Assembly: GCA_002840555.1 (NCBI GenBank)
Contig: PHBJ01000001.1
Location: 62,001-126,000 of the forward strand
Source of the DNA: Deltaproteobacteria bacterium HGW-Deltaproteobacteria-13
Lineage (GTDB): Bacteria > Desulfobacterota > Syntrophia > Syntrophales > Smithellaceae
Reading direction: 5' to 3'
Length of the DNA stretch: 64,000 nucleotides
Of this stretch, positions 1 to 64,000 are shown piece by piece. Made by a program: the position numbers and the translations under genes. Every line of letters starts with the position of its first letter. The stretch's first letter is position 1. The notes beneath the pieces are model-generated. The model did no database searches. It was not told the origin of the DNA and was given only the letters and a program-made list of their open reading frames with translations.

Positions 1-822
1 AAATGCACTCACATTAATCTTGTTCCCACGATTTACGGATGGATGGTGGATTGGCCGAGTATCGTAAATTACGATCTCTCCAGTTTAAGGATTTTAACCT
101 ATGCCGGCAGTCCCTTTCCGACGGAAGTTTTAAAAAAATGCATTCGAAAATTCGGGAATAAATTTGCCCAGGGATATGGCGCAACGGAAACAGCAGGCGC
201 CGGCATATCCGGATTGGCGATAAAAGATCACCACCTGGATGGTCTGAAACAGAAGTATCTCGTCAGCGCCGGTAAGCCGATGCCCAACTCACGAGTTAAA
301 ATTGTGGATGAAAATGAGAATCCGCTGGGTCCTGGTGAGTATGGCGAAATATGCGCCAAAGGCAAGCATATCATGATGGGTTACTGGAAAAATCCGAAGC
401 TGACCGAAGCCGTCCTGAAAGGCGGCTGGTATCATACGGGCGATATGGGTTACATCGATCAGGACGGCTATATCTTTATGACCGACCGCAAGGCGGACAT
501 GATTATTTCCGGCGGCGAGAATGTTTATCCGAAGGAAGTGGAAGACGTCATTTACCAGCATCCGGCCGTAAGGGAATGCACTGTTGTTTCGGCGCCCGAT
601 ACAAAATGGGGAGAAGTGGTTCAGGCCGTTGTGGTTCTTCATCCTGATAAGCAGGCAACGGCAGAGGAGATCATCGAACACTGCAAGAAGCACCTTGCGG
701 GATACAAGTGTCCCAAGGCAGTGGCTTTCTGGAACGATATCCCCAAAACCATTATCGGCAAGATCGTCAAAAAAGACATCAAAAAGAAATTCTGGGAAGG
801 CAAAGAGAGAATGATCAGTTGA
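1..822 (+). CDS. Acyl-CoA ligase, AMP-binding (5' end outside window)
   Basis: C-terminal 273 residues of an ANL-superfamily acid:CoA ligase, which forms an acyl-adenylate from acid and ATP and then the acyl-CoA. The reading frame is open from base 1, so the N-terminal part of the adenylation domain lies upstream of the window. Visible core motifs are YGATETAG (fragment residues about 59-66), YHTGDMG followed by the hinge-region DRKADMIISGGENVYP, and a C-terminal PKTIIGKIVKKDI that carries the expected catalytic lysine. It is first in line of a plus-strand catabolic cluster, 27 bp before an amidohydrolase gene, and probably activates the pathway substrate. Substrate class (fatty, alicyclic or aryl acid) cannot be read from this fragment. 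Confidence 0.9.
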   Translation, partial: KCTHINLVPTIYGWMVDWPSIVNYDLSSLRILTYAGSPFPTEVLKKCIRKFGNKFAQGYGATETAGAGISGLAIKDHHLDGLKQKYLVSAGKPMPNSRVKIVDENENPLGPGEYGEICAKGKHIMMGYWKNPKLTEAVLKGGWYHTGDMGYIDQDGYIFMTDRKADMIISGGENVYPKEVEDVIYQHPAVRECTVVSAPDTKWGEVVQAVVVLHPDKQATAEEIIEHCKKHLAGYKCPKAVAFWNDIPKTIIGKIVKKDIKKKFWEGKERMIS

Positions 823-849
823 AAATTATTATAAACAGGGGGGATATAT

Positions 850-1869
850 ATGAGCAAAAAAAATGCAGATAATTATTTTAAAATCGATCCGGAATGCCAC
901 CTCATCGGCGACATGGAACACCTGAACCACTTTCCCGGGGTACAAATGTGGTGGCGGGCGATTGAACATATTTCGCGGCCGCTGATCACCGGCGCACCCC
1001 TGCCGCTCATGATGAAGGCCCTGGAAGGTTTGGAAGAATGGGAGGCGGTGAAGAGCGGCGACCCGCAGGTTATCCTTCGGGTCATGGATAAGCACGGCGT
1101 GGACATCGCCTGCCTGCTCCCGGAATCCATGATGGATACGACCGGTTTTAGCAGCCGGTGGGTTTCCAACGGCGAGATGGCCAAGGTGGTGGAGGCCAAT
1201 CCGGACCGGTTCATGTACCAGCCCAATATTTCACCGATCAAACAGCGCGGAGTTAAGAACGCCATCTGGGAGATGGAGTATTGGGTCAGGGAGAAAGGGG
1301 CCAGGATATTCAAGTATTATTCACCCGAAGATACCTACATGAACGACCCTGAACTGTGGCCGTTTTATGAAAAGGCGCAGGAGTTCGGTATTGTGCTGGA
1401 TATGCATACGGGGTTCTGCTGGGTACCGCCGGGCAAGAGCAAGTATTGCCATCCCGAGCAGATCGACGATGTGGCGCGCGACTTTCCGGGACTTAAGATC
1501 AACGCCTTTCACATGGGCTATCCCTACAGTGACGTTCTCAACATGGTGGCCTTGGGCCACCCCAATGTTTACATCTGCATGAGCCTGCTCGTACCCTGGG
1601 CCATTACCGCTCCGCGCAAGTTCGCCCGCCTTTTGGGCGAGGCTATGCGCTTCGTTGGTCCGGACCGCATCACCTGGGGCACGGATTATGCCGGATACGG
1701 AGTTCAGGTGGCCAACGCTGTCAAAGGCCTGGCCGAGTTCCAGATTCCGGAAGATATGCAGCTTGCGTACGGCTATCCTGCTATCACAGAGGAAGACAAG
1801 GCCAAGATGTTCGGCGGCAATCTTGGTCGACTCCTGGGAATTGATACAACAAAAAGAAGAATTAAATAA
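850..1869 (+). CDS. Amidohydrolase-superfamily (Amidohydro_2) enzyme, decarboxylase-like, copy 1
   Basis: 339-residue TIM-barrel protein of the ACMSD/resorcylate-decarboxylase branch (Amidohydro_2). The usual H-x-H metal motif at the first strand is E15-x-H17, as in gamma-resorcylate decarboxylase and LigW. The other expected ligands are seen as H186 (DMHTG), H221 (AFHMG) and D279 (WGTDY). This suggests a metal-dependent non-oxidative decarboxylase or C-C hydrolase rather than an amidase; that is inference. A purine-rich GGGGGGAT-type ribosome site precedes the ATG. The gene lies 20 bp before an ene-reductase, and the same two families recur in reverse order at 12969-15575. Copy 2 is close throughout the length by eye, about two thirds identical. 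Confidence is high for the fold, low for the substrate. Confidence 0.85.
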   Translation: MSKKNADNYFKIDPECHLIGDMEHLNHFPGVQMWWRAIEHISRPLITGAPLPLMMKALEGLEEWEAVKSGDPQVILRVMDKHGVDIACLLPESMMDTTGFSSRWVSNGEMAKVVEANPDRFMYQPNISPIKQRGVKNAIWEMEYWVREKGARIFKYYSPEDTYMNDPELWPFYEKAQEFGIVLDMHTGFCWVPPGKSKYCHPEQIDDVARDFPGLKINAFHMGYPYSDVLNMVALGHPNVYICMSLLVPWAITAPRKFARLLGEAMRFVGPDRITWGTDYAGYGVQVANAVKGLAEFQIPEDMQLAYGYPAITEEDKAKMFGGNLGRLLGIDTTKRRIK

Positions 1870-1889
1870 TATTGGAAGGGGGATAAGTC

Positions 1890-3260
1890 ATGACTGAGAA
1901 ATCAGAAGGCAAGAAACAATTTGAACACATTTTAAAACCTATTAAAATTGGTCCGATTGAACTGAAGAACCGGATTGTTATGGCGCCGATGAATGAGGCG
2001 TTGTCTGGGGCTCATGGTGAAGTGGGAGAACAGTATATCGCCTATTTCGGGGCCCGGGCAAAAGGCGGCACCGGATTGATCACTACGGGTGCGATTATGG
2101 CCACCAAACTGGCAGGAGAGTTCCCGGCCGGCAGGAATCCGCATCTCTACCATCAGGGACACATGCTTGGAATGAACAACCTGACCGACAGGGTTCACTA
2201 TTTCGGATCCAAAGTTGCGGCTCAGATGACCATTGGGTTCGGCAGGCAAGGTCATTCCTATGACCACCATAAGCTGGCTCCGGCTGCTACTGCCGGCCTG
2301 CCCTATGAGATAGCGGCTGAAAAATCGCCCAATCATTGCGCGGATCTTTATGCGGTTATGGAATTTTCAAGATACTATATGACGGGGCAAATGACGCGGG
2401 AGATGTCCATCGAAGAGATCCGCAGCGAACAGAAGGAATTTGCCAATAGCTGCCAGCTTGCAGTCATCTCCGGGTTCGATGCCATAGAGATTCACGGTCC
2501 GCACGGGTACCTCGAGCATCAGTTCTTGTCTCCTTTTTCCAATAAACGCACGGACATGTATGGCGGAGAATGGCGAAACCGCAAGCGTTTCCTTATGGAG
2601 GTTGCCGAACAGGTCCGTTATGCCTGCCCGGGTGTTGCTGTGGGGTGCCGGATCAGCGCGGAAGAGCATATGCAGGGCGGCCTGACCGAGGAAGAGATGA
2701 TCGATGTGGCCAAGGATTTGCAGGCTGTAGGTTTGGATTATATCAGTTTGTCCGACGGCGCCGGCTACGAAGAAAGCGGCCACCTCATCACGGACATGGA
2801 CCGTTCCAAGCATATTCCCGAGCATGGCGAGGCATTCAAAAAGGCTCTCAAGATCCCCGTCATTGTGTCCTCGCAGCACGATCCGGTCAAGATCGAAAAG
2901 AACATCGCCGAAGGCAAGTACGACCTCCAGGCCATGGGAAGGCAGCTTTACTGCGATCCGGAATACGTAAACAAGCTTGAAGCCGGAAAAGCAAAAGAGA
3001 TCGTCCGGTGCTCGCGATGCAATACCTGTCTCATGCGCTTCCTTGCCGCGCTTACTCCCGCATGCACGCAAAACCCGAACCTTGGCAGAGAGTATGCCCT
3101 GGATGAATACAAGATCGGACCATGGCAGAAACACGAGTCAATTATGCCCGAGGGCACAATGAGAGCCTCTATGCCGTCACTTGATCGCCCGTGGTGGAGG
3201 AACGAATTAGGCTATATCGAAAAGAGCTGGAGACCGTTGCAGGGACGTACGTCACGGTAA
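1890..3260 (+). CDS. Old-yellow-enzyme-type FMN/[4Fe-4S] oxidoreductase, copy 1
   Basis: 456-residue NADH:flavin oxidoreductase of the 2,4-dienoyl-CoA reductase/2-enoate reductase group. The FMN barrel begins with KPIKIGPIELKNRIVMAPM and carries the HGPHGYLEHQFLSP active-site loop. The iron-sulfur motif follows as C374-x2-C377-x2-C380-x11-C392; the family norm has x3 at the second gap, so this copy is one residue short. The C-terminal FAD/NAD(P) domain of full-length members (about 650 residues) is absent, so electrons must come from a partner. Likely role is reduction of an activated C=C bond in the cluster's pathway. It follows the amidohydrolase by 20 bp with a GGGGGAT ribosome site and is related to the gene at 12969. 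Confidence 0.88.
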   Translation: MTEKSEGKKQFEHILKPIKIGPIELKNRIVMAPMNEALSGAHGEVGEQYIAYFGARAKGGTGLITTGAIMATKLAGEFPAGRNPHLYHQGHMLGMNNLTDRVHYFGSKVAAQMTIGFGRQGHSYDHHKLAPAATAGLPYEIAAEKSPNHCADLYAVMEFSRYYMTGQMTREMSIEEIRSEQKEFANSCQLAVISGFDAIEIHGPHGYLEHQFLSPFSNKRTDMYGGEWRNRKRFLMEVAEQVRYACPGVAVGCRISAEEHMQGGLTEEEMIDVAKDLQAVGLDYISLSDGAGYEESGHLITDMDRSKHIPEHGEAFKKALKIPVIVSSQHDPVKIEKNIAEGKYDLQAMGRQLYCDPEYVNKLEAGKAKEIVRCSRCNTCLMRFLAALTPACTQNPNLGREYALDEYKIGPWQKHESIMPEGTMRASMPSLDRPWWRNELGYIEKSWRPLQGRTSR

Positions 3261-3393
3261 TTTTTTAAAACTTAGCAGACGTGTACGGGATATGTTTCGT
3301 TGTATAGAGTCTGGGCATGATGATTTTCGAAGTTATCTTGCCGAAGTTGTTCTTTTCAAGGGAGACCCTTTCTAATAAGTCCCGCCTTTTCTT

Positions 3394-3427
3394 AAGCCTC
3401 CCTCTTCCAAAAAGAGGGAGGCTTTCT
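3394..3427 (+). terminator. Hairpin terminator after the ene-reductase
   Basis: Perfect 13-bp stem, arms 3394-3406 (AAGCCTCCCTCTT) and 3412-3424, with a 5-nt loop and then a pyrimidine-rich TTCTCCT run. It sits in the 326-bp gap between the ene-reductase and the SDR gene, and closes the first operon. Nothing else is recognisable in the gap. Confidence 0.65.
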
Positions 3428-3586
3428 CCTCACAAAGGACATTGTTAGAAGGAAAAAAAATTAGTCATGAAATTAAAAAAGCAAGCGAACATGCATAATG
3501 CTGATAAATGCTGTTTTTTTATGAGTAGTATGGCATCGCGCATGGGAATGGCTGCGGCGCTATTGTTTGCCAATAGGAGTATAGAT

Positions 3587-4411
3587 ATGGCTGTTAAGGG
3601 ATGTATTCTTGTCACCGGTGCGGCATCAGGTATCGGGAAGGCCACGGTGCTAACGCTCGCCAAAAAGGGCTTTGGCGTTTACGCCACATATGCCACGGAT
3701 AAATCTCAGGTTGAACTTGAAAAACTTCGCGATGTGGGTGGCATTGAGGCTTTCAAACTTGATATCACCAATGATGGTGACGTTGCGAGTGCTGTTGCCT
3801 TTATCGAGGGGAAGGGAATTAATCTCCTGGCTCTCGTCAACAACGCGGGCATCTTCAGCCCCGGTCCGCTCATGGAGTATCCCGTTGAACGGTTGATCGA
3901 GCAATACAATGTCAACGTGTTCGGGACACATCGCTTGACCAAGGCCCTCTTCCCCCTGCTCTTAAAATCCAGGGGCCGGATCGTGAACGTGTCGAGCGTG
4001 GCCGGGTTTGTGGCCACGCCTTTTTCCGGACCCTATGCTTCCAGCAAGCATGCCATGGAAGGATGGTCTGATTCTCTGCGGCGAGAACTTTTGCCCTTGG
4101 GTTTGAAAGTCATTGTGGTCCAACCTGCTCTGATCGACACTCCACTTTGGGACAGGGACATCGAAGGAAAGATAGAGCGGTATCGCGGCAGCATTTTCTA
4201 CGAAGCCAATCGTAAAAAACTCGAGCATGAGGCGGCCGAAGCCAAAACACATGGTGTGCAGCCGGAGGTAGTGGCCGAAGCCATTTATCAGGCGTTGACC
4301 GTTCCGAATCCCAAAACCCGTTATCTGGTAACCAACCATCCTGTGCAGCACCGGCTGGTCAGGTTTTTACCTGATGCACTTCTGGATCGGCTGGTGAGCA
4401 AGGAATTCTAG
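3587..4411 (+). CDS. SDR-family oxidoreductase
   Basis: 274-residue short-chain dehydrogenase/reductase with N-terminal cofactor motif TGAASGIG (residues 9-16), NNAG, and catalytic S...YASSK. The family interconverts alcohols and ketones with NAD(P)H; overall look is of 17-beta-hydroxysteroid-dehydrogenase-like classical SDRs. The frame stays open to an ATG at 3467, but AGGAG at 3575-3579, 7 nt before the ATG at 3587, and the position of the Rossmann motif both favour the shorter start. The extra 40 residues upstream look non-conserved. It is followed after 3 bp by an MBL-fold hydrolase, so the two are probably co-translated. Confidence 0.85.
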   Translation: MAVKGCILVTGAASGIGKATVLTLAKKGFGVYATYATDKSQVELEKLRDVGGIEAFKLDITNDGDVASAVAFIEGKGINLLALVNNAGIFSPGPLMEYPVERLIEQYNVNVFGTHRLTKALFPLLLKSRGRIVNVSSVAGFVATPFSGPYASSKHAMEGWSDSLRRELLPLGLKVIVVQPALIDTPLWDRDIEGKIERYRGSIFYEANRKKLEHEAAEAKTHGVQPEVVAEAIYQALTVPNPKTRYLVTNHPVQHRLVRFLPDALLDRLVSKEF

Positions 4412-4414
4412 ATT

Positions 4415-5257
4415 ATGAAGATATATTTTCTTTCCACTGGATTCGGGAGTGTTGCCAAAGGTCTTTTCGTTCAGGGTGCAGGCATGAAAAGTGTGCAGTT
4501 TCCCGTCCTCAGCGTTCTGATTGAGCGCGACAATGGTCTGGTTCTGTTCGATACGGGCATCGGCACGCGCATAGAAGAAGAAATGCGGCCTCCCATCTAT
4601 TGGGGGAACCTTTTCTTCCACCGCTTCGTCATGCGCACGCGATTCAATCCAAGGCACGACGCTCTTATATATCAACTACAGCGGCTCGGATTCAAACCCG
4701 CGGATGTCAGGAACGTTATCATCTCACACCTCCACTGGGACCATGCCGGCGGCATGCGTGATTTTCCCCATGCCCACTTTTTCGTAAGCCGCAGGGAATG
4801 GGAGTTCGTCTCCAACCTCCGGTTAGGACAGCTGTTTAAAAACGCCTTCATCAAGCAGCAGTTCCATGAACAGGGGTTGGAGATTGAACTCATCGAAACC
4901 GATCAGCGTAAACCCTTTAAGAACTTTTCTGCCTCTTATGATCTTTTCGGTGACGGCTCCATGGTGCTGGTAGATCTGCCCGGCCACAGCCCCGGCCTCA
5001 TGGGGATGTGTCTCACCATGCCTTCCGGCAGACGATTTTTTTTCAGCGCGGATACGTTCTATTTCCCTGAGGGACTGGAACAGAGAATGCCTAAGTCGAA
5101 ACTCATGCAGACACTGGTAAGCGAAGGTCCGGAAGTGAAAGCGAGCATCGAACAGGTTTATAAGCTCATGCGCACCGAACCTGATCTCGAGATTGTGGGC
5201 AGTCACGATTATCGTCTGCCCGGCCGCTATGACTTGGCGCCGAAATATTACAGCTAA
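4415..5257 (+). CDS. Metallo-beta-lactamase-fold hydrolase
   Basis: 280-residue MBL-fold protein with the binuclear metal site complete: H105-x-H107-x-D109-H110 (SHLHWDHAGG), H191 (DLPGHSPG), D213 (SADTFYF) and H264 (GSHDY). The closest named relatives of this size are N-acyl-homoserine-lactonase-like proteins, but in this setting it more likely hydrolyses a lactone, ester or CoA-thioester intermediate. Starts 3 bp after the SDR stop; the next SDR follows 39 bp later, so it is in the middle of a catabolic operon. Substrate unknown. Confidence 0.82.
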   Translation: MKIYFLSTGFGSVAKGLFVQGAGMKSVQFPVLSVLIERDNGLVLFDTGIGTRIEEEMRPPIYWGNLFFHRFVMRTRFNPRHDALIYQLQRLGFKPADVRNVIISHLHWDHAGGMRDFPHAHFFVSRREWEFVSNLRLGQLFKNAFIKQQFHEQGLEIELIETDQRKPFKNFSASYDLFGDGSMVLVDLPGHSPGLMGMCLTMPSGRRFFFSADTFYFPEGLEQRMPKSKLMQTLVSEGPEVKASIEQVYKLMRTEPDLEIVGSHDYRLPGRYDLAPKYYS

Positions 5258-5296
5258 TGAAAGATCTTTTTATGTCATTGTCAGAGGGAAAACGTG

Positions 5297-6133
5297 ATGC
5301 AAACAAAAAAACTTAGAGGCAAAGTCGCATTAGTCACCGGCGCGTCGCGCGGGCTGGGCCGGGCCATTGCGCTGGCCTTGGGACAGGCCGGCGCCGATGT
5401 GGCGCTTACGGATATCCTGATTGAAGGCCAGGAACAGGACTTGGGAAAACTTGGCCGGTACAGCGTGCTGGCTGGGCATTTCGCGCAGTCCGGCGAAGTG
5501 AATACGCTTCTGGGGGCGCGGGAGATCCAATTCATGGGATCACGGAGTTGTGCTTTCAAGATGGACGTGGCGGATTTGGACGAGGTCGGGCGTGTGGTGC
5601 ACATGATCGAAACCGAACTCGGGCCGATTGATATCCTCGTCAACAATGCCGCGGTCATGGATAACCTGGGCAAGTTCGAAGATCAGCAGCCGGAGCGCTG
5701 GCAGCGCGATCTCAATGTCAACCTCACCGGCGCTTATCATTGCAGCAAGGCGGTCTGGCCGGGCATGGTGAAAAAAGGGTGGGGCCGCATTATCAATATA
5801 TCATCCGTGGCAGGTCTCATGGGAGCTTCACTTCAACCTTCGTATGGCGCAACTAAGGCTGGATTGATCGGATTGAGCAAGTCGCTGGCTATCGAGGCTG
5901 GCCGCTACGGCATCACGGTTAATACGGTCTGCCCCGGTTTCATCGCCACTGAGGCAGTGCAACTGTACGATGAACGTATGACTGAACGCATAGCAAAACG
6001 AACTGTCCTGAAGCGGATGGGCCAACCGGAAGAGGTTGCCCACGTTGTAGCTTTTCTGGCTTCGGACGGAGCAGCCTACATTACGGGTGCGGTTATTCCG
6101 GTTACGGGCGGGATCGATCTGCTGACACTTTAG
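5297..6133 (+). CDS. SDR-family oxidoreductase (3-oxoacyl reductase-like)
   Basis: 278-residue classical SDR: TGASRGLG cofactor motif, NNAAVM, ISSVAG, catalytic YGATK, and PCGF-like VCPGFI segment, ending in TGAVIPVTGG typical of FabG-like enzymes. It has about 30 extra residues after the second beta strand (near residues 40-75), which is longer than ordinary FabG. GTG at 5294 and ATG at 5297 are both possible; ATG lies 8 nt from AGAGGG and is preferred. Likely oxidises or reduces a hydroxyacyl/alicyclic intermediate between the MBL hydrolase and the CoA-transferase. Confidence 0.85.
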   Translation: MQTKKLRGKVALVTGASRGLGRAIALALGQAGADVALTDILIEGQEQDLGKLGRYSVLAGHFAQSGEVNTLLGAREIQFMGSRSCAFKMDVADLDEVGRVVHMIETELGPIDILVNNAAVMDNLGKFEDQQPERWQRDLNVNLTGAYHCSKAVWPGMVKKGWGRIINISSVAGLMGASLQPSYGATKAGLIGLSKSLAIEAGRYGITVNTVCPGFIATEAVQLYDERMTERIAKRTVLKRMGQPEEVAHVVAFLASDGAAYITGAVIPVTGGIDLLTL

Positions 6134-6173
6134 AAATACTACCAAGAAAAGGAGTTAATAATACATTTCAGAC

Positions 6174-7211
6174 ATGAAGACGGAAACGATGATCGAAGAA
6201 AAAGAGAACACGGCGATGAACATTATAAAGAAGGGCAGAGGAGAACTGTTCACAGATCCTGATCCTGACCACGCACGAATATTTTTCCGGAAGAAATCAA
6301 GAAAGATGGTGAACAAGTCCATGACGCTTACAAAAGCCATTGAGACATTTGTTCATGATGGAGACTATCTGGCGATGGGCGGGTTTGGTGGAAACAGATC
6401 ACCGATTGCCGCATGTCACGAAATTCTCAGACAGGGAAGGAGGAACATGGGTTTTGCCGGACACACTGCTAGCCATGAGTTCGAGATTCTCAGTGCGGGG
6501 GAAGTTTTCGATCGGGTGGATGCGGCCTACATTGTTGGTCTTGAAGCACGGGGGCTTTCCCCCTGCGCGAGAAGATACATGCAGACCGGCAAGGTTAAGG
6601 TGACCGAGTGGACAAACTACTGCATATCGGCAAGACTCAGAGCCGCTGCCATGGGCGTCCCCTTTGTTCCCACGAGAAACCTTTTGGGCACCGACACTTT
6701 CGAATACAGCGGAAGCATAATCGTTGAATGTCCATACACCGGCAAGAAGCTTGCTCTACAACCTGCGCTCTATCCTGATGTGGCCATCATCCATGTCCAC
6801 GAGTCTGATGTATATGGAAATTGCAGAATCCGAGGCATTCTCAAGTCGGACAACGATCTGGCCCGTGCCGCAAAACGGACGATCATTACCTGCGAACGTT
6901 TGATATCCAATGAAGAAATACGCAGAGATCCTTCCGAAACCACCATTCCCTATTTCCTTGTGGATGCCGTATGCGAGGTACCCTATGGCAACTATCCGGG
7001 TAACATGGTCTATGAGTATTTTTCGGATGAGGAACACTTAAGAGAATGGTTGAAAGCCGAAGAAGATCCTGAAGTGTTCAAGGAATTTCTTCAGCGAAAC
7101 ATTTATGACTGCAAAGATCACCATGAATATATAAACAGGAACGGCGGTATGGAAAAAATACTCAAGCTCCGGACGATCGAACACCTGCTGCATAAGGAGG
7201 CCGACAAATGA
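6174..7211 (+). CDS. CoA-transferase family subunit A (GctA/IpdA-like)
   Basis: 345-residue alpha subunit of a type-I CoA-transferase-fold enzyme, nearest in pattern to glutaconate CoA-transferase A and to IpdA of steroid-ring degradation. The core starts near MTLTKAIETFVHDGDYLAMGGFGGNR and continues through GLEARGLSP and PDVAIIHVHESD. About 50 residues precede the core; the LFTDPDPDHAR stretch seems to belong to an extended subfamily. The start is uncertain: ATG 6174 has its AAGGAG 20 nt away, and ATG 6216 is an alternative. The stop overlaps the subunit B start (ATGA), indicating a heterodimer made together. In IpdAB-type enzymes the reaction is hydrolytic ring opening rather than CoA transfer; which applies here is not settled. 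Confidence 0.85.
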   Translation: MKTETMIEEKENTAMNIIKKGRGELFTDPDPDHARIFFRKKSRKMVNKSMTLTKAIETFVHDGDYLAMGGFGGNRSPIAACHEILRQGRRNMGFAGHTASHEFEILSAGEVFDRVDAAYIVGLEARGLSPCARRYMQTGKVKVTEWTNYCISARLRAAAMGVPFVPTRNLLGTDTFEYSGSIIVECPYTGKKLALQPALYPDVAIIHVHESDVYGNCRIRGILKSDNDLARAAKRTIITCERLISNEEIRRDPSETTIPYFLVDAVCEVPYGNYPGNMVYEYFSDEEHLREWLKAEEDPEVFKEFLQRNIYDCKDHHEYINRNGGMEKILKLRTIEHLLHKEADK

Positions 7212-7981
7212 AACTGCAATATAATTCTATGGAACTGATGATTTGCGTTGCCGCAAGAGAGCTGGAAGACGGTTCAACGCTGGCGGTAGGCACGGGAGCG
7301 CCCTGTGCGGCGGCAATGCTGGCTCAAAAATTGAATTCACCAAACCTGGCGATTATGTTTGAAGCCGGGAGCGTCAGTCCGATTCTTCCCGAGATGCCCA
7401 TTTCCGTTGGAGATTCACGAGCCAGTCACAAGGCGGTGATGGTTTCCACCATGGGCGCTATCATGGAAACCTGTTCCCGGGGATATGTCGATTATACTTT
7501 CCTCGGTGGTGCGCAAATTGATATGTATGGCAACCTGAATTCGACCTATGTGGGAGGGACCCATCAAAAACCGAAAGTGCGTTTTCCCGGCAGCGGCGGG
7601 GCCAACGATTTCGGAAGTTTCTGCTGGAAGATGATGGTCCTGACCGTTCAGGATGCACGTCGCTTTGTGGAGAAATGCGAATTCATCACCACGCCCGGCT
7701 GGCTCCAGGGCGGGAACAGCCGGTATGAAGCGGGATTGCCTGAAGGCACCGGGCCATACAAGGTGTTTACCAATATGGCCGTCATGGACTTCGAGCCCGA
7801 GAGCAAGCGCATGCGCATCATCTCTATCAATCCCGGCTATTCCGTTAAAGATGTTCAGGACAACTGCGGATTTGAGTTACTCAAAGCGCCGCAGATAACC
7901 GAAACACAGCCGCCGACAGAGACTGAGCTGAAGATCCTTAGAGAAGAAGTCGACCCGCATCGCTACGTTATCGGACGGTGA
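7208..7981 (+). CDS. CoA-transferase family subunit B (GctB/IpdB-like)
   Basis: 257-residue beta subunit partner of the preceding gene (4-bp ATGA overlap). The segment MFEAGSVSP places E52 where GctB has its catalytic glutamate, so true CoA-transfer chemistry is possible. Other family landmarks are FLGGAQIDMYGNLNST and FPGSGGANDFGS. AAGGAGG lies 7 bp before the start inside subunit A. A 72-bp gap separates it from the corrinoid operon, with no clear terminator, so the two modules may be co-transcribed. Confidence 0.87.
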   Translation: MKLQYNSMELMICVAARELEDGSTLAVGTGAPCAAAMLAQKLNSPNLAIMFEAGSVSPILPEMPISVGDSRASHKAVMVSTMGAIMETCSRGYVDYTFLGGAQIDMYGNLNSTYVGGTHQKPKVRFPGSGGANDFGSFCWKMMVLTVQDARRFVEKCEFITTPGWLQGGNSRYEAGLPEGTGPYKVFTNMAVMDFEPESKRMRIISINPGYSVKDVQDNCGFELLKAPQITETQPPTETELKILREEVDPHRYVIGR

Positions 7982-8053
7982 GAAAATCACGTGTCGTTAC
8001 ATTCTATATAAAGTTGTTTTGGTCAAATAAATCAGTAATGAGAGGATGGCAGT

Positions 8054-8677
8054 ATGAAAGAATTGGTTCAGGCATTTTCAACACTCGAAGAAGATAGGGT
8101 ATATCAAATCATTGACGAATATCTTGCCAAGTCCGGTGAGCCTCTGGCGCTTGTCAATGAATTATCCCAGGGCATGGAAGAAGTTGGACGTTTATTCAAG
8201 GATGACGAATACGCCCTGGGTGAACTTATCTATTCCGGAGAAATATTCAAAGGCGCCATGGATAAGGTGAAGCCTTTTCTCAAAGACGAAGATGACAAAC
8301 CACATAGAAAAGTAATCATAGGTACGGTCGAAGGCGACATTCATGACCTTGGGAAAAACATCGTGATAACATTGCTTGAATGTTCGGGGTTTCAGGTCAT
8401 CGATCTGGGCGTGGATGTTCCGGCCTCGAAGTTTGTTGATGCGGTGAAGGAAACAGGGGCCAGGCTGGTGGGTATGAGCCTGCTGCTCACCACGGCCATG
8501 GATTCCATGCGTCAGGCAATCAAGTCCCTAAACAACTCAGGTCACCGGGACAGCATAAAGATCATGATTGGCGGGGCGCCGACAAGTGAACGTCTCAAGG
8601 AAGATGTTGGCGCCGACTTTTATGGACGTGATGCCATTGAAGCCCTGGCCATTGCCAGGAGTGTTTTCAACCAGTAA
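8054..8677 (+). CDS. Corrinoid (B12-binding) methyl-carrier protein
   Basis: 207-residue two-domain methyl carrier of the MtaC/MtbC/MttC type: an N-terminal helical cap (about 1-85) and a Rossmann-like cobalamin domain with D95-I-H97-D-L-G100 (EGDIHDLGKN), where H97 is the lower axial cobalt ligand, plus the GGAPTS loop near the C-terminus. It accepts a methyl group from a substrate-specific methyltransferase and passes it on. Two candidate methyltransferases and a reactivase-like gene follow directly, so this is the core of a methyl-transfer operon. Confidence 0.93.
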   Translation: MKELVQAFSTLEEDRVYQIIDEYLAKSGEPLALVNELSQGMEEVGRLFKDDEYALGELIYSGEIFKGAMDKVKPFLKDEDDKPHRKVIIGTVEGDIHDLGKNIVITLLECSGFQVIDLGVDVPASKFVDAVKETGARLVGMSLLLTTAMDSMRQAIKSLNNSGHRDSIKIMIGGAPTSERLKEDVGADFYGRDAIEALAIARSVFNQ

Positions 8678-8691
8678 AGGGGGGGATGAAG

Positions 8692-9807
8692 ATGAATGCT
8701 TCTGAACGAATAGCTGCCGTTGTATCGCTTGCATGCCCTGACCGGGTGCCCCTTGCTCCATTACTTGACCACTGGGCCGCCCCCTATGCAGGGATTACAA
8801 ATACAGTACTCATGAACGATTCTGAAAAGCGTTTCAATGCCGTGCTGAAAACGGCCCGGGACTTCAGGTGGGATATGACCTTTCTTGCCGATACCGCCAA
8901 TACGACACTTTTAAAGCTCGGCGTACCGGCCCGGATTAAGCTTCCCGGTCGTGATCTGCCTGAGCACAGCACTCACCAGTTTGATGAAATAGGTTTCATG
9001 ACGGACGAAGACTACGATGTCCTTGAAAAAGATGGAATCGTTGCATTGTTTTCTACCCTTATACCACGCATATACCCGGAAATGACCATAGAGCAGGCGT
9101 TGATGGACTTCGATTGTGCCGGTAAGGAGATAATCGAACAGGCCATTAAACTTCGTGAAAAGGGTATTGAGCCGGCGGTCGGTTTTGTCACTCCAGGTCC
9201 TTCTTTCGAATATTTCTGTTTTGCCAGAACAGTGAATAAAGGGCTGATGGACCTTCGAAAACGGCCTGCAAAAATAAAATCTGCAGGTAGACGGTTTTGT
9301 GAAGGTATTCTGGAGCTTGCTGTATCATCGGTTATGCAAAACGGTATCCAACGGGTCTTTATCGGCATGAGCCGGTCATCACCGGTATTCCTTACAAGCA
9401 AATACTTCGAGGAATTCATTGTGCCTGATCTCGATTTTCTGGTTCATGGCCTCATTGATGCCAACATAACACCGGTGTTCCATTGCGACACAAACTGGAC
9501 AAAGTTCCTGCCCTATTTTCTGAGATTCCCGAAGGCAAGATGCATCCTCGAGCTGGACAGCTTTACTGACATTTTCAAGGCCAAGGAGATTCTGGGAGAT
9601 CATATGGCGATTATGGGCGATGTGCCCAGTACTTTGCTGGCGGAAGGGTCAAGGGACGAAGTTCTGGATTACTGTAAGAGACTTATTGAAACCATAGGCA
9701 AGGGCGGCGGTTTTATCCTGAGTTCCGGATGTTCAATTCCTTTAAATGCGAAGGCTGATAATGTCATGGCGATGACGGAAGCGGTAGAAGAATGGGGGTG
9801 GTATTGA
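8692..9807 (+). CDS. UroD/MtaA-family methyltransferase-like protein 1
   Basis: 371 residues in the uroporphyrinogen decarboxylase superfamily, whose corrinoid-linked members are zinc methyltransferases (MtaA, CmuA). Visible metal-site candidates are H264-C265 (VFHCDTNW) and C347 (SSGCSIP). The usual spacing is H-x-C, so this member is atypical. ATG 8686 touches the G-rich ribosome site, while ATG 8692 lies at a normal distance and is preferred. Likely role: substrate:corrinoid methyltransferase, or corrinoid-to-acceptor transferase. Its stop overlaps the next start (TGATG), so it is co-translated with a second, canonical family member. Confidence 0.8.
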   Translation: MNASERIAAVVSLACPDRVPLAPLLDHWAAPYAGITNTVLMNDSEKRFNAVLKTARDFRWDMTFLADTANTTLLKLGVPARIKLPGRDLPEHSTHQFDEIGFMTDEDYDVLEKDGIVALFSTLIPRIYPEMTIEQALMDFDCAGKEIIEQAIKLREKGIEPAVGFVTPGPSFEYFCFARTVNKGLMDLRKRPAKIKSAGRRFCEGILELAVSSVMQNGIQRVFIGMSRSSPVFLTSKYFEEFIVPDLDFLVHGLIDANITPVFHCDTNWTKFLPYFLRFPKARCILELDSFTDIFKAKEILGDHMAIMGDVPSTLLAEGSRDEVLDYCKRLIETIGKGGGFILSSGCSIPLNAKADNVMAMTEAVEEWGWY

Positions 9808-10808
9808 TGTCAAAAAGAAATATGCAACATTGGGTACAGGAAATTCTTGATTCCAGGAAGCGGATGGCTTTCCCGCTCATGCCATATATCGGACTTGAGC
9901 TGACGAAGAAGAAGGTCCTGGATGTGGTAAAGAATGGACGGTGTCAGGGCGAGTGCATTAAAGCTGTTGCCTCAAAATATCCTTCAGCCGCAAGCATCAC
10001 CATCATGGATCTTTCCGTTGAGGCGGAGGCCTTCGGCAGTACGATACGTTTTGCCGAAAATGAGGTGCCGACGGCAGTGGGAGTGCTGGTCAATGACGCC
10101 GATGCGGCACAGGCTCTTGAGGTCCCGCGTATCGGAAGCAAAAGAACAGGGGAGTATCTCCATGCGGCCGCCTTGGCGGCCGATCTCGTAACAGACCGTC
10201 CTGTTTTTGGATGTCACATTGGCCCGTTTTCGCTGGCGGCAAGACTCTGCGGCATGACAGAGATCATGGTGAAAATTAGGAAAGAACCGGAGATGATTCA
10301 TACTGTGCTTGATAAGTGCACTGATTTTCTTGTGGAGTATGCCAAGGCTTATAAGGATACGGGCATCAGCGGCATTGTGATCGCGGAACCGGCGGCTGGT
10401 CTTATTTCGCCTGCGCAATGTGAGACATTTTCATCAAAGTACGTGGCAAGAATTGTTTCGACCGTGCAGGATGAAAATTTTATGGTTATTCTTCACAACT
10501 GCGGAAACACGACGAAACTTGTTCCCGCAATTCTAAAGACGGGCGCTATGGGAATTCATTTTGGGAATGCCGTTGACATGGTGCAAATCATGCCACAGGT
10601 TCCGGTTTCCGTGATAGCATTCGGTAATATAAATCCGGTTTTGTTTAGGAATGGAAGCGCTGCGGAAATCAAGGAAAAAACGGCAGAACTGCTTCATGCG
10701 ATGGAAAGATACCCTAATTTTGTTATTTCATCCGGGTGTGACATTCCCCCGGGAACACCGTTCGAAAATATCAATGCATTCTTTAAAGCATTGGATTTTT
10801 ATTTGTAA
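9807..10808 (+). CDS. MtaA-like methylcobamide methyltransferase (UroD family) 2
   Basis: 333 residues, UroD superfamily, closer to MtaA/MtbA than its neighbour. The canonical zinc triad is H230-x-C232 (ILHNCGNTT) and C311 (SSGCDIPPGTP). In methanogens these enzymes move methyl from the corrinoid protein to coenzyme M; in Desulfobacterota the acceptor is usually unknown. Start chosen at 9807, where ATG shares one base with the previous stop and GGGGGTGG lies 6 nt before. The open frame to 9792 would run through this ribosome site. The pair of paralogues suggests one enzyme for demethylation and one for methyl export. Confidence 0.85.
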   Translation: MSKRNMQHWVQEILDSRKRMAFPLMPYIGLELTKKKVLDVVKNGRCQGECIKAVASKYPSAASITIMDLSVEAEAFGSTIRFAENEVPTAVGVLVNDADAAQALEVPRIGSKRTGEYLHAAALAADLVTDRPVFGCHIGPFSLAARLCGMTEIMVKIRKEPEMIHTVLDKCTDFLVEYAKAYKDTGISGIVIAEPAAGLISPAQCETFSSKYVARIVSTVQDENFMVILHNCGNTTKLVPAILKTGAMGIHFGNAVDMVQIMPQVPVSVIAFGNINPVLFRNGSAAEIKEKTAELLHAMERYPNFVISSGCDIPPGTPFENINAFFKALDFYL

Positions 10809-10832
10809 TCCATTACCGGACAAGAAGGAAGC

Positions 10833-11522
10833 ATGAGAGAAATTATTAAGGAAGATCCTAAAAATATAAAAATCGATCTTGACGAAACGAATGCTTTTCA
10901 AAAAACGAAAGGAGTTTCCGTTTTTTCGGAGAAGATTTCATTCTATTTAACAAAGGCAAATGATCTTTTCTGCCAAATGGCGGTTCCGGTTGCTGTAGTA
11001 AAAGAGATAACATACCCACAGTTTCAAACTATTTATTCAGGTCAAGGCAAGAACGAACAGAGAACACCGCTCAACGATATAATGACAAAAGAAGCTGTTT
11101 ACTTTCTTTTTGCGTTGACACTTGGACCTGGTGTTTCAAAGCAAATATCAAATCTGTTCAGCAAAGGCGACTATTTACTGGGTCATTTATTTGATCTGGT
11201 TTGTTCGATCGGAATTGAAGTGTTTGCAGATGATGTAATAAAAAAGTATTTTACGCGGGAAGTTTCAAGGGGAACACTAAAGGATAGTGACATAATGTTA
11301 AGATATAGTCCTGGTTACTGTGGATGGCATATAACCGCTCAGAAGATGCTTCACGAAAAATTGCAAAGCAGTGATATTGGTGTTACACTGACGCAAGCAT
11401 TCTATATGAAGCCAATGAAATCAATATCAGGAGTAATTATTGGCGGTAATCCATCAATGCATGATTTTAATAAAGATTATACTTTTTGTTGCAATTGTCG
11501 AACTAAGCGTTGCCGGAAGTGA
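10833..11522 (+). CDS. MetH activation-domain-like corrinoid reactivation protein
   Basis: 229 residues matching the vitamin-B12-dependent methionine synthase activation domain as a free-standing protein. The signature is RYSPGYCGWHI...QKMLH, followed by IGVTLTQAFYMKPMKSISG and a Cys-rich end (FCCNCRTKRCRK). In MetH this domain binds SAM and remethylates oxidised cob(II)alamin, so here it most likely reactivates the corrinoid protein at 8054. Base composition is clearly more AT-rich than in the genes before it (many ATA, TTA, AAA codons), which suggests a different origin. Starts 24 bp after the MtaA-like gene with AAGGAAGC as ribosome site. The 207 bp after it show no recognisable gene. Confidence 0.8.
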   Translation: MREIIKEDPKNIKIDLDETNAFQKTKGVSVFSEKISFYLTKANDLFCQMAVPVAVVKEITYPQFQTIYSGQGKNEQRTPLNDIMTKEAVYFLFALTLGPGVSKQISNLFSKGDYLLGHLFDLVCSIGIEVFADDVIKKYFTREVSRGTLKDSDIMLRYSPGYCGWHITAQKMLHEKLQSSDIGVTLTQAFYMKPMKSISGVIIGGNPSMHDFNKDYTFCCNCRTKRCRK

Positions 11523-11729
11523 TTGGTTGTTAATGGTATACGACACAGTATCTGATCATCGGATGAACCGGTATGATAATTTTCCATGGATGGCTTCCCT
11601 TCTCAAAAAAAGAGAGCACAGAAGTGTAATGAATATCGGGTTTATTCTAAAACATAATTCACAACGTCAATGTATCGATATGCCGCGGTCATGTAGGCCG
11701 TGTAAATATAACGATGAGACGGAATTTTT

Positions 11730-12743
11730 ATGAATGACTACAAAACCTCAGCGATTGTATTGTTCGGCATCATCAACGCAGCGCTGAAGCTGCGGGTCGA
11801 CATCCAGTCCATCCTGCGGCAGCTCGGGATTCACATAAATTTAGATCATGTTACCCAGTCCACCATCGATTTGAAGCAGGTTCATGCCATTGTTGTGGCA
11901 GTCGAAAAGGCGGGCGGGCATCCGGCCCTTGGACTCTTAGCCGGTGAGGATTTCGATTTCGAATATCTACCTGATCTTAAATCTTTTTTGATGTCCGCCT
12001 CCACCCTGAGGGAAGCCTTTGAATCCATCCACTCCATTCAAAAACTGATCTCACCGCTTTTAATCCTGAATCTTGAAGAAACCGGGAAGGTAGCCATCCT
12101 CAAGTTTCAGCCGGATGGTATGCTTTACGGGGAAGACGAGCGGCACTATTCAGAAATGATCTTTACTGTCATAAAAACCATCATAAATCGTCTGATGAAA
12201 AAGACTGTCCTGCCCAAGGCTGTTCATTTCCGCCACGGCCGGTCTGAACTCACTCCCCTGTATAAAGATTTTTTCGGCAGCGTCATTGTCCTGAATGCAC
12301 CGGAGAATGCCATCATCTATGATCGCACCATCATAGATCTCCCTCTGCCCGGCGGATTTCCAGAGATTCGGCGGCAGGCCGGAAGCATCGTCAATCAGCA
12401 ACTGGCCGGCTCGCCATTGTGCGGCGGACTGCTGGAGGATCTCGAAAGGCTCTTGGTCGCACGCAGTGAGTTATTGAATGCGCCGATCGAACAGGTAGCG
12501 CGGTCGCTGAATATGAGTGCCCGCACCCTGCAACGCCGTCTGGCTGAAAACGGGCATAGTATAACCGAGATACGGAATCTGATCAGATTTAAAATGGCCA
12601 TCCAGGCCTTGCAAGACACGCGGCACAGTATAGAAGACATTGCCGGAAAGCTTGGTTTTTCAGACCGGCACTGCTTCACACAAGCCTTTAAACGCTGGTC
12701 AAGCCTTTCTCCCAGCGCCTATCGTAAAAAACTTACAATATAA
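11730..12743 (+). CDS. AraC-family transcriptional regulator
   Basis: 337 residues: an N-terminal arabinose-binding-type ligand domain of the OruR/ArgR-like class (about 10-200), then a C-terminal double helix-turn-helix (about 235-335) with IEQVARSLNMSARTLQRRL and IEDIAGKLGFSDRHCFTQAF. It stands between the corrinoid operon and the second ene-reductase/amidohydrolase pair, on the same strand, and is the only specific regulator in the catabolic island. It is therefore the best candidate for substrate-responsive control of one or both operons. No operator was identified. Confidence 0.9.
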   Translation: MNDYKTSAIVLFGIINAALKLRVDIQSILRQLGIHINLDHVTQSTIDLKQVHAIVVAVEKAGGHPALGLLAGEDFDFEYLPDLKSFLMSASTLREAFESIHSIQKLISPLLILNLEETGKVAILKFQPDGMLYGEDERHYSEMIFTVIKTIINRLMKKTVLPKAVHFRHGRSELTPLYKDFFGSVIVLNAPENAIIYDRTIIDLPLPGGFPEIRRQAGSIVNQQLAGSPLCGGLLEDLERLLVARSELLNAPIEQVARSLNMSARTLQRRLAENGHSITEIRNLIRFKMAIQALQDTRHSIEDIAGKLGFSDRHCFTQAFKRWSSLSPSAYRKKLTI

Positions 12744-12968
12744 TAGCTCAATCCCGAAGACATACGAGCTTTACCCGGTGTAATTCAAATTGGCGCCGAT
12801 TCTTCCTATTTTGGCATCCGCCGCTCTAGACGTTTTTGGCCGTAATGAGATATCGGATACAATCCTTGAAAAAAGAGAAGTTGATGAATCAGCGGGAGGA
12901 AAGTTGTCAGAAGCGCAAATTATGCATCAATCAGTCAGTCTAACAACTAAAAAAAGGAGATTGTGAAA
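12744..12968 (+). other. Intergenic region before the second ene-reductase
   Basis: 225 bp between the AraC-type regulator and the ene-reductase, the likely place for a regulated promoter. AGGAG at 12955-12959 serves the ATG at 12969. No convincing sigma-70 or sigma-54 promoter, terminator or operator could be picked out by eye. Confidence 0.4.
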
Positions 12969-14417
12969 ATGAAAAGCAATGGATCAACAGAAGGAAAATC
13001 TTCAATGAACCCAAAACATGCACCGATATTTGAACCGATTACGATCAATGGGTGCGAGATCAAGAACCGCATCGTCATGTCACCCATGAACTGTAACTAC
13101 ACGGCGCCGGATCATTACATCAGCAAGCAGCAGATGGCCTATTACGCCGCTAGGGCAAAAGGCGGAACCGGTCTCATCATCACCGAGGCACAGGCGGTAT
13201 CTACGCTGCCCTGTGCGGACACCTACCGCAAGTATAACAATCCGTACCTGACCGATTATCGTTATGTGCCCCTGCAATCCGAGCTGGTGGAGCATGTGCA
13301 TTCCTTCGGCGCCAAGATCTTCGCTCAGCTCTTCACCGGCCCCGGGCGGCAAGGATCCCACGATATAGGAGCTGCGGAGCCGGTTTCCTCCTCGGCCATT
13401 CCCTGGCGCTGGCAGTTTCATAAGGCCATAAACGGCTCAATGGATATGAAGGTCTTAAAGGGAGGGATCAGGATGTCGGGATACCATGGCGCTATCCCTG
13501 ATATCGAGAAAGACCCTGAGGCCTTCATCGCCCTGGTGGATAAGATCCCCATGATGCATATGATGGGGCGGCCGCCCCGGGAAATCACGCGGGAAGAGAT
13601 CAAGCAGCTTGTCATTGATGAAGGCAAGGGAGCGAGGCTGGCAAGACTGGCAGGATATGACGGGGTCGAGATCCATGCCTGTCACGGCTATCTGGTGCAC
13701 TCCTTCCTGGTCGAACGGTCCAATTATCGAAAGGACGAATATGGCGGCAGTTTTGAAAACCGTATCCGTTTTCTGCTGGAGCTGATCAGGTCGGTGCGGC
13801 GGGCCGTGGGGCCTGATTATCCGGTGGGGGTGCGATTCTCCGCCTCCGACGACCTGCCCGACGGATATGATCCAAACGTCGCCGCCATGATAGCGAAGCG
13901 GGTGGAGGAAGAAGGGGCGGACTTCATCGATCTGTCCGATGGTTCGTATGAGGCCATGAGCGATTTTCTGCCCAACACCGAGGGCCAGGTCATAGACAAG
14001 TCCGCCGTCATTCAGGCTGCGGTCAAGATCCCGGTCATGTGTCCCTCCGTTCACAATCCCGATAATGTTGCGGATGTCCTGCAAAAAGGCAAGGCGCAGA
14101 TGGTTCTGCAGGGGCGCCAGCAGATTGCGGATCCCGACTGGGTGAACAAGGTGAAGGAAGGAAAGGAGAAGGAGATCATCAAATGCACCCGCTGCAACCT
14201 GGGCTGCCTCATCCGCTTTGTGGCAATGCTTCCGTCACGTTGCATCAAGAACCCGCGAACAGGACTGGAAGAGTATATCGAGGAATATGCCCGACGCCCC
14301 ATCCTGCCGTTGAAGAATCGCGTGTGGCAGACCGTCGCGGATTGGGGTCGTAAGGAACCGTCCGCGACATGGGAATACACCAATGAAGAAATCGAGCAGG
14401 TCATGAACGTGGAGTGA
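12969..14417 (+). CDS. Old-yellow-enzyme-type FMN/[4Fe-4S] oxidoreductase, copy 2
   Basis: 482-residue paralogue of the gene at 1890. FMN barrel starts at EPITINGCEIKNRIVMSPM; active-site loop HACHGYLVHSFL; cluster motif C406-x2-C409-x3-C413-x11-C425 with canonical spacing, unlike copy 1. It too lacks the C-terminal FAD/NAD(P) domain. It carries about 25 residues more than copy 1, mainly around the middle loop (residues 150-200) and at the N-terminus. GTG at 12963 is too close to AGGAG (3 nt); ATG 12969 is preferred. The last 38 bp of the gene are repeated 64 bp downstream, the trace of a lost tandem paralogue. Confidence 0.88.
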   Translation: MKSNGSTEGKSSMNPKHAPIFEPITINGCEIKNRIVMSPMNCNYTAPDHYISKQQMAYYAARAKGGTGLIITEAQAVSTLPCADTYRKYNNPYLTDYRYVPLQSELVEHVHSFGAKIFAQLFTGPGRQGSHDIGAAEPVSSSAIPWRWQFHKAINGSMDMKVLKGGIRMSGYHGAIPDIEKDPEAFIALVDKIPMMHMMGRPPREITREEIKQLVIDEGKGARLARLAGYDGVEIHACHGYLVHSFLVERSNYRKDEYGGSFENRIRFLLELIRSVRRAVGPDYPVGVRFSASDDLPDGYDPNVAAMIAKRVEEEGADFIDLSDGSYEAMSDFLPNTEGQVIDKSAVIQAAVKIPVMCPSVHNPDNVADVLQKGKAQMVLQGRQQIADPDWVNKVKEGKEKEIIKCTRCNLGCLIRFVAMLPSRCIKNPRTGLEEYIEEYARRPILPLKNRVWQTVADWGRKEPSATWEYTNEEIEQVMNVE

Positions 14418-14474
14418 AGGATGTCACCTCGATGATGAATACACCAATGAAGAAATCAAGCAGATCATGAACGT
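14373..14474 (+). repeat. 38-bp direct duplication of the ene-reductase 3' end
   Basis: Copies at 14373-14410 (inside the ene-reductase) and 14437-14474 differ at only two bases. The second copy reads EYTNEEIKQIMNV and then stops, in a different frame from the gene (offset 64 bp). It looks like the extreme 3' end of another copy of the gene left after deletion between tandem paralogues. Confidence 0.85.
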
Positions 14475-14546
14475 ATAAGGATAAGAATGGAGATAGGCTC
14501 TTACAATACGTCGACGGATTGCGGTAAATAAAGAAGGAGCACCTTA

Positions 14547-15575
14547 ATGGCAAAAATAAACGATGATGGTTTTTTTAAGATTGACCCCGAGCCCCACCTG
14601 ATCGGGAAAAATGGTTCATACTATGAGTATTTCCCCGGATATAAGATGTGGTGGAAGGCAATCGATAATATATCAAGGCCGCTGTTCTCATGCACCCATC
14701 CCACGCTTTTGGCAAAGGCTTACGGAGGGCTGGAGGAGTGGGAAGCCCTGAAAAACCCTGATCCCTCCAATATCCTGCGCGCTATGGACAAGTATGGCGT
14801 GGACATTGCCTGCTTATTACCCGAGTCGTGCATGGATACCTGCGGATATTCGGGCCGGTTCTGCACGAATGGAGAAATGGCCGAGATCGTGGAATCGAAC
14901 CCCGATCGCTTCATGTATCAGCCCAACATGTCTCCCATCAAGTTCAAGGGCGTCAAGAACAGCATCAGGGAACTGGAGTACTGGGTAAAGGAAAAGAAGG
15001 CAAAGATATTCAAATACCTGTGCACAGAGGATACCTACATCAATGATCCGGAGCTGTGGCCCTTCTATGAGAAATGCGAGGAGCTCGGTATCGTGCTGGA
15101 CATTCATACCGGCATGTCATGGTGTCCGCCGCAGGCGAGCAAGTATGCAAACCCCGTATTCCTTGATGATGTGTGCCGCGATTTCCCTGAGCTGAAGATC
15201 ATAGCGTTTCATATGGGGTACCCCTATTGCGATCAGCTGAACATGGTGGCCATGGGGCATGCGAATCTTTATGTCTGCCTCAGCCTCCTGGTGCCCTGGG
15301 CTGTCACCGCTCCGAGAAAATTCGCGACCATTATAGGCGAAGCCTTGCGGTGGGTCGGACCTGACAAGATCATCTGGGGAACGGACTATGCTGGTTTTGC
15401 CCTCCAGATCAAAAATGCCGTGGAAGGATTGCGGGATTTCCAGATACCCGAGGATATGCAGGAAGGCTATGGCTATCCGGCCATAACTGATGAGGACAGG
15501 AAGAAGATTTTCGGCGGTAATTTAGCCCGTCTCCTGGGTATCGATACGAGCATGCGGAGAATAAAAACCAAATAA
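14547..15575 (+). CDS. Amidohydrolase-superfamily (Amidohydro_2) enzyme, decarboxylase-like, copy 2
   Basis: 342-residue paralogue of the protein at 850, with matching residue numbering at the N-terminus: E15-x-H17, then DIHTG, AFHMG and WGTDY metal-ligand segments. Large blocks are the same in both (for example GVDIACLLPES, TYxNDPELWPFYEK, LLVPWAxTAPRKFA). Residue differences cluster around the predicted pocket loops (FCWVPPGKSKYCHP in copy 1, MSWCPPQASKYANP here), so the two may act on related but different substrates. AAGGAG is 10 nt before the ATG. The gene is followed by a strong terminator, so it closes the second ene-reductase/amidohydrolase operon. Confidence 0.85.
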   Translation: MAKINDDGFFKIDPEPHLIGKNGSYYEYFPGYKMWWKAIDNISRPLFSCTHPTLLAKAYGGLEEWEALKNPDPSNILRAMDKYGVDIACLLPESCMDTCGYSGRFCTNGEMAEIVESNPDRFMYQPNMSPIKFKGVKNSIRELEYWVKEKKAKIFKYLCTEDTYINDPELWPFYEKCEELGIVLDIHTGMSWCPPQASKYANPVFLDDVCRDFPELKIIAFHMGYPYCDQLNMVAMGHANLYVCLSLLVPWAVTAPRKFATIIGEALRWVGPDKIIWGTDYAGFALQIKNAVEGLRDFQIPEDMQEGYGYPAITDEDRKKIFGGNLARLLGIDTSMRRIKTK

Positions 15576-15608
15576 AGGAAAACAATCTTTAAGTGTAGGG
15601 CGCCTGAA

Positions 15609-15642
15609 GCCGGGCCGGTACAATGCACCGGCCGGGTTTTTT
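15609..15642 (+). terminator. Rho-independent terminator
   Basis: GC-rich hairpin with arms around 15610-15619 (CCGGGCCGGT) and 15627-15636, an 7-nt loop and one bulge, followed directly by TTTTTT. It ends the amidohydrolase copy 2 transcript. Confidence 0.85.
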
Positions 15643-15726
15643 GCCGGGCGGCTTGGGATTAAGACGCAAGCAGGGCGCAGGAGATCTGGACCATCGGTGA
15701 ATTAGAATGAATCAGGAGGTGTTTTG

Positions 15727-16704
15727 ATGATCCTTGTAACGAGTGCAGCCGGAATAGTCGGACGTTCGCTTGTACACAGGCTTGTATCGCGGGGCTATAA
15801 AGTCCGCGCTTTAGTAAAGAATGAAGTGCAGGCATCTGCCTTACGCACTGAAGGGCCCGAAGAGGTCATAACAGGTGACTTGCAGAAACCCGGCGATATT
15901 CAGCAGGCAGTTGACGGAGTCGATCAAATATATCACGCAGCGCCTACGCGGATTATTAAGGAAGTACCTATTGCGGAATCTCTGATTGCAGCCTGCCGAT
16001 CACAGGGAACAAAACATATCATCTTTCACTCGGTTGTCCATCCCGGGATAAAGCAAATGCCCCACCATGGAGAAAAGCTTATTGCCGAGGGACGTTTCCT
16101 TGATTCCGGCCTTCCTGTCACCATACTGAGGCCTTCTCATTATATGCAGAATTATCTGGAAGTCTGGGATTTTTTGCGACTTGGGATTTTCCCATTCCCA
16201 TTCTCGGCCGAATCACGCATGGGCGTTGTCGATATTGAAGACGTCAGTGCGGCCGCTGTGAATATCATTGAGAATCCTGAGAGCCACATTGGTAAAACGT
16301 ACGATCTGTCCGCGATGGAACTCGACCGGAATGAAATGGCGCGTATCTGTAGCCGGGTGCTCGCAATTGATATCAAAGCCGTCAGCATCCCGCCGGCTAC
16401 AATTAACAATATAACCTTGGCCATAGGGAAGATCGGCAATATAGTGAAATCCCTCGCCAGGCCGAAATTCCTTTCACTGTTGCGGCTTATCCCGATTCTC
16501 CTGCGTGCCGGGAACCCACGTGGCATGAAGGACTGGCCTGATGATGCCCGCGATTGCTACCATGCCATGCTTGAATACTACGATGCGTGCGGACTCCCTG
16601 CCGGAGACCTGTCCCATCTGCCTATGCTGCTGGGCCGCAAGCCTACCGATTTTGAAGGTTTTATACAAAGAGAAAAAGCGTTGCGCTATGGAGGCTGTTC
16701 GTGA
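15727..16704 (+). CDS. NAD(P)-binding epimerase/NmrA-like protein
   Basis: 325 residues, atypical or extended SDR: N-terminal VTSAAGIVGRSLV takes the place of the usual TGxxGxxG, followed by a typical GDLQKP and an LRPSHYMQNY segment as in NmrA/quinone-reductase-2-like proteins. These bind NAD(P) and act as reductases or as redox sensors. ATG 15727 lies about 8 nt after AGGAGG; TTG 15724 is an unlikely alternative. Its stop overlaps the GTG start of the next SDR, so the two form a small operon of their own after the terminator at 15609. Confidence 0.75.
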   Translation: MILVTSAAGIVGRSLVHRLVSRGYKVRALVKNEVQASALRTEGPEEVITGDLQKPGDIQQAVDGVDQIYHAAPTRIIKEVPIAESLIAACRSQGTKHIIFHSVVHPGIKQMPHHGEKLIAEGRFLDSGLPVTILRPSHYMQNYLEVWDFLRLGIFPFPFSAESRMGVVDIEDVSAAAVNIIENPESHIGKTYDLSAMELDRNEMARICSRVLAIDIKAVSIPPATINNITLAIGKIGNIVKSLARPKFLSLLRLIPILLRAGNPRGMKDWPDDARDCYHAMLEYYDACGLPAGDLSHLPMLLGRKPTDFEGFIQREKALRYGGCS

Positions 16705-17579
16705 ATCCATGGACAACAAAAGATATTCCCGGTCAGGGCGGTCGCACCATAATCATTACTGGTGCGAGCAGTGGTATCGGTAGGATTGCCGCAATCGAAC
16801 TCGTCCGCGCCGGGGCGAACGTAATTGCTGCGGTACGCGATATAAAAAGAGGAGAGCGGGCACTCGCGAATGCTACTGGCAAAATAGAAATTAAGCAGCT
16901 TGACCTTTCAAGTTTGGCATCAATTCGGGCATTTGCCGGTGAAATAAAAAATTCATTTCATGTACTGATAAACAATGCAGGTATCATGGCCGTACCTCAG
17001 GGTAAAACAGAAGATGGTTTTGAACTTCAGATAGGAACGAATCATTTCGGGCACTTTGCACTTACTGGCCTCCTCATGGAAAAAACAACGGATCGTATCG
17101 TAACCGTATCAAGCATAGCCCACAGAGCCGGCACTATAGATTTTAGCGACATCAATTTTGAAAGAAGAAAGTATTCCAGTACAGCTGCCTACGCCCAGTC
17201 GAAGCTTGCGAACATTCTGTTTTCAAAGGAACTTCAGCGTCGGTTGGATAATGCCGGTTTATCTGTACGTTCGATAGCCGCTCACCCAGGTCTGAGCAAA
17301 TCAAATCTTCATGCCGCGTGGCAAAGAAATGTATGGATGAATATAGCTGGCATGGGGCACCAGCTGATCGCACAAAGCACGGAACAGGGGGCTCTTCCGG
17401 TGCTTTACGCGGCCACCATGGATATTCCAGGTGGATCATATATAGGACCTGGTGGGGTGTGGCAGATCAGGGGATACCCCAAAATCGTCAGTCCGGGTCA
17501 GGCATCGAACAATATTGAAGCCGCAGAGGCGCTGTGGAGACTCTCAGAGAAATTGACTGGCGTGCGGTATATTTATTAA
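16701..17579 (+). CDS. SDR-family oxidoreductase (WWOX/retinol-dehydrogenase-like)
   Basis: 292-residue SDR with TGASSGIG, NNAGIM, VSSIAH and catalytic YAQSK, plus the SLASIRAFA segment typical of the WWOX/RDH-like group. Predicted NADP-dependent carbonyl reductase. GTG start with a 4-bp GTGA overlap with the previous gene and GGAGG 6 nt upstream; a later ATG at 16710 would lose little. It is followed after 18 bp by a decayed methyltransferase gene. Confidence 0.85.
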   Translation: MNPWTTKDIPGQGGRTIIITGASSGIGRIAAIELVRAGANVIAAVRDIKRGERALANATGKIEIKQLDLSSLASIRAFAGEIKNSFHVLINNAGIMAVPQGKTEDGFELQIGTNHFGHFALTGLLMEKTTDRIVTVSSIAHRAGTIDFSDINFERRKYSSTAAYAQSKLANILFSKELQRRLDNAGLSVRSIAAHPGLSKSNLHAAWQRNVWMNIAGMGHQLIAQSTEQGALPVLYAATMDIPGGSYIGPGGVWQIRGYPKIVSPGQASNNIEAAEALWRLSEKLTGVRYIY

Positions 17580-17597
17580 TTTTGAAAGGATAGAACT

Positions 17598-17770
17598 ATG
17601 TTTACGATCGTGGGTGAGAGAATCAATACATCGCGGAAAAGCATCCTGAAAGCAGTGGAAAGTGGAGATCAGGATTATATTCGAAACGACGCTGTGAGAC
17701 AGAAAAATCAGGTGCTTCATATATAGATGTCAATGCAGGTACTCAAATAGGGAAGGAAAAAGAAGCAGGG
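17598..17770 (+). pseudogene. Remnant of methyltetrahydrofolate:corrinoid methyltransferase
   Basis: ATG at 17598 opens a 42-codon frame that reads MFTIVGERINTSRKSI and matches the N-terminus of pterin-binding methyltransferases (AcsE/MtrH-type). It stops at 17724. From 17708 a second frame continues the same protein as SGASYIDVNAGTQIGKEKEA, so a single-base loss in the A-rich stretch near 17703-17708 broke the gene. Homology is lost after about 17770; the intact protein would be some 260-300 residues. GAAAGGA before the ATG is a good ribosome site. The gene would have supplied the tetrahydrofolate branch for the corrinoid operon at 8054. Confidence 0.8.
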
Positions 17771-18048
17771 TATAATCAGGATGGGATTTCCCTGCGCTTG
17801 TTTCTCTCAAGCGACGCAGTCAACATAACAGTATATCACCTTTTCGATACATGGCCGACAGAAACCGTACTGTTTTGAGAAGTGTTCAGGATAGAATTGT
17901 CCATAGGTTATGGAAAGTGAAGCGCATGTAATGCTGCGAACAGCACAAAACCTGACACACCCAGCACTGCAATCAACAGCTCCCACTTGAAGACAGTCCA
18001 CACCTAGGGTAGTTGAAAATATCTAAATTTGTAAGCGATTGATTTACT
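17771..18048. other. Gap between island and tRNA-Glu, apparent gene debris
   Basis: About 280 bp with no gene. On the minus strand 18003-17908 there is a 31-codon hydrophobic reading frame (KWELLIAVLGVSGFVLF) ending in a stop; it may be a membrane-protein fragment, but no family is recognised. The stretch separates the catabolic island from housekeeping genes. Confidence 0.35.
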
Positions 18049-18123
18049 TGGTAGTCCCACAGGGAGTTGAACCCTGGTTTCCGGCGTGAGAGGCCAGCGT
18101 CCTAACCACTAGACGATGGGACC
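18049..18123 (-). tRNA. tRNA-Glu (CTC), CCA encoded
   Basis: Read on the minus strand from 18123. The acceptor stem GGTCCCA pairs with TGGGACT (one G-T pair at the end). A D-arm follows, then an anticodon stem CTGGC/GCCGG with loop CTCTCAC, anticodon CTC. The T-stem CAGGG/CCCTG has loop TTCAACT, and discriminator A is followed by encoded CCA (18051-18049). It lies downstream of gltX on the same strand, with a decayed tRNA-Gln between them, so synthetase and tRNA may share a transcript. Confidence 0.93.
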
Positions 18124-18128
18124 AAAGA

Positions 18129-18203
18129 ATAACTGCGTGATCAGGCTTCAAACTTGGGTAAAATGGTTCAGAGTCCTGAATCCTACCGCTTAACGATTCC
18201 CCG
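18129..18203 (-). pseudogene. Decayed tRNA-Gln (CTG)
   Basis: On the minus strand from 18203 the sequence begins like tRNA-Gln: acceptor strand CGGGGAA, TCG, D-loop AAGCGGTAGG, then an anticodon-loop-like CTCTGAA (anticodon CTG). A T-loop-like AGTTTGAAGCC follows. The 3' halves of the anticodon, T and acceptor stems no longer pair, so it should not fold into a working tRNA. It lies between gltX and tRNA-Glu, where tandem Gln/Glu tRNAs would make sense. Identification is by eye from conserved tRNA positions. Confidence 0.55.
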
Positions 18204-18285
18204 GTAGCGTGGGAAGTTGAGCGCAACTATCTATGCAATTCAATTTAAAAAGTCAAGATGAAATTGCCGCCGTTAAATTCCGCAA

Positions 18286-19704
18286 TTATTGCTGAACCGT
18301 CGCATTCGCACCGGATGCAATATAGGCAACAGCGTCGTTAATTCTTTTAATCACCCGATCCTTACCCAGCGTCACCATAACTTCGTCAATGCCGGGGCTG
18401 ACGGTTTTTCCGGTGAGGGCTACCCGCAGCGGCTGAGCGATCACCTTAAACTTAATATTCTGTTCAACGGTGAAGGCCTTGAGGAATTCTTCAACACCGT
18501 CCTTGCTGAAAGTCTGTAACGCCGGTATTGCGGCGGCTATCGCTTTCAAATGGGCGACTACATCGGGCACCAGAAATTTTTGGGCGGCCTGTGTTTCATA
18601 CGAAACTTTATCGGCAAAATAGAAATCGGCAGTTGCCGCCAGTTCCACCAGTGTTTTGACGCGCGGCTGCAAGTCGGCAATCACTTTTTTAGTAAAGGCA
18701 TCATCACCGGTGTTTATTCCAGCGGGCCACAGAGGCTTCATTTCTGTGAGCAGTCGATCGGAATGGGCCTCCTTTATATAATGAGCGTTGAGCCATAGGA
18801 GTTTTTCGGGGTTGAAGACAGCCGGCGATTTACCGACGGTGTCCAGACTGAAAAGCTCAACCAATTGACCCAGCGAAAATATCTCCTGATCGCCGTGCGA
18901 CCAGCCGAGGCGCACCAGATAATTGACCAAGGCTTCCGGCAGGTAACCCATCTCTTTGTAGGCCATGACCGAAGTTGCGCCATGTCGTTTGCTCAGACGT
19001 GTTTTATCACTTCCCAGGATCATCGGAACATGGGCGAATTTGGGCACCTCAAAGCCCAGCGCCTGATACATTAAAATCTGGCGCGGCGTGTTGTTGACGT
19101 GGTCATCGCCTCGAATTACATGGGTGATGTTCATCATGGCGTCATCAATGACCACGGCAAAATTATAGGTCGGATAGCCGTCGCTGCGCTCGATGATCAA
19201 GTCGTCAAGCTCTTCATTGTTAAAAATAATGTTGCCTTTGATTAAATCTTCTACGATGGTTACGCCGTCCTGTTTGCCGCGAAAACGCACAACGCTGTTG
19301 TCCGATTTGCTTAATTTTTTATCGCGGCAGGTGCCGTCGTATTTTGGTTTCTTGCCTGTCGCCAGGGCTTGTTTTCTTTTGGCTTCCAGTTCTTCCGGTG
19401 TGCATGTGCAATAATAAGCCTTGTCTTCCTTAATTAACTTCTGCACCATCTCCCGGTGCAAATCTACTCGCTGTGCCTGAAAATACGGGCCCTCGTCACA
19501 GTTTAAGCCCATCCAGGCCATGGCATCCAGTATCGCTTTGGTTGATTCATCGGTAGAACGCTCCTGATCGGTATCTTCAATGCGCAAAACAAATGTCCCG
19601 CCGTGGTGGCGGGCATAAAGCCAGCTAAAAAGAGCGGTTCGCGCTCCGCCTATATGTAAATAACCTGTTGGCGAAGGCGCGAAACGGGTTCTGATTTTTT
19701 CCAT
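18286..19704 (-). CDS. gltX: Glutamyl-tRNA synthetase
   Basis: 472-residue class I synthetase that charges tRNA-Glu (and in many bacteria tRNA-Gln, later amidated). N-terminal FAPSPTGYLHIGGART contains the HIGH-type motif; RLSKRHGA is the KMSKS-type motif; the length is normal and the C-terminal anticodon-binding domain is complete. The Cys-rich segment YYCTCTPEELEAKRK is the usual zinc-binding insertion. Transcribed towards a decayed tRNA-Gln and an intact tRNA-Glu. A divergent promoter region of about 310 bp separates it from yceD. Confidence 0.97.
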   Translation of the reverse strand: MEKIRTRFAPSPTGYLHIGGARTALFSWLYARHHGGTFVLRIEDTDQERSTDESTKAILDAMAWMGLNCDEGPYFQAQRVDLHREMVQKLIKEDKAYYCTCTPEELEAKRKQALATGKKPKYDGTCRDKKLSKSDNSVVRFRGKQDGVTIVEDLIKGNIIFNNEELDDLIIERSDGYPTYNFAVVIDDAMMNITHVIRGDDHVNNTPRQILMYQALGFEVPKFAHVPMILGSDKTRLSKRHGATSVMAYKEMGYLPEALVNYLVRLGWSHGDQEIFSLGQLVELFSLDTVGKSPAVFNPEKLLWLNAHYIKEAHSDRLLTEMKPLWPAGINTGDDAFTKKVIADLQPRVKTLVELAATADFYFADKVSYETQAAQKFLVPDVVAHLKAIAAAIPALQTFSKDGVEEFLKAFTVEQNIKFKVIAQPLRVALTGKTVSPGIDEVMVTLGKDRVIKRINDAVAYIASGANATVQQ

Positions 19705-20016
19705 GATTTTCTTTTCCTGTTTTTTTTAACCTTATAGGATTGAGATTAGTCTTTTGTCAAGTGCCTTGATTTTTGCCCGCTTCATAAATGCGGCAAACCG
19801 GAGGGAAGCGTTTCCTGAATATTAAAATGGGCATTTATCCTGAATATTCTGAAATTTGTTAAGGCAATAAATTACACAGATCATTAAAACAATTTTGGAA
19901 TCTCCTGTTTTGTCTTTCATTAAACAAGCAAATTATGCTTGACAACAAAAAGAATTTATAATTAACTCTCACGATTAATTAATAAGGCGAAATTTTTACA
20001 AAACAGCAGGCTTTTA
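19705..20016. promoter_or_regulatory. Divergent intergenic region gltX / yceD
   Basis: 312 bp, AT-rich, must hold the promoters of gltX (minus) and of the yceD-rpmF operon (plus). TTGACA at 19939-19944 and TATAAT at 19957-19962 are both present but only 12 bp apart, so they cannot form one standard promoter together. No T-box, riboswitch or clear operator was seen. Confidence 0.35.
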
Positions 20017-20559
20017 ATGGCTAATTCTTTGAAAATCAATGTATTTCTTATTCCGGAGGAAGGACAGCACTTCGTCTTTTCCGAAGATAATGCCTGGTTT
20101 AAAGAATGCTTAAAAGATGGCGAAGATACTGATTTTACTCTGGATAAAGTTGATGTAGATTGTCTTGTAACAAAAACTTCAGGCACTGTTTTTATTAAAG
20201 GTTCGTTTTCCGCGCAAATTGATATTTGCTGCAGCCGCTGTCTGGAGAATACAAAACTATCGATTTGCAGTGATTTCGCTTATACGTTAGTTCCCGCGAA
20301 AGCCGAAACCAGGGAAGATTTAGAGCTTAAGCCGGACGAATTGGAAATAAGTTATTATCAGGGCGATTTTATTGATCTTGGGCCTATTATCTGTGAGCAA
20401 ATAATTTTGCAAATACCGATTAAGGCGCTTTGCAATGAAGAATGCAAAGGTTTATGCCAGCAATGCGGCACTAATTTGAATAATTCTTCCTGTAATTGCC
20501 ATTTAAATATTGTTGATAATCGTATGGCTGTATTAAAAAATTTTACAATAAACAATTAA
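20017..20559 (+). CDS. yceD: DUF177/YceD family protein
   Basis: 180 residues, the YceD family that almost always precedes rpmF and is involved in 23S rRNA metabolism. Family marks: CSRCLENTKLSICSDF with a C-x2-C pair, LGPIICEQIILQIP, and C-terminal CNEECKGLCQQCGTNLN zinc-like cysteines. Followed 19 bp later by rpmF, the conserved order. The region is noticeably AT-rich. Confidence 0.88.
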   Translation: MANSLKINVFLIPEEGQHFVFSEDNAWFKECLKDGEDTDFTLDKVDVDCLVTKTSGTVFIKGSFSAQIDICCSRCLENTKLSICSDFAYTLVPAKAETREDLELKPDELEISYYQGDFIDLGPIICEQIILQIPIKALCNEECKGLCQQCGTNLNNSSCNCHLNIVDNRMAVLKNFTINN

Positions 20560-20578
20560 CTATAAAAAAGGATAAGTT

Positions 20579-20764
20579 ATGCCAAATCCGGTAAAGAGAC
20601 ATTCTAAAACCAGACGTAATCAGAGAAGAGCGAACGATTTTTTGAAGTCACCTTCAATATCTGTATGTCCGCAGTGCAATGAGCCGAAATTGCCTCATCG
20701 CGTTTGCCCGACATGTGGGACATATAAGGGTAGAGATTACAAAAAAGAAGAAAAGAACGCCTAG
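20579..20764 (+). CDS. rpmF: 50S ribosomal protein L32
   Basis: 61 residues, normal length. Starts with [20 protein letters not shown], and has the zinc-ribbon pairs C-x2-C (SVCPQCNE) and C-x2-C ([12 protein letters not shown]). All four cysteines are kept, so this is the zinc-binding (C+) form. It is preceded by an AAAAAAGGATAAG ribosome site. Confidence 0.97.
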
Positions 20765-21033
20765 TATCAAAACTTAAAAAAGAATATTAAAATACTCAGG
20801 CAGCGCTTCTATCGTTCAGACAGGGGCAAGGGCTCAGAAAAGAACGCCTTGAAACTTTGTTAAAAGAGTAAAAATATTCTATTAATAAGCGTTGATTATA
20901 CCGGCCGTCTTTGTCAGGATATATGAAGTTCGTTTCTTATAGAAATAAATAAGGAATTATTTTTTAAAAATAGATAAAAGAACTATAAATTGATTCAATT
21001 TTTAGGTAATAATAGATTTTAGGAGGAATTTGC
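20765..21033 (+). other. Gap in the fatty-acid cluster (rpmF to acpP)
   Basis: 269 bp without a gene. In many bacteria plsX-fabH-fabD-fabG lie exactly here between rpmF and acpP; none is present. The string AAAAGAACGCCT occurs both at the rpmF end (about 20751) and at about 20838, hinting at a local duplication. AGGAGGAATTTGC before 21034 is the acpP ribosome site. The gap probably carries the acpP promoter, but none is obvious. Confidence 0.5.
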
Positions 21034-21270
21034 ATGACGTTAGAAGAAAAAGTCATTAAAATTGTTATGGAACAACTTGATGTTACCAAGGAAGAGTGCG
21101 TTTTAGAGGCTTCTTTCCTTGATGATTTAGGGGCGGATTCTTTAGATATCGTTGAGCTCCTCATGGAAATGGAAGAGGCTTTTGGAATAGAAATAGCTGA
21201 CGAAGAGCTGGAAAAAATTAGTACAATCAAAGATGTAGTTGATTTTCTTAAGCAAAAAGGCGTTAAATAA
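21034..21270 (+). CDS. acpP: Acyl carrier protein
   Basis: 78 residues, acidic four-helix carrier with the phosphopantetheine attachment serine in [16 protein letters not shown]. It holds the growing acyl chain in fatty-acid synthesis. Strong ribosome site AGGAGG 8 nt before ATG. Followed 23 bp later by fabF, the usual pair. Confidence 0.97.
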
Positions 21271-21293
21271 TTCGCCGTGCAGGATTTTAGCCA

Positions 21294-22535
21294 ATGAAAA
21301 GGCGTGTTGTAGTAACAGGTCTTGGGGCGTTGACTCCCTTGGGAAATTCAGTGAGTCAATCATGGGAAAGCGCTATTGCTGGTAAATCCGGTGTTGGCCC
21401 CATTACCAAGTTTGATTGCAGTTCTTATAAAACCAGAATTGCCGGCGAAATAAAAAATTTCGATCCCCTGCAATTTGTCAATAAACAGGAAGTCCGCCGT
21501 TACGACGACTTCATTCTTTATGCCCTGGCTGCTTCTGAGATGGCCATGGCTGACGCGCAATTAACGATCAGTCCCGAAATTTCCGAACGTACCGGTGTCA
21601 TCATCGGTTCGGCTATCGGCGGTATTGCCACGCTGGAGGAAGAATTAAAAAACCTGTTTGGCGCGAATCCCCGCAAGATTTCTCCTTTTACCGTTCCGGC
21701 CGTTTTGGCCAATCTTGCTTCCGGCCACGTATCCATCAGATTTGGAGCCAAAGGCCCCATTAATTGTGCCGTTACCGCCTGTGCCGCGGGAACATCGGCC
21801 ATCGGCGATGCTTATAAAACCATTGCCTGGGGAGATGCCGATATCATGATTACCGGCGGAACCGAAGCGGCAATATCACAATTGGCCGTAGGCGGTTTTG
21901 GCGCCATGCGGGCGCTGTCGGTAAGAAACGATGAACCGGAAAAAGCAAGCCGCCCGTTTGATAAGGACCGTGACGGTTTTGTGATGGGGGAGGGCTGCGG
22001 TATCATCATTCTCGAAGAATTATCGTTTGCCCTGAATAGAGGCGCGCATATTTACGCGGAACTCGCCGGTTACGGCAGCACGTCCGATGCTTTTCATATG
22101 GCCGCTCCGCCGCCCGGGCACGAAGGCGCCGCCCGCAGCATGCGGGTCGCGATAAAAGACGCCGGTTTAAATCCCGAAGATATTGATTACATCAACGTTC
22201 ACGGCACATCAACGCCGCTCAATGATCTATATGAAACTCAGGCCATCAAATCTCTCTTTGGAGAACATGCCAAAAAGTTGATCGTCAGCTCCACAAAGTC
22301 AATGACCGGCCATATGCTGGGAGCAACCGGAGGGGCGGAGGCCGTTTTTGCGGTTAAGGCTTTGCAGGAAGGCATTATTCCGCCAACGATTAATCTGGAT
22401 AATCCCGGCGAAGAATGCGATCTTGATTACGTGCCTAACGTTGCCCGGCACAAGGAAATAAAGACAGCGATGTCCAACACCTTTGGCTTTGGCGGCGTTA
22501 ACGCTGTTTTGTTATTTAAGAAATATATAGAATAA
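21294..22535 (+). CDS. fabF: 3-oxoacyl-ACP synthase II
   Basis: 413-residue condensing enzyme that extends acyl-ACP with malonyl-ACP. Catalytic Cys-His-His are in [17 protein letters not shown] and GHMLGATGG; the glycine-rich C-terminal [14 protein letters not shown] is complete. Full length for FabF. It is in operon with acpP and is followed by glyA after 52 bp. Confidence 0.97.
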
Positions 22536-22587
22536 AATAACAATATTTTGTTATTTGTAAGATTAAGTACAAAGGAGAAAAAATCTC

Positions 22588-23835
22588 ATGTCTTTTTTAG
22601 AAAAAGTTGACCCGGAAGTAAGCAAAGCCATCGATCTGGAGACCGGCCGGCAGGCGGGAAAGATCGAGCTGATCGCTTCAGAAAATTTTGTCAGTGAGGC
22701 GGTATTGGAAGCGCAGGGCTCTGTTATGACCAATAAGTACGCGGAAGGTTATCCGGGGAAACGTTACTACGGCGGCTGTGAATTTGTAGACATAGCTGAA
22801 TCTCTGGCGATTGATCGTTGTAAACAGCTTTTTGGAGCCGATCATGTTAATGTCCAGCCCCATTCCGGCACGCAGGCCAACATGGCCGTTTACTTCGCCG
22901 TCGTTCAGCCCGGCGACACGATCCTGGGAATGAACCTGTCCCACGGCGGACATCTGTCCCACGGGAGTCCCGCCAATTTCTCAGGAAAATTTTATAACAT
23001 TGTCCCTTACGGCGTCAGCAAAGACACGGAAACGATTGATTACGACGAAGTGGAAAGATTAGCCAAAGAACATAAACCCAAAATGATTATTGTCGGCGCC
23101 AGCGCTTATCCGCGGACAATTGATTTTCAAAAATTCCGCAAAGCCGCCGACGAAGTCGGCGCCGTCATTATGGCGGACATCGCTCATATCGCCGGACTGG
23201 TCTGCACCGGATTGCATCCGTCGCCGGTTCCTGTTTGCGAATTTGTCACGACCACAACGCATAAAACTTTGCGCGGTCCGCGCGGCGGCGTCGTGATGTG
23301 CAAGGAAGCTTATGCCAAGACTCTGAACAGCAGGGTTTTCCCCGGAATGCAGGGCGGCCCGTTGATGCATGTGATTGCCGCCAAGGCGGTTGCTTTCAAA
23401 GAAGCGCTCATGCCGGAGTTCAAGGAATATCAAAAGCAGATCATCAAAAACGCGCAGGCCATGGCGGATGAATTAAAGAATCAGGGATTCAGGCTTGTTT
23501 CCGGAGGAACGGATAATCATCTGATGCTGGTTGATTTAACCGACAAGAACGTCAGCGGCAAAGACGCGCAGGAAGCGCTCGACCGCGCCTCCATTACCGT
23601 CAACAAAAACGGCATTCCTTTCGACACCAAAGGCCCTCAGGTGACCAGCGGAATCAGAGTAGGCACTCCCGCGGTTACCACCCGAGGCATGAAGGAAAAC
23701 GAGATGCGTTTGATTGCCTCCTGCATCGCCGATGTGGTTAAAAACATCAATAATGAACAGACGATTAAAGCTGTTGCGGAAAAAGTAAAGACCCTTTGCG
23801 ACCAATTTCCTCTTTATCAAAGCAGGATAAAGTAA
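22588..23835 (+). CDS. glyA: Serine hydroxymethyltransferase
   Basis: 415-residue PLP enzyme converting serine and tetrahydrofolate to glycine and methylene-tetrahydrofolate. The PLP lysine is in [15 protein letters not shown]-terminal [11 protein letters not shown] and the [11 protein letters not shown] loop are intact. AAAGGAGAAA ribosome site. It heads the run glyA - dCMP deaminase - nrdR - rib genes, an arrangement common in Desulfobacterota linking folate, deoxynucleotide and riboflavin genes. Confidence 0.97.
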
Positions 23836-23886
23836 CGGTAAGCAGACCGGAAGCAGAAAATTCATCTTCATGAAGGCGTATAAAAT

Positions 23887-24372
23887 ATGGCCTCAAAAAA
23901 ATTATCTTCGGCACGACCCCCCGGGGAAAATAAAAAAAGGCCCGACTGGGATAATTATTTTCTGGATATTGTCGAACTCGTATCCAAGCGCAGCACTTGT
24001 CTGAGGCGGGCTGTGGGAGCCGGGTTGGTGCGCGACAGCCGGATTCTGGCCACCGGTTATAACGGCGCTCCCTCCAAGCTGCAGCATTGCCTGGATATCG
24101 GTTGTTTGCGTGAGCAACTTAAAGTTCCTTCGGGAGAGCGCCACGAATTATGCCGCGGACTGCACGCGGAACAAAACGCGATTATTCAGGCGGCGCTCCA
24201 TGGCGTTATTACCAAAGGGGCAACTCTGTATTGTACGAATCATCCCTGTGTCATTTGCGCTAAAATGATAATCAACGCGGGTGTTGTCAGTATCGTCATT
24301 CGCGACGGTTATCAGGATAAATTGGCCGCTCAGATGCTGAAGGAAGCGGGAATCAGCGTAAAACAACTCTAA
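23887..24372 (+). CDS. dCMP/cytidine deaminase family protein (ComEB-like)
   Basis: 161-residue zinc deaminase, predicted deoxycytidylate deaminase giving dUMP. Zinc motif H-A-E (GLHAEQNAI) and P-C-x2-C ([10 protein letters not shown]) are intact; an extra N-terminal Cys/His cluster ([10 protein letters not shown]) matches the dCMP-deaminase subgroup. It lies directly before nrdR. It is not RibD: no reductase domain is present. Confidence 0.9.
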
Positions 24373-24398
24373 GTTTTAAGAAATAAGGTGACAAGATC

Positions 24399-24860
24399 AT
24401 GAAATGCCCGTTTTGCGGTCATGCGGAAAACAAAGTTATTGACTCGCGAATAAGCAAGGATGGGAAAGCTGTCCGCCGCCGCCGTGAATGTTTAAGCTGC
24501 ACAAAACGTTTTACCACGTATGAGTATGTCGAAGACGTTCTGCCGATGGTCGTTAAAAAAGACGGCCGCCGTGAGCAGTTCGACCGGCAGAAAATATTAA
24601 ACGGTATAAAAAAAGCCTGCGAGAAGCGTCCCATCAGCATGGAGTCGATAGATAAACTTGTCGAAAACGTGGAGCAGGCCTGCCAGGAAATGCAGGTGGA
24701 AGAAATTTCTTCAACCATTATCGGAGAAAAGATAATGAATGAACTGAAGACTTTTGATGGCGTTGCTTATGTCCGGTTTGCCTCGGTTTACCGTCAATTT
24801 CGCGATGTCGGCGAATTTATGTCCGAATTAAAAGATTTGTTAAGCAAGGGTAAAAAATAA
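24399..24860 (+). CDS. nrdR: Transcriptional repressor NrdR
   Basis: 153 residues: an N-terminal zinc ribbon (MKCPFCGH ... CLSC) and an ATP-cone domain ([17 protein letters not shown]). It represses ribonucleotide reductase genes in response to ATP/dATP. Normal length. Only 3 bp separate it from the riboflavin synthase gene, where ribD stands in many relatives. Confidence 0.97.
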
Positions 24861-24863
24861 TTT

Positions 24864-25493
24864 ATGTTTACCGGAATTGTAGAAGGATTGGGCAAGGTAA
24901 AACGTCTGACCATGAAGGGCGCCGATGCCGTTCTGGAAGTCGAAGCCTCGATCAATCTGACAGACGCGTCCCTTGGCGATAGTATCGCTGTCAACGGTGC
25001 TTGTCTTACCGTCACATCGATCAATCAAAAAATTTTTCAGGCCGATGTTTCCGCTGAAACGCTGTCCAGAACGACCCTCAAATTTTTACAGGCGGGACAC
25101 AAAGTTAATCTGGAAAAATCATTGCGGGTCGGTGGTTTCGTGGGCGGCCATTTTGTTTTAGGCCATGTTGACGCTATCGGCAGAATTCTGTCGCAGACAC
25201 AAAAATCCGGTTCCCTGATTCTGGCAGTGGAAATGAGTGATAACCTGTCCCGCTATATTGTGGAAAAAGGTTCGGTGGCCATAGACGGAATCAGTCTCAC
25301 CGTGAACAAACTTGAAAAAAACAGGTTTTATGTTAATATAATTCCCCACACGGCGGCTAACACCACTTTAGTGATGAAAAAAGAAGCCGATTGGGTAAAT
25401 ATTGAAACGGATATCCTGGGTAAGTATGTTGAAAAATTATTACAAACGCCGCAGGGAATAGATAAGGATTTCCTGGCGAAACACGGTTTTTAA
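24864..25493 (+). CDS. ribE: Riboflavin synthase (alpha subunit)
   Basis: 209 residues with two lumazine-binding repeats, the first beginning MFTGIVEGLGKV, the second near GHFVLGHVDAIGRI. It dismutates two 6,7-dimethyl-8-ribityllumazine molecules to riboflavin. Starts 3 bp after nrdR and is followed by ribBA; ribosome site AGCAAGGGT lies within the nrdR end. Confidence 0.96.
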   Translation: MFTGIVEGLGKVKRLTMKGADAVLEVEASINLTDASLGDSIAVNGACLTVTSINQKIFQADVSAETLSRTTLKFLQAGHKVNLEKSLRVGGFVGGHFVLGHVDAIGRILSQTQKSGSLILAVEMSDNLSRYIVEKGSVAIDGISLTVNKLEKNRFYVNIIPHTAANTTLVMKKEADWVNIETDILGKYVEKLLQTPQGIDKDFLAKHGF

Positions 25494-25512
25494 ATAAGTA
25501 AGGATAATAAAA

Positions 25513-26715
25513 ATGGCAATCAGCACGATTAAGGAAGCAATTGAAGACATTAAAAACGGAAAAATGGTTATTTTGGTTGATGATGAGGATCGCGAAAATG
25601 AAGGCGATCTCTTCATGGCGGCGCAATTTGCCACGGCTAAAACAATCAATTTCATGGCCCGTTACGGACGTGGTTTAATCTGTTTAACACTTAATGAAGA
25701 AACGGCGGATAAACTGCATCTGAACCAGATGGTTCGGGATAATCAGGCCCGTTTTGGGACAGCCTTTACCATTTCCATTGAAGCCAGACATGGCGTTAGC
25801 ACAGGCATATCGGCCGCGGACCGGGCGACAACGATTCAGGCCGCTGTTAATCCCCTGGCGAAACCGGATGATCTGGTCAGTCCCGGTCATGTGTTTCCCA
25901 TCCGGGCCAAGAAGGGCGGCGTTCTGGTGCGCACGGGGCAGACGGAAGGGTCGGTGGATTTATGCCGCATTGCCGGTTTGACACCGGCGGGCGTTATTTG
26001 CGAAATCATGAAAGATGACGGTACGATGGCGAGAATGCCTGATCTGGAAGTTTTTGCCCGGGAACATCATTTGAAAATAGTTACCATTGCGGATTTGATT
26101 GATTACCGGATGCAGAATGAATCGCTGATCAAGCGAATGGCGGAAGCGACAATCCCGACCATTTTCGGCGGTGATTTCAAAATGATTGTTTACGAAAATG
26201 AGGTTGATGACTGGCAGCACATTGCCCTGGTGAAAGGCGATATTAAAGAAGATGATGAAGTGCTGGTGCGCGTTCATTCGGAATGCCTCACGGGGGATCT
26301 TTTCGGTTCTAGAAAATGCGACTGCGGCGATCAGCTCCATCGCGCGATGAGCATGGTGGAGAAAGAAGGGAAAGGCGTGATCGTTTACATGCGGCAGGAA
26401 GGCCGGGGTATCGGGCTCGTGAATAAAATAAAAGCTTATGCCCTGCAGGAAGAGGGCAAGGATACGGTTGAGGCCAATATTGCTCTGGGATTCAAGCCGG
26501 ATTTGAGAGATTACGGAATCGGAGCGCAAATCCTTGCCGATCTGGGTGTACGCAAAATGAAATTATTGACCAATAACCCCAAGAAGATAGTCGGGTTGGA
26601 AGGTTATGGAATCGAAATTACTCAAAGGGTTCCCATAGAAATAAATCCGAACGAAAGCAACATAAAGTATATGAAAACAAAACAAAAAAAGATGGGGCAT
26701 CTTTTAAAAATATAA
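25513..26715 (+). CDS. ribBA: Bifunctional DHBP synthase / GTP cyclohydrolase II
   Basis: 400 residues, two fused domains. The N-terminal 3,4-dihydroxy-2-butanone-4-phosphate synthase (about 1-200) has [15 protein letters not shown]. The C-terminal GTP cyclohydrolase II (about 205-400) has [18 protein letters not shown] with the zinc cysteines, and RQEGRGIGL. It supplies both entry branches of riboflavin synthesis. A repeat element separates it from ribH. Confidence 0.96.
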
Positions 26716-26728
26716 AATTTTCTTCAAC

Positions 26729-26832
26729 TGTCATTCCCGCTACCTCATCTTCCCTCCCTTGAGGGGAGGGATTGAGGGAGGGTGAATATAACGTGATTAA
26801 ATGACTGGATTCCCGCCTTCGCGGGAATGACA
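26729..26832. repeat. Small inverted-repeat element between ribBA and ribH
   Basis: 104 bp bounded by 12-bp perfect inverted repeats, TGTCATTCCCGC (26729-26740) and its complement (26821-26832). Inside are two hairpins: CCCTCCC/GGGAGGG around 26752-26770, and ATTCCCGC-cttc-GCGGGAAT at 26809-26828. It looks like a non-coding MITE- or REP-type element inserted in the rib operon. Related pieces occur at 36274 and 45203. Confidence 0.75.
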
Positions 26833-26872
26833 AAAAAGTATAAAAAATCAAATACAAGGATGGTAATGAATC

Positions 26873-27337
26873 ATGCCGAAAATAATTGAAGGAAAAATTG
26901 TCGCCAAGGGAATGAAATTTGGCATCGTGGCCAGCCGTTTTAATGATTTTATTTGCGGCAGATTGATTGAAGGATCCATTGACGCGTTGATGAGAGCCGG
27001 CACGGAAGAAAAAGATATTGCGATCTATAAAGTTCCGGGTTCTTTTGAGTTGCCGCTCACGGCAAAAAAACTGGCAAAAAGCGGCCGCTTTGACGCCGTT
27101 ATTTGTCTGGGCGCCATCATTCGCGGCGCAACGCCGCATTTCGAATATATCAGCGCCGAAGTTTCCAAGGGCATTGCCATGGTTGGTCTGGAAACGGAAG
27201 TTCCGGTTGTTTTCGGCGTGCTGACGACGGATACCATTGAGCAGGCGATTGAGCGCGCGGGAACGAAATCCGGAAACAAAGGCGCCGATGCGGCAATGAC
27301 GGCGATAGAAATGGTTGACTTATTCAAAAAGATTTAA
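26873..27337 (+). CDS. ribH: 6,7-dimethyl-8-ribityllumazine synthase
   Basis: 154 residues, normal length for the lumazine synthase subunit that joins the RibA and RibB branch products. Marks: [40 protein letters not shown] and [11 protein letters not shown]. It is followed 81 bp later by nusB, a very common neighbour. Confidence 0.97.
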
Positions 27338-27418
27338 GGTTAAACGGCCATTTTTTTATGGCAAGAGTATCAGAATATAATGCGGCAGGATAATAGCTCT
27401 TTGAGGTTTAATAAATAA

Positions 27419-27874
27419 ATGCGCGAGCGTAGAAAGGCACGGGAAATTGCCTTACAGGTTCTTTTTAGTCTAAATTTTGTGAATATTGATGCGCAGGATG
27501 CGTTAGATCTTTTCTGGGGTAATTTCTCCGCTCCCAAAGCGGCTAAAGAATTTGCCGCTTTTCTGGTCCAGGGCACATGTGAACACAAAGAGGAATTGGA
27601 TAAATTGATTGCCGGATGTTCGGATAACTGGTCGCTGGGACGAATGTCCCGGGTAGATATAAATATTTTGCGTCTGGCTGTGTTTGAGTTTCTCTACTGT
27701 GAGGACATTCCCCCGAAAGTCACTTTGAATGAAGCCGTTGATCTGGGAAAGACTTTTGGTTCGGAAAATTCCGGCTCTTTTATCAACGGCATACTGGACA
27801 CCCTTAATCTTAAATTAGATAAAAAAAATGCAACTAAACCTCTCGACAGAAAATCCCGATCTTCCAAAACATAA
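27419..27874 (+). CDS. nusB: Transcription antitermination factor NusB
   Basis: 151 residues, all-helical NusB fold: N-terminal RRKAREIALQVLFSL, WSLGRMSRVDINILRLAVFE, and ALNEAVDLGKTFGSENSGSFINGIL-like C-terminal helix. It acts with NusE at boxA in rRNA transcription. The last 12 residues look non-conserved and overlap the start of the pepA remnant by 47 bp, so the original stop may have been displaced. Confidence 0.95.
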   Translation: MRERRKAREIALQVLFSLNFVNIDAQDALDLFWGNFSAPKAAKEFAAFLVQGTCEHKEELDKLIAGCSDNWSLGRMSRVDINILRLAVFEFLYCEDIPPKVTLNEAVDLGKTFGSENSGSFINGILDTLNLKLDKKNATKPLDRKSRSSKT

Positions 27875-28470
27875 ATGCCTGGCGCTGGGAGTTTTCGCGG
27901 ATGAAAAACCGCCGCGCGGGCTTTGCGGTTTTATTGACTGGCGTCTCAACGGCATGATTTCCAGAGAAATTAAGCAGGGAAGAATCGGCGGAGAATTTGA
28001 AGAAAAAATCGTTATTCCTTTCCCCAGCCGCCTTGGCGCAGAAATGCTGCTTTTGTTTGGCCTGGGGAATATTTCCGATATCAATTACGATAAAATTTAT
28101 AATGCCGCTTATCTCGTCACTCAGACGGTTGACAGGATGGCGCTGGGCAGCTTTGCTTTTGACCTTTATGGAGAAGGCCGCTCCAGCCTGGTCACCTCGA
28201 GCATCATGGAAGCAATGGTCACCGGAATTTTTGATTTTCTTTCCACCGATATAGAAAAACTCTCCCGAATGACCGCCTGTGTCGTTACCTCTCCCGCCCA
28301 TCTTCAGCAGGTGTCGCTGGGAATTAAGCAATTCAAGACCAATGTCGATGATAGAGGCTCGGTGGATGTCTGCGAGCCGGGAAATAGTATCGCCTGATCC
28401 CCATTCCTTTACCAAGACGCGGGAAATTAACGCGGCGACGGGCATGAAAATTCATGTTCAGGATGAATAA
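27828..28470 (+). pseudogene. pepA: Truncated, frameshifted leucyl aminopeptidase (PepA) remnant
   Basis: The frame from 27828 encodes about 189 residues of an M17 aminopeptidase N-terminal macro-like domain (MALGSFAFDLYGEGRS is recognisable) and stops at 28397. A second frame, read from about 28360, continues with SREIVSPDPHSFTKTREI and GMKIHVQDE. This resembles the hinge (RDLVN.PP...TP..LAE..., GLKVEVLDE) before the catalytic domain; it then stops at 28468-28470. The whole metal-binding catalytic domain (about 300 residues) is absent and a convergent gene begins 8 bp later. Therefore it is a decayed gene; intact pepA must be elsewhere if needed. Confidence 0.8.
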
Positions 28471-28478
28471 GATTCGGG

Positions 28479-30962
28479 CTAATGCGTTTTGGGGGAAGCT
28501 TTATGATTTCGCAGCAAATCGGCAAACTTATCAGGATCAATAGGCTTGCTGAAATAAAAACCCTGCATTTCGTCGCATACTTGTTGCCTCAGGAAATTTT
28601 CTTCTTCCTTGGTTTCCACACCTTCGGCGACAACGGTAAGGCTTAGATTTTTGCCCATGATAATGACCGCTTCGGTGATCGCTTTGTTCTCGGAATCCTG
28701 CGGGAGATTGCGGATGAATGACCGGTCTACTTTGAGCGTGTTAATAGGGAAATGTTTTATCTGGGCCAGTGATGAATACCCTGTGCCGAAATCGTCAATA
28801 GCGAGCCGCACGCCGGTTTCCTTAATTTTGGTTAACACCGGAATCATGCGCGTTGGATTATGCATGACCATGCTTTCAGTGATTTCCAGTTCCAAAAGAT
28901 TTGGCCGCAAGCCGGATTCTTTCAACGCTGTTTGAATATCACTTAATAAATTGTCATCCATCAGTTGACGAAGCGATAAATTTACCGCCATGCAGACAGG
29001 GGGGAGCCCCTGCTGCTGCCAGGCTACATTCTGGGCGCAGGCTGTTTTCATCACCCAACGGCCGATGGGAACGATTAGTCCTGTTTCTTCGGCTACAGGA
29101 ATTAATTGCGTGGGGGTTACCGAACCAAGGTATGGGTTATTCCAGCGCAGCAGAGCTTCCACTCCCGTGATGGCCCCTGTTTTGAAATCCAGCTTGGCCT
29201 GATAGTTTAAAAATAATTCATTGCGCTCCAGCGCGCGACGCAGATTTGTTTCGATGGAGAGGCGTTCATTCGCCATGGATTGTATATTGTCGGAATAGAA
29301 TTGATAGTTATTCTTGCCTTCTTCCTTGGCAAAATACATGGCGATATCCGCATTTTTCATCAGCGATTGTTCATCTTGTCCGTCTCTGGGGTAAATGCTT
29401 ATGCCTATGCTGGCTGTTACGCGGCATTCTTCACCCATAATCACCGCCGGTTTGAGCGTCGTGGCAAGTATTTTGTGGGCAAGAGTTGCTACCTGGTTTA
29501 ATTCATTTACTTCCTCGATCAGGATAATAAATTCATCGCCTCCGAGGCGGCCGACAACATCAACTGCCCGCAACAGGTGCCTGAACCGTCCGGCAATTTC
29601 CTTCAGCATTTGATCTCCCGCCTCATGCCCCAGGGAATCGTTGATAATCTTGAAGCGATCAAGATCGATAAATAAAACCGCCAACTGCTTTTTATTACGC
29701 TGTGCGGACATAATCGCGTGATTCAGCAACTGGCTGAACATGAGACGGTTGGGCAGTCCGGTGAGGGCGTCGTGGGTTGCCATATGATTGAGCTCTCTCT
29801 CTATTTGCTTGCGCTCGGTGATATCGCGGATAACTCCTTTAAAGCCGACCGGTTTATCCCCTGAATCTTTTCGTAAAGATACAGAGGACTCAATGTATCT
29901 TTTTGTACCGTCTTTTCTGATAATCAGCCAATCGAATCCTTCGGTGGGATCGCCTATTCTGTATACTTTATTAAATGCCAGGAAAACTTTTTTCGCGTTT
30001 TCTTTGTCTGAGAACTGCCGGTGATTGGCGCCGATCAATTCCTCCCGGGAGCATCCGGTGATGCGGCATAATGAATCATTGAAGAAGGTAAAGTTGCCGT
30101 TAAGATCAACTTCGAAATAGGCTTCCTGAATGTTTTCCAGAATGCTTCTGTATTTTTCCTCGCTCTGACGAAGCGCCTCTTCAGAATTCTTGCGCTCAGT
30201 GACATCATGACTGATTCCCCGAAAACCTATGGGCTTGCCAGACGAATCTTTAAGTAATGATATGGATCCTTCAATGTATCTTCTGGCGCCGTCTTTTCTC
30301 GTAATATGCCAGCCGAATTCTTTGAGGGGTTCCCCGGTTTTATAAACCTGGCTGTAGGCTTGAAAAACTTTTTTTGCGGATTCTTTATCTTTAGTATACT
30401 GCCGATTATTTATTCCCATCAATTCTTCTCTGGAGTACCCGAGAACACGGCATACCGAATCGTTGAAGAAAGTAAAATTACCGGCAAGATCGACTTCGAA
30501 ATAGCCTTCCTGAATATTTTCCAGAATACTGCTGTATTTTTCTTCCATTATTTTACGCTCGGTGATGTCCATAAAACTTCCCAGCGTGGCTCGCTTCCCT
30601 TGATAAATGATGGGGGCAACGGTTTCCAGAATATACATTATTTCATAATTCCTTTTAACAAATCTGTATTCATAAGGTTCAAAGCTTTCCCTCTTCAGGC
30701 ATTTAATCGCCTGATTTCTGACCTTTTCTCTGTCTTCCGGATAAATATTGATGAGGGAATCCGTGCCGATAAGCTCTGAGTCAGTATAGCCGGTAATTTT
30801 TTGATACAGCTCACTGACGTAAACAAATTTGCCATGCTGGACGATATATATTCCAACTCCGGCATTTGCTATAATGGCCTTAGCCAGAACGGATAAATTA
30901 TTTCTGGAGGATGGTTTCTTTTTAGGTTTGCCTGCTGATTTTGTTTTATCTGCAATCGCCAT
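28479..30962 (-). CDS. PAS-PAS-PAS-GGDEF-EAL cyclic-di-GMP protein
   Basis: 827 residues, no membrane segment. Domains: PAS1 (about 25-140), PAS2 (about 145-270), PAS3 (about 275-395), GGDEF (about 405-560) with intact RLGGDEFIIL, and EAL (about 575-820) with intact GVEALLRW and later DDFGTGYSSL. PAS2 and PAS3 are a recent tandem duplication: both begin YRSILENIQE/YSSILENIQE and share most residues. Both catalytic motifs look functional, so it could make or break c-di-GMP depending on the PAS signal. It is convergent with the pepA remnant. Confidence 0.95.
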   Translation of the reverse strand: MAIADKTKSAGKPKKKPSSRNNLSVLAKAIIANAGVGIYIVQHGKFVYVSELYQKITGYTDSELIGTDSLINIYPEDREKVRNQAIKCLKRESFEPYEYRFVKRNYEIMYILETVAPIIYQGKRATLGSFMDITERKIMEEKYSSILENIQEGYFEVDLAGNFTFFNDSVCRVLGYSREELMGINNRQYTKDKESAKKVFQAYSQVYKTGEPLKEFGWHITRKDGARRYIEGSISLLKDSSGKPIGFRGISHDVTERKNSEEALRQSEEKYRSILENIQEAYFEVDLNGNFTFFNDSLCRITGCSREELIGANHRQFSDKENAKKVFLAFNKVYRIGDPTEGFDWLIIRKDGTKRYIESSVSLRKDSGDKPVGFKGVIRDITERKQIERELNHMATHDALTGLPNRLMFSQLLNHAIMSAQRNKKQLAVLFIDLDRFKIINDSLGHEAGDQMLKEIAGRFRHLLRAVDVVGRLGGDEFIILIEEVNELNQVATLAHKILATTLKPAVIMGEECRVTASIGISIYPRDGQDEQSLMKNADIAMYFAKEEGKNNYQFYSDNIQSMANERLSIETNLRRALERNELFLNYQAKLDFKTGAITGVEALLRWNNPYLGSVTPTQLIPVAEETGLIVPIGRWVMKTACAQNVAWQQQGLPPVCMAVNLSLRQLMDDNLLSDIQTALKESGLRPNLLELEITESMVMHNPTRMIPVLTKIKETGVRLAIDDFGTGYSSLAQIKHFPINTLKVDRSFIRNLPQDSENKAITEAVIIMGKNLSLTVVAEGVETKEEENFLRQQVCDEMQGFYFSKPIDPDKFADLLRNHKASPKTH

Positions 30963-31297
30963 TCAAATTCCGCTAATTAATAGTTATCATGGATGCTATT
31001 AAATTACGTCCGGTCAATTCCATTGAAACGTTTTTGTATTATTTGATTTAGACAATTTTGATCTGCCACCCTAATTTGTAGCAATTTATATGCCCAATGT
31101 CATTAAACATATATCTATATTTCCGGTAAAAAAATAAACTAAAATTGTAATAAAATCAAAGATAAAATTTAACTAAATTTCTATCCGATAATTAACGGAT
31201 AATTACTCATACCAGAAAACGGTGATTTTCGCCAGAATAAGGTTATTTCAACCTGAATGTGGAAATAGATTTCATAATCCATCCTTCGGTAAAACGC
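30963..31297. other. AT-rich spacer upstream of the GGDEF-EAL gene
   Basis: 335 bp between two minus-strand genes. It must hold the promoter of the GGDEF-EAL gene. It is very AT-rich and no clear promoter boxes, hairpin or conserved element could be singled out. Confidence 0.4.
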
Positions 31298-32932
31298 TTA
31301 TTGGGTCATCTTATATTTCTGTTCATCTTTAGGCACGTACCATTTGATGAAATTATATTCCAGACCGATGGGAGCAGGCTCAATTCCCCGGAAACGTTTA
31401 TTGATGATGATCAAGGCTTCAGGAACGTAGAGGAATGTGTAGGGCTGATCTTCCGCGAGTATTTCCTGAAAGCGGTCATAATATTTTTTCCTTTCTTTCT
31501 GGTCGAAGGTGCTGCGTCCTTTTTCGAGCATTTCGTCAACTTCCGGATTTTTGTAGGAAATGAAATTCAGTTCCTCCGGCGCTGTTTTGCTGGAATGCCA
31601 GACATCATAAGCGTCGGGATCAAGCGGAATCGTCCAGCCCATAATCACCGAATCAAAACGGCGTTTATTGATAAAGTCCGTTACAAATGCCGACCATTCC
31701 AGAATACGGATTTTCACGACGATGCCGACTTCCTTGAGCTGCCGTTGAATGATTTCTGCGCATTTCTGCCTTGTTTCGTTGCCCTGATTTGTTACTATTT
31801 CAAACACAAAGGGCTTGCCGTCTTTTTCCAGAACGCCTTCGCTGTTGATCTTGGTCCATCCCGCCTCACGCAAGAGATCCCGGGCTTTTTGCGGATTGTA
31901 ATTGTACATTTTAACTTTATCATTGTAAGCCCACGTTCCGGGTTTGTAAGGGCCGTTTGCCGGTTTTCCCAAATTCAGCAAAACACCGCTGATAATTTCA
32001 TCTTTATTAATGGCATAAGAAATTGCCTGCCTTACCCTCTTGTCGGTAAAAAGCGGATTTTTCAAATTGTAGCCGAGATAAGTGTAAGCAAAACTTAAGT
32101 ATCTGTATTTGTTGAAATTATTTTTGAACAAATTATTTTCTGTCTGTCGGGTATATTGCAGAGGCGTCAGGCCCATCATTCCGATGTTCTGTGCGCGTAA
32201 TTCCAGAAACATGGTGGCGGCATCCGGAATAATTCGTGTAATCCGGCCGTCAATGTAGGGCTGTCCTTCAAAGTAATCCGGATTGGAAACAAGGACGATT
32301 TTCTGACCGGACACCCATTCCTTGAATTTGTAAGGACCGGTGCCGACAGGATGCCTCGACAGCTCGCTTTTCGTGATGTCTTTGCCTGAGAGTAAATGCC
32401 GGGGGAGGATGGAACTGCTCCAGCTGATTAAAGCCGGCGCAAATGGTTTCGGGTAGGTTACACGAAAGGTATAATCATCCAGAGCTTCCGCCTTTTTTAC
32501 TTTTAGAAAATCACCGGCATAAGCTGTCGGTGTTTTCGGATCAACAGTGACCTGATAAGTGTAGAGAACATCGGCAGACGTAAAAGGATGACCGTCGTGC
32601 CACTTGACGCCTTTGCGCAGATGAAATGTTATCACAAGACCGTTTGGCGAAATCTCCCATGATTCGGCCAGATCGCCGACAATATTCATGTCCTTGTCGT
32701 ATTTGATAAGGCCGTTGTAAACCATGCCGGCAATATTGTGGGACGCCGAATCGGAAGCCAGCAGCGGAATCAGATTGCTGGCGTCGCCAATATCACCACG
32801 CACTAGAATGTCGCCGTAAGCCGGTTTCTTGTCTGATAAAAGCTGAGCATTATCGGTTGGGGGCTTTTTGCCGCATGCGGTAAGAGATAGAATGATCAGA
32901 GACAGGAAAAATAAAAAACGAAATGAACGCAT
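31298..32932 (-). CDS. Oligopeptide ABC transporter substrate-binding lipoprotein
   Basis: 544-residue extracytoplasmic solute-binding protein of family 5 (OppA/DppA). The open frame reaches 33061, but the ATG at 32932 opens a clear lipoprotein signal peptide: MRSFRFLFFLSLIILSLTAC with the lipobox LTAC. Family marks: LAESWEISPNGLVITFHLRKGVKWHDG, the FTSADVLYTYQ segment and a C-terminal DVWHSSKTA region. No permease or ATPase genes are adjacent, so it is an orphan binding protein that uses a transporter coded elsewhere. Confidence 0.93.
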   Translation of the reverse strand: MRSFRFLFFLSLIILSLTACGKKPPTDNAQLLSDKKPAYGDILVRGDIGDASNLIPLLASDSASHNIAGMVYNGLIKYDKDMNIVGDLAESWEISPNGLVITFHLRKGVKWHDGHPFTSADVLYTYQVTVDPKTPTAYAGDFLKVKKAEALDDYTFRVTYPKPFAPALISWSSSILPRHLLSGKDITKSELSRHPVGTGPYKFKEWVSGQKIVLVSNPDYFEGQPYIDGRITRIIPDAATMFLELRAQNIGMMGLTPLQYTRQTENNLFKNNFNKYRYLSFAYTYLGYNLKNPLFTDKRVRQAISYAINKDEIISGVLLNLGKPANGPYKPGTWAYNDKVKMYNYNPQKARDLLREAGWTKINSEGVLEKDGKPFVFEIVTNQGNETRQKCAEIIQRQLKEVGIVVKIRILEWSAFVTDFINKRRFDSVIMGWTIPLDPDAYDVWHSSKTAPEELNFISYKNPEVDEMLEKGRSTFDQKERKKYYDRFQEILAEDQPYTFLYVPEALIIINKRFRGIEPAPIGLEYNFIKWYVPKDEQKYKMTQ

Positions 32933-33085
32933 AAAATTAACCCCGTAAGAGATATACTCCGCTAAAATACAGCGGGATTGTGTTTTAATAAAACGACGCC
33001 GGATTGACGCCTGACCGGAGTGTCCATCGGGGAAATTAGCGCAGTCATGGAAGCATTGCAATGAAATATTTACACTTTGCCCCGT

Positions 33086-34360
33086 TTATTTCCGGCGGCG
33101 GGATGTCTGTCTGCTCATGCGTTTCTTTCTTGGCCGATGGACATCGGACTGTCTGTTTACGCGGCTCTTGATCTTGCTGTCTTTAAATTTTGTGACAAAT
33201 TCTTTGGAGGCGAAATATTTATCCACAAAAGAAACAACGAAGGATTCCTTGTATTTTGGTGGAATCAGCGTCAGCGGCCACATATGCTTGATGACAATAT
33301 CCTTTTCGATATCGTTCAAAACAAAATGTTTCCGGGCATTGGCCAGAGCTATCTTGGGATGTTCGATGCCGTGGTATTTATCTTCGGGAAGGTCGGGAAT
33401 ATCGTGATGTCTCCAGTCATACAGAAAAAAATCGTGAAGAAGCGCGCCGCGGGCTGCGGAATGGTAATCAAGCTTAAGAAACTTACAGGCCTTGTATGAC
33501 AGATAAGAAACATCCATGACGTGTTCATAAATGGAAGAATTATGATGATAATGCAGTTTGAGTTTTAAAACTTCTTCATGTTCGTAAATATCCTTGATGA
33601 TCTCGTAAAATTCGCTTTCCACGGGCTTCCGTCCATTCTTATCGGGAATGATTTTACGCGGAATGGATTTTAAAAACGAGCTGATCTTGTTTTTAATTTC
33701 AGCGTTGATGTTGTTATCAATATATCTGCTCAGATTCGGGAACGCTGTACTGAGTCGTCTGAAGGAATTAAATATCTTCTCGGTTTCATCATCGCTCAGG
33801 TTAAAATATTCAGAATACAGATAGGCGATCTTTTTCCTGAACTCGGTAATGGAGATGATGGAAAAAACAAGATCCGTGACGCCATAAATCACGAGAACAA
33901 GGGGTGCGATGTGGAGAAATGGCCGTTCCAGTAATTGAACATAACGCGATACCGCAGGATGAATAAATGTGATAAATACTGTGGCCATGACGGCCCATAA
34001 TATTGAAAAAAGCAGACAGACCCTGCCATGAAGATTAAACTTGTTGTCCGCATAGTCCCATAATTTTAATTTAAATATTTTCTCTAGAATGAAGTCGGTG
34101 ATGTATTCGATGATGGTCAGAATAATGCCGTATGCGATAAATTTTACCGGCAGCGGCCAAGGATGGATGAAAGATTCCAAAAATATTATAAAACCGGCGC
34201 CGAAACCGTAAAGAGGGACAAAAGGCCCGTATAAAAAACCGGCGTTGATAAGCTGGCGTTGAGTTATCGACCGGTAGACCACCTCTATAATCCACCCCAT
34301 GAAAGAGTAGATCGCGAACAGGACAATTACGTGGAATATGGTTATATCATCAAATATCAT
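33086..34360 (-). CDS. CmpB-type membrane domain fused to HD hydrolase domain
   Basis: 424 residues. The N-terminal half (about 1-190) has five to six membrane helices of the putative ABC-transporter type IV (CmpB) family, with the signature FMGWIIEVVYRS and GFLYGPFVPLYGFGAG. The C-terminal half (about 255-400) is an HD phosphohydrolase-like domain (HNSSIYEHVMDVSYLS, LLHDFFLYDW, IVIKHMWPL). The tail is very basic (RPRKKRMSRQTSRRRK). The combination suggests a membrane-anchored phosphohydrolase; its substrate is unknown. Confidence 0.8.
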   Translation of the reverse strand: MIFDDITIFHVIVLFAIYSFMGWIIEVVYRSITQRQLINAGFLYGPFVPLYGFGAGFIIFLESFIHPWPLPVKFIAYGIILTIIEYITDFILEKIFKLKLWDYADNKFNLHGRVCLLFSILWAVMATVFITFIHPAVSRYVQLLERPFLHIAPLVLVIYGVTDLVFSIISITEFRKKIAYLYSEYFNLSDDETEKIFNSFRRLSTAFPNLSRYIDNNINAEIKNKISSFLKSIPRKIIPDKNGRKPVESEFYEIIKDIYEHEEVLKLKLHYHHNSSIYEHVMDVSYLSYKACKFLKLDYHSAARGALLHDFFLYDWRHHDIPDLPEDKYHGIEHPKIALANARKHFVLNDIEKDIVIKHMWPLTLIPPKYKESFVVSFVDKYFASKEFVTKFKDSKIKSRVNRQSDVHRPRKKRMSRQTSRRRK

Positions 34361-34560
34361 TAGATTTATTCATCACATTTTCAAAGGTTAATATAAAAAT
34401 TTTATCTCTGGAACCTGAAGTTTCATATTTGGATCGTAAAAAATTATTAATTAGGTGAATTGGGTGAAATATCTATAATATTAAACATCTGTTGTCAATG
34501 AATCTCTGCCGCGATGATTGGCTAAGGCGGGCATGGTTAACGACTTGAAATTCTTCCTGT
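34361..34560. other. Spacer between CmpB-HD and radical SAM genes
   Basis: 200 bp, AT-rich, presumably the promoter region of the CmpB-HD gene (minus strand). Nothing else was recognised. Confidence 0.3.
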
Positions 34561-36084
34561 TTAAACAAAAAAAGGCGCGTGGTTGGAAGTAAAATATTCC
34601 GGTGTGCGTCTGAGGATGGGCGCTATGGCCGGATGTTTTTTGAAAGTTTTCTCCAGAAAATTGCGCACGACAGAACGATGCCAACCAAGAGGATGTTCAA
34701 AATTTCTATAGAGAGACAAATCGCCTTCGTAAAAATCATGCGTGGCCAGCTCCTGTGCCTCAACGCTCTGAGACGGCAGATTAAAAATCGCGAGATTTAA
34801 AAAATCAATGCAGTCGTGATGGTCGACAACAAACTCCATGGTTTTTAATGCGCGCTCGTAGTTTTCCGGCGGCGTGCCGAAGAGAAAATAACAGTAAGCG
34901 GCAATGCCTGTTTTTTTCAATGTTTTTAAAACGGCGGAAGTTGTCGGCAAATCAATTCCCTTGTTCAATTGATCGAGAACACTCTGGTCTCCGGATTCGA
35001 TTCCCAGTTTGAGCATTTTGCAGCCGCTGCGTTTTAGTGCTAAGCAGAAATCTTCATCAGCTAAATGTCTGGTTACGCGGGCAAAGCCATACCAGGGCGC
35101 ACCAGGCGATTTCTGCACCAGAGCCTTAAGCAGAGAAGGTGAAATAGAACTATCCAGAATATGAATCAGCGTGGGACTTAAGAGTCCAGTCAGGGTTTGC
35201 AGATCATTTGTGACTTGAGAAACCTCCAGCGGCAGATAGACGTTGCCTTCCGCTTTTTCCGGGCAAAAAGCGCACTTGCGCCAGTAACATCCGCGCGCGC
35301 TGCTGTAAGGCAGAATAAGCCCTGGCGATAAATATTGATCAAGCGGGAAACTGCTGTAATCGGGCGGCAAAGTATTCACGCCGTCTTTGACTCCCAGAAT
35401 ATCCAGTAATTTCTGTTCTCCCGCGCCTTCAACTATTTCATCGGCAAGGCCGCCGAAAGTTTTCCTGTTTGCGCCAAGCTTGATCCAGGAGGTAATCAGC
35501 GATCCGCCTAAAATAATTTTCTGGCGCGGCTGAATTTGCCTGATAAAACCGATCATGGCAAAAGTGCACAGAGCCTGACTTAAGTAATTTACAGAAAAAC
35601 CTATAAAATCCGGATTGCTCTCCAGCGCTTTTTTTAGGCGATTTTGAAAGTAGGGATAAAAAGGATTGTTTTGTGGTTTTTCGGAAGCCGATATTAAGTC
35701 GGCACTGCTTACAGGTGAAAGGCGCTTGTCCTGATAATCGGCAAGGGACAAGTCAACGCCGGATGATTTGCCCGACACATTTAAAAGACGGTTGATATCC
35801 ATAACCGCCCGGTGGTAACGGCTCATGTTCCGGTAAGTGGCGATGTCTTTCAGCGCGGAGATATTTGTCTCCATGTTTTTACAGGCGCGCGTTGTCCATC
35901 GGTCCGTTGTCGTATTTTGGATAGAAGCTTGTTTCAGTAAAAAAAGGATGCCTTCCAGATTTGCATCTATAACCTCGTGGTGAATGCCATTCTCACTCAG
36001 ACAGGCTGATAATTTACCGATGCCCGCAGGCGGTTCTGAACATTTGGCAATCGGCGGATGGATTAATATTATTTTTGTCTGCAT
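34561..36084 (-). CDS. B12-binding-domain radical SAM protein
   Basis: 507 residues. N-terminal cobalamin-binding-like domain (MQTKIILIHPPIAKCSEPPAGIGKL), followed by a radical SAM core. The cluster motif is GCYWRKCAFC, that is C-x4-C-x2-C, a variant seen in a subset of B12-radical SAM proteins. The classic DxHxxG of B12 domains is not evident, so cobalamin binding is not assured. The open frame extends to 36141, but homology starts at the ATG at 36084. The reaction is unknown; family members methylate or rearrange unactivated carbons. Confidence 0.85.
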   Translation of the reverse strand: MQTKIILIHPPIAKCSEPPAGIGKLSACLSENGIHHEVIDANLEGILFLLKQASIQNTTTDRWTTRACKNMETNISALKDIATYRNMSRYHRAVMDINRLLNVSGKSSGVDLSLADYQDKRLSPVSSADLISASEKPQNNPFYPYFQNRLKKALESNPDFIGFSVNYLSQALCTFAMIGFIRQIQPRQKIILGGSLITSWIKLGANRKTFGGLADEIVEGAGEQKLLDILGVKDGVNTLPPDYSSFPLDQYLSPGLILPYSSARGCYWRKCAFCPEKAEGNVYLPLEVSQVTNDLQTLTGLLSPTLIHILDSSISPSLLKALVQKSPGAPWYGFARVTRHLADEDFCLALKRSGCKMLKLGIESGDQSVLDQLNKGIDLPTTSAVLKTLKKTGIAAYCYFLFGTPPENYERALKTMEFVVDHHDCIDFLNLAIFNLPSQSVEAQELATHDFYEGDLSLYRNFEHPLGWHRSVVRNFLEKTFKKHPAIAPILRRTPEYFTSNHAPFFV

Positions 36085-36182
36085 GCTTACTCTGCAAAAG
36101 GAAATTTGATTATTCTTAATATTAAATTTTTGCATAAGCAAGACGGATTTTACGGCTCTCCTTTGAGCTTGACAGCCGGCAT

Positions 36183-36198
36183 ACTATTACGTAATAGT
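36183..36198. promoter_or_regulatory. 16-bp perfect palindrome, candidate operator
   Basis: ACTATTACGTAATAGT is fully self-complementary. It lies in the 309-bp divergent region between the radical SAM gene (minus) and the TPM gene (plus). TTGACA at about 36170-36175 is followed 17 bp later by TAATAG, so the palindrome covers a possible promoter spacer. A DNA-binding dimer site is a reasonable guess. Confidence 0.45.
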
Positions 36199-36273
36199 CT
36201 CTTCGCAGATTGGCTGATGTTGTCATGTTTGAACCGGAAGTGTTTGAAATAATGCATAAAGCCAAAATGATTG

Positions 36274-36299
36274 TTATGCCCGCTGAATCGGGAATCCAG
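36274..36299. repeat. Fragment of dispersed CCCGC/GCGGGAATCC repeat
   Basis: ATGCCCGC-tgaatc-GGGAATCCAG at 36276-36299 matches the short hairpin family seen at 26729-26832 and 45203-45252. A spurious minus-strand ORF across it reads LDSRFSGHNN, the usual translation of this type of repeat. Confidence 0.5.
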
Positions 36300-36393
36300 T
36301 ATTAATGGTCGGCATCTTGCTTTTTGAAAAAAGATGGTTATGTTGGTGCCATAAGTCATCATTTGAAAATTAACAATGGTTAACCGGTAATTT

Positions 36394-37185
36394 GTGAAAA
36401 TTAAATCTTTTGATCATAGAATTAAAATAATATTAGTTTGGGCTGTTGCGCTTTTTATAGCGCTCATCGCCGGCACAACATTCGCGGCGGAAAAATATCC
36501 GGCTCCGCGGGGCGCCGTCAATGATTTTGCCAATGTCATTGATCCTGAAAACGCCGCGAAAATGGAATCCCTCGCGCGTGAAGTTCTGGAAAAAACGGGC
36601 ACGGCAGTTGTTGTGGTGACTGTGCCTGCGATCGGCGAGAATGAAGAGTATAACATGTACGCCAATGGCCTTTACAAAGCCTGGGGTATCGGTAAAAAAG
36701 GAGAAGATAAGGGCGTTCTGATCTTTCTTACTTTAAAAGAAAGAAAGATCCGCATAGAGACCGGTTATGGCGTGGAAGGTATTTTACCGGATGGTTTGGT
36801 CGGTGAAATCAGAGACACATATTTAAAACCTCAACTCCAGGCGGGCAATTACGGCAAAGCCTTTTATGATACAATGTATATGCTCAGTTCATACATTGCC
36901 AAGGATGCCAATGTTCAACTGAGCGAATCACCCATGCCCTTGCCCTACCGGCAAAACGTTCGACCGCAGAAAAAAGGCGTTAACGTAGCCGGGTTGATTA
37001 TTTTTCTGATTGCAGCCGCTTTCCTTTTGGGCACCAGAACAGGGAGATCAATGCTTCCCTGGATCCTGTTGCTGCTTTTAAGCGGTGGGGGCGGACGTGG
37101 CGGCGGCGGAGGTGGTTTCAGCGGCGGTTTCGGTGGTTTCGGCGGCGGCGGGAGCGGCGGCGGTGGCGCCGGTGGAGATTTTTAA
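36394..37185 (+). CDS. TPM-domain membrane protein (YgcG-like)
   Basis: 263 residues. Signal peptide (about 1-31, ending IAGTTFAAEK), a TPM domain (about 35-160: VNDFANVIDPENAAKM, RKIRIETGYGVEGILPDG), one membrane helix (VAGLIIFLIAAAFLLG), and a long glycine-serine-rich tail ending GGAGGDF. The family is found with LemA proteins and in plants acts in photosystem repair; its bacterial function is unclear. GTG start, ribosome site weak. It is first in a three-gene set with a nucleotidyltransferase-like gene and lemA. Confidence 0.9.
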   Translation: MKIKSFDHRIKIILVWAVALFIALIAGTTFAAEKYPAPRGAVNDFANVIDPENAAKMESLAREVLEKTGTAVVVVTVPAIGENEEYNMYANGLYKAWGIGKKGEDKGVLIFLTLKERKIRIETGYGVEGILPDGLVGEIRDTYLKPQLQAGNYGKAFYDTMYMLSSYIAKDANVQLSESPMPLPYRQNVRPQKKGVNVAGLIIFLIAAAFLLGTRTGRSMLPWILLLLLSGGGGRGGGGGGFSGGFGGFGGGGSGGGGAGGDF

Positions 37186-37206
37186 TAAATTAATAGGGTG
37201 TATGCA

Positions 37207-37932
37207 ATGGCAAAAATACCGGAAAAACCACAAGACATTTTTGTTCCGTTAAAGCAGGATTATTTAAAAATATTTAACAAGGAGCTGGTTTCTCTGATTC
37301 TTTACGGCAGCGCTGCCGGCGGTTTTTATGTTAAAGGCAAGTCGGATATTAATTTGCTGGTTGTGCTGACGTCTGACGGCATGGACAAACTGGCGGATAT
37401 TGCGGATACGGTTCAGTCATGGAAGAAGAGCCGTGTTGCCGTGCCGCTGGTTATGACCAAGGCATTTATTGAAAGCTCTCTGGATTGTTATCCGATAGAG
37501 TTTTTAAATATGAAAAACAGCCACATTTTAATTTATGGCGAAAATGTTCTGGAGTCATTAAAATTCAAACCGGAAGATTTGCGTCTGCAAATTGAAAGGG
37601 AGCTGAAAGGGAAGTTGGTCCTGCTGCGCCAGGGTTATCTGGAAGCGGGGGGAAGCACACGGCAGCTGAAACAGCTGATCAGCCGGTCCTTTACGGCCTT
37701 TACTTCCATATTCAACGCCCTGCTTTATCTAAAACAGGACGCCGCGCCGCAGAAAAAACGCGATACGATAAAAGAAATGGCCGGGCTTTTTGCGGTTGAT
37801 GCCGGGGTATTCCTGAGTTGCGCCGACATTAAAGAAGGCGTGGATAAATTTTCCGTAAAAGAAGTCGAGGAAGTCTTTAAAAAATATTTACGCGAAGTCG
37901 AAAAGATTTGCACTATAGTTGATGCTTTATAG
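37207..37932 (+). CDS. Nucleotidyltransferase-like protein
   Basis: 241 residues. The N-terminal part resembles the MNT/KNTase polymerase-beta fold: SLILYGSAAGGFYVKGKSDINLLVVL carries a G-S motif and a single downstream acidic residue in KSDIN. Normal enzymes have D-x-D, so catalysis is doubtful. The C-terminal half is helical. ATG 37207 is preferred over GTG 37198 because TAGGGTG lies at the right distance. It is flanked by TPM and LemA genes, so it may serve the same membrane function. Confidence 0.65.
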   Translation: MAKIPEKPQDIFVPLKQDYLKIFNKELVSLILYGSAAGGFYVKGKSDINLLVVLTSDGMDKLADIADTVQSWKKSRVAVPLVMTKAFIESSLDCYPIEFLNMKNSHILIYGENVLESLKFKPEDLRLQIERELKGKLVLLRQGYLEAGGSTRQLKQLISRSFTAFTSIFNALLYLKQDAAPQKKRDTIKEMAGLFAVDAGVFLSCADIKEGVDKFSVKEVEEVFKKYLREVEKICTIVDAL

Positions 37933-37965
37933 TTTATAAACTTAACATTATTCAGGAGGAAGGAA

Positions 37966-38541
37966 ATGGATTCGAAAAAGAAAACTTTAATCATTGTGCT
38001 GGCAGTAATTGTTATTCTGGCTATCGCAGCTTATTCTTTTTTCGCGGGCAATTACAATAAATTTGTGAGTTTGGATCAGGGCGTAAAAACTTCCTGGTCA
38101 CAGGTGGAAAATCAATTACAGCGGCGTTTTGACTTGATTCCCAACCTGGTGGAAACCGTCAAAGGTTACGCCAAACAGGAAAAAGATGTTATGGTGCAGG
38201 TAACTGAAGCCCGTTCTAAAGTTGGCGGCGCCGGAACTGTTCCCGATAAGATTTCAGCCAATAACGAATTGAGCGGCGCGCTGAGCAGGTTAATGGTCGT
38301 TGTGGAAAAATACCCCGATCTGAAATCCAATCAGAATTTTATGAGATTGCAGGATGAACTCGCGGGAACGGAAAACAGAATCGCCGTTGAAAGAATGAGA
38401 TATAACGAGGCAGTTAAAATTTATAACCAGGCGATAAAATCATTCCCGGCCAATTTGCTTGCCGGCATGTATGGTTTTAAAGAGGGTGCATTCTTTGAAG
38501 CGCCGAAGGAAGCCAAAGAAGCCGTCAAGGTTAAATTCTAA
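37966..38541 (+). CDS. LemA family protein
   Basis: 191 residues: one N-terminal membrane helix (about 6-27, TLIIVLAVIVILAIAAYSFF) and a long antiparallel helical domain with the family core NLVETVKGYAKQE and RMRYNEAVKIYNQ. LemA proteins usually pair with TPM proteins, as here, with the nucleotidyltransferase-like gene between. AGGAGGAA ribosome site. A terminator follows at 38572. Confidence 0.93.
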   Translation: MDSKKKTLIIVLAVIVILAIAAYSFFAGNYNKFVSLDQGVKTSWSQVENQLQRRFDLIPNLVETVKGYAKQEKDVMVQVTEARSKVGGAGTVPDKISANNELSGALSRLMVVVEKYPDLKSNQNFMRLQDELAGTENRIAVERMRYNEAVKIYNQAIKSFPANLLAGMYGFKEGAFFEAPKEAKEAVKVKF

Positions 38542-38571
38542 CCACATATTTGATTTGCGATTTTTTATCAG

Positions 38572-38607
38572 GCCCTGAACATTCGCAGAAAATGTTCAGG
38601 GCTTTTC
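38572..38607 (+). terminator. Rho-independent terminator after lemA
   Basis: 12-bp perfect stem GCCCTGAACATT (38572-38583) with its complement at 38591-38602, a 7-nt loop, then TTTTC. It ends the TPM-lemA operon. Confidence 0.85.
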
Positions 38608-38684
38608 TCGCTCCCAAAGTTGCGGCTTGCCGTTGAGTAATAATTTTAATTTATCGAATAGTTATATTATGCTATAAATAAAAT

Positions 38685-39614
38685 ATGTCTAGTGATCATT
38701 TAAAAGGTATAACCATTCAGCAAATGGAAGCGATCATCTCTCTGGTCGAAGAGGGAAGTTTCAGCCGTGCCGCTAAAAGAATGCTTCTGACTCAACCCGC
38801 CTTGACCAAGAATATCAAGAACGCGGAGGATTGTCTTGGGGTGCGGCTGGCTAACCGCAGCAGTGCGGGTATTTCTTTGACACCGGAAGGGAAACTTCTC
38901 TACGACTATGCGCGGCGTATGATTAAATTAAGAGATGAGGCGAAGGAAAAAGTTCTCGCGCTGGGCAAGGATGCCTGCGGTAATATTTACCTGAGCGCCA
39001 GCACGATTCCGGCTAACTATATTCTTCCGCGTGTATTGAGTGAATTCAATAAAGTAAATTACGGTATTCGCATACACATCAAAACTTCGGACAGCGAAGA
39101 TGCTATGAACATGGTTTTGGATAATGAAGTGGAAATGGGTTTTATCGGCAAAAAACCGCTGAATAGAAAGCTTAAGGCGGAAATCCTGTGGAAAGATCGT
39201 CTTATCCTGGCTGTTTCCAAAGATCATCCGTGGCAAAAAAAGAAATCAATTACCTTGCCGGAGTTATTAGACGAACCGTTTGTCATCCGGGAAAAGGGTT
39301 CGGCAACCAGGGATTTATTTGAATCATATTTGAAAAAATCAAATTCCATAAATCTCTCTCAATTTAATATTTGCTGCGAGTTGGGAAGTTCGGAAGCAAT
39401 AAAGGAAGCGGTAATTTCCGGACTGGGCGTGTCCGTGATTTCCATTCATGCTGTTTCGCGCGAATTGTCTCAGGGATTGATTTTCGAGGTCCCCATTCAG
39501 GGATATTCGATGGAAAGAAATTTTTATTTAATTTACAGATCTCAATTCGATGGCCGTCCTTTTCATAAAACCTTTATCAATTTTATTAAGAATTATAATT
39601 TAAACTGGTCCTAA
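38685..39614 (+). CDS. LysR-family transcriptional regulator
   Basis: 309 residues: N-terminal winged helix-turn-helix (about 8-66, IQQMEAIISLVEEGSFSRAA, TQPALTKNIK) and a periplasmic-binding-protein-like effector domain (about 95-300). CysB/CysL-like in general look. It stands alone between the lemA terminator and a convergent cluster, so its targets cannot be read from position. Confidence 0.93.
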   Translation: MSSDHLKGITIQQMEAIISLVEEGSFSRAAKRMLLTQPALTKNIKNAEDCLGVRLANRSSAGISLTPEGKLLYDYARRMIKLRDEAKEKVLALGKDACGNIYLSASTIPANYILPRVLSEFNKVNYGIRIHIKTSDSEDAMNMVLDNEVEMGFIGKKPLNRKLKAEILWKDRLILAVSKDHPWQKKKSITLPELLDEPFVIREKGSATRDLFESYLKKSNSINLSQFNICCELGSSEAIKEAVISGLGVSVISIHAVSRELSQGLIFEVPIQGYSMERNFYLIYRSQFDGRPFHKTFINFIKNYNLNWS

Positions 39615-39719
39615 ACCGAAACAGGGCAAAGACGCCACGCCTAATGCTATCGTTGTACTTGATGTTTTTGCCGATAGTGTAAACTTCTCGATAGACAGTC
39701 GTATGGTGAATGATTTGGA

Positions 39720-40430
39720 TTATTTGTTCACAGGATACTTTAAATGACGGCCGTTCTTATTTTTCATCATCTTTTTTAAGAACACGGGGCTTAAGGCCAG
39801 CAATCCGAAGAGAACCAGGACAAGCAGAATCCGCCATGAAAGTACATCGCCCGGCCGATCAATCAATCCCAGCTGACGTCCGGCGTAGATAAAGACAAAG
39901 GAGGCCGGCACTATGCCGATCATCGTTGTCCAAGTATAAGTGAAAAGCGGTATCCGTGTAATTCCGGCAAGAATGTTGACCAGAAAGAAGGGGAAAATCG
40001 GGACAAGGCGCAGCGTCAGAAGATAGTTATAACCGTTTTCGGCTATTTCCTTGTTAAATGAAGCAAGCTTTTCCGCGTAGCGTTTCTGCAGCCAGTCACC
40101 GATAAGATACCGCGCAACAAGGAACGCGGCAATTGCGCCGATTGTGGCGCCAATGTTTACATAAATAATTCCCGGGAAACCGAACAAAAATCCGGCGGTA
40201 AGGCTGAGCACTGCCGCGCCCGGAATAGACAAGGCCGCGACGGCGATATAGATGACTATAAAAAGTCCCGCCGCAAAAAAATAATGTTGCGCTGTGATTG
40301 ATAAAAGCTGATCACGGTATTGCCGTAACATGTCGAAGGTGAGGATCTCATGAAGGCCTGAAAACCGAATCAGGATAATAAGCGCGATAATGCAAAGCGC
40401 GATGATTATTCGCTTATGACCTGTTTTCAT
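39720..40430 (-). CDS. TVP38/TMEM64 (VTT/DedA-like) membrane protein
   Basis: 236 residues, five to six membrane helices. The VTT core is AALSIPGAAVLSLTAGFLFG and the re-entrant segment FPFFLVNILAGITRIPLFTY. The family includes lipid scramblase-like and transporter-like proteins. It overlaps the glycosyltransferase gene upstream by 17 bp and is the last gene of the arsenosugar-type operon; VTT proteins are a regular part of such clusters. Confidence 0.9.
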   Translation of the reverse strand: MKTGHKRIIIALCIIALIILIRFSGLHEILTFDMLRQYRDQLLSITAQHYFFAAGLFIVIYIAVAALSIPGAAVLSLTAGFLFGFPGIIYVNIGATIGAIAAFLVARYLIGDWLQKRYAEKLASFNKEIAENGYNYLLTLRLVPIFPFFLVNILAGITRIPLFTYTWTTMIGIVPASFVFIYAGRQLGLIDRPGDVLSWRILLVLVLFGLLALSPVFLKKMMKNKNGRHLKYPVNK

Positions 40431-41085
40431 TCATAATGCCTTTTGCTATTAAAAATTGCATAACCTGTGATTCCTTTGACCGGAAGCTATTTCTTTTGTA
40501 AAAATTTTTAAGATCTTCAAATTCATCTATGTCCGTCCAGTGCTGAAGCAGAAAATATTTAAGTTCCGCCTTAGCAAGACGTTTAATCGTTTCAGTAAAT
40601 ACTCCGGCAGTACTCCAGTTTATATTACGAAATATAGAAGCGCGCAGGTTCGGCTGTTTACAACCGATGAGATAATATCCGCCGTCCTCGCTTGGTCCCA
40701 GGACGACATCAGCTAAATCCAGTTTATCGAAAGCGTCATTGACCAATAGAGCCGGAAGATCAGGGCTGTCGCTTCCGATGAGCACACAGCGCTCATAACC
40801 TTGAGCAAAGACATCGGCAAACGCGTTATACATGCGCCTGCCGATATTGTTTCCCCGCTGTCGTAAACACTGAACGCCTGGAAAATCAGAAAACGATAAT
40901 CCTTCCGGTCCCGAATACACGATAATCGCTTCGGCTTTTATCTGACGTGTCATCACTGAGATATCCCTCAGAAAACACCGGTAGAGTTCACAGGTCAGGC
41001 CGTCGCCCAGCGAACTGGCCAGACGGGTTTTTACCGCGCCGCGCTCGGGGTATTTAAGAAATAATATGAAAGCGTTTTTTTTCAA
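40414..41085 (-). CDS. TIGR04282-type glycosyltransferase of arsenosugar clusters
   Basis: 223 residues, GT-A-like fold of the family next to ArsS in many genomes. Marks: FLKYPERGAVKTRLA, LIGSDSPDLPA and GPSEDGGYYLIG. The CobY/MobA-like pattern suggests a nucleotidyl or glycosyl transfer step. Overlaps neighbours on both sides (4 bp with DUF3047, 17 bp with VTT), so expression is tightly coupled. Confidence 0.88.
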   Translation of the reverse strand: MKKNAFILFLKYPERGAVKTRLASSLGDGLTCELYRCFLRDISVMTRQIKAEAIIVYSGPEGLSFSDFPGVQCLRQRGNNIGRRMYNAFADVFAQGYERCVLIGSDSPDLPALLVNDAFDKLDLADVVLGPSEDGGYYLIGCKQPNLRASIFRNINWSTAGVFTETIKRLAKAELKYFLLQHWTDIDEFEDLKNFYKRNSFRSKESQVMQFLIAKGIMNENRS

Positions 41086-41801
41086 AATGCGGAAACCTCA
41101 ATATAGTCAATATAGCCGGTTGCCTTTTCGCCGGTATTGTCCGCGTCGCTCATGATGGCGATACTGGCCTCCGCCGGCGGTTCTGTGCCGAAGGCCTGCC
41201 GGTAATCTGTGAGAGCGTTTACCCTCTCCTCGATCCAGACACCCGCGCGATCAGGGCCTTTCTGCAAAAGGATCATTTGTGTTTTCGCGGTAAAGGGATT
41301 CGGCAAAATCCGTTCGGGATATTTTTTATTCGCCCAGATATAGTTGATACTGCTTTGCGGCGGGTATTCTCCGTAAATCAGCTTCAGCGCATTGTACTGT
41401 GCCCGCTCGAAAACACCGGCCTTTTGGGGATCATATTTAAATATCACGTAGACGCGCAACGCATAATCGTCCCCGGACTTCTTTTTCTCGTCACCGGTCT
41501 GATAGGTATTGGAAATTTTCCACTTCCACTTGATTACCGGTGTTTTATAAATGTTGAAACTGCGGGTATATATAATGCCGGAAGCGGAATTATCCGCCTG
41601 GGCGACGAGAATGTTATTTTCCCCTTCCTTCTGGATACGGTAGGTGGAGTGGCGCGGTATCCTGGGGAAGGTGACCGGCTTCCAGTGATCCAGCGAATTG
41701 AAGTCCTCGCGAAAACCCTGATCGCTTACCTGGGCGTAAAGCGGGGAAACAATCAGGAGAATGATTATTGCTAAAATTATCAGTGTTCGTTTAATCATCA
41801 T
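41082..41801 (-). CDS. DUF3047 exported protein
   Basis: 239 residues with an N-terminal signal peptide (about 1-24, LIILAIIILLIVSPLYAQ) and a beta-rich domain of DUF3047 (WKPVTFPRIPRHSTYRI, IKWKWKISNTYQ). The family is periplasmic, of unknown function, possibly sugar- or lipid-binding. Its start overlaps the preceding stop (ATGA). Placement between two glycosyltransferases suggests that the product of the cluster reaches the envelope. Confidence 0.82.
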   Translation of the reverse strand: MMIKRTLIILAIIILLIVSPLYAQVSDQGFREDFNSLDHWKPVTFPRIPRHSTYRIQKEGENNILVAQADNSASGIIYTRSFNIYKTPVIKWKWKISNTYQTGDEKKKSGDDYALRVYVIFKYDPQKAGVFERAQYNALKLIYGEYPPQSSINYIWANKKYPERILPNPFTAKTQMILLQKGPDRAGVWIEERVNALTDYRQAFGTEPPAEASIAIMSDADNTGEKATGYIDYIEVSAF

Positions 41802-42487
41802 TTCACCTTATAGTAATAACGTACAAGCCTTTCAGCGGGGACACCTGCAAGATAAAGAGTCTGGATAAGCCAGTTTCTCATGATGGTGTAGATGACGCCG
41901 TCATTTTCCCACTTTCGCGATGAGGTTGTCACTGCTTCGGGTAGGATGCTGATGCGTCCGCCCAGTCGCTTCACCCGCCTCATTAGTTCGACATCTTCCA
42001 TGAGCGGTATAGGGGCATAACCGCCGATATTTTTAAAATAACTCCGCAGTATAAAAATCGCCTGGTCTCCGTAAGGCACGCGTGTCAGGCGGTGCTTGAA
42101 CGATGCAGCCAAACCGATAGCCCTGAATATCCAACGCCGGTTTTTTGTTTTCAGATCAAACGCGCCGCCGATAAGGCAATTGTCGGAAAGGGCTGCAACA
42201 ATTTTTGGAAATGCTTTTGGCGGCAAGAGTGTGTCGGCATGCAGAAAAAGAAGGATATCGCCGCAGGCTCGAACGGCTCCCGCATTCATCTGGGATGCTC
42301 TTCCCTGTCGTGCCGTAATTTTGATAACTTCCGCGTCCATGATTTTCTCAATGGTATCGCCCGATGAATCACCATCGACGACAATAACTTCATAGGCCAC
42401 ATCAGCGGAAGCCGATTTTACCGAATCAAGTGTTTGATTGATTTTTTTGCCTTCATGAAGGACGGGAATGATCACTGATATTTCCAT
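41798..42487 (-). CDS. TIGR04283-type family 2 glycosyltransferase of arsenosugar clusters
   Basis: 229 residues, GT2 fold: MEISVIIPVLHEGKKINQTL, VVDGDSSGDT, GRASQMNAGA, FLHADTLLP and PYGDQAIFI with PLMEDVELMRR. The open frame reaches 42541, but the family begins with MEISVIIPV at 42487. It starts 4 bp after arsS. The family is defined by its link with ArsS; the donor and acceptor are not known. Confidence 0.9.
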   Translation of the reverse strand: MEISVIIPVLHEGKKINQTLDSVKSASADVAYEVIVVDGDSSGDTIEKIMDAEVIKITARQGRASQMNAGAVRACGDILLFLHADTLLPPKAFPKIVAALSDNCLIGGAFDLKTKNRRWIFRAIGLAASFKHRLTRVPYGDQAIFILRSYFKNIGGYAPIPLMEDVELMRRVKRLGGRISILPEAVTTSSRKWENDGVIYTIMRNWLIQTLYLAGVPAERLVRYYYKVK

Positions 42488-42491
42488 GCCG

Positions 42492-43502
42492 TTAATCTTC
42501 CTCCGTTGTTGCTCCCCGGCATGATGAACCGCAACCGGCAACGCATCCGTAACAGTGATTGTTGATCACGATCTCGCGGTTTTTAAGTTTATCCATATCA
42601 AAATTCATAATGTTTTTCGGTGCGCCGTGATTGACGGTAAGGTCAAGCATCTGATTAAAATCGCAATCATAGAGAGACCCCTCCCATCCCACGGAAAGTG
42701 TCGTTAAACACATCACATTTTTAACCGCGGCGGGGTTGAATGAATGACAAAGCGCGGATAGATAATCGTCAAGATTTCCAGATTCGATAAGATAATCAAG
42801 ATAGCGGCCGATCGGAAGATTCGTCAGACAGAAAAGCTGATTAAAATGAACCCCATGTTCGGCAAGAAGTCGCGTCCGGTACTCGTGTTCCAGCGCCGCC
42901 TGTGATCCCGGAAGGTAGGCGCCTACTGGATTGTGAACGATATCGATACGCAGGCCGCTGTTTTTCATGCCATAGCCTAGTGCGTTAAGTTCGCGCAGCG
43001 CGGCAATAATCTTGCCAAACACACCCGCTCCACGCTGGCGGTCTGATTTTGTTTCCAGATAATCAGGCAGGGAGGTTACAATTTCTACTTTGTTTTGCGC
43101 GAAAATATCCATGAAATGACGATAGGCTTCTTCAAGGAGAATCGTCAAATTGGAGCGGACAATCATCTGCCGGTTAAGCCGTGCCGCCTCGCCAATGAAC
43201 CATTCAAGATGCGGATTCATTTCCGGGGCGCCGCCGGTCATGTCAATCGTTGCAATAGGAAAGGAGGAAAGAATTTCAAGACATTTCTCCAAAATGGGTC
43301 TGGTCATGATCTCTGTCCTGTGAGGCCCGGCATCGACATGGCAGTGCCGGCAGGAAAGATTGCAGCGTTTCCCCAGGTTAATTTGTAAAATATCTATTCC
43401 TTTGGCGCATAGCGGGAACATGTTTGTCTCACGGATTTTCTCCGAGAGGGAAGGGATGTCTCCGATTTGACCTAAGATGCGAAGTTGTTCACGTGCTTCC
43501 AT
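42492..43502 (-). CDS. arsS: ArsS-family radical SAM protein
   Basis: 336 residues. A radical SAM cluster motif C-x3-C-x2-C in KRCNLSCRHCHVDAG, GGAPEMNPH, and a C-terminal Cys-rich DUF3641-type segment (NNHCYGCVAGCGSSCRG). ArsS is thought to join the 5'-deoxyadenosyl group of SAM to dimethylarsinic acid in arsenosugar synthesis. The partner methyltransferase ArsM is not in the window. The ATG shares one base with the upstream stop (TAATG). Confidence 0.92.
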   Translation of the reverse strand: MEAREQLRILGQIGDIPSLSEKIRETNMFPLCAKGIDILQINLGKRCNLSCRHCHVDAGPHRTEIMTRPILEKCLEILSSFPIATIDMTGGAPEMNPHLEWFIGEAARLNRQMIVRSNLTILLEEAYRHFMDIFAQNKVEIVTSLPDYLETKSDRQRGAGVFGKIIAALRELNALGYGMKNSGLRIDIVHNPVGAYLPGSQAALEHEYRTRLLAEHGVHFNQLFCLTNLPIGRYLDYLIESGNLDDYLSALCHSFNPAAVKNVMCLTTLSVGWEGSLYDCDFNQMLDLTVNHGAPKNIMNFDMDKLKNREIVINNHCYGCVAGCGSSCRGATTEED

Positions 43503-43831
43503 TACATTTCCTTTTTTCTGATAATTTTTCGCATCTGCGTGGTGTGTGCCAGTGTCACACCCGCCATCATGGCGGCTCCTGTATGCGCGGCTTCCATCAT
43601 CTCTTCACTGGAAATGCCCAGGGACATACATTTGGTGGTGTAAGCGTCGATGCAATACGGGCAGTTCTGGGTGAGCGCGACGGTCAGAGCGATGAGCGAT
43701 TTCTCACGTTCGGTGAGTTTGCCCGCGCCGGTCGCGGCGCCGTAATATTCGAAAAATTTGTTTCCTTCCTTCTGTGCCCATTCGGTGATGTTGGGAAAAT
43801 CGGCAAGATCTTTCGGTTCATAGTAACTCAT
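43502..43831 (-). CDS. Carboxymuconolactone-decarboxylase-like peroxidase-type protein (arsenosugar-associated)
   Basis: 109 residues, AhpD/CMD fold with the redox pair CPYC (TQNCPYCIDAY); the usual downstream histidine of AhpD appears as Tyr. This is the CMD subfamily that stands next to arsS in many genomes. It is the first gene of the six-gene minus-strand operon; GAGGAGG lies at 43838-43844, just before its start. Confidence 0.9.
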   Translation of the reverse strand: MSYYEPKDLADFPNITEWAQKEGNKFFEYYGAATGAGKLTEREKSLIALTVALTQNCPYCIDAYTTKCMSLGISSEEMMEAAHTGAAMMAGVTLAHTTQMRKIIRKKEM

Positions 43832-44015
43832 GAAAAAACCTCCTCAAGGTCATAAAGTCTTACGCGCCGTTTAAGTAGCATCGTGCGCGGCAATTGAGCA
43901 AATAAATAATAGTAATAATACGTCAGCGGTTATAACTATTATCTATTGGATATATTCTTTTAACTAATATAACTCTACCGCTGCCGGTTGAAATTATACC
44001 AAAGGAGTTTTTAAA
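43832..44015. promoter_or_regulatory. Divergent promoter region, arsS cluster / selenium cluster
   Basis: 184 bp between the CMD gene (minus) and the double-cubane reductase gene (plus). Very AT-rich (ATAATAGTAATAATACG, TTATCTATTGGATATATTC). Two promoters must lie here, but no confident boxes can be assigned. CCAAAGGAG serves the plus-strand gene. Confidence 0.4.
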
Positions 44016-45191
44016 ATGAAAGCGGGAGTAGAACCACTGGTTAATGACGGATTTGCCGGAGAAGCGACAAAGCGAACGCTGGGTTATCTTCAGAAACAGA
44101 GAGAAACAGGTAAGAATATTATCGGAATTTACTGCGGTTACGCGCCACTGGAAGTAATTAGGGCGATGGGCGCCGCGCCTGCTGTTCTGTGCGCGTTTGC
44201 CAATAAAACGATCGAGGCGGCGGAAACGGTCCTTCCGGCCAATCTCTGTCCGCTGATAAAATCCAGTTACGGTTTTATCAAAACCGACACCTGCCCCTTC
44301 TTTGCCATATCCGAGGCCGTTATTGCCGAGACGACTTGCGACGGCAAGAAAAAAATGTTCGAACTGATATCCGGCATCAAACCGATGCATGTGATGGACC
44401 TGCCGCAACTGCCAGATGAAAAGGAAGCCCTGGAAAACTGGACGGTCATGATCAAGAAGCTCAAAGGATTTCTGGAGACGACCTTTAACCGCGAAATAGA
44501 CGACAAGGAAGTGGAAAAGGAAATCAAAGAGACCAACATTAAAAACAAACTGATGAACAAAATATTTGATTTTGCCGCACTCACACCGACGCCGGTGAGT
44601 TGGCTTGAACTCTACGACCTGACTTTTCTGGGACAGGCTTCAACAACAAAAGACATGATTGCTCTGCTCAATGAGTGCGTCGCGAAACTGGAAAGGCGCG
44701 TGGCCGATGGCGTTTATCACGGCGAAAAGAATTCTCCCCGCGTGCTCGTAACCGGCTGTCCCGTGGGCGGTGACGCGACGAAAGTTTTCAAGATCATCGA
44801 AGAGTCTGGAGGCGTTGTTGTTGCGCTGGATTCCTGCACGGGCATGAAAGCATACAACGGGGTGATTGCCGAAAACACATCCGATCCTTACGCTGCGCTT
44901 TCACGCCGTTATCTGGATCTTCCCTGTTCCTGCATGACGCCGAATAACCGCCGTTTAACGGAACTCGATAAAATGATTGCACGGTTTAACCCGGATGTGG
45001 TGGTCGATGTGGTGCTGCACGCCTGCCATTCCTATAATGTTGAATCACACAAGATAAAGGAGCATGTGACGAATCAACACAAGATGCCGTTTTTGAAAAT
45101 CGAAACAGATTATTCGCAAAGCGACGTGGAGCAGATCCGTACGCGAGTGGAAGCACTGCTGGAAACAGTACCGAAAAAGAAAAGTTTTTAA
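44016..45191 (+). CDS. Double-cubane-cluster anaerobic reductase (2-hydroxyacyl-CoA dehydratase family)
   Basis: 391 residues of the HgdB/BcrBC superfamily, in the branch that binds a double-cubane [8Fe-9S] cluster. Many conserved cysteines: YCGYAPLEV, ANLCPLIKSS, DTCPFF, VTGCPVGGD, DSCTGMK, LPCSCMTP, VVLHACHSYNVE. These proteins do low-potential, ATP-driven reductions when paired with an ASKHA-type activator; no activator gene is in the window. The physiological substrate is unknown. It is first in the selenium/sulfur cluster, as often seen with yedF. Confidence 0.85.
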   Translation: MKAGVEPLVNDGFAGEATKRTLGYLQKQRETGKNIIGIYCGYAPLEVIRAMGAAPAVLCAFANKTIEAAETVLPANLCPLIKSSYGFIKTDTCPFFAISEAVIAETTCDGKKKMFELISGIKPMHVMDLPQLPDEKEALENWTVMIKKLKGFLETTFNREIDDKEVEKEIKETNIKNKLMNKIFDFAALTPTPVSWLELYDLTFLGQASTTKDMIALLNECVAKLERRVADGVYHGEKNSPRVLVTGCPVGGDATKVFKIIEESGGVVVALDSCTGMKAYNGVIAENTSDPYAALSRRYLDLPCSCMTPNNRRLTELDKMIARFNPDVVVDVVLHACHSYNVESHKIKEHVTNQHKMPFLKIETDYSQSDVEQIRTRVEALLETVPKKKSF

Positions 45192-45202
45192 ATATCTAAT
45201 GG

Positions 45203-45252
45203 TGTCATTCCCGCCTCCGGCTTCGCGAGGGTAAACTGCGGCGGGAATCCAG
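45203..45252. repeat. Degenerate copy of dispersed TGTCATTCCCGC repeat
   Basis: TGTCATTCCCGCC at 45203-45215, CTTCGCGAGGG in the middle and GGCGGGAATCCAGG at about 45239-45252. It shares both arms with the element at 26729-26832. It fills the 87-bp gap between the double-cubane reductase gene and yedF. Confidence 0.65.
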
Positions 45253-45278
45253 GAAACAAACGAATTGGAGGTTTTCCG

Positions 45279-45893
45279 ATGAGTAAAACAAAAATAGTAA
45301 ATGCCAGAGGCCTGTCCTGTCCCCAACCGGTTATCCTGGCAAAACAGGCCATAGAAACGAATGAACAGGTCAAGGTGATCGTTGATAACGAAACGGCGCT
45401 GGAAAATGTCAAGCGTTTGGGAACAAAGCAAGGCTGTGATGTGCAGGTGGAAAAGAAAAACGACGGTACTTATGAAATCAATCTGACGCGAAAAGCGGGT
45501 GCAATTGTGACAAAAGAAGAATTTGTTCCGTCGTGCGACGCGACACCTGCGGCCTCCGGGCCTTTTGTCATCGTCATTTCCGCCGACACCATGGGAAGGG
45601 GCAATGATGAATTGGGCAATGTGCTGATCAGAGCATTTCTTCACACCGTTTGTCAGCAGAAGGAAAAACCGGCTGTCATGATTTTTTATAACACGGGTGT
45701 CAAACTGACCGTGCAGGGTTCGGAAGTTCTCGAAGATTTAAAACAACTGGAGAGCGAGGGTGTGCAACTGCTGGTTTGCGGCACTTGTTTGAATTACTTC
45801 GAAATCAAGGACAAAATTGCCGCGGGAACGGTTTCCAATATGTATGACATTGTGGAAACCATGAGTCGCGCGGGAAGATTGCTTGTGCCATGA
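45279..45893 (+). CDS. yedF: Selenium metabolism protein YedF
   Basis: 204 residues: N-terminal TusA/SirA domain (about 5-75) with the C-P-x-P motif at C14 (RGLSCPQPVI), then a DsrE-like domain (about 100-200) with LLVCGTCLNYFEI. The family tracks with selenium use in bacteria and is thought to carry or deliver selenium. Its stop overlaps the DUF3343 start (ATGA), and selC lies 255 bp downstream, which supports a selenium role. Confidence 0.92.
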   Translation: MSKTKIVNARGLSCPQPVILAKQAIETNEQVKVIVDNETALENVKRLGTKQGCDVQVEKKNDGTYEINLTRKAGAIVTKEEFVPSCDATPAASGPFVIVISADTMGRGNDELGNVLIRAFLHTVCQQKEKPAVMIFYNTGVKLTVQGSEVLEDLKQLESEGVQLLVCGTCLNYFEIKDKIAAGTVSNMYDIVETMSRAGRLLVP

Positions 45894-46123
45894 ACGAAAA
45901 GTCGCAATATTCCGTGATGCTCTTCAAGGCGGTGAGTTACGTCCTGAAGGCGGAAAAGATTCTCAAGAAGGAAAACCTGCCGCATAAGCTTATCCCCGTT
46001 CCCAAAAACATCAGTTCGGATTGCGGGATATGTCTGCGCTTTGATCCGGCGCTGCAAAATAAAATTGAAGCCGCTCTTTTGAATAAGGTGGAGGTAGAAG
46101 AAATCAGGGCGCTGAGAGATTAG
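45890..46123 (+). CDS. DUF3343 putative Se/S carrier protein
   Basis: 77 residues. The C-terminal half holds the conserved C45-G-I-C48 pair in ISSDCGICLRFDP; the N-terminal half is a small ferredoxin-like fold. Probably a carrier that takes selenide or persulfide between YedF and the cysteine-desulfurase-like enzyme. It overlaps yedF by 4 bp and ends 24 bp before tRNA-Sec. The same cysteine motif reappears in a tiny ORF at 49109. Confidence 0.88.
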   Translation: MNEKSQYSVMLFKAVSYVLKAEKILKKENLPHKLIPVPKNISSDCGICLRFDPALQNKIEAALLNKVEVEEIRALRD

Positions 46124-46147
46124 ACAACATTATAAGCATAAAGGTTT

Positions 46148-46242
46148 GACCGGGCGAGTCGGCTGGCGCCGGCCGCGGGCTTCAAACCTGTCGGGCCAAC
46201 ATTAAAATGTTGTGCTGATCAGTTCGATTCTGAGCCCGGTCT
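46148..46242 (+). tRNA. selC: tRNA-Sec (TCA), unusual acceptor/T arm
   Basis: 95 nt. Acceptor stem GACCGGGC (46148-46155) pairs with GCCCGGTC (46234-46241), 8 bp. D-stem GTCGGC/GCCGGC is 6 bp with a 4-nt loop, the hallmark of tRNA-Sec. The anticodon loop is CTTCAAA with anticodon TCA (46182-46184). The long variable arm has stem CAACAT/ATGTTG. The T-loop is TTCGATT. The T-stem has only four pairs (TCAG/CTGA, 46219-46222 with 46230-46233), giving 8+4 instead of the bacterial 8+5, and position 73 is T rather than G; CCA is not encoded. It sits between two protein genes of one operon. Confidence 0.88.
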
Positions 46243-46264
46243 AATTCGATTAAGAGAAAAAATC

Positions 46265-46720
46265 ATGAACCTTGATGTGGATTTGCAAAAAATCAGAATG
46301 ACGGCGGAAGAATATTATCGCAGCGGCGATTTCTACTGTTCGGAGGCCATTGTGAAGACCATTAAAGACGCGTTCAATCTTTCGGTATCCGATGATGTTA
46401 TTGCCATGGCATCCGGATTTCCAGTAGGCATCGGAGAGGCCGGGTGCACCTGCGGCGCGGTTACAGGCGGTGTAATGGCGCTGGGGCTGGTTTTCGGCAG
46501 AAGCAAACCAAAAGATACAAAAGTAAACAGGGCTATGAAACTTTCCCGCGAACTGCATGATATTTTTAAAGCGAATCATAAATCTTTATGCTGTCGGAAA
46601 CTCAACAGGTACATGATGATGGGTTCGTCCAAACAGATGAAACAATGCATTGCCTTCACCGGAGAAATGGCTCACGAAGCGGCGCGGATCATTCTCAGAG
46701 AACAGAGCAAAGCAAGATAA
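46265..46720 (+). CDS. C_GCAxxG_C_C family redox protein
   Basis: 151 residues of the family named for its cysteine pattern: FYCSEAIVK, then GCTCGAVTGGVMALG, then later CCRKLN and KQCIAF cysteines. Family members are predicted redox or metal proteins often found in selenium and sulfur clusters. It begins 23 bp after selC with a weak AAGAGA ribosome site. Confidence 0.88.
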   Translation: MNLDVDLQKIRMTAEEYYRSGDFYCSEAIVKTIKDAFNLSVSDDVIAMASGFPVGIGEAGCTCGAVTGGVMALGLVFGRSKPKDTKVNRAMKLSRELHDIFKANHKSLCCRKLNRYMMMGSSKQMKQCIAFTGEMAHEAARIILREQSKAR

Positions 46721-46748
46721 ATGAAATGTGCTTAAAAAAGAAAGAAAA

Positions 46749-47255
46749 ATGAATACAATGGAGCGGATACGTTCCATGATTGCCTGGATTTGGTCATACC
46801 GGATTGTCAGGACAGCAATGGCTGCTTTGTTTATCTATGGCGGCGTTGTCAAACTTATCGATCCAAAAGCTTTTGCGCGTATTATTTCCGGCTACGGTTT
46901 GGTGCCCGAAATGTTTCTTCCTGTGGTAGCCATTGGGCTTCCGTTAATCGAAACAATTGCGGGTATTGGCCTGCTTCTGGATATGAGGGGCAGTCTGTCC
47001 GTGATTGCTTCGCTTCTGGGCATGTTCCTGCTTGTCCTTGGTTACGGCATATCTTTGAACCTGAATGTTGACTGCGGATGCTTCGGCGCTGATGACCTGG
47101 CCAGACAGGCGGGACTAAAGCAGGCCTTTTGGCGCGATGTTCTTCTCGGCGGAGTTGTGGTGCCCTATCTGTATCTTTCCCGCCGGCTGCGTTTGAGAGC
47201 TTCTTCCGTAAAAGTTGAATTAACAAAAGAAGCCGTAACAGGTGATAGAAAATAA
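46749..47255 (+). CDS. DoxX/MauE-like membrane protein
   Basis: 168 residues, four membrane helices: TAMAALFIYGGVVKL, VVAIGLPLIETIAGIGLLL, SLLGMFLLVLGYGISLN, and a last helix near VLLGGVVVPYLYLS. NVDCGCFG is the cysteine pair typical of MauE/DoxX-like proteins that handle thiol-disulfide or sulfur chemistry at the membrane. GTG 46728 is an alternative start; no strong ribosome site is seen for either. Neighbours are a periplasmic rhodanese and Se/S carriers. Confidence 0.8.
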   Translation: MNTMERIRSMIAWIWSYRIVRTAMAALFIYGGVVKLIDPKAFARIISGYGLVPEMFLPVVAIGLPLIETIAGIGLLLDMRGSLSVIASLLGMFLLVLGYGISLNLNVDCGCFGADDLARQAGLKQAFWRDVLLGGVVVPYLYLSRRLRLRASSVKVELTKEAVTGDRK

Positions 47256-47291
47256 ATAAAGAAGACTAAATAAAGAAAGGAGAAGAAGTAA

Positions 47292-47804
47292 ATGAACAAA
47301 ATGAAGAGTTTAATAATGTTAATTTTAGTAGCGGTGTTTGCAGCCGCCTTTTCATCCAGCGCTCTGGCGGCCTGGGGCACCGGTGAACTGGATATAGAAC
47401 AAAGCGGCGTAACCCTCGCGCGTGAAACCGTCAAGGGCGGATATGATCTGGTGACGGCCAAAGAACTGAAGAACTGGATTGACCAGAAAAAAGATATGCT
47501 CATCGTGGACACTATGCCGTTTGAAGCAAGCTACAAGAAACAACATGTGGCCGGCGCTGTACAGATGGAATTTCCCATTCCGGAGATGAAATCGATTGAC
47601 GATAAAACCAGGGCGGCGCTGATCAAGCTTTTAGGTCCCGACAAGAATAAAGTGATCGTGTTCTATTGCGGATTCGTAAAATGCACCCGCAGCCACAACG
47701 GCGCCATGTGGGCCAAGAAGCTCGGCTACAAAAACTTATATCGTTTTCCCGGCGGCATCAAAGCCTGGGGCGAAGCGGAATTCCCGGTGGAAAAGGTTGA
47801 TTAA
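47292..47804 (+). CDS. Exported rhodanese-domain protein
   Basis: 170 residues. Signal peptide (about 1-26, cleavage near SSALAAWG), then one rhodanese domain with active-site loop FYCGFVKCTRSHNGA, and GGIKAW near the end. The catalytic cysteine is in the CGFVKC loop, which has a second cysteine. Likely a periplasmic sulfur or selenium transferase working with the DoxX-like protein. AAAGGAGAAG ribosome site. Confidence 0.9.
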   Translation: MNKMKSLIMLILVAVFAAAFSSSALAAWGTGELDIEQSGVTLARETVKGGYDLVTAKELKNWIDQKKDMLIVDTMPFEASYKKQHVAGAVQMEFPIPEMKSIDDKTRAALIKLLGPDKNKVIVFYCGFVKCTRSHNGAMWAKKLGYKNLYRFPGGIKAWGEAEFPVEKVD

Positions 47805-47811
47805 ATGACAT

Positions 47812-47853
47812 CAGACAGGGGGCGTGATGATATAAATTCACACCCCTTGTCTG
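47812..47853 (+). terminator. Hairpin after the rhodanese gene
   Basis: Long imperfect stem: CAGACAGGGGGCGTGA (from 47812) pairs with TCACACCCCTTGTCTG (to 47853), one mismatch and one G-T pair. No T-run follows (TAAAAATAAA), so it may be a weak terminator or processing site before the cysteine-desulfurase-like gene. Confidence 0.5.
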
Positions 47854-47930
47854 TAAAAATAAATGATGCTTGACAAAGCACCCTTGATGGATGCAAGAGA
47901 ACCTGTGGATCGTATATATAAAATCCATCA

Positions 47931-49112
47931 ATGGAAAAAATAATGAACAGAGACGTTATTTATTTTGACAATGCCGCCACATCCTGGCCCAAACCCCCTC
48001 AAACAATCGCCGCCATGCAAAATTACATGCAGAATATCGGCGGCAGTCCCGGCCGTTCCGGGCATCGTTTGTCCATTGAAGCGGCGCGCATTGTTTTTGA
48101 TGCCAGAGAAAAACTGGCTCAGTTATTCAATGTTCCGGATCCGCTGCAAATCGTTTTAACCAGGAACGCGACCGAAGGGTTGAATATCGCCGTTTTCGGT
48201 TTTTTAAAACCTGGTGACCATGTCATCACTTCCGGGATGGAACACAATTCGGTGATGCGCCCCCTGCGCGCAATGGAAGCAAGGGGTGTCGGTATAACGG
48301 TTGTTCCTTGCGATAGTGACGGACTGATTGATCCCGGTGATGTTGTTAAAGCCATCAGAAAAAATACCAAAGCAATATTTATCACCAACGCTTCCAATGT
48401 GACGGGTACCGTCATGCCCGTTTCCGATATCGGCAGGCTTGCCCGGGAACACGGCCTTGTTTTATGCGTGGACGCGGCCCAGACAGCGGGTTGTTTTCCG
48501 ATCGATGTTGCAGAAATGAATATTGATCTTTTGGCTTTTACCGGGCATAAAGCTCTTTTCGGACCTTCGGGGACCGGCGGACTCTATATACGCGAAGGTC
48601 TGGAGAAAGGCATCGAGCCGATATGCGTCGGCGGAACGGGCAGCCGTTCGGAGGTGGAAACACAGCCGGATTTCATGCCCGATCGTTTTGAAGCGGGCAC
48701 ACCCAATACCGTGGGCATAGCCGGTTTGAGGGCTGGAGTTGAATTTGTCCTCGCTCAAGGCGTCGCTCAAATTAAAAGCAGAGAAGAAAAACTGGTAAGG
48801 ATGTTTATTGAGGGTGTCAGTGATCTTCCGGGAATAATTCTTTACGGACGGAAATCGGTGGATCGGCGCACGCCGGCTGTTTCTTTTAATATAGACGGAA
48901 TGGATCCCGCCGCCGTCGCTCTGGAGCTGGATGAACAATTCGGTGTCATGTCGCGTTCCGGTTTGCATTGCGCGCCTGCCGCGCATAAAACAATCGGCAC
49001 GTATCCTATGGGCACCGTGCGCTTCAGTTTCAGTTTTTTCAACACGGAAGAACAGATCATTAAATCCATTGAAGCATTAAAACAAATAGGCAAAGGAAGA
49101 AAAAACAGATGA
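47931..49112 (+). CDS. Cysteine desulfurase family (class V aminotransferase, TIGR01977-like)
   Basis: 393-residue PLP enzyme. N-terminal VIYFDNAATSWPKPP, PLP lysine in FTGHKALFGPSGTGG, and catalytic-loop cysteine in SGLHCAPAAHKTIGT. This branch accompanies YedF and DUF3343 and may release selenium from selenocysteine or sulfur from cysteine. Start uncertain between ATG 47931 and ATG 47943; neither has a strong ribosome site. Its stop overlaps the start of a tiny ORF with a CGVC motif. Confidence 0.9.
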   Translation: MEKIMNRDVIYFDNAATSWPKPPQTIAAMQNYMQNIGGSPGRSGHRLSIEAARIVFDAREKLAQLFNVPDPLQIVLTRNATEGLNIAVFGFLKPGDHVITSGMEHNSVMRPLRAMEARGVGITVVPCDSDGLIDPGDVVKAIRKNTKAIFITNASNVTGTVMPVSDIGRLAREHGLVLCVDAAQTAGCFPIDVAEMNIDLLAFTGHKALFGPSGTGGLYIREGLEKGIEPICVGGTGSRSEVETQPDFMPDRFEAGTPNTVGIAGLRAGVEFVLAQGVAQIKSREEKLVRMFIEGVSDLPGIILYGRKSVDRRTPAVSFNIDGMDPAAVALELDEQFGVMSRSGLHCAPAAHKTIGTYPMGTVRFSFSFFNTEEQIIKSIEALKQIGKGRKNR

Positions 49113-49153
49113 TAAAAGTGGATATCAGCTCGGATTGCGGCGTTTGTTTTTAA
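49109..49153 (+). CDS. 14-residue ORF with DUF3343-like CGVC motif (relic or micropeptide)
   Basis: ATG at 49109 overlaps the previous stop (ATGA) and the frame reads MIKVDISSDCGVCF before TAA. The part ISSDCGVC is nearly identical to ISSDCGIC of the DUF3343 carrier at 45890. It could be the last trace of a second DUF3343 gene, or a short translated peptide that presents the two cysteines. No separate ribosome site; translational coupling to the upstream gene would be needed. The next promoter starts 5 bp later. Confidence 0.4.
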   Translation: MIKVDISSDCGVCF

Positions 49154-49158
49154 TTTTC

Positions 49159-49187
49159 TTGACATGCAAAATGGTGTTCCCTATAAT
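49159..49187 (+). promoter_or_regulatory. Consensus sigma-70 promoter of the polysaccharide operon
   Basis: TTGACA (49159-49164), 17-bp spacer, TATAAT (49182-49187): exact match to both consensus boxes with ideal spacing. It lies 46 bp before the sugar transferase ATG, so it should give a short leader and strong constitutive expression. Confidence 0.9.
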
Positions 49188-49233
49188 TTGCCCCGTAAAA
49201 AAATTCTAATAAAAACGAGGCCATGCTTTTCTC

Positions 49234-49818
49234 ATGCTGTATCGTGTCCGCGACTTATCTTGCGCCCTTCTTATGGCCATTTTTTTATTTCCCTTAATAG
49301 CAATCATCAGTGCGGTCCTTCTTTTTTTTTATGGAAGGCCTGTTTTTTACCGGGAGAGGCGAATCGGTCTTTACGGCCGGTTGTTTACACTATACAAATT
49401 TAGGACCTTGCATTCGGCGCTGGGCCGGTCGAAGGCGGCGGATAATCTTGAAGGCAGAATTCTGAAGAATGGGACGCCGGAGAACTGCCGGGGCGGGTTT
49501 TTTAAATTTCTTCGCAAATACAGCCTTGATGAGTTGCCCCAGTTATGGAACGTTCTGGCGGGAGACATGTCCATCGTCGGGCCGAGGCCTATGCCTGCTA
49601 ATGAGCTTTTGTACCGTTTCGGATCAGATGCCTCCAGGGTGATTTCCGTCCGTCCCGGATTGACAGGTTTGTGGCAGATCAATGGCCGCAACGACCTGAG
49701 TTTTGAAGAAAGACGCCGGCTTGATCTCTGTTATGTGGAAAAAAGAAACGCCCTTTTGGATTGCCGGATCATCCTGAAAACGTTTTCTGCCGTTTTATCC
49801 GGCAGGGGAGCATACTAG
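49234..49818 (+). CDS. Initiating sugar-phosphate transferase (bacterial sugar transferase)
   Basis: 194 residues, small monotopic phosphoglycosyl transferase that moves sugar-1-phosphate to undecaprenyl phosphate and starts a repeat unit. One N-terminal hydrophobic segment (about 10-30), then FYRERRIGLYGRLFTLYKFRT, SLDELPQLWNVLAGDMSIVG, and RPGLTGLWQINGRNDLSF. It lacks the multi-helix N-terminal domain of WbaP-type enzymes, so it is PglC-like. First gene of the operon. Confidence 0.92.
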   Translation: MLYRVRDLSCALLMAIFLFPLIAIISAVLLFFYGRPVFYRERRIGLYGRLFTLYKFRTLHSALGRSKAADNLEGRILKNGTPENCRGGFFKFLRKYSLDELPQLWNVLAGDMSIVGPRPMPANELLYRFGSDASRVISVRPGLTGLWQINGRNDLSFEERRRLDLCYVEKRNALLDCRIILKTFSAVLSGRGAY

Positions 49819-51075
49819 ATGATGGAAACGGCCGGATCGTATAAAGCACCCGCGATCATCAAGACAGTGAGAATCCTGCAACTGATGAAATGGCTTTCTC
49901 CCGCAGAAGATACGGGCGGCAAGATACGATCCTTCAGAATAGGTAAAGCGCTTTCGTCCTTTGCCCTTGTGGATGCCGCCGGTTTTGTTTTTCCCTGTGA
50001 AGAGCCCAATGGAAAAGAAGATCACCTTTCCCACTATAATCGTCTTTACACGCTTCCCGTGCCGCGGGGAGCAAGGTCTGTTCTCCAGGCCATGACTTCT
50101 TTCGCCGGAGGACTTTCTTTGAGAACGGCCAGATTTTCCCCCGGTGAATTTGGGCAATTTGTTGAAAGGATTCTTCGGGAAACCAGTTACGACGCTATTC
50201 ACGTGGAGGAACTTCCCCTGATGGCTTCCCTGAGTTCTCTCTCCCTGGACATTCCCGTTATATTCAGCAGTCACAATGTTGAATCCAAACTCTCGCTTAG
50301 TCTGTTCAGGCGCCGGAATCCCCTTCTTAAATTACTTTCAGACATTGAGTTTGGGCGTACGGTACAGGAAGAAAGAAATGCCGTACTCCGTGCCCGATCC
50401 TGTATTGCCGTTTCCGAAAGAGATCGGCATTCCCTGTCGCGGTTATTGAAAGAAAACGTGACGCCGATGCATGTCCTGCCCAACTGCGCTCATGACCGGT
50501 TCCAGCCTTCCTCCGGGGAAATGCATGGGAAAGGCATTCTGACCGTTGGATCATTTGGCTGGTATCCCAACAGGGACGGTCTTGTGTGGTTTATGGATAA
50601 AGTTGTTCCCCTGTTGCGTAAACAAATTCCTTCCGTGGAGATTCGGGTCGCGGGAAGCGAAATCCACCCGCCGCTGCGCCGGAAATTGGAGCGGCAGGGG
50701 ATTGATGTCCATGTTGATGTTCCGGACATACTGCCCTTCCTTCAGGAAGCGCGCCTTCTTTTTGTGCCCCTTCGGATCGGTGGAGGAACCCGGATAAAAA
50801 TTGTGGAAGCCTGGGCGGCGGGACTGCCCGTCGTTTCCACATCCATCGGAGCGGAAGGTCTTCCGTGCAGGCCCGGCGTTGATGTGCTTATCGCCGATGA
50901 CGCGGCAGGCTTCGCGGCTCAGATGGGCCGGCTCCTGAAAGATGACGGTCTTTACGGCAAACTCCGGTCGGAAGGTTTGAAAAAATCGCGGGATTTACGA
51001 TGGTCCGGCATGAGTTCCCCGCTTGCACAGATTTACAAAAACGTTTTGAAGGATAGGGAGATCGTCCATCCATGA
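49819..51075 (+). CDS. Glycosyltransferase family 4-like protein
   Basis: 418 residues, GT-B fold. Acceptor half with SSHNVESKLSLSL; donor half with GSFGWYPNRDGLVWFM, FVPLRIGGGTRIKIVEAW and a SIGAEGLP loop that holds the catalytic E-x7-E-like stretch. Starts immediately after the sugar transferase stop and overlaps the next gene by 4 bp. Sugar specificity unknown. Confidence 0.9.
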   Translation: MMETAGSYKAPAIIKTVRILQLMKWLSPAEDTGGKIRSFRIGKALSSFALVDAAGFVFPCEEPNGKEDHLSHYNRLYTLPVPRGARSVLQAMTSFAGGLSLRTARFSPGEFGQFVERILRETSYDAIHVEELPLMASLSSLSLDIPVIFSSHNVESKLSLSLFRRRNPLLKLLSDIEFGRTVQEERNAVLRARSCIAVSERDRHSLSRLLKENVTPMHVLPNCAHDRFQPSSGEMHGKGILTVGSFGWYPNRDGLVWFMDKVVPLLRKQIPSVEIRVAGSEIHPPLRRKLERQGIDVHVDVPDILPFLQEARLLFVPLRIGGGTRIKIVEAWAAGLPVVSTSIGAEGLPCRPGVDVLIADDAAGFAAQMGRLLKDDGLYGKLRSEGLKKSRDLRWSGMSSPLAQIYKNVLKDREIVHP

Positions 51076-52193
51076 AGATTGCCGTAAACGCCCGGATGCT
51101 TACCCAGAGAAATCCCGGCGGTATCGCCAGATACGCTCATGAAACCCTGAAACGTATCACTGACCGGCACCGGGAGCATGAGTTTCTCTTCATCGTTGAC
51201 CGGCCGTTTCCGGGCAGAGATGCTTATCCGGGAAATGTTGCCGTGGTGAGAACGTTTCCCTCTTTTCACCTGCTTCTGTGGTATCCCTGGTTTGAACTTT
51301 CCGTGCCTCGTATTCTGAAAAAATTTGAGGCCGATCTTTTTCTTTCGCCTGACGGTTACTGCTGTCTGTCTACAGCGGTGCCGACGGCCGTGGTTATTCA
51401 CGACCTTAATTTTCATCACAATCCCGAGGATATGCCGGTTTTAATAAGCCGCTACTACAATCACTTCTTTCCAAGATTCGCGAAGAAGGCGAAGACCATC
51501 GCCACGGTTTCGGAGTATTCTAAACGCGATATTGTAAATCTTTATGGTGTGCCGCCCGAAAAAATCATTGTCACTTACTGCGGAGCCGGCGAAACTTTCT
51601 GTCCTTTGCCGGAAGAGGAAATAAGAAAGGTGAGAGAAGAAATAACCGGCGGTGCCCCGTATTTTCTGTCTGTGGGAGCTATCCATCCCCGGAAGAATCT
51701 GGTGCGCCTCATTGAAGCTTTCGAAAAATTCAAGATAGAGACGGCAGACCGGACGAAACTTGTTCTGGTAGGACCGCTGTTATTTAAAACAGGAGAGGTT
51801 TTTAAGGCATGGCGGCGGATCAGCCACAAGGAGGATGTGATCTTTCCCGGTGTTGTATCCGAGGCGCAGCTCAGGAGAATCTATAGCGGCGCCCATGCCT
51901 TCATGTTCGTTTCCTGCTTTGAGGGATTTGGCATGCCTGCTCTTGAATCCATGGGCTGTGAAGTTCCTGTTGTCGCCGCCGCCGGGACATCCTTGCCGGA
52001 AGTTTGCGGAGATGCGGCTCTTCTTGTCGATCCGTTCTCCGTGGACGCCATTACGGGGGCGATGAAGTCAATCTGTTTTGACGAAACACTGCGGAAAAAT
52101 CTCGTGGAAAAAGGAAAGGCGCGAATAAAATTTTTTGATTGGGATAAAACGGCCGGCCTTTTGTGGGAAGCTATAGAAAGGAGCGTGTCTTGA
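51072..52193 (+). CDS. Glycosyltransferase family 4 protein
   Basis: 373 residues, GT4: N-terminal KIAVNARMLTQRNPGGIARY, FLSVGAIHPRKNLVRLIEAF, and the E-x7-E donor motif in CFEGFGMPALESMGCEVP. It likely adds a mannose- or glucose-type residue to the repeat unit. Its ATG overlaps the stop of the previous gene (ATGA) and its stop overlaps the TTG start of the next. Confidence 0.93.
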   Translation: MKIAVNARMLTQRNPGGIARYAHETLKRITDRHREHEFLFIVDRPFPGRDAYPGNVAVVRTFPSFHLLLWYPWFELSVPRILKKFEADLFLSPDGYCCLSTAVPTAVVIHDLNFHHNPEDMPVLISRYYNHFFPRFAKKAKTIATVSEYSKRDIVNLYGVPPEKIIVTYCGAGETFCPLPEEEIRKVREEITGGAPYFLSVGAIHPRKNLVRLIEAFEKFKIETADRTKLVLVGPLLFKTGEVFKAWRRISHKEDVIFPGVVSEAQLRRIYSGAHAFMFVSCFEGFGMPALESMGCEVPVVAAAGTSLPEVCGDAALLVDPFSVDAITGAMKSICFDETLRKNLVEKGKARIKFFDWDKTAGLLWEAIERSVS

Positions 52194-53389
52194 CGATTCT
52201 GGAAATATCCTTCTGGATACTGATGGGGATAATTTTATACACATATCTGGGGTATGGCGCGCTCGTCGTCATCCTGGGGTGGGTGAAAGGATTCTTTCGC
52301 GGGAAGCAAAGAGTCATTCATCGTAACGATGAACCATCGGTGACTCTGCTTGTTTCGGCCTTCAATGAAGAAGCGTGGCTGAAAAAGAAAATCGAAAACA
52401 GTATCAGCCTCGACTACCCCGAAGACAAACTGAAAATTATCGTGATTACGGACGGATCAAACGACGGTTCAGCAAAGATTGCCAAAATCAATCCCCGGAT
52501 TATCCACCTCCATGAAGTCCAAAGACGAGGCAAGACCGCCGCGATTAACCGGGCCATGAAATTTGTGGATACGGATATCGTTATTTTTTCTGATGCCAAT
52601 ACCCTGTTAAACAGGGAGGCGGTTCGGGAATTGGTATTGTTCTTCAGAGATCCTGCCGTCGGGTGCGTGAGCGGGGAAAAACGGGTATACATGGGGAACA
52701 GGAACGGGGCGGCGAGCGCCGGCGAGGGCACTTACTGGCGCTTTGAGTCCCTGATCAAGAAATGGGAAGCCCGTTTGGGTTCATGCGTTTCCGCGGCAGG
52801 GGAACTCTTCGCCATTCGCAGCGATCTCTTTATGAAAGTTCCTGAAGACACGCTGATTGAAGATTTCGTGATTTCTTTGCGTATCGCCCTTGGAGGATAC
52901 CGGATTCAATACGCTCCCGGAGCCTATGCGATGGAAACATCATCGTCGGATATCGGCGAGGAATTCAAACGGAAAATCAGGATTGCCGGGGGACATCTCC
53001 AGTCCATTCTGCGGATGCCCGGACTGCTCAATCCCTTCCGGCATGGTATGCTCACATTTCAGTATGTTTCTCACAAGTTCCTGCGGTCTTTTATCGCACC
53101 CTTTTGCCTTATTGCGCTGATTCCCGTGAATTTGTTCCTTCTGCCGAAAAGCGGAGTTTTGTATGTTGCTCTGTTCATGCTGCAGGTAATTTTTTATCTT
53201 GTCGCGACAGCAGGGTATCTCCTGCAAAAACGTCACCTTGCTTCCAGGCTTTTCTTTGTTCCCCTGTATATAACCATTATGAATGTATCGGCTCTGACAG
53301 GATTCTTCCGCTATCTCCGGGGCCAACAATCTGTTCTTTGGGAAAAGTCAGCAAGAATGGTCGAGCCTGAGCCGGAGGACGTCAGATGA
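52190..53389 (+). CDS. Family 2 glycosyltransferase with membrane helices
   Basis: 399 residues. One N-terminal helix (about 8-28), a GT-A domain (SVTLLVSAFNEEAWLKKKI, DGSNDGS, FSDANTLL, SAAGELFAIRS, EDFVISLRI with the QxxRW-like part replaced by KRKIRIAGG), and C-terminal helices (about 300-385). Looks like processive or single-step GT2 enzymes of the icaA/celA type. The frame opens at GTG 52163, but AAGGAG at 52177-52182 with TTG at 52190 (TTGA overlap) is the better start. Confidence 0.88.
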   Translation: MTILEISFWILMGIILYTYLGYGALVVILGWVKGFFRGKQRVIHRNDEPSVTLLVSAFNEEAWLKKKIENSISLDYPEDKLKIIVITDGSNDGSAKIAKINPRIIHLHEVQRRGKTAAINRAMKFVDTDIVIFSDANTLLNREAVRELVLFFRDPAVGCVSGEKRVYMGNRNGAASAGEGTYWRFESLIKKWEARLGSCVSAAGELFAIRSDLFMKVPEDTLIEDFVISLRIALGGYRIQYAPGAYAMETSSSDIGEEFKRKIRIAGGHLQSILRMPGLLNPFRHGMLTFQYVSHKFLRSFIAPFCLIALIPVNLFLLPKSGVLYVALFMLQVIFYLVATAGYLLQKRHLASRLFFVPLYITIMNVSALTGFFRYLRGQQSVLWEKSARMVEPEPEDVR

Positions 53390-54786
53390 AAGAGACAAAA
53401 AAAAGTTTCCTGATCCGGTCATATATCATTTTGCTCATGATTTCCCTGGCGGTGAACGTACAGCTTTTTCCCTTGAAAGCCCTCTACGTTCACTCGGTTC
53501 CTCTTCCTCTTTTTGTCTTTCTCATCGGGATGGTGTGGTGCTTAATTTTTTGCCGGGATTTCCTCCGTTTCCTTCGGGAAAGAAAAGTCATTCTTATTTT
53601 TATGGGGCTGTTTCTCGTTTCCGGCATCCTTTCCGCTGTGTTTTCTCCGTTTTCAACGATTCTGGGATTGAAATCTCTTTTTCAATACGGACTATTTTTC
53701 GGCATTTCCTTTCTCCTTCTCTTTCTTTTCTCTATTGAAGGAAAAAGTACCGGCCTTTTTTTTCTCGAGGTCCTGGCGGGGCTGGCGGTTTTGCTTGCAG
53801 TCATCTCCTTTTTCGAAGTGACGAACGAAAGCCTCTACCGTTTTCTGGCCGATACTTTCCGGAGCGGGGAACGCCAGTTAATGAATGGACGCGTCAGAGC
53901 GGGAGCGACGATGATCCATTCGAATATCTTCGGGTGCTTCATGTCCCTGGGAGTTTTCATTTTCTTTTATTTAAAGGAAGAAACCGTAATTAAGGCGCGG
54001 ATCTTTTATCCCGCAGTCGGCATCCTTTCCGCCGCCGCGGCTCTTTCCGGTTCACGCAATGCCGCGTTAGTCCTTCTGGTTCCCGGGCTGCTGCTTTTAT
54101 TGAACAGGAAAACTTTAAAAACAGCGGCTGTTTTGATTGGAGTAGCTGTTTTCGCAATTATCGTATTGACTCCATCGGCTTCCAGGTTTTTAGACATGTG
54201 GAAACTGATTTACAAAACAGAAGACAGGAATTTAATTGCTACAGAGGTACAGACTCGGGAAATGGTCGCCGAAAAGGCGGTATCCCTGAAACGCAAAGCC
54301 GAGGAGGCCGCGCCCCTGAACTTCAACACGGCGTCTACCCGGCTATTGCTGTGGCAAAGCGCTCTGAGAATGTTTCGTGATTATCCGCTTACGGGCATCG
54401 GCCCGGGGGGCTGTAACCGCGCGCTGAAAGAATACGCTTCCCCCGAACTGCTCGCCGTTGAAAAGGAAAAGATTGATAAGGAGTACCTGCACGCCCACAA
54501 TGGTTTTTTTAACATTCTGGCGGAATTCGGATTGACAGGAATGATCATTACTCTGATATTTGCCGCATACCTCGCCGTTTTTCTTATCCGCCGTTACGGT
54601 TTATTTCCGCCTTTGCCGGTTCATGCACTTCTTATCGGGATAGGTCTATCCTTCATACCCGATGCTTTCTTTTACAGCTTATTTTACATGGTTGTTTCCT
54701 TAACACTTTTTCTGCTCTTTGCCTTCCCCGGAAACACCCTGCGCTTTCATGCCGGTTCTGTACCATCTGATAAACCATCCCCCTAA
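53386..54786 (+). CDS. O-antigen ligase / Wzy-type polymerase family protein
   Basis: 466 residues with about a dozen membrane helices and one large external loop (about 275-365) carrying the Wzy_C mark HAHNGFFNILAEFGLTGM. Moves or polymerises lipid-linked glycan at the outer face of the inner membrane. Start overlaps the GT2 stop. Its last 87 bp (29 codons) overlap the 3' end of the convergent flippase gene. Confidence 0.88.
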   Translation: MKETKKSFLIRSYIILLMISLAVNVQLFPLKALYVHSVPLPLFVFLIGMVWCLIFCRDFLRFLRERKVILIFMGLFLVSGILSAVFSPFSTILGLKSLFQYGLFFGISFLLLFLFSIEGKSTGLFFLEVLAGLAVLLAVISFFEVTNESLYRFLADTFRSGERQLMNGRVRAGATMIHSNIFGCFMSLGVFIFFYLKEETVIKARIFYPAVGILSAAAALSGSRNAALVLLVPGLLLLLNRKTLKTAAVLIGVAVFAIIVLTPSASRFLDMWKLIYKTEDRNLIATEVQTREMVAEKAVSLKRKAEEAAPLNFNTASTRLLLWQSALRMFRDYPLTGIGPGGCNRALKEYASPELLAVEKEKIDKEYLHAHNGFFNILAEFGLTGMIITLIFAAYLAVFLIRRYGLFPPLPVHALLIGIGLSFIPDAFFYSLFYMVVSLTLFLLFAFPGNTLRFHAGSVPSDKPSP

Positions 54787-55968
54787 AAAAAGAGTCAAAA
54801 GAACTTCCGTGGCTACAGAGGAAATAGCCGCGCCTTTGGCAAGATACCGGGGGATAAGAAAAAAATTTATTCCCACGTTGAAAATGGCGCATAGAGAGGC
54901 AGCCATAGCGTAATATCTTTCTCCATTCAGGGCGATGAGTCCCTGCGTCAGGATGAAATTGGGCAGGAGAAAAAGCAAGGCAAGCAGGAGCAGAGGAAGA
55001 ATATCGGCCGCAGGGCTGTATGCTTTCCCGTAGATAATAATGATGACCCCGGGAGCGAAAAGGATCCCCGCCACAGTTATCAGAAGCGCAACAGCGATAA
55101 CCCCGATGATGCTTTTGCCGAATCGTTTGGAAAATGTCTCTGGGTCCTGCCAACTCAGACGCATGTATCGAAAAAGTAAGTGAACGACCGGCGTTGCTAA
55201 AACGATCACCCCTTCCAGGACCTGGAATGCGGCGCCGTAATGCCCCACGAGGGCCAGATCGGGCTGAAGATGTTTGAGCATAATGATGCCGCTTTTGAAG
55301 TAGATCATCGTCGCGCCGCTAATGACGATGAAGGCCAGACAGGTCTTCCATATTCGCCAGGGGATTAAAGTCAGTTTCGGCCGCGAGATAAATTCCCGGC
55401 CGTTTTTTGTTGTCAGCAGGAGAAGGAGGCCGATGATGAAGGCCATGAAAACTTTTTCCGGCGACGGCGGCGTAAACCAGATAAGAATAAGGACGGGTAG
55501 AGCAAGAAAAGTATATACTTGAAAACGCCAGAGCGCCTCCCTTGTAAAAGATCCCTGTCCTTTCAGCAGAGCAGAGACCATGTTGGTGATGCTCCGGAGG
55601 GCAAGGTAGATAAAAGCCAGGATAAAACCGGTTTTAAAGGTTGCCGGAGATAGAAGGACAACGGTCAACCCGAGGAGCGTAACCAGTGTGACATAACTGA
55701 AATATCCGGAGACAAGGGTGACGGCGGTAAGGCCTGTTTTTTCAGAAGGAGCGACTTTCTCACGGAAGAGAATAGCCTGGAAGCCGCCATCCTGGATAAT
55801 GGCAAATATAGAAGCGATGGCCTGAATGTAAAGAAAGATCGCCAGGGAGGAGGGGCCAAGCTTCCGGGCGAGCAAGACCATAAGAAAAAACATCACCGCC
55901 GCTCCGTAGGTAACGGCTACCCACTGACTGCCAACGATTCTGATGAGCGCCAGTCTTGAATGAGGCAT
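54700..55968 (-). CDS. Polysaccharide flippase (Wzx/MATE-like)
   Basis: 422 residues, about 12-14 membrane helices of the oligosaccharide flippase family (ALIRIVGSQWVAVTYGAAVMFF at the N-terminus, last helices near NVGINFFLIPRYLAKGAA). It should turn the lipid-linked unit made by the plus-strand operon. It is transcribed in the opposite sense and overlaps the ligase gene tail to tail. Its promoter must lie in 55969-56213. Confidence 0.88.
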   Translation of the reverse strand: MPHSRLALIRIVGSQWVAVTYGAAVMFFLMVLLARKLGPSSLAIFLYIQAIASIFAIIQDGGFQAILFREKVAPSEKTGLTAVTLVSGYFSYVTLVTLLGLTVVLLSPATFKTGFILAFIYLALRSITNMVSALLKGQGSFTREALWRFQVYTFLALPVLILIWFTPPSPEKVFMAFIIGLLLLLTTKNGREFISRPKLTLIPWRIWKTCLAFIVISGATMIYFKSGIIMLKHLQPDLALVGHYGAAFQVLEGVIVLATPVVHLLFRYMRLSWQDPETFSKRFGKSIIGVIAVALLITVAGILFAPGVIIIIYGKAYSPAADILPLLLLALLFLLPNFILTQGLIALNGERYYAMAASLCAIFNVGINFFLIPRYLAKGAAISSVATEVLLTLFLGGWFIRWYRTGMKAQGVSGEGKEQKKC

Positions 55969-56369
55969 AAAGGAATTTCCTTTTTTTACGCTTTAAAAAA
56001 GATGAAGAGGCGGACCCGGATCCGTGCAGGGGATGCTGTTGGGATATCCCGGTACGGACTTTACATCTCCAAAGATTTGTGAAAAAATCTATTTAATAAA
56101 ATTGAGCCATATCAAAGAAAAAGAAGATTGTCATGAGAAAAGAGAAAAAGCCCTCGCCGTTTCGATCATGATCATAGAGAATCCTTTTTTTAGTTGACTC
56201 AAATTTAATTTCCTTGACACACCAGCGCCTTCTTTCCTATAATCAAACCACAATAGTGATTTATTATATTGAATCATCTCCACCGCAGACGCCGGATCGT
56301 CCGGAGTTGCAAAATTATTTCATACAATCATTCAGGCAAGGCTACATTTTATTTTTCCGGTAAGTGAAG
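55969..56369. other. Divergent spacer flippase / histidine kinase
   Basis: About 400 bp without a gene. It holds a consensus promoter for the kinase (56214-56243) and must hold one for the flippase on the other strand. The rest shows no hairpin or repeat that stands out. Confidence 0.5.
56214..56243 (+). promoter_or_regulatory. Consensus sigma-70 promoter of the two-component operon
   Basis: TTGACA (56214-56219), 18-bp spacer, TATAAT (56238-56243). Both boxes match the consensus exactly. The leader to the kinase ATG would be about 120 nt. Confidence 0.85.
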
Positions 56370-58511
56370 ATGAAAGATAAAAATCGCCAGCAAAAAGTCA
56401 GGAAGAATCCAAAATACAGCGATAATATATGGGCGCGGGAAGTTTTCAGTAACGGCCGGCAAGCCCTGCAAAGTATCATCGGGAGCTCTCCGATTCCCGC
56501 TTTTATCATCGGGAAGGACCATCTGATTATCTACTGGAATAAAGCTTTGGAAGAACTCAGCGGAATCAAGGCCGAGGAGGTCGTGGGCACCGGACAGCAA
56601 TGGCGGGCATTTTATAAAACGGCAAGGCCCTGCATGGCCGACTTGCTGGTCGATAAATTTAAAAAAGAGATTCCCCAATGGTATGCCGGTAAATTCATCA
56701 AATCAAAATTGATTGCCGGCGCCTATGAGGCTACCGATTTTTTCCCCGAGCTGGGTAAAAGGGGACGATGGCTGCGCTTCACCGCCGCCATAATCCGGAA
56801 TTCCAAAGGTTCAGTCATTGGAGCCGTGGAAACGCTGGAAGATATAACCCCGGCGAAAAGAGCGGAAGAAGCTTTATTGAAGGCTCATGAAGACCTGGAA
56901 ATCAAGGTAAAGGAGCGAACGCGGAAACTCGCGAAAGCCAACAAGGCCCTGAAAGACACAACGGATCATTTATCTCTTATCCTGGAATTCCTTCCGATTG
57001 TTTCCTATACTTGTAATGCCGATGAAGATTTGACGATTACATTTGTCAGCAAACGCGTCAAGGAAATTACCGGATACACACCTGCCCAATTTACGGAGAG
57101 TCCTTCTTTCTGGCAGGAGCACATCCATCCTGAAGACCAGCTGGATATTCTCGGAAAATTAAAATCGGCAGCCAAAACAGGTACCCACCAGTTTGAATAT
57201 CGTTTCCAAACGGCCGATGGCTCTTATCGCTGGCTTTCCGATCACCGCCGCCTGATAAAACCGGGTAATCGCTTACGAAGCTACATGGTCGGCGCCTGGC
57301 AGGATATAACCGAGGATAAAAGAATCCGGCAGGAAGGAGAACTCCGTCTGCAGCAACTGATCCAATCTCATAAATTAAAGGCCCTCGGCGAAGTGGTGAC
57401 GGGCGTTGCTCATGAAATAAATAATCCTGTCAGTTTTATTGCCAACAACATTACCATGCTGGAGGAAATGTGGAATGCCGTTGAACCCATTCTTGCCAGT
57501 GACGGAGCGTCCAATACGGATTGGGGCGATAAGGGCATAGGCTATGTGGAAGTTTGCACCAATATGAAAGAAATTATTGAGGAGTTCAAGACAGCTTCTC
57601 AACGAATCAAACGGGTCATTGCCGGGCTGAAAGAATTCGCACGCACGGATGAAACAGCCCCAAAGAAACCAGTTAAAATTGAGGAAGTCATTCATGGCGT
57701 ATTGATTATTGTCGGAGCTCAGGTCCGTAAAACCGTCTCCCGCATGGACCTGTACATCGACAGCAATCTGCCGTCTGTTCAGGGACATTTTCAAAAAATT
57801 GAGCAGGTCATTGCCAATTTGTTGATCAACGCGCATCAATCCATTACGCCCGACAGAAAAGGAAGAGTCATTATCACGGTCAGAAGTATTGAAAGATTCA
57901 ATGCGATTCTGATCGAAATTGAAGATAACGGAATCGGTATGGAAAAAGAAGTGCTGGACCATGTTTTTGAACCTTTCTTTACGACTCGCCGGGATCGGGA
58001 AGGGACGGGTCTGGGGCTTTCCATTTCTTATGGACTCATCAAAGAACATAAGGGAATCATCGGAGTGCTTTCTCGTCCCGGTATTGGCAGCCGGTTTTCC
58101 ATCTACCTTCCGCTGGATGCCAAAACACAAATAAACATTCGCCCGGCCATTCTTTGCTGTGACAGCGATGCCCTCTACCTTAATGAAATCAAGATGAGCT
58201 TTGCCGATGTCATTGACTGGCAATGCGGGCCTGAAGATACATGTGATGATGTGATTGCGTATCTTGAAGCGCATCCCGAGGTGGACATTTTTATCTCGGA
58301 AATAAATCTGCCGGCAATAAACGGATGGGAACTGTCCCGAAAAATAAAGGAACGTTTCCCGCTGCTGTTTATCATTCTGTATTCTGATGATCCCCTGACC
58401 GGGAATCCGGCAGCAGGAATGGCCGGCCAACCCGATTATGTTCTTAAAAAACCTTTCAGCTTGTTACAACTGCAAAAAATAATTCGTGAGACGGGAAGGC
58501 AGAGATTATGA
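56370..58511 (+). CDS. Soluble PAS histidine kinase with C-terminal pseudo-receiver
   Basis: 713 residues, no membrane segment. PAS1 (about 30-165), coiled coil (about 165-200), PAS2 (about 205-325, YTCNADEDLTITFVSKRV), HisKA with H348 (VTGVAHEINNPVSF), HATPase (NLLINAHQS, DNGIGME, FEPFFTTRRDREGTGLGLSI), then a receiver-like domain (about 595-710). In this last domain the phosphorylatable Asp is E644 (FISEINLPAINGWEL), though the KP lysine is kept (VLKKPFS). Ribosome site is weak; GTG 56364 is the alternative start. Overlaps the response regulator by 4 bp (ATGA). It senses a cytoplasmic signal through PAS domains; the signal is unknown. Confidence 0.93.
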   Translation: MKDKNRQQKVRKNPKYSDNIWAREVFSNGRQALQSIIGSSPIPAFIIGKDHLIIYWNKALEELSGIKAEEVVGTGQQWRAFYKTARPCMADLLVDKFKKEIPQWYAGKFIKSKLIAGAYEATDFFPELGKRGRWLRFTAAIIRNSKGSVIGAVETLEDITPAKRAEEALLKAHEDLEIKVKERTRKLAKANKALKDTTDHLSLILEFLPIVSYTCNADEDLTITFVSKRVKEITGYTPAQFTESPSFWQEHIHPEDQLDILGKLKSAAKTGTHQFEYRFQTADGSYRWLSDHRRLIKPGNRLRSYMVGAWQDITEDKRIRQEGELRLQQLIQSHKLKALGEVVTGVAHEINNPVSFIANNITMLEEMWNAVEPILASDGASNTDWGDKGIGYVEVCTNMKEIIEEFKTASQRIKRVIAGLKEFARTDETAPKKPVKIEEVIHGVLIIVGAQVRKTVSRMDLYIDSNLPSVQGHFQKIEQVIANLLINAHQSITPDRKGRVIITVRSIERFNAILIEIEDNGIGMEKEVLDHVFEPFFTTRRDREGTGLGLSISYGLIKEHKGIIGVLSRPGIGSRFSIYLPLDAKTQINIRPAILCCDSDALYLNEIKMSFADVIDWQCGPEDTCDDVIAYLEAHPEVDIFISEINLPAINGWELSRKIKERFPLLFIILYSDDPLTGNPAAGMAGQPDYVLKKPFSLLQLQKIIRETGRQRL

Positions 58512-59875
58512 GAGTCCTGATTGTCGATGATGAAGAAGTCGCTCTGAATTCGGTGAAACGCCTGCTGAAATGGCGGGGCATCAGGAACGTGGAGACATGC
58601 AACAGCGGCAAAGAGGCCATTGCAAAAATCAGAGAAACGGATTTTGACATTGTGCTTCTGGATCTGCTGATGCCGGAAATTGACGGCTTGCAAATTTTGG
58701 AATCAACCCGGCCGTACCGTCCTCATACGGAATTCATCATCCTTACCGCCATTGATGATATTCCCACGACGGTTAAGGCCATCCGCCTGGGTGCTTATGA
58801 TTATCTGGTTAAACCGGTAGACAACGATCTGCTTTTTCTGGCGATTAAGAGGGCTTATGAACACAGGGGATTACTCATAGGTTTATCGGCAACGGCGGGA
58901 TACGGCAAAAGTAAAGTGCCTAATGCTTTTTCCGAAATTATCACCCAATGTCCGCAGATGTGTTCCCTGCTTTCTTATGCTCAGGTGATGGCCGGAGGCG
59001 GTAATCCCATTATGATTACCGGGGAATCGGGAACCGGCAAGGAGCTGGTGGCCAAAGGTATTCATCAGGCGGGACCCATGCCGCAGGGCCCTTTCATTGC
59101 CGTTAATGTCAGCGCGATTCCTGCCAGTATGTTTGAAAGCCAGTTCTTTGGTCATGCCAAAGGCGCTTTTACCGGCGCGGATATGCCGTATCGGGGTTAT
59201 TTTGAACAGGCGGACGGAGGGACTCTTTTCCTGGACGAAATCGGAGAATTGCCGGTCGGTTTGCAAACAAAACTGCTCCGTGTGCTGGAAGAAAAATCTT
59301 TTTACCCTCTCGGCTCATCGAAACCCGTCTGGGTGGATGTAAGAGTTATATCAGCTTCCAACAGCAATATTGAACAGGGCTGCCAGGAAGGCAACTTCAG
59401 GCTGGATCTTCTCTACCGGCTCAAATCGGTTCATATCCATCTGCCCCCTTTAAGAGAAAGACAGGGAGATATTCCCCTGCTCGCGTCCCATTTTCTTCGC
59501 AGGGCATGCAGTAGTTATAATAAAGAGGTTCTCGGTTTCAGCTCTGAAGCCATGGATTTATTAAACAGCAGACCTTATCCCGGCAACGTGCGTGAGTTTG
59601 CTCAGATTATTGAGAATGCCGTTCTGATATGTGATTCCAACCTTGTTTTGCCCGGTCATCTGGGTATGGTATCAGCGAGCCCCTCTCCTCTTGCCCGCCG
59701 GTTATGCACGCTGAAGGAAAACGATGAAGCGCAGCTGGTCTATGTTTTAACCAATGCCAAAGGTGATCGCGGCAAGACTGCGCAAATTCTTGGCATAACC
59801 ATCAGGCAGCTTCAACGCAAAATTGCCGCCATGAAGAAGAATCCTCAATGGGAATCCATCCTGCGCGACATTTAA
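58508..59875 (+). CDS. Sigma-54-dependent response regulator (NtrC family)
   Basis: 455 residues: receiver (1-120) with D52 (LLDLLMPEIDG) and KPVDN lysine, AAA+ domain (about 145-375) with Walker A G172ESGTGK178, the sigma-54 contact loop GAFTGA (219-224), Walker B TLFLDEIGE, and a Fis-type helix-turn-helix at the end (KTAQILGITIRQLQRKIAAM). All parts needed to activate sigma-54 RNA polymerase are intact. Cognate partner of the kinase by ATGA overlap. A perfect -24/-12 promoter lies 327 bp downstream, its probable target. Confidence 0.95.
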   Translation: MRVLIVDDEEVALNSVKRLLKWRGIRNVETCNSGKEAIAKIRETDFDIVLLDLLMPEIDGLQILESTRPYRPHTEFIILTAIDDIPTTVKAIRLGAYDYLVKPVDNDLLFLAIKRAYEHRGLLIGLSATAGYGKSKVPNAFSEIITQCPQMCSLLSYAQVMAGGGNPIMITGESGTGKELVAKGIHQAGPMPQGPFIAVNVSAIPASMFESQFFGHAKGAFTGADMPYRGYFEQADGGTLFLDEIGELPVGLQTKLLRVLEEKSFYPLGSSKPVWVDVRVISASNSNIEQGCQEGNFRLDLLYRLKSVHIHLPPLRERQGDIPLLASHFLRRACSSYNKEVLGFSSEAMDLLNSRPYPGNVREFAQIIENAVLICDSNLVLPGHLGMVSASPSPLARRLCTLKENDEAQLVYVLTNAKGDRGKTAQILGITIRQLQRKIAAMKKNPQWESILRDI

Positions 59876-60201
59876 GTCATCACAGGCGACATAAATGTCT
59901 CGATTAATAAGTTCTTATATTTAAAGAAAATTTTCATCTTCTGGTATCCGTCAATATCTTCAAGCTGTTTCACCGGCGACTTTTATTTCGTATTCTTATT
60001 TATTTTCTTTTTTAATTATTCATGAATTTCCGGCAAAAAGAGATACGTCTGTTTATTTCTCAAGAACATGACTGCATGGAAGTAATCACGCATAACTCCT
60101 TAACAACACTGGATTCCGTCCTTTACGGGAATATCGGATGATAACGGATTTGAAATGTATTTACAGACATATCCAAAAACATAATACAAAAATAATTTTT
60201 A
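59876..60201 (+). other. Upstream region of the sigma-54 promoter, candidate enhancer
   Basis: 326 bp, AT-rich, no gene. The inverted repeat ATTCCGT-ccttt-ACGGGAAT (60113-60132, one bulged base) is 70-90 bp upstream of the -24 box, a normal distance for an NtrC-type enhancer. A second small one, GACAT-aa-ATGTC, lies at about 59890-59901. Assignment as binding sites is inference. Confidence 0.4.
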
Positions 60202-60217
60202 TGGCACGGCCGTTGCT
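60202..60217 (+). promoter_or_regulatory. Sigma-54 (-24/-12) promoter
   Basis: TGGCACG (60202-60208), 4 bp, TTGCT (60213-60217): exact match to the sigma-54 consensus TGGCACG-N4-TTGCW. Transcription should start near 60228, 19 nt before the ATG at 60247, with GAAAGGAAAGA as ribosome site in between. It lies 327 bp after the sigma-54 activator gene. Confidence 0.92.
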
Positions 60218-60246
60218 CTTCTAATTGCTGAAAGGAAAGAGTTGCC

Positions 60247-60717
60247 ATGAAGGCTTTTACCGCAAAACTCGTAGACCTGACTCAAAAAAATGCGGAAACC
60301 ATTGCCCGCCAATGGGCAAAAGATGTGAAAACCAACGAAAAGACATACACCTACCATGAAGAATCCGAGGAAAAGATTATTCGCCAGGCCAAATATTTTT
60401 ACAATAATTTTCAAATGATGTTTTTTAATGAATCGCCATACGAACAGGCCAAGGAAGTTTTCGAGAAATACGCTGAAGAAAGATACAGAGAGGGAGTCCC
60501 GCTTCACGAAGCATTATACGCACTGATTCTTATGAGAAGACATATGTGGTTATACGCGGAATTTCAGTCGCTGTTTAATGTGGAGGTAGAGCACCGGCAG
60601 GCAGTGGAAAGCCTGAGCAGGACCATTCTTATGTTTGATTACATTATGTATGTTGTGACCAGGCAGTACTGGAAGCTGATGAAACTGGAATGTCAGGCAA
60701 AAGAAAATACGCGGTGA
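60247..60717 (+). CDS. RsbRD-like helical sensor-domain protein
   Basis: 156 residues, all-helical, no membrane segment, resembling the RsbRD N-terminal (non-heme globin-like) domain. Tell-tale segments are ARQWAKDV near the N-terminus, ALYALILMRRHMWLYAEFQ and AVESLSRTILMFDYI. It is nearly a copy of the first 150 residues of the next gene. As the first gene after the sigma-54 promoter it may be a small cytoplasmic sensor or partner of the kinase. Function not known. Confidence 0.65.
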   Translation: MKAFTAKLVDLTQKNAETIARQWAKDVKTNEKTYTYHEESEEKIIRQAKYFYNNFQMMFFNESPYEQAKEVFEKYAEERYREGVPLHEALYALILMRRHMWLYAEFQSLFNVEVEHRQAVESLSRTILMFDYIMYVVTRQYWKLMKLECQAKENTR

Positions 60718-60785
60718 TTCGGCAGAATGAATTTAAACAAGTAAATATTTTATCGTAACAGCTCGATGAAGGCGGAGATAAAAAA

Positions 60786-61613
60786 ATGCAAGCATATGCG
60801 GCAAAACTTATTGATGTTATAGAGAGCAAGGCTACGAACATTTCCGGACAATGGGCCGACGATGTGATGACCCATAAAAGAACGCCTTCATATCATTCTC
60901 TGCCGAAAGATATGGTCATTAACCAGGGAATCAATTTTTACATGCTTTTTCGCCGGATGTCCATGGCGGAAAACCCTTATGAAGAAGCCAAAACATTTTC
61001 CTGGCAGTACGCCGAGGATCTTTACAAGAAAAAGATACCCTTGCAGGAGGCTACCTACGCGCTGATGCTTCTCAGAAGGCACCTCTGGCTTTATGCTGAA
61101 TTTCAGGGGCTTTTTTTCACCGCTCTGGAAAAGCAACAGGCGGTGGAAAGCCTGAATCGAACAATTCTTCTGTTCGATTATGTATCTTACCAGGTCATAG
61201 AAAAATACCAGGAGTTAATCATCGGCAGTGTGGAAAGAAGGCTTGGCGCTATTAAAACACTGATGATGAAGGGACGGATGGGAAGTGAAGGCGGCACCTT
61301 GAAAGCTGCGTTGATGACGATCTTTCTCCTTTGTGCCTGTCTTCTTACCTATTATTCTCATGTAACCCTTAAGACGGAAATACTTTTCACTCATCTCTTC
61401 TATATCCCGGTCATTTTTGCGTCGATCTGGTGGGGTAAAAAAGGCATCTTTACCGCCCTCTTTCTTGGTGTTCTGATTTTGACCAGCCATGCGCTTTTCC
61501 TGACGGGAATACCATTTTCCGGCGATATCGTCCGGGCAGGCATGTTGATTGTGGTTGGCGGTGTTATCGGCTGGTTGATGGAAGGAATAAAAAAAGTGGA
61601 AGAGATGTATTGA
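60786..61613 (+). CDS. RsbRD-like domain fused to four-helix membrane module
   Basis: 275 residues. N-terminal helical domain (1-145) is paralogous to the previous protein (ATYALMLLRRHLWLYAEFQ, AVESLNRTILLFDYVSY). C-terminal part has four membrane helices (about 172-192, 198-216, 220-240, 248-268), with HLFYIPVIFASIWWGKKGI, a module known from the N-termini of many deltaproteobacterial sensor kinases. No kinase or output domain follows. Only 39 bp separate it from atpD, with no terminator. Confidence 0.7.
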   Translation: MQAYAAKLIDVIESKATNISGQWADDVMTHKRTPSYHSLPKDMVINQGINFYMLFRRMSMAENPYEEAKTFSWQYAEDLYKKKIPLQEATYALMLLRRHLWLYAEFQGLFFTALEKQQAVESLNRTILLFDYVSYQVIEKYQELIIGSVERRLGAIKTLMMKGRMGSEGGTLKAALMTIFLLCACLLTYYSHVTLKTEILFTHLFYIPVIFASIWWGKKGIFTALFLGVLILTSHALFLTGIPFSGDIVRAGMLIVVGGVIGWLMEGIKKVEEMY

Positions 61614-61616
61614 TAA

Positions 61617-63420
<1,804 letters not shown>

Positions 63421-63426
63421 GAAAAT

Positions 63427-63487
63427 GTTCTAGGTTCAATGTTCAACGTTCAACGTTGATAGGAACATAGAACGTAGAACATAGAAC
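63427..63487. repeat. GTTC/GAAC hairpin repeat between atpC and atpQ
   Basis: Imperfect inverted repeat: arms 63427-63451 and 63463-63487 match at 20 of 25 positions, spacer 11 bp. Each arm is built of GTTCNANGTTC-like units. Such GTTCAACGTT-type elements are common dispersed repeats in this group; here one interrupts the ATPase operon. Confidence 0.75.
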
Positions 63488-63503
63488 TCTTGAAGGAGTG
63501 AGC

Positions 63504-63857
63504 ATGGTCGAAATAAGACGAACATCTAATGGGCGACGCCGGAAGATAGCCGATCACTTCACCGAGCAGGTTGCCAAAAAAGAAGCGCTGAGGAAGAGAG
63601 GCCTTCGGCACAAAGACGAAACCGTCTGGTTTGGTCTGGGTATGTTCGGAATCGTCGGATGGGCGGTGGCCATTCCCACACTGGTCGGAATCGCTCTGGG
63701 GTTGTGGATCGACCGCACCTGGCCCACCCGGTATTCCTGGGCGCTCATGTTATTAATCGCGGGTGTGATGGTCGGATGCATGAATGCCGCCTACTGGGTG
63801 AGGAAAATTCGCGGTAAAATTATCGAGGAAGATGACGATGATATCCAGCAGTCTTGA
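63504..63857 (+). CDS. atpQ: N-ATPase AtpQ (AtpZ/AtpI-like) subunit
   Basis: 117 residues: basic N-terminus, then two membrane helices (about 48-70, GIVGWAVAIPTLVGIALGLWID, and 78-97), ending in an acidic tail EEDDDDIQQS. Matches the AtpZ/AtpI-like subunit AtpQ of N-ATPases, thought to help c-ring assembly. ATG 63504 is preferred; GTG 63498 overlaps the AAGGAG ribosome site. It overlaps atpR by 20 bp. Confidence 0.9.
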   Translation: MVEIRRTSNGRRRKIADHFTEQVAKKEALRKRGLRHKDETVWFGLGMFGIVGWAVAIPTLVGIALGLWIDRTWPTRYSWALMLLIAGVMVGCMNAAYWVRKIRGKIIEEDDDDIQQS

Positions 63858-64000
63858 CAAGGATAGTTTGCTTTTCTTAATAGCGGCTTTTACCGCCGGT
63901 GCGGCTTTCGGAGCGGTCTATTTTACCGCGCTGTGGCACACGGTGCGGCAACTGCCGTCCGCGAAGAGTCCCGCGCGTCTGCTGCTGATCAGTTATATCT
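63838..64000 (+). CDS. atpR: N-ATPase AtpR subunit (3' end outside window)
   Basis: 54 codons visible. MISSSLDKDSLLFLIAAF is followed by a first membrane helix (AAFTAGAAFGAVYFTALWHTV) and the start of a second (LLLISYI). AtpR is special to N-ATPases and is thought to stabilise the c-ring. The start lies within the atpQ end (20-bp overlap). atpB, atpE, atpF, atpA and atpG would be expected beyond the window. Confidence 0.85.
   Translation, partial: MISSSLDKDSLLFLIAAFTAGAAFGAVYFTALWHTVRQLPSAKSPARLLLISYI

Follow-up and report, generated by a model that had tools for sequence, protein, structure and literature searches.

The closest described systems are MtvABC of Moorella, Odm/Vdm of Acetobacterium dehalogenans, and MtoABCD of Methermicoccus, which likewise pair a UroD-superfamily methyltransferase with a small corrinoid protein and share the methyl ether donor that we predict here. 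The available part of PMC13222342 places MtvB, OdmB, and VdmB in the UroD superfamily, near CdmB, and names the O-demethylase MtoB as the closest relative of CdmB. Known systems pass the methyl group to folate or methanopterin, as documented for MtoA with H4F in the available part of PMC8630106. Mtv, Odm, and Mto use an MtrH/MtvA-kind folate or methanopterin methyltransferase and an ATP-dependent activase. By contrast, we found neither here; their positions are taken by a thiol-type UroD protein and a SAM-type activation protein.

Other systems share parts of this arrangement. In the CdmBCA chloromethane system, CdmB falls in one clade with the first UroD protein of our operon (UroD1), but it lacks metal ligands and zinc according to the available text of PMC13222342, and no RACo or CdmA-like gene was found in the present genome. 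Type 1 mlp clusters and MtaA/MtbA have in common with our operon a His-Cys-Cys UroD protein, a corrinoid protein, and no folate methyltransferase in the cluster; however, mlp clusters have sulfur and selenium neighbors, whereas ours are of the aromatic/CoA type. These clusters are defined by at least two Mlps (MtaA-like proteins), a corrinoid protein, and Ram, with no folate methylase within 20 kb, and our operon falls outside the definition with one Mlp-like protein (UroD2) and no Ram/RACo. TM0269 of Thermotoga maritima (1j6r) is a stand-alone MetH activation protein with the same fold and R-x-S-P-G-Y motif as ours, but our protein additionally has a C-x2-C-x4-C tail and is encoded in a methyltransferase operon. 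EMT (EmtABCD) is likewise a SAM-fed corrinoid system in a degradation pathway. Membership in EMT was rejected, as the accessible portion of its description relates EmtA to MtmB; a RACE-like activase is also described there.

Operon layout and gene content

The window analyzed is a stretch of 64,000 nucleotides. An open reading frame scan showed four tightly packed genes, all on the + strand, in the order corrinoid protein, UroD1, UroD2, and activation protein, with spacings of 8, −16, and 24 bp. The operon starts 72 bp downstream of a CoA-transferase pair ending at 7981. The features discussed here are as follows:

43..822, +, acyl-CoA synthetase, 3′ half (whole gene 520 aa, beginning upstream of the window; L151 17260-18822)
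850..1869, +, PF04909 amidohydrolase, distantly related to 5-carboxyvanillate decarboxylase (Pfam)
1890..3260, +, flavin oxidoreductase, old-yellow-enzyme type (Pfam)
5294..6133, +, short-chain dehydrogenase (SDRb), kept near UroD1 (61% in G131, 71% in L051)
6174..7211, +, class I CoA-transferase subunit A (PF01144, 1.8e-29; same place in G011)
7208..7981, +, class I CoA-transferase subunit B (PF01144, 1.2e-22; same place in G011)
8054..8677, +, corrinoid protein, methyl carrier (B12-binding 1.7e-25, B12-binding_2 3.3e-12)
8686..9807, +, UroD1, predicted substrate methyltransferase of O-demethylase type, H266-x-D268...C349 (URO-D 5.7e-24)
9792..10808, +, UroD2, MtaA-like, predicted methyl-corrinoid:thiol methyltransferase, H235-x-C237...C316 (URO-D 3.1e-54)
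10833..11522, +, stand-alone MetH-type activation protein, RYSPGY and C-x2-C-x4-C tail (Met_synt_B12 1.5e-7)
11730..12743, +, AraC-family regulator (Pfam; same place in G011)
12963..14417, +, second old-yellow-enzyme-type oxidoreductase (97% in G011)
14547..15575, +, second amidohydrolase, assigned to the type at 850..1869 by similarity only (95% in G011)

The Pfam matches of the four operon genes are far beyond chance, and, together with the reading frames, they bear out the initial annotation of one corrinoid protein, two UroD-family proteins, and a free MetH activation domain. The corrinoid protein carries the DxHxxG cobalamin site as GDIHDLGKN and scores 161 bits against TIGR02370, under the cut-off of 215. 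Scans for promoters (6 found vs. 6.6 in shuffled sequence) and terminators (5 vs. 4.1, SD 2.0) gave no excess. As first annotated, no MtaB-, MtbB-, or MttB-type gene is present among the annotated genes. Because UroD-superfamily O-demethylases are already known, this is normal for aromatic methyl ethers and less strange than was initially suggested, at least from the available part of PMC13222342 on MtvB, OdmB, VdmB, and MtoB. The UroD-family O-demethylase half of the operon is thus expected; the thiol-type UroD2, the absence of RACo, and the SAM motif are the unusual part, which the initial annotation passed over.

UroD1 as a predicted substrate methyltransferase

The possibility that both UroD proteins group with true uroporphyrinogen decarboxylases was excluded for each, since they score 26.9 and 74.5 bits against hemE TIGR01464, far under its cut-off of 302.95. 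In the tree, which covered CdmB as the only relative of MtvB, OdmB, VdmB, and MtoB, UroD1 and CdmB share one 82-tip clade with support of 0.999, and MtaA, UroD2, and HemE all fall outside it. CmuA, considered as a further reference, did not turn up among the plasmid matches. The phylogeny proposed at the outset separates UroD1 from MtaA; the grouping of UroD2 with MtaA is weak (0.30). The best solved (PDB) relative of UroD1 is also CdmB, a haloalkane enzyme, at 27% identity over 357 columns, vs. 21% to MtaA. CdmB (9rui) was absent among the structure matches listed for the UroD1 model, in a library ending April 2026. The AlphaFold2 model itself (pLDDT 95.8) matches MtaA with Z 31.2 and an rmsd of 2.8 over 328 residues, and HemE with Z about 30.

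Both UroD proteins had been read as carrying Cys-type motifs, H-x-C...C in one and H-C...C in the other. The former holds for UroD2, but UroD1 reads H-C-D...C, and its alignment to MtaA makes the Asp, not the middle Cys, the ligand position. H-x-D...C occurs in 75 of 78 UroD1-family proteins, with x being F, C, L, I, or Y (matches <330 or >480 aa, those ≤150 bits, and the duplicates L034, L035, and L038 were dropped), and H266, D268, and C349 are invariant across the 35 sequences of alignment A2. CdmB has S-F-Q...F at these three positions. In this superfamily, carboxylate ligands mark O-type enzymes and His-Cys-Cys marks S/Se-type enzymes (PMC10418091). The UroD1 motif is of the carboxylate type, from which we infer metal binding. 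A single TGA in the G011 copy of UroD1 was considered as readthrough or selenocysteine and rejected; it is the natural end of a 369-aa protein. Overall, UroD1 groups with the substrate methyltransferases and, in line with the initial idea that one UroD protein is the demethylase itself, very likely has that predicted role.

The UroD1 neighborhood gives clues to the substrate. A pyrogallol hydroxytransferase-like enzyme adjoins UroD1 in genome G131 (1028 bits) and is present in three Sporomusa UroD1 loci, and an acetylene-hydratase-type Mo enzyme lies in the UroD1 locus of G137 (372 bits) and in three Actinomycetota loci. Counted together, Mo enzymes of the two types occur in 8 of the 82 UroD1 loci examined, across three phyla. 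However, the three Sporomusa UroD1 genes have no adjoining corrinoid gene, which counts against the mechanism proposed below. Several pathway genes also recur: thiolase, DUF35, ECH, ACAD, and ACS keep an identical order in G000 and G131 (72-89%), and counterparts in UroD1 loci match the acyl-CoA synthetase (72-72.5%; G131, G137), the amidohydrolase at 850..1869 (74%; G131, G137), and the oxidoreductase at 1890..3260 (74-77%; G131, G137, L051). The amidohydrolase at 14547..15575 is 70-71% identical to amidohydrolases of G131, G137, and L087. This conserved CoA-type context strengthens the earlier proposal, made from the neighboring CoA-transferase, that the operon is tied to a CoA-ester pathway, and CoA-dependent degradation genes and Mo enzymes in UroD1 loci together point to an aromatic methyl ether donor. 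A flavoprotein beside UroD1 in L055 was discarded as a vanillyl-alcohol-oxidase type, as the match was weak and confined to the N-terminal FAD part.

UroD2 and the methyl acceptor

UroD2 has an MtaA-type thiol site (H-N-C...C; H-I-C...C in MtaA) and is 27.3% identical to MtaA over 253 columns, covering part of the MtaA sequence. With >25% identity to a characterized SCMT and a His-Cys-Cys site, it counts as an Mlp; against the MtaA/CmuA family TIGR01463 it scores 120.3 bits, under the cut-off of 235.4. All seven loci with a UroD2 copy of at least 56% identity also encode a corrinoid protein and an activation-type protein, together with UroD partners that vary from locus to locus; none of the seven has a small pterin-domain gene. 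More distant homologs depart from this pattern: one of 50% (G489) lies near a corrinoid gene, with an activation gene and a second UroD both missing from its surroundings, and two of 41% (G356, G398) have no corrinoid gene nearby, all of which counts against the mechanism proposed below.

Profile searches of the source genome, which is rated 100% complete, found no MtrH (PF02007) and only a FolP-like protein and MetH with the PF00809 pterin domain. UroD2 occupies the place normally held by a folate methyltransferase. With this usual partner absent, the methyl group may go to a sulfur compound. CoM was dropped as the acceptor, at least by the ComA route, because ComA was not found in any of the six genomes searched, including the source genome. 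Extra PF00809 genes occur in all five of G027, G030, G066, G080, and G076, but these genomes were chosen after such genes had been seen in their clusters, so the contrast with UroD2 genomes is not an unbiased test. Nor is there clean mutual exclusion between UroD2 and pterin-type methyltransferases: G125 has a 33% UroD2-like gene alongside extra PF00809 genes, and G131 and G137, which have the corrinoid protein and UroD1, lack both a UroD2 ortholog and a dedicated pterin-type methyltransferase and must therefore use a different acceptor route.

Corrinoid reactivation

The activation protein keeps the R-x-S-P-G-Y motif, its RYSPGY aligning with RISPGY of 1j6r, and this motif presumably binds SAM. 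Foldseek matched the protein to 1j6r at 5e-10 and its first 14 matches were MetH proteins, from a model with a pLDDT of only 67.8. Among 19 relatives (21 matches minus the duplicates L052 and L130), 10 have RxSPGY and the Cys tail, and 0 of these 10 have a RACo match within 8 kb, although L156, on a 4.2-kb contig, cannot be judged and distant RACo forms may be missed by BLAST with one query. Five others carry NPGSL instead of the SAM motif, and all five have RACo. No RACo (PF14574) was found in a profile search of the source genome. However, G011 keeps the SAM motif in its operon copy, yet has a RACo gene in another cluster, a point against the proposed mechanism. The operon copy is not the only MetH activation protein in the source genome: a protein search recovered a second, housekeeping copy (C22:7436-7756), without the Cys tail and about 8 kb from MetH, that the PF02965 profile had missed. 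The same caution applies to the other absences reported here, which also rest on profile searches.

Proposed mechanism and alternatives

We propose, with a probability of about 50%, that the operon O-demethylates an aromatic compound, that a thiol, perhaps sulfide, receives the methyl group, and that the corrinoid is reactivated in a SAM-dependent way. The host is an anaerobic bacterium of the genus Smithella, and the operon would be its corrinoid methyl-transfer module. UroD1 would hold a zinc with H266, D268, and C349, bind there the methyl ether of a methoxylated aromatic compound processed by the surrounding CoA pathway, and hand the methyl group on to the corrinoid protein in its Co(I) state. 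UroD2, at its MtaA-like zinc site, would then take the methyl group off the corrinoid and place it on a thiol; the product would be methanethiol if that thiol is sulfide, but a different small thiol could also serve. Using SAM and an electron, the MetH-type protein would rescue corrinoid in the Co(II) state, replacing ATP-driven RACo.

The acceptor could instead be tetrahydrofolate, as in known acetogens, with UroD1 still demethylating an aromatic methyl ether and either UroD2 acting as an unrecognized folate methyltransferase or MetH (C22) running in reverse. This would follow the known systems; CdmA is predicted to be a folate methyltransferase in the available part of PMC13222342, Kountz and Balskus left such a role possible for Mlp (PMC10418091), and a MetH with a pterin domain is in the genome. 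Yet the His-Cys-Cys site of UroD2 is of the S/Se type, and none of the six genomes with UroD2 of at least 56% identity has an extra PF00809 gene (with genome completeness of 92% for G011 and 88% for G043), so we consider this unlikely. Less probable again is a donor outside the aromatics, either a haloalkane, as for Cdm, or a methylated thiol or selenol, as for Mlp, which the gene set would salvage or detoxify. The match of UroD1 to CdmB would suit the former, and the Mlp-like UroD2 the latter, as Clostridium ljungdahlii Mlp2 methylates selenide in vitro (PMC10418091). Against this, UroD1 keeps the three ligands that CdmB lacks, and the neighbors are aromatic/CoA-type, with no sulfur, selenium, or halide genes seen.

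It is also conceivable, though very improbable, that the system runs the other way, with SAM methylating the corrinoid via the activation protein and UroD then methylating a ring or carbon skeleton. The retained SAM motif would allow this, a thiolase with ChsH2-like DUF35 and flavoenzymes distantly BaiCD-like (below the cut-off) recall steroid-type pathways, and the available part of PMC7448270 offers EMT, a SAM-driven estrogen methyltransferase, as a precedent. However, the EmtA described there is MtmB-related rather than UroD-related, and UroD1 loci hold Mo enzymes such as would be expected to act once a substrate has been demethylated.

A more specific form of our preferred reading, methyl transfer from aromatic ether to thiol, is offered only tentatively: the methyl group removed from methoxylated aromatics may be used directly to methylate sulfide or a different thiol, with UroD2 as a sulfide methyltransferase behind the methanethiol and dimethyl sulfide that form from lignin-type methoxyaromatics in anoxic sediment, on a SAM-primed, ATP-independent corrinoid cycle. 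Methoxyaromatic degraders do methylate sulfide, according to the available part of PMC7374477. Among the literature matches listed, no title or abstract opening names a gene for sulfide methylation from methoxyaromatics. The MddA-type S-methyltransferases among those matches concern another route.

Removal of methyl groups from lignin-like aromatics is the probable role of the operon, and, if the methyl group goes to a sulfur compound, this bacterium would be a candidate source of methyl-sulfur gases. UroD1 on the donor side and UroD2 on the acceptor side provide a concrete candidate pair for such a methyl-sulfur route. If true, this would mean demethylation without a dedicated folate route, with SAM-driven corrinoid repair replacing RACo.

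Operon composition and genome context

The initial annotation had read a corrinoid protein, two UroD-family proteins, and a free MetH activation domain into four genes of the source genome (G000; 3.51 Mb, completeness rating 100%; the window is 62001-126000 of contig C20):

8054-8677, + strand, corrinoid protein
8686-9807, + strand, UroD1, predicted substrate methyltransferase (O-demethylase type)
9792-10808, + strand, UroD2, MtaA-like, predicted methyl-corrinoid:thiol methyltransferase
10833-11522, + strand, activation protein

This gene set stands, as the four ORFs lie at these positions and Pfam and NCBIfam returned one corrinoid protein, two URO-D proteins, and one weak Met_synt_B12 match. 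The intergenic gaps are 8, -16, and 24 bp, and the upstream CoA-transferase pair ends 72 bp before the operon starts. UroD1 and UroD2 were the only URO-D matches across the genome, and no uroporphyrinogen decarboxylase was seen in that search; any haem that is made would have to arise by a different pathway.

UroD1 as the predicted O-demethylase

The proposal that one of the UroD proteins is itself the demethylase is very probably right, yet this is a known design for aromatic methyl ethers. CdmB (9rui, 6.8e-26) was the only clear solved relative of UroD1 by phmmer. In a tree of 103 sequences that included CdmB, MtaA, and two HemE, UroD1, its family, and CdmB formed one clade (82 tips, 0.999), with UroD2, MtaA, and HemE outside. 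The AlphaFold2 model of UroD1 (pLDDT 95.8) matched MtaA at Z 31.2 vs. about 30 for HemE, so the fold alone is not decisive, and the metal motif appears more telling. Where MtaA has H-x-C...C, UroD1 has H-C-D...C in the same alignment columns, and H-x-D...C occurs in 75 of 78 family members (HFDC 34, HCDC 25, HLDC 11, HIDC 3, HYDC 2; the exceptions are HCD-, YLEC, and LWET). H266, D268, and C349 are invariant across the 35 sequences of the family alignment. These columns read S-F-Q...F in CdmB and L-F-T...H in HemE (complete stretch). As described in excerpts of Kountz and Balskus (PMC10418091), His-Cys-Cys marks the S-methyltransferases of the superfamily, and its O-methyltransferases carry carboxylates or non-ligands instead. 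Close orthologs are few: matches at E up to 0.001 occurred in 26 of the 149 relatives searched, and orthologs of at least 59% identity only in G011, G137, and G131 besides the source genome.

The gene neighborhoods of UroD1 combine CoA-ester degradation with molybdenum enzymes, and because of this, we predict that its donor is a methoxylated aromatic processed as a CoA ester. The region 5' of the window encodes a tandem MerR-TetR regulator, thiolase, DUF35 protein, enoyl-CoA hydratase, acyl-CoA dehydrogenase, and acyl-CoA synthetase. In G131, from another family of the same order, the five enzymes from thiolase to synthetase recur in identical order at 72-89% identity, with the thiolase incomplete at the end of the fetched stretch. 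They are followed by a flavin oxidoreductase, an amidohydrolase, a corrinoid protein (only 38% identical to that of the window), UroD1 (59%), the large and Fe-S subunits of a molybdenum enzyme, and an SDR; the large subunit is pyrogallol-hydroxytransferase-like (1028 bits). Another locus (L051) holds a synthetase, flavin oxidoreductase, amidohydrolase, SDR, corrinoid protein, and UroD1 (82%). One G137 contig carries a synthetase, flavin oxidoreductase, amidohydrolase, acetylene-hydratase-type molybdoenzyme, and corrinoid protein, and another a corrinoid protein with UroD1. At low identity, an acyl-CoA dehydrogenase, acyl-CoA synthetase, flavin oxidoreductase, thiolase, DUF35 protein, and UroD1 are again present at L116. 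Among 82 UroD1-family loci (the best 80 of 314, with G131 and the second G137 contig added; many of the loci end at contig edges), a transhydroxylase-type enzyme was found in four (G131 and three Sporomusa loci that are close relatives of one another) and an acetylene-hydratase-type enzyme in four (G137, L065, L068, and L087).

Several other features of these neighborhoods were recorded. The tandem regulator (L151, the upstream locus, 11558-13333; 591 aa) comprises two MerR-TetR units, and G131 and G137 have single-unit homologs (42%) at their UroD1 loci. The operon is flanked by two amidohydrolase/flavin-oxidoreductase sets (850-3260 and 12963-15575); in G011, the second-set amidohydrolase shares 69% identity, and the second-set flavin oxidoreductase 35%, with its counterpart in the first set of the window. 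In four genomes, a homologous Fe-S protein occurs with two FAD_binding_4-type flavoproteins, beside UroD1 homologs in two of them and beside UroD2-like genes in the other two (L054 5182-9792, L055 5428-9990, L181 4391-8657, L182 10929-15195).

Apparent exchange of the operon together with the CoA-transferase

We compared the window (6174-15575) with the locus of G011, which like G008 is of the same genus as the source genome, by third-base agreement at identical residues. Agreement was 83-90% for three nearly identical genes (AraC, flavin oxidoreductase 2, and amidohydrolase 2) and only 41-60% for CoA-transferase A/B, the corrinoid protein, UroD1, UroD2, and the activation protein, stepping up from 0.57 in the activation gene to 0.90 in AraC. 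Accordingly, the CoA-transferase genes appear to have been exchanged in a single block with the methyl-transfer genes, and this supports a functional link between the two. From CoA-transferase A through amidohydrolase 2, GC3 was 0.50-0.68 except in the activation gene (0.31).

UroD2 and the proposed acceptor side

UroD2 (motif H-N-C...C) matched MtaA best (2e-14; 27.3% identity over 253 columns), with HemE proteins behind; its score did not reach the curated MtaA/CmuA cut-off, and in the tree it grouped weakly with MtaA (0.30). Copies of at least 56% identity occurred in 6 of 155 genomes in the class search (G000, G007, G008, G010, G011 with two, and G043), and copies at 41-50% in three more in the phylum search (395 genomes). 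All seven loci of at least 56% contained a corrinoid protein, an activation-type protein, and one or two further UroDs that differed in kind between loci; a small pterin-domain gene was seen in none of them. As the constant partner of varying donor-side UroDs, UroD2 fits an acceptor-side methyltransferase. The distant copies do not all fit this pattern: around that of G489 there is a corrinoid gene but neither a second UroD nor an activation gene, and no corrinoid gene was found near those of G356 and G398.

In the source genome, PF00809 matched a FolP-like protein and MetH (807 aa, lacking the activation domain); PF02007 was absent from all 10 genomes searched, ComA from all six searched, and RACo (PF14574) from the source genome. 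Thus, no dedicated folate-type acceptor enzyme was seen there. G131 and G137 likewise lack such enzymes and also lack UroD2, which speaks against a simple rule of mutual exclusion between the two.

In G007 and G008, the housekeeping activation gene is separated from MetH by a UroD (H-N-C...C), a corrinoid protein, and an activation protein (L159 7049-16700, L160 3205-12775), which hints at a link to methionine. A plasmid record of the gut bacterium Subdoligranulum variabile (OY725838.1; L172 1-3304) carries a 48% UroD2 homolog with RACo two genes further and no corrinoid gene seen nearby.

The activation protein

TM0269 (1j6r, 0.0032) was the sole solved sequence match of the activation protein. 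Foldseek with its modest model (pLDDT 67.8) also placed 1j6r first (5e-10), and rows 1-14 were MetH proteins. Among 19 distinct relatives, R-[YF]-S-P-G-Y and a C-x2-C-x4-C tail were kept in 10, none with RACo within 8 kb, and NPGSL replaced the SAM motif in five (L037, L038, L161, L170, L124), all with RACo within 8 kb; three were housekeeping forms without the tail and one was of another kind. Because several relatives are closely related to each other and RACo does occur in a separate cluster of G011, this contrast is suggestive. The housekeeping activation copy of the source genome lies on another contig (C22), about 8 kb from MetH, so the operon copy looks dedicated to the operon.

Judged by titles and the starts of abstracts, none of the papers retrieved on the subject describes a demethylase operon with a free-standing activation protein. 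Set against excerpts of the comparison literature (PMC13222342, PMC8630106, PMC7374477, PMC7448270, PMC7857596, PMC10418091), the new part would be the acceptor side and activation, with a predicted thiol-type UroD instead of a folate methyltransferase and a putative SAM-type MetH activation protein instead of RACo.
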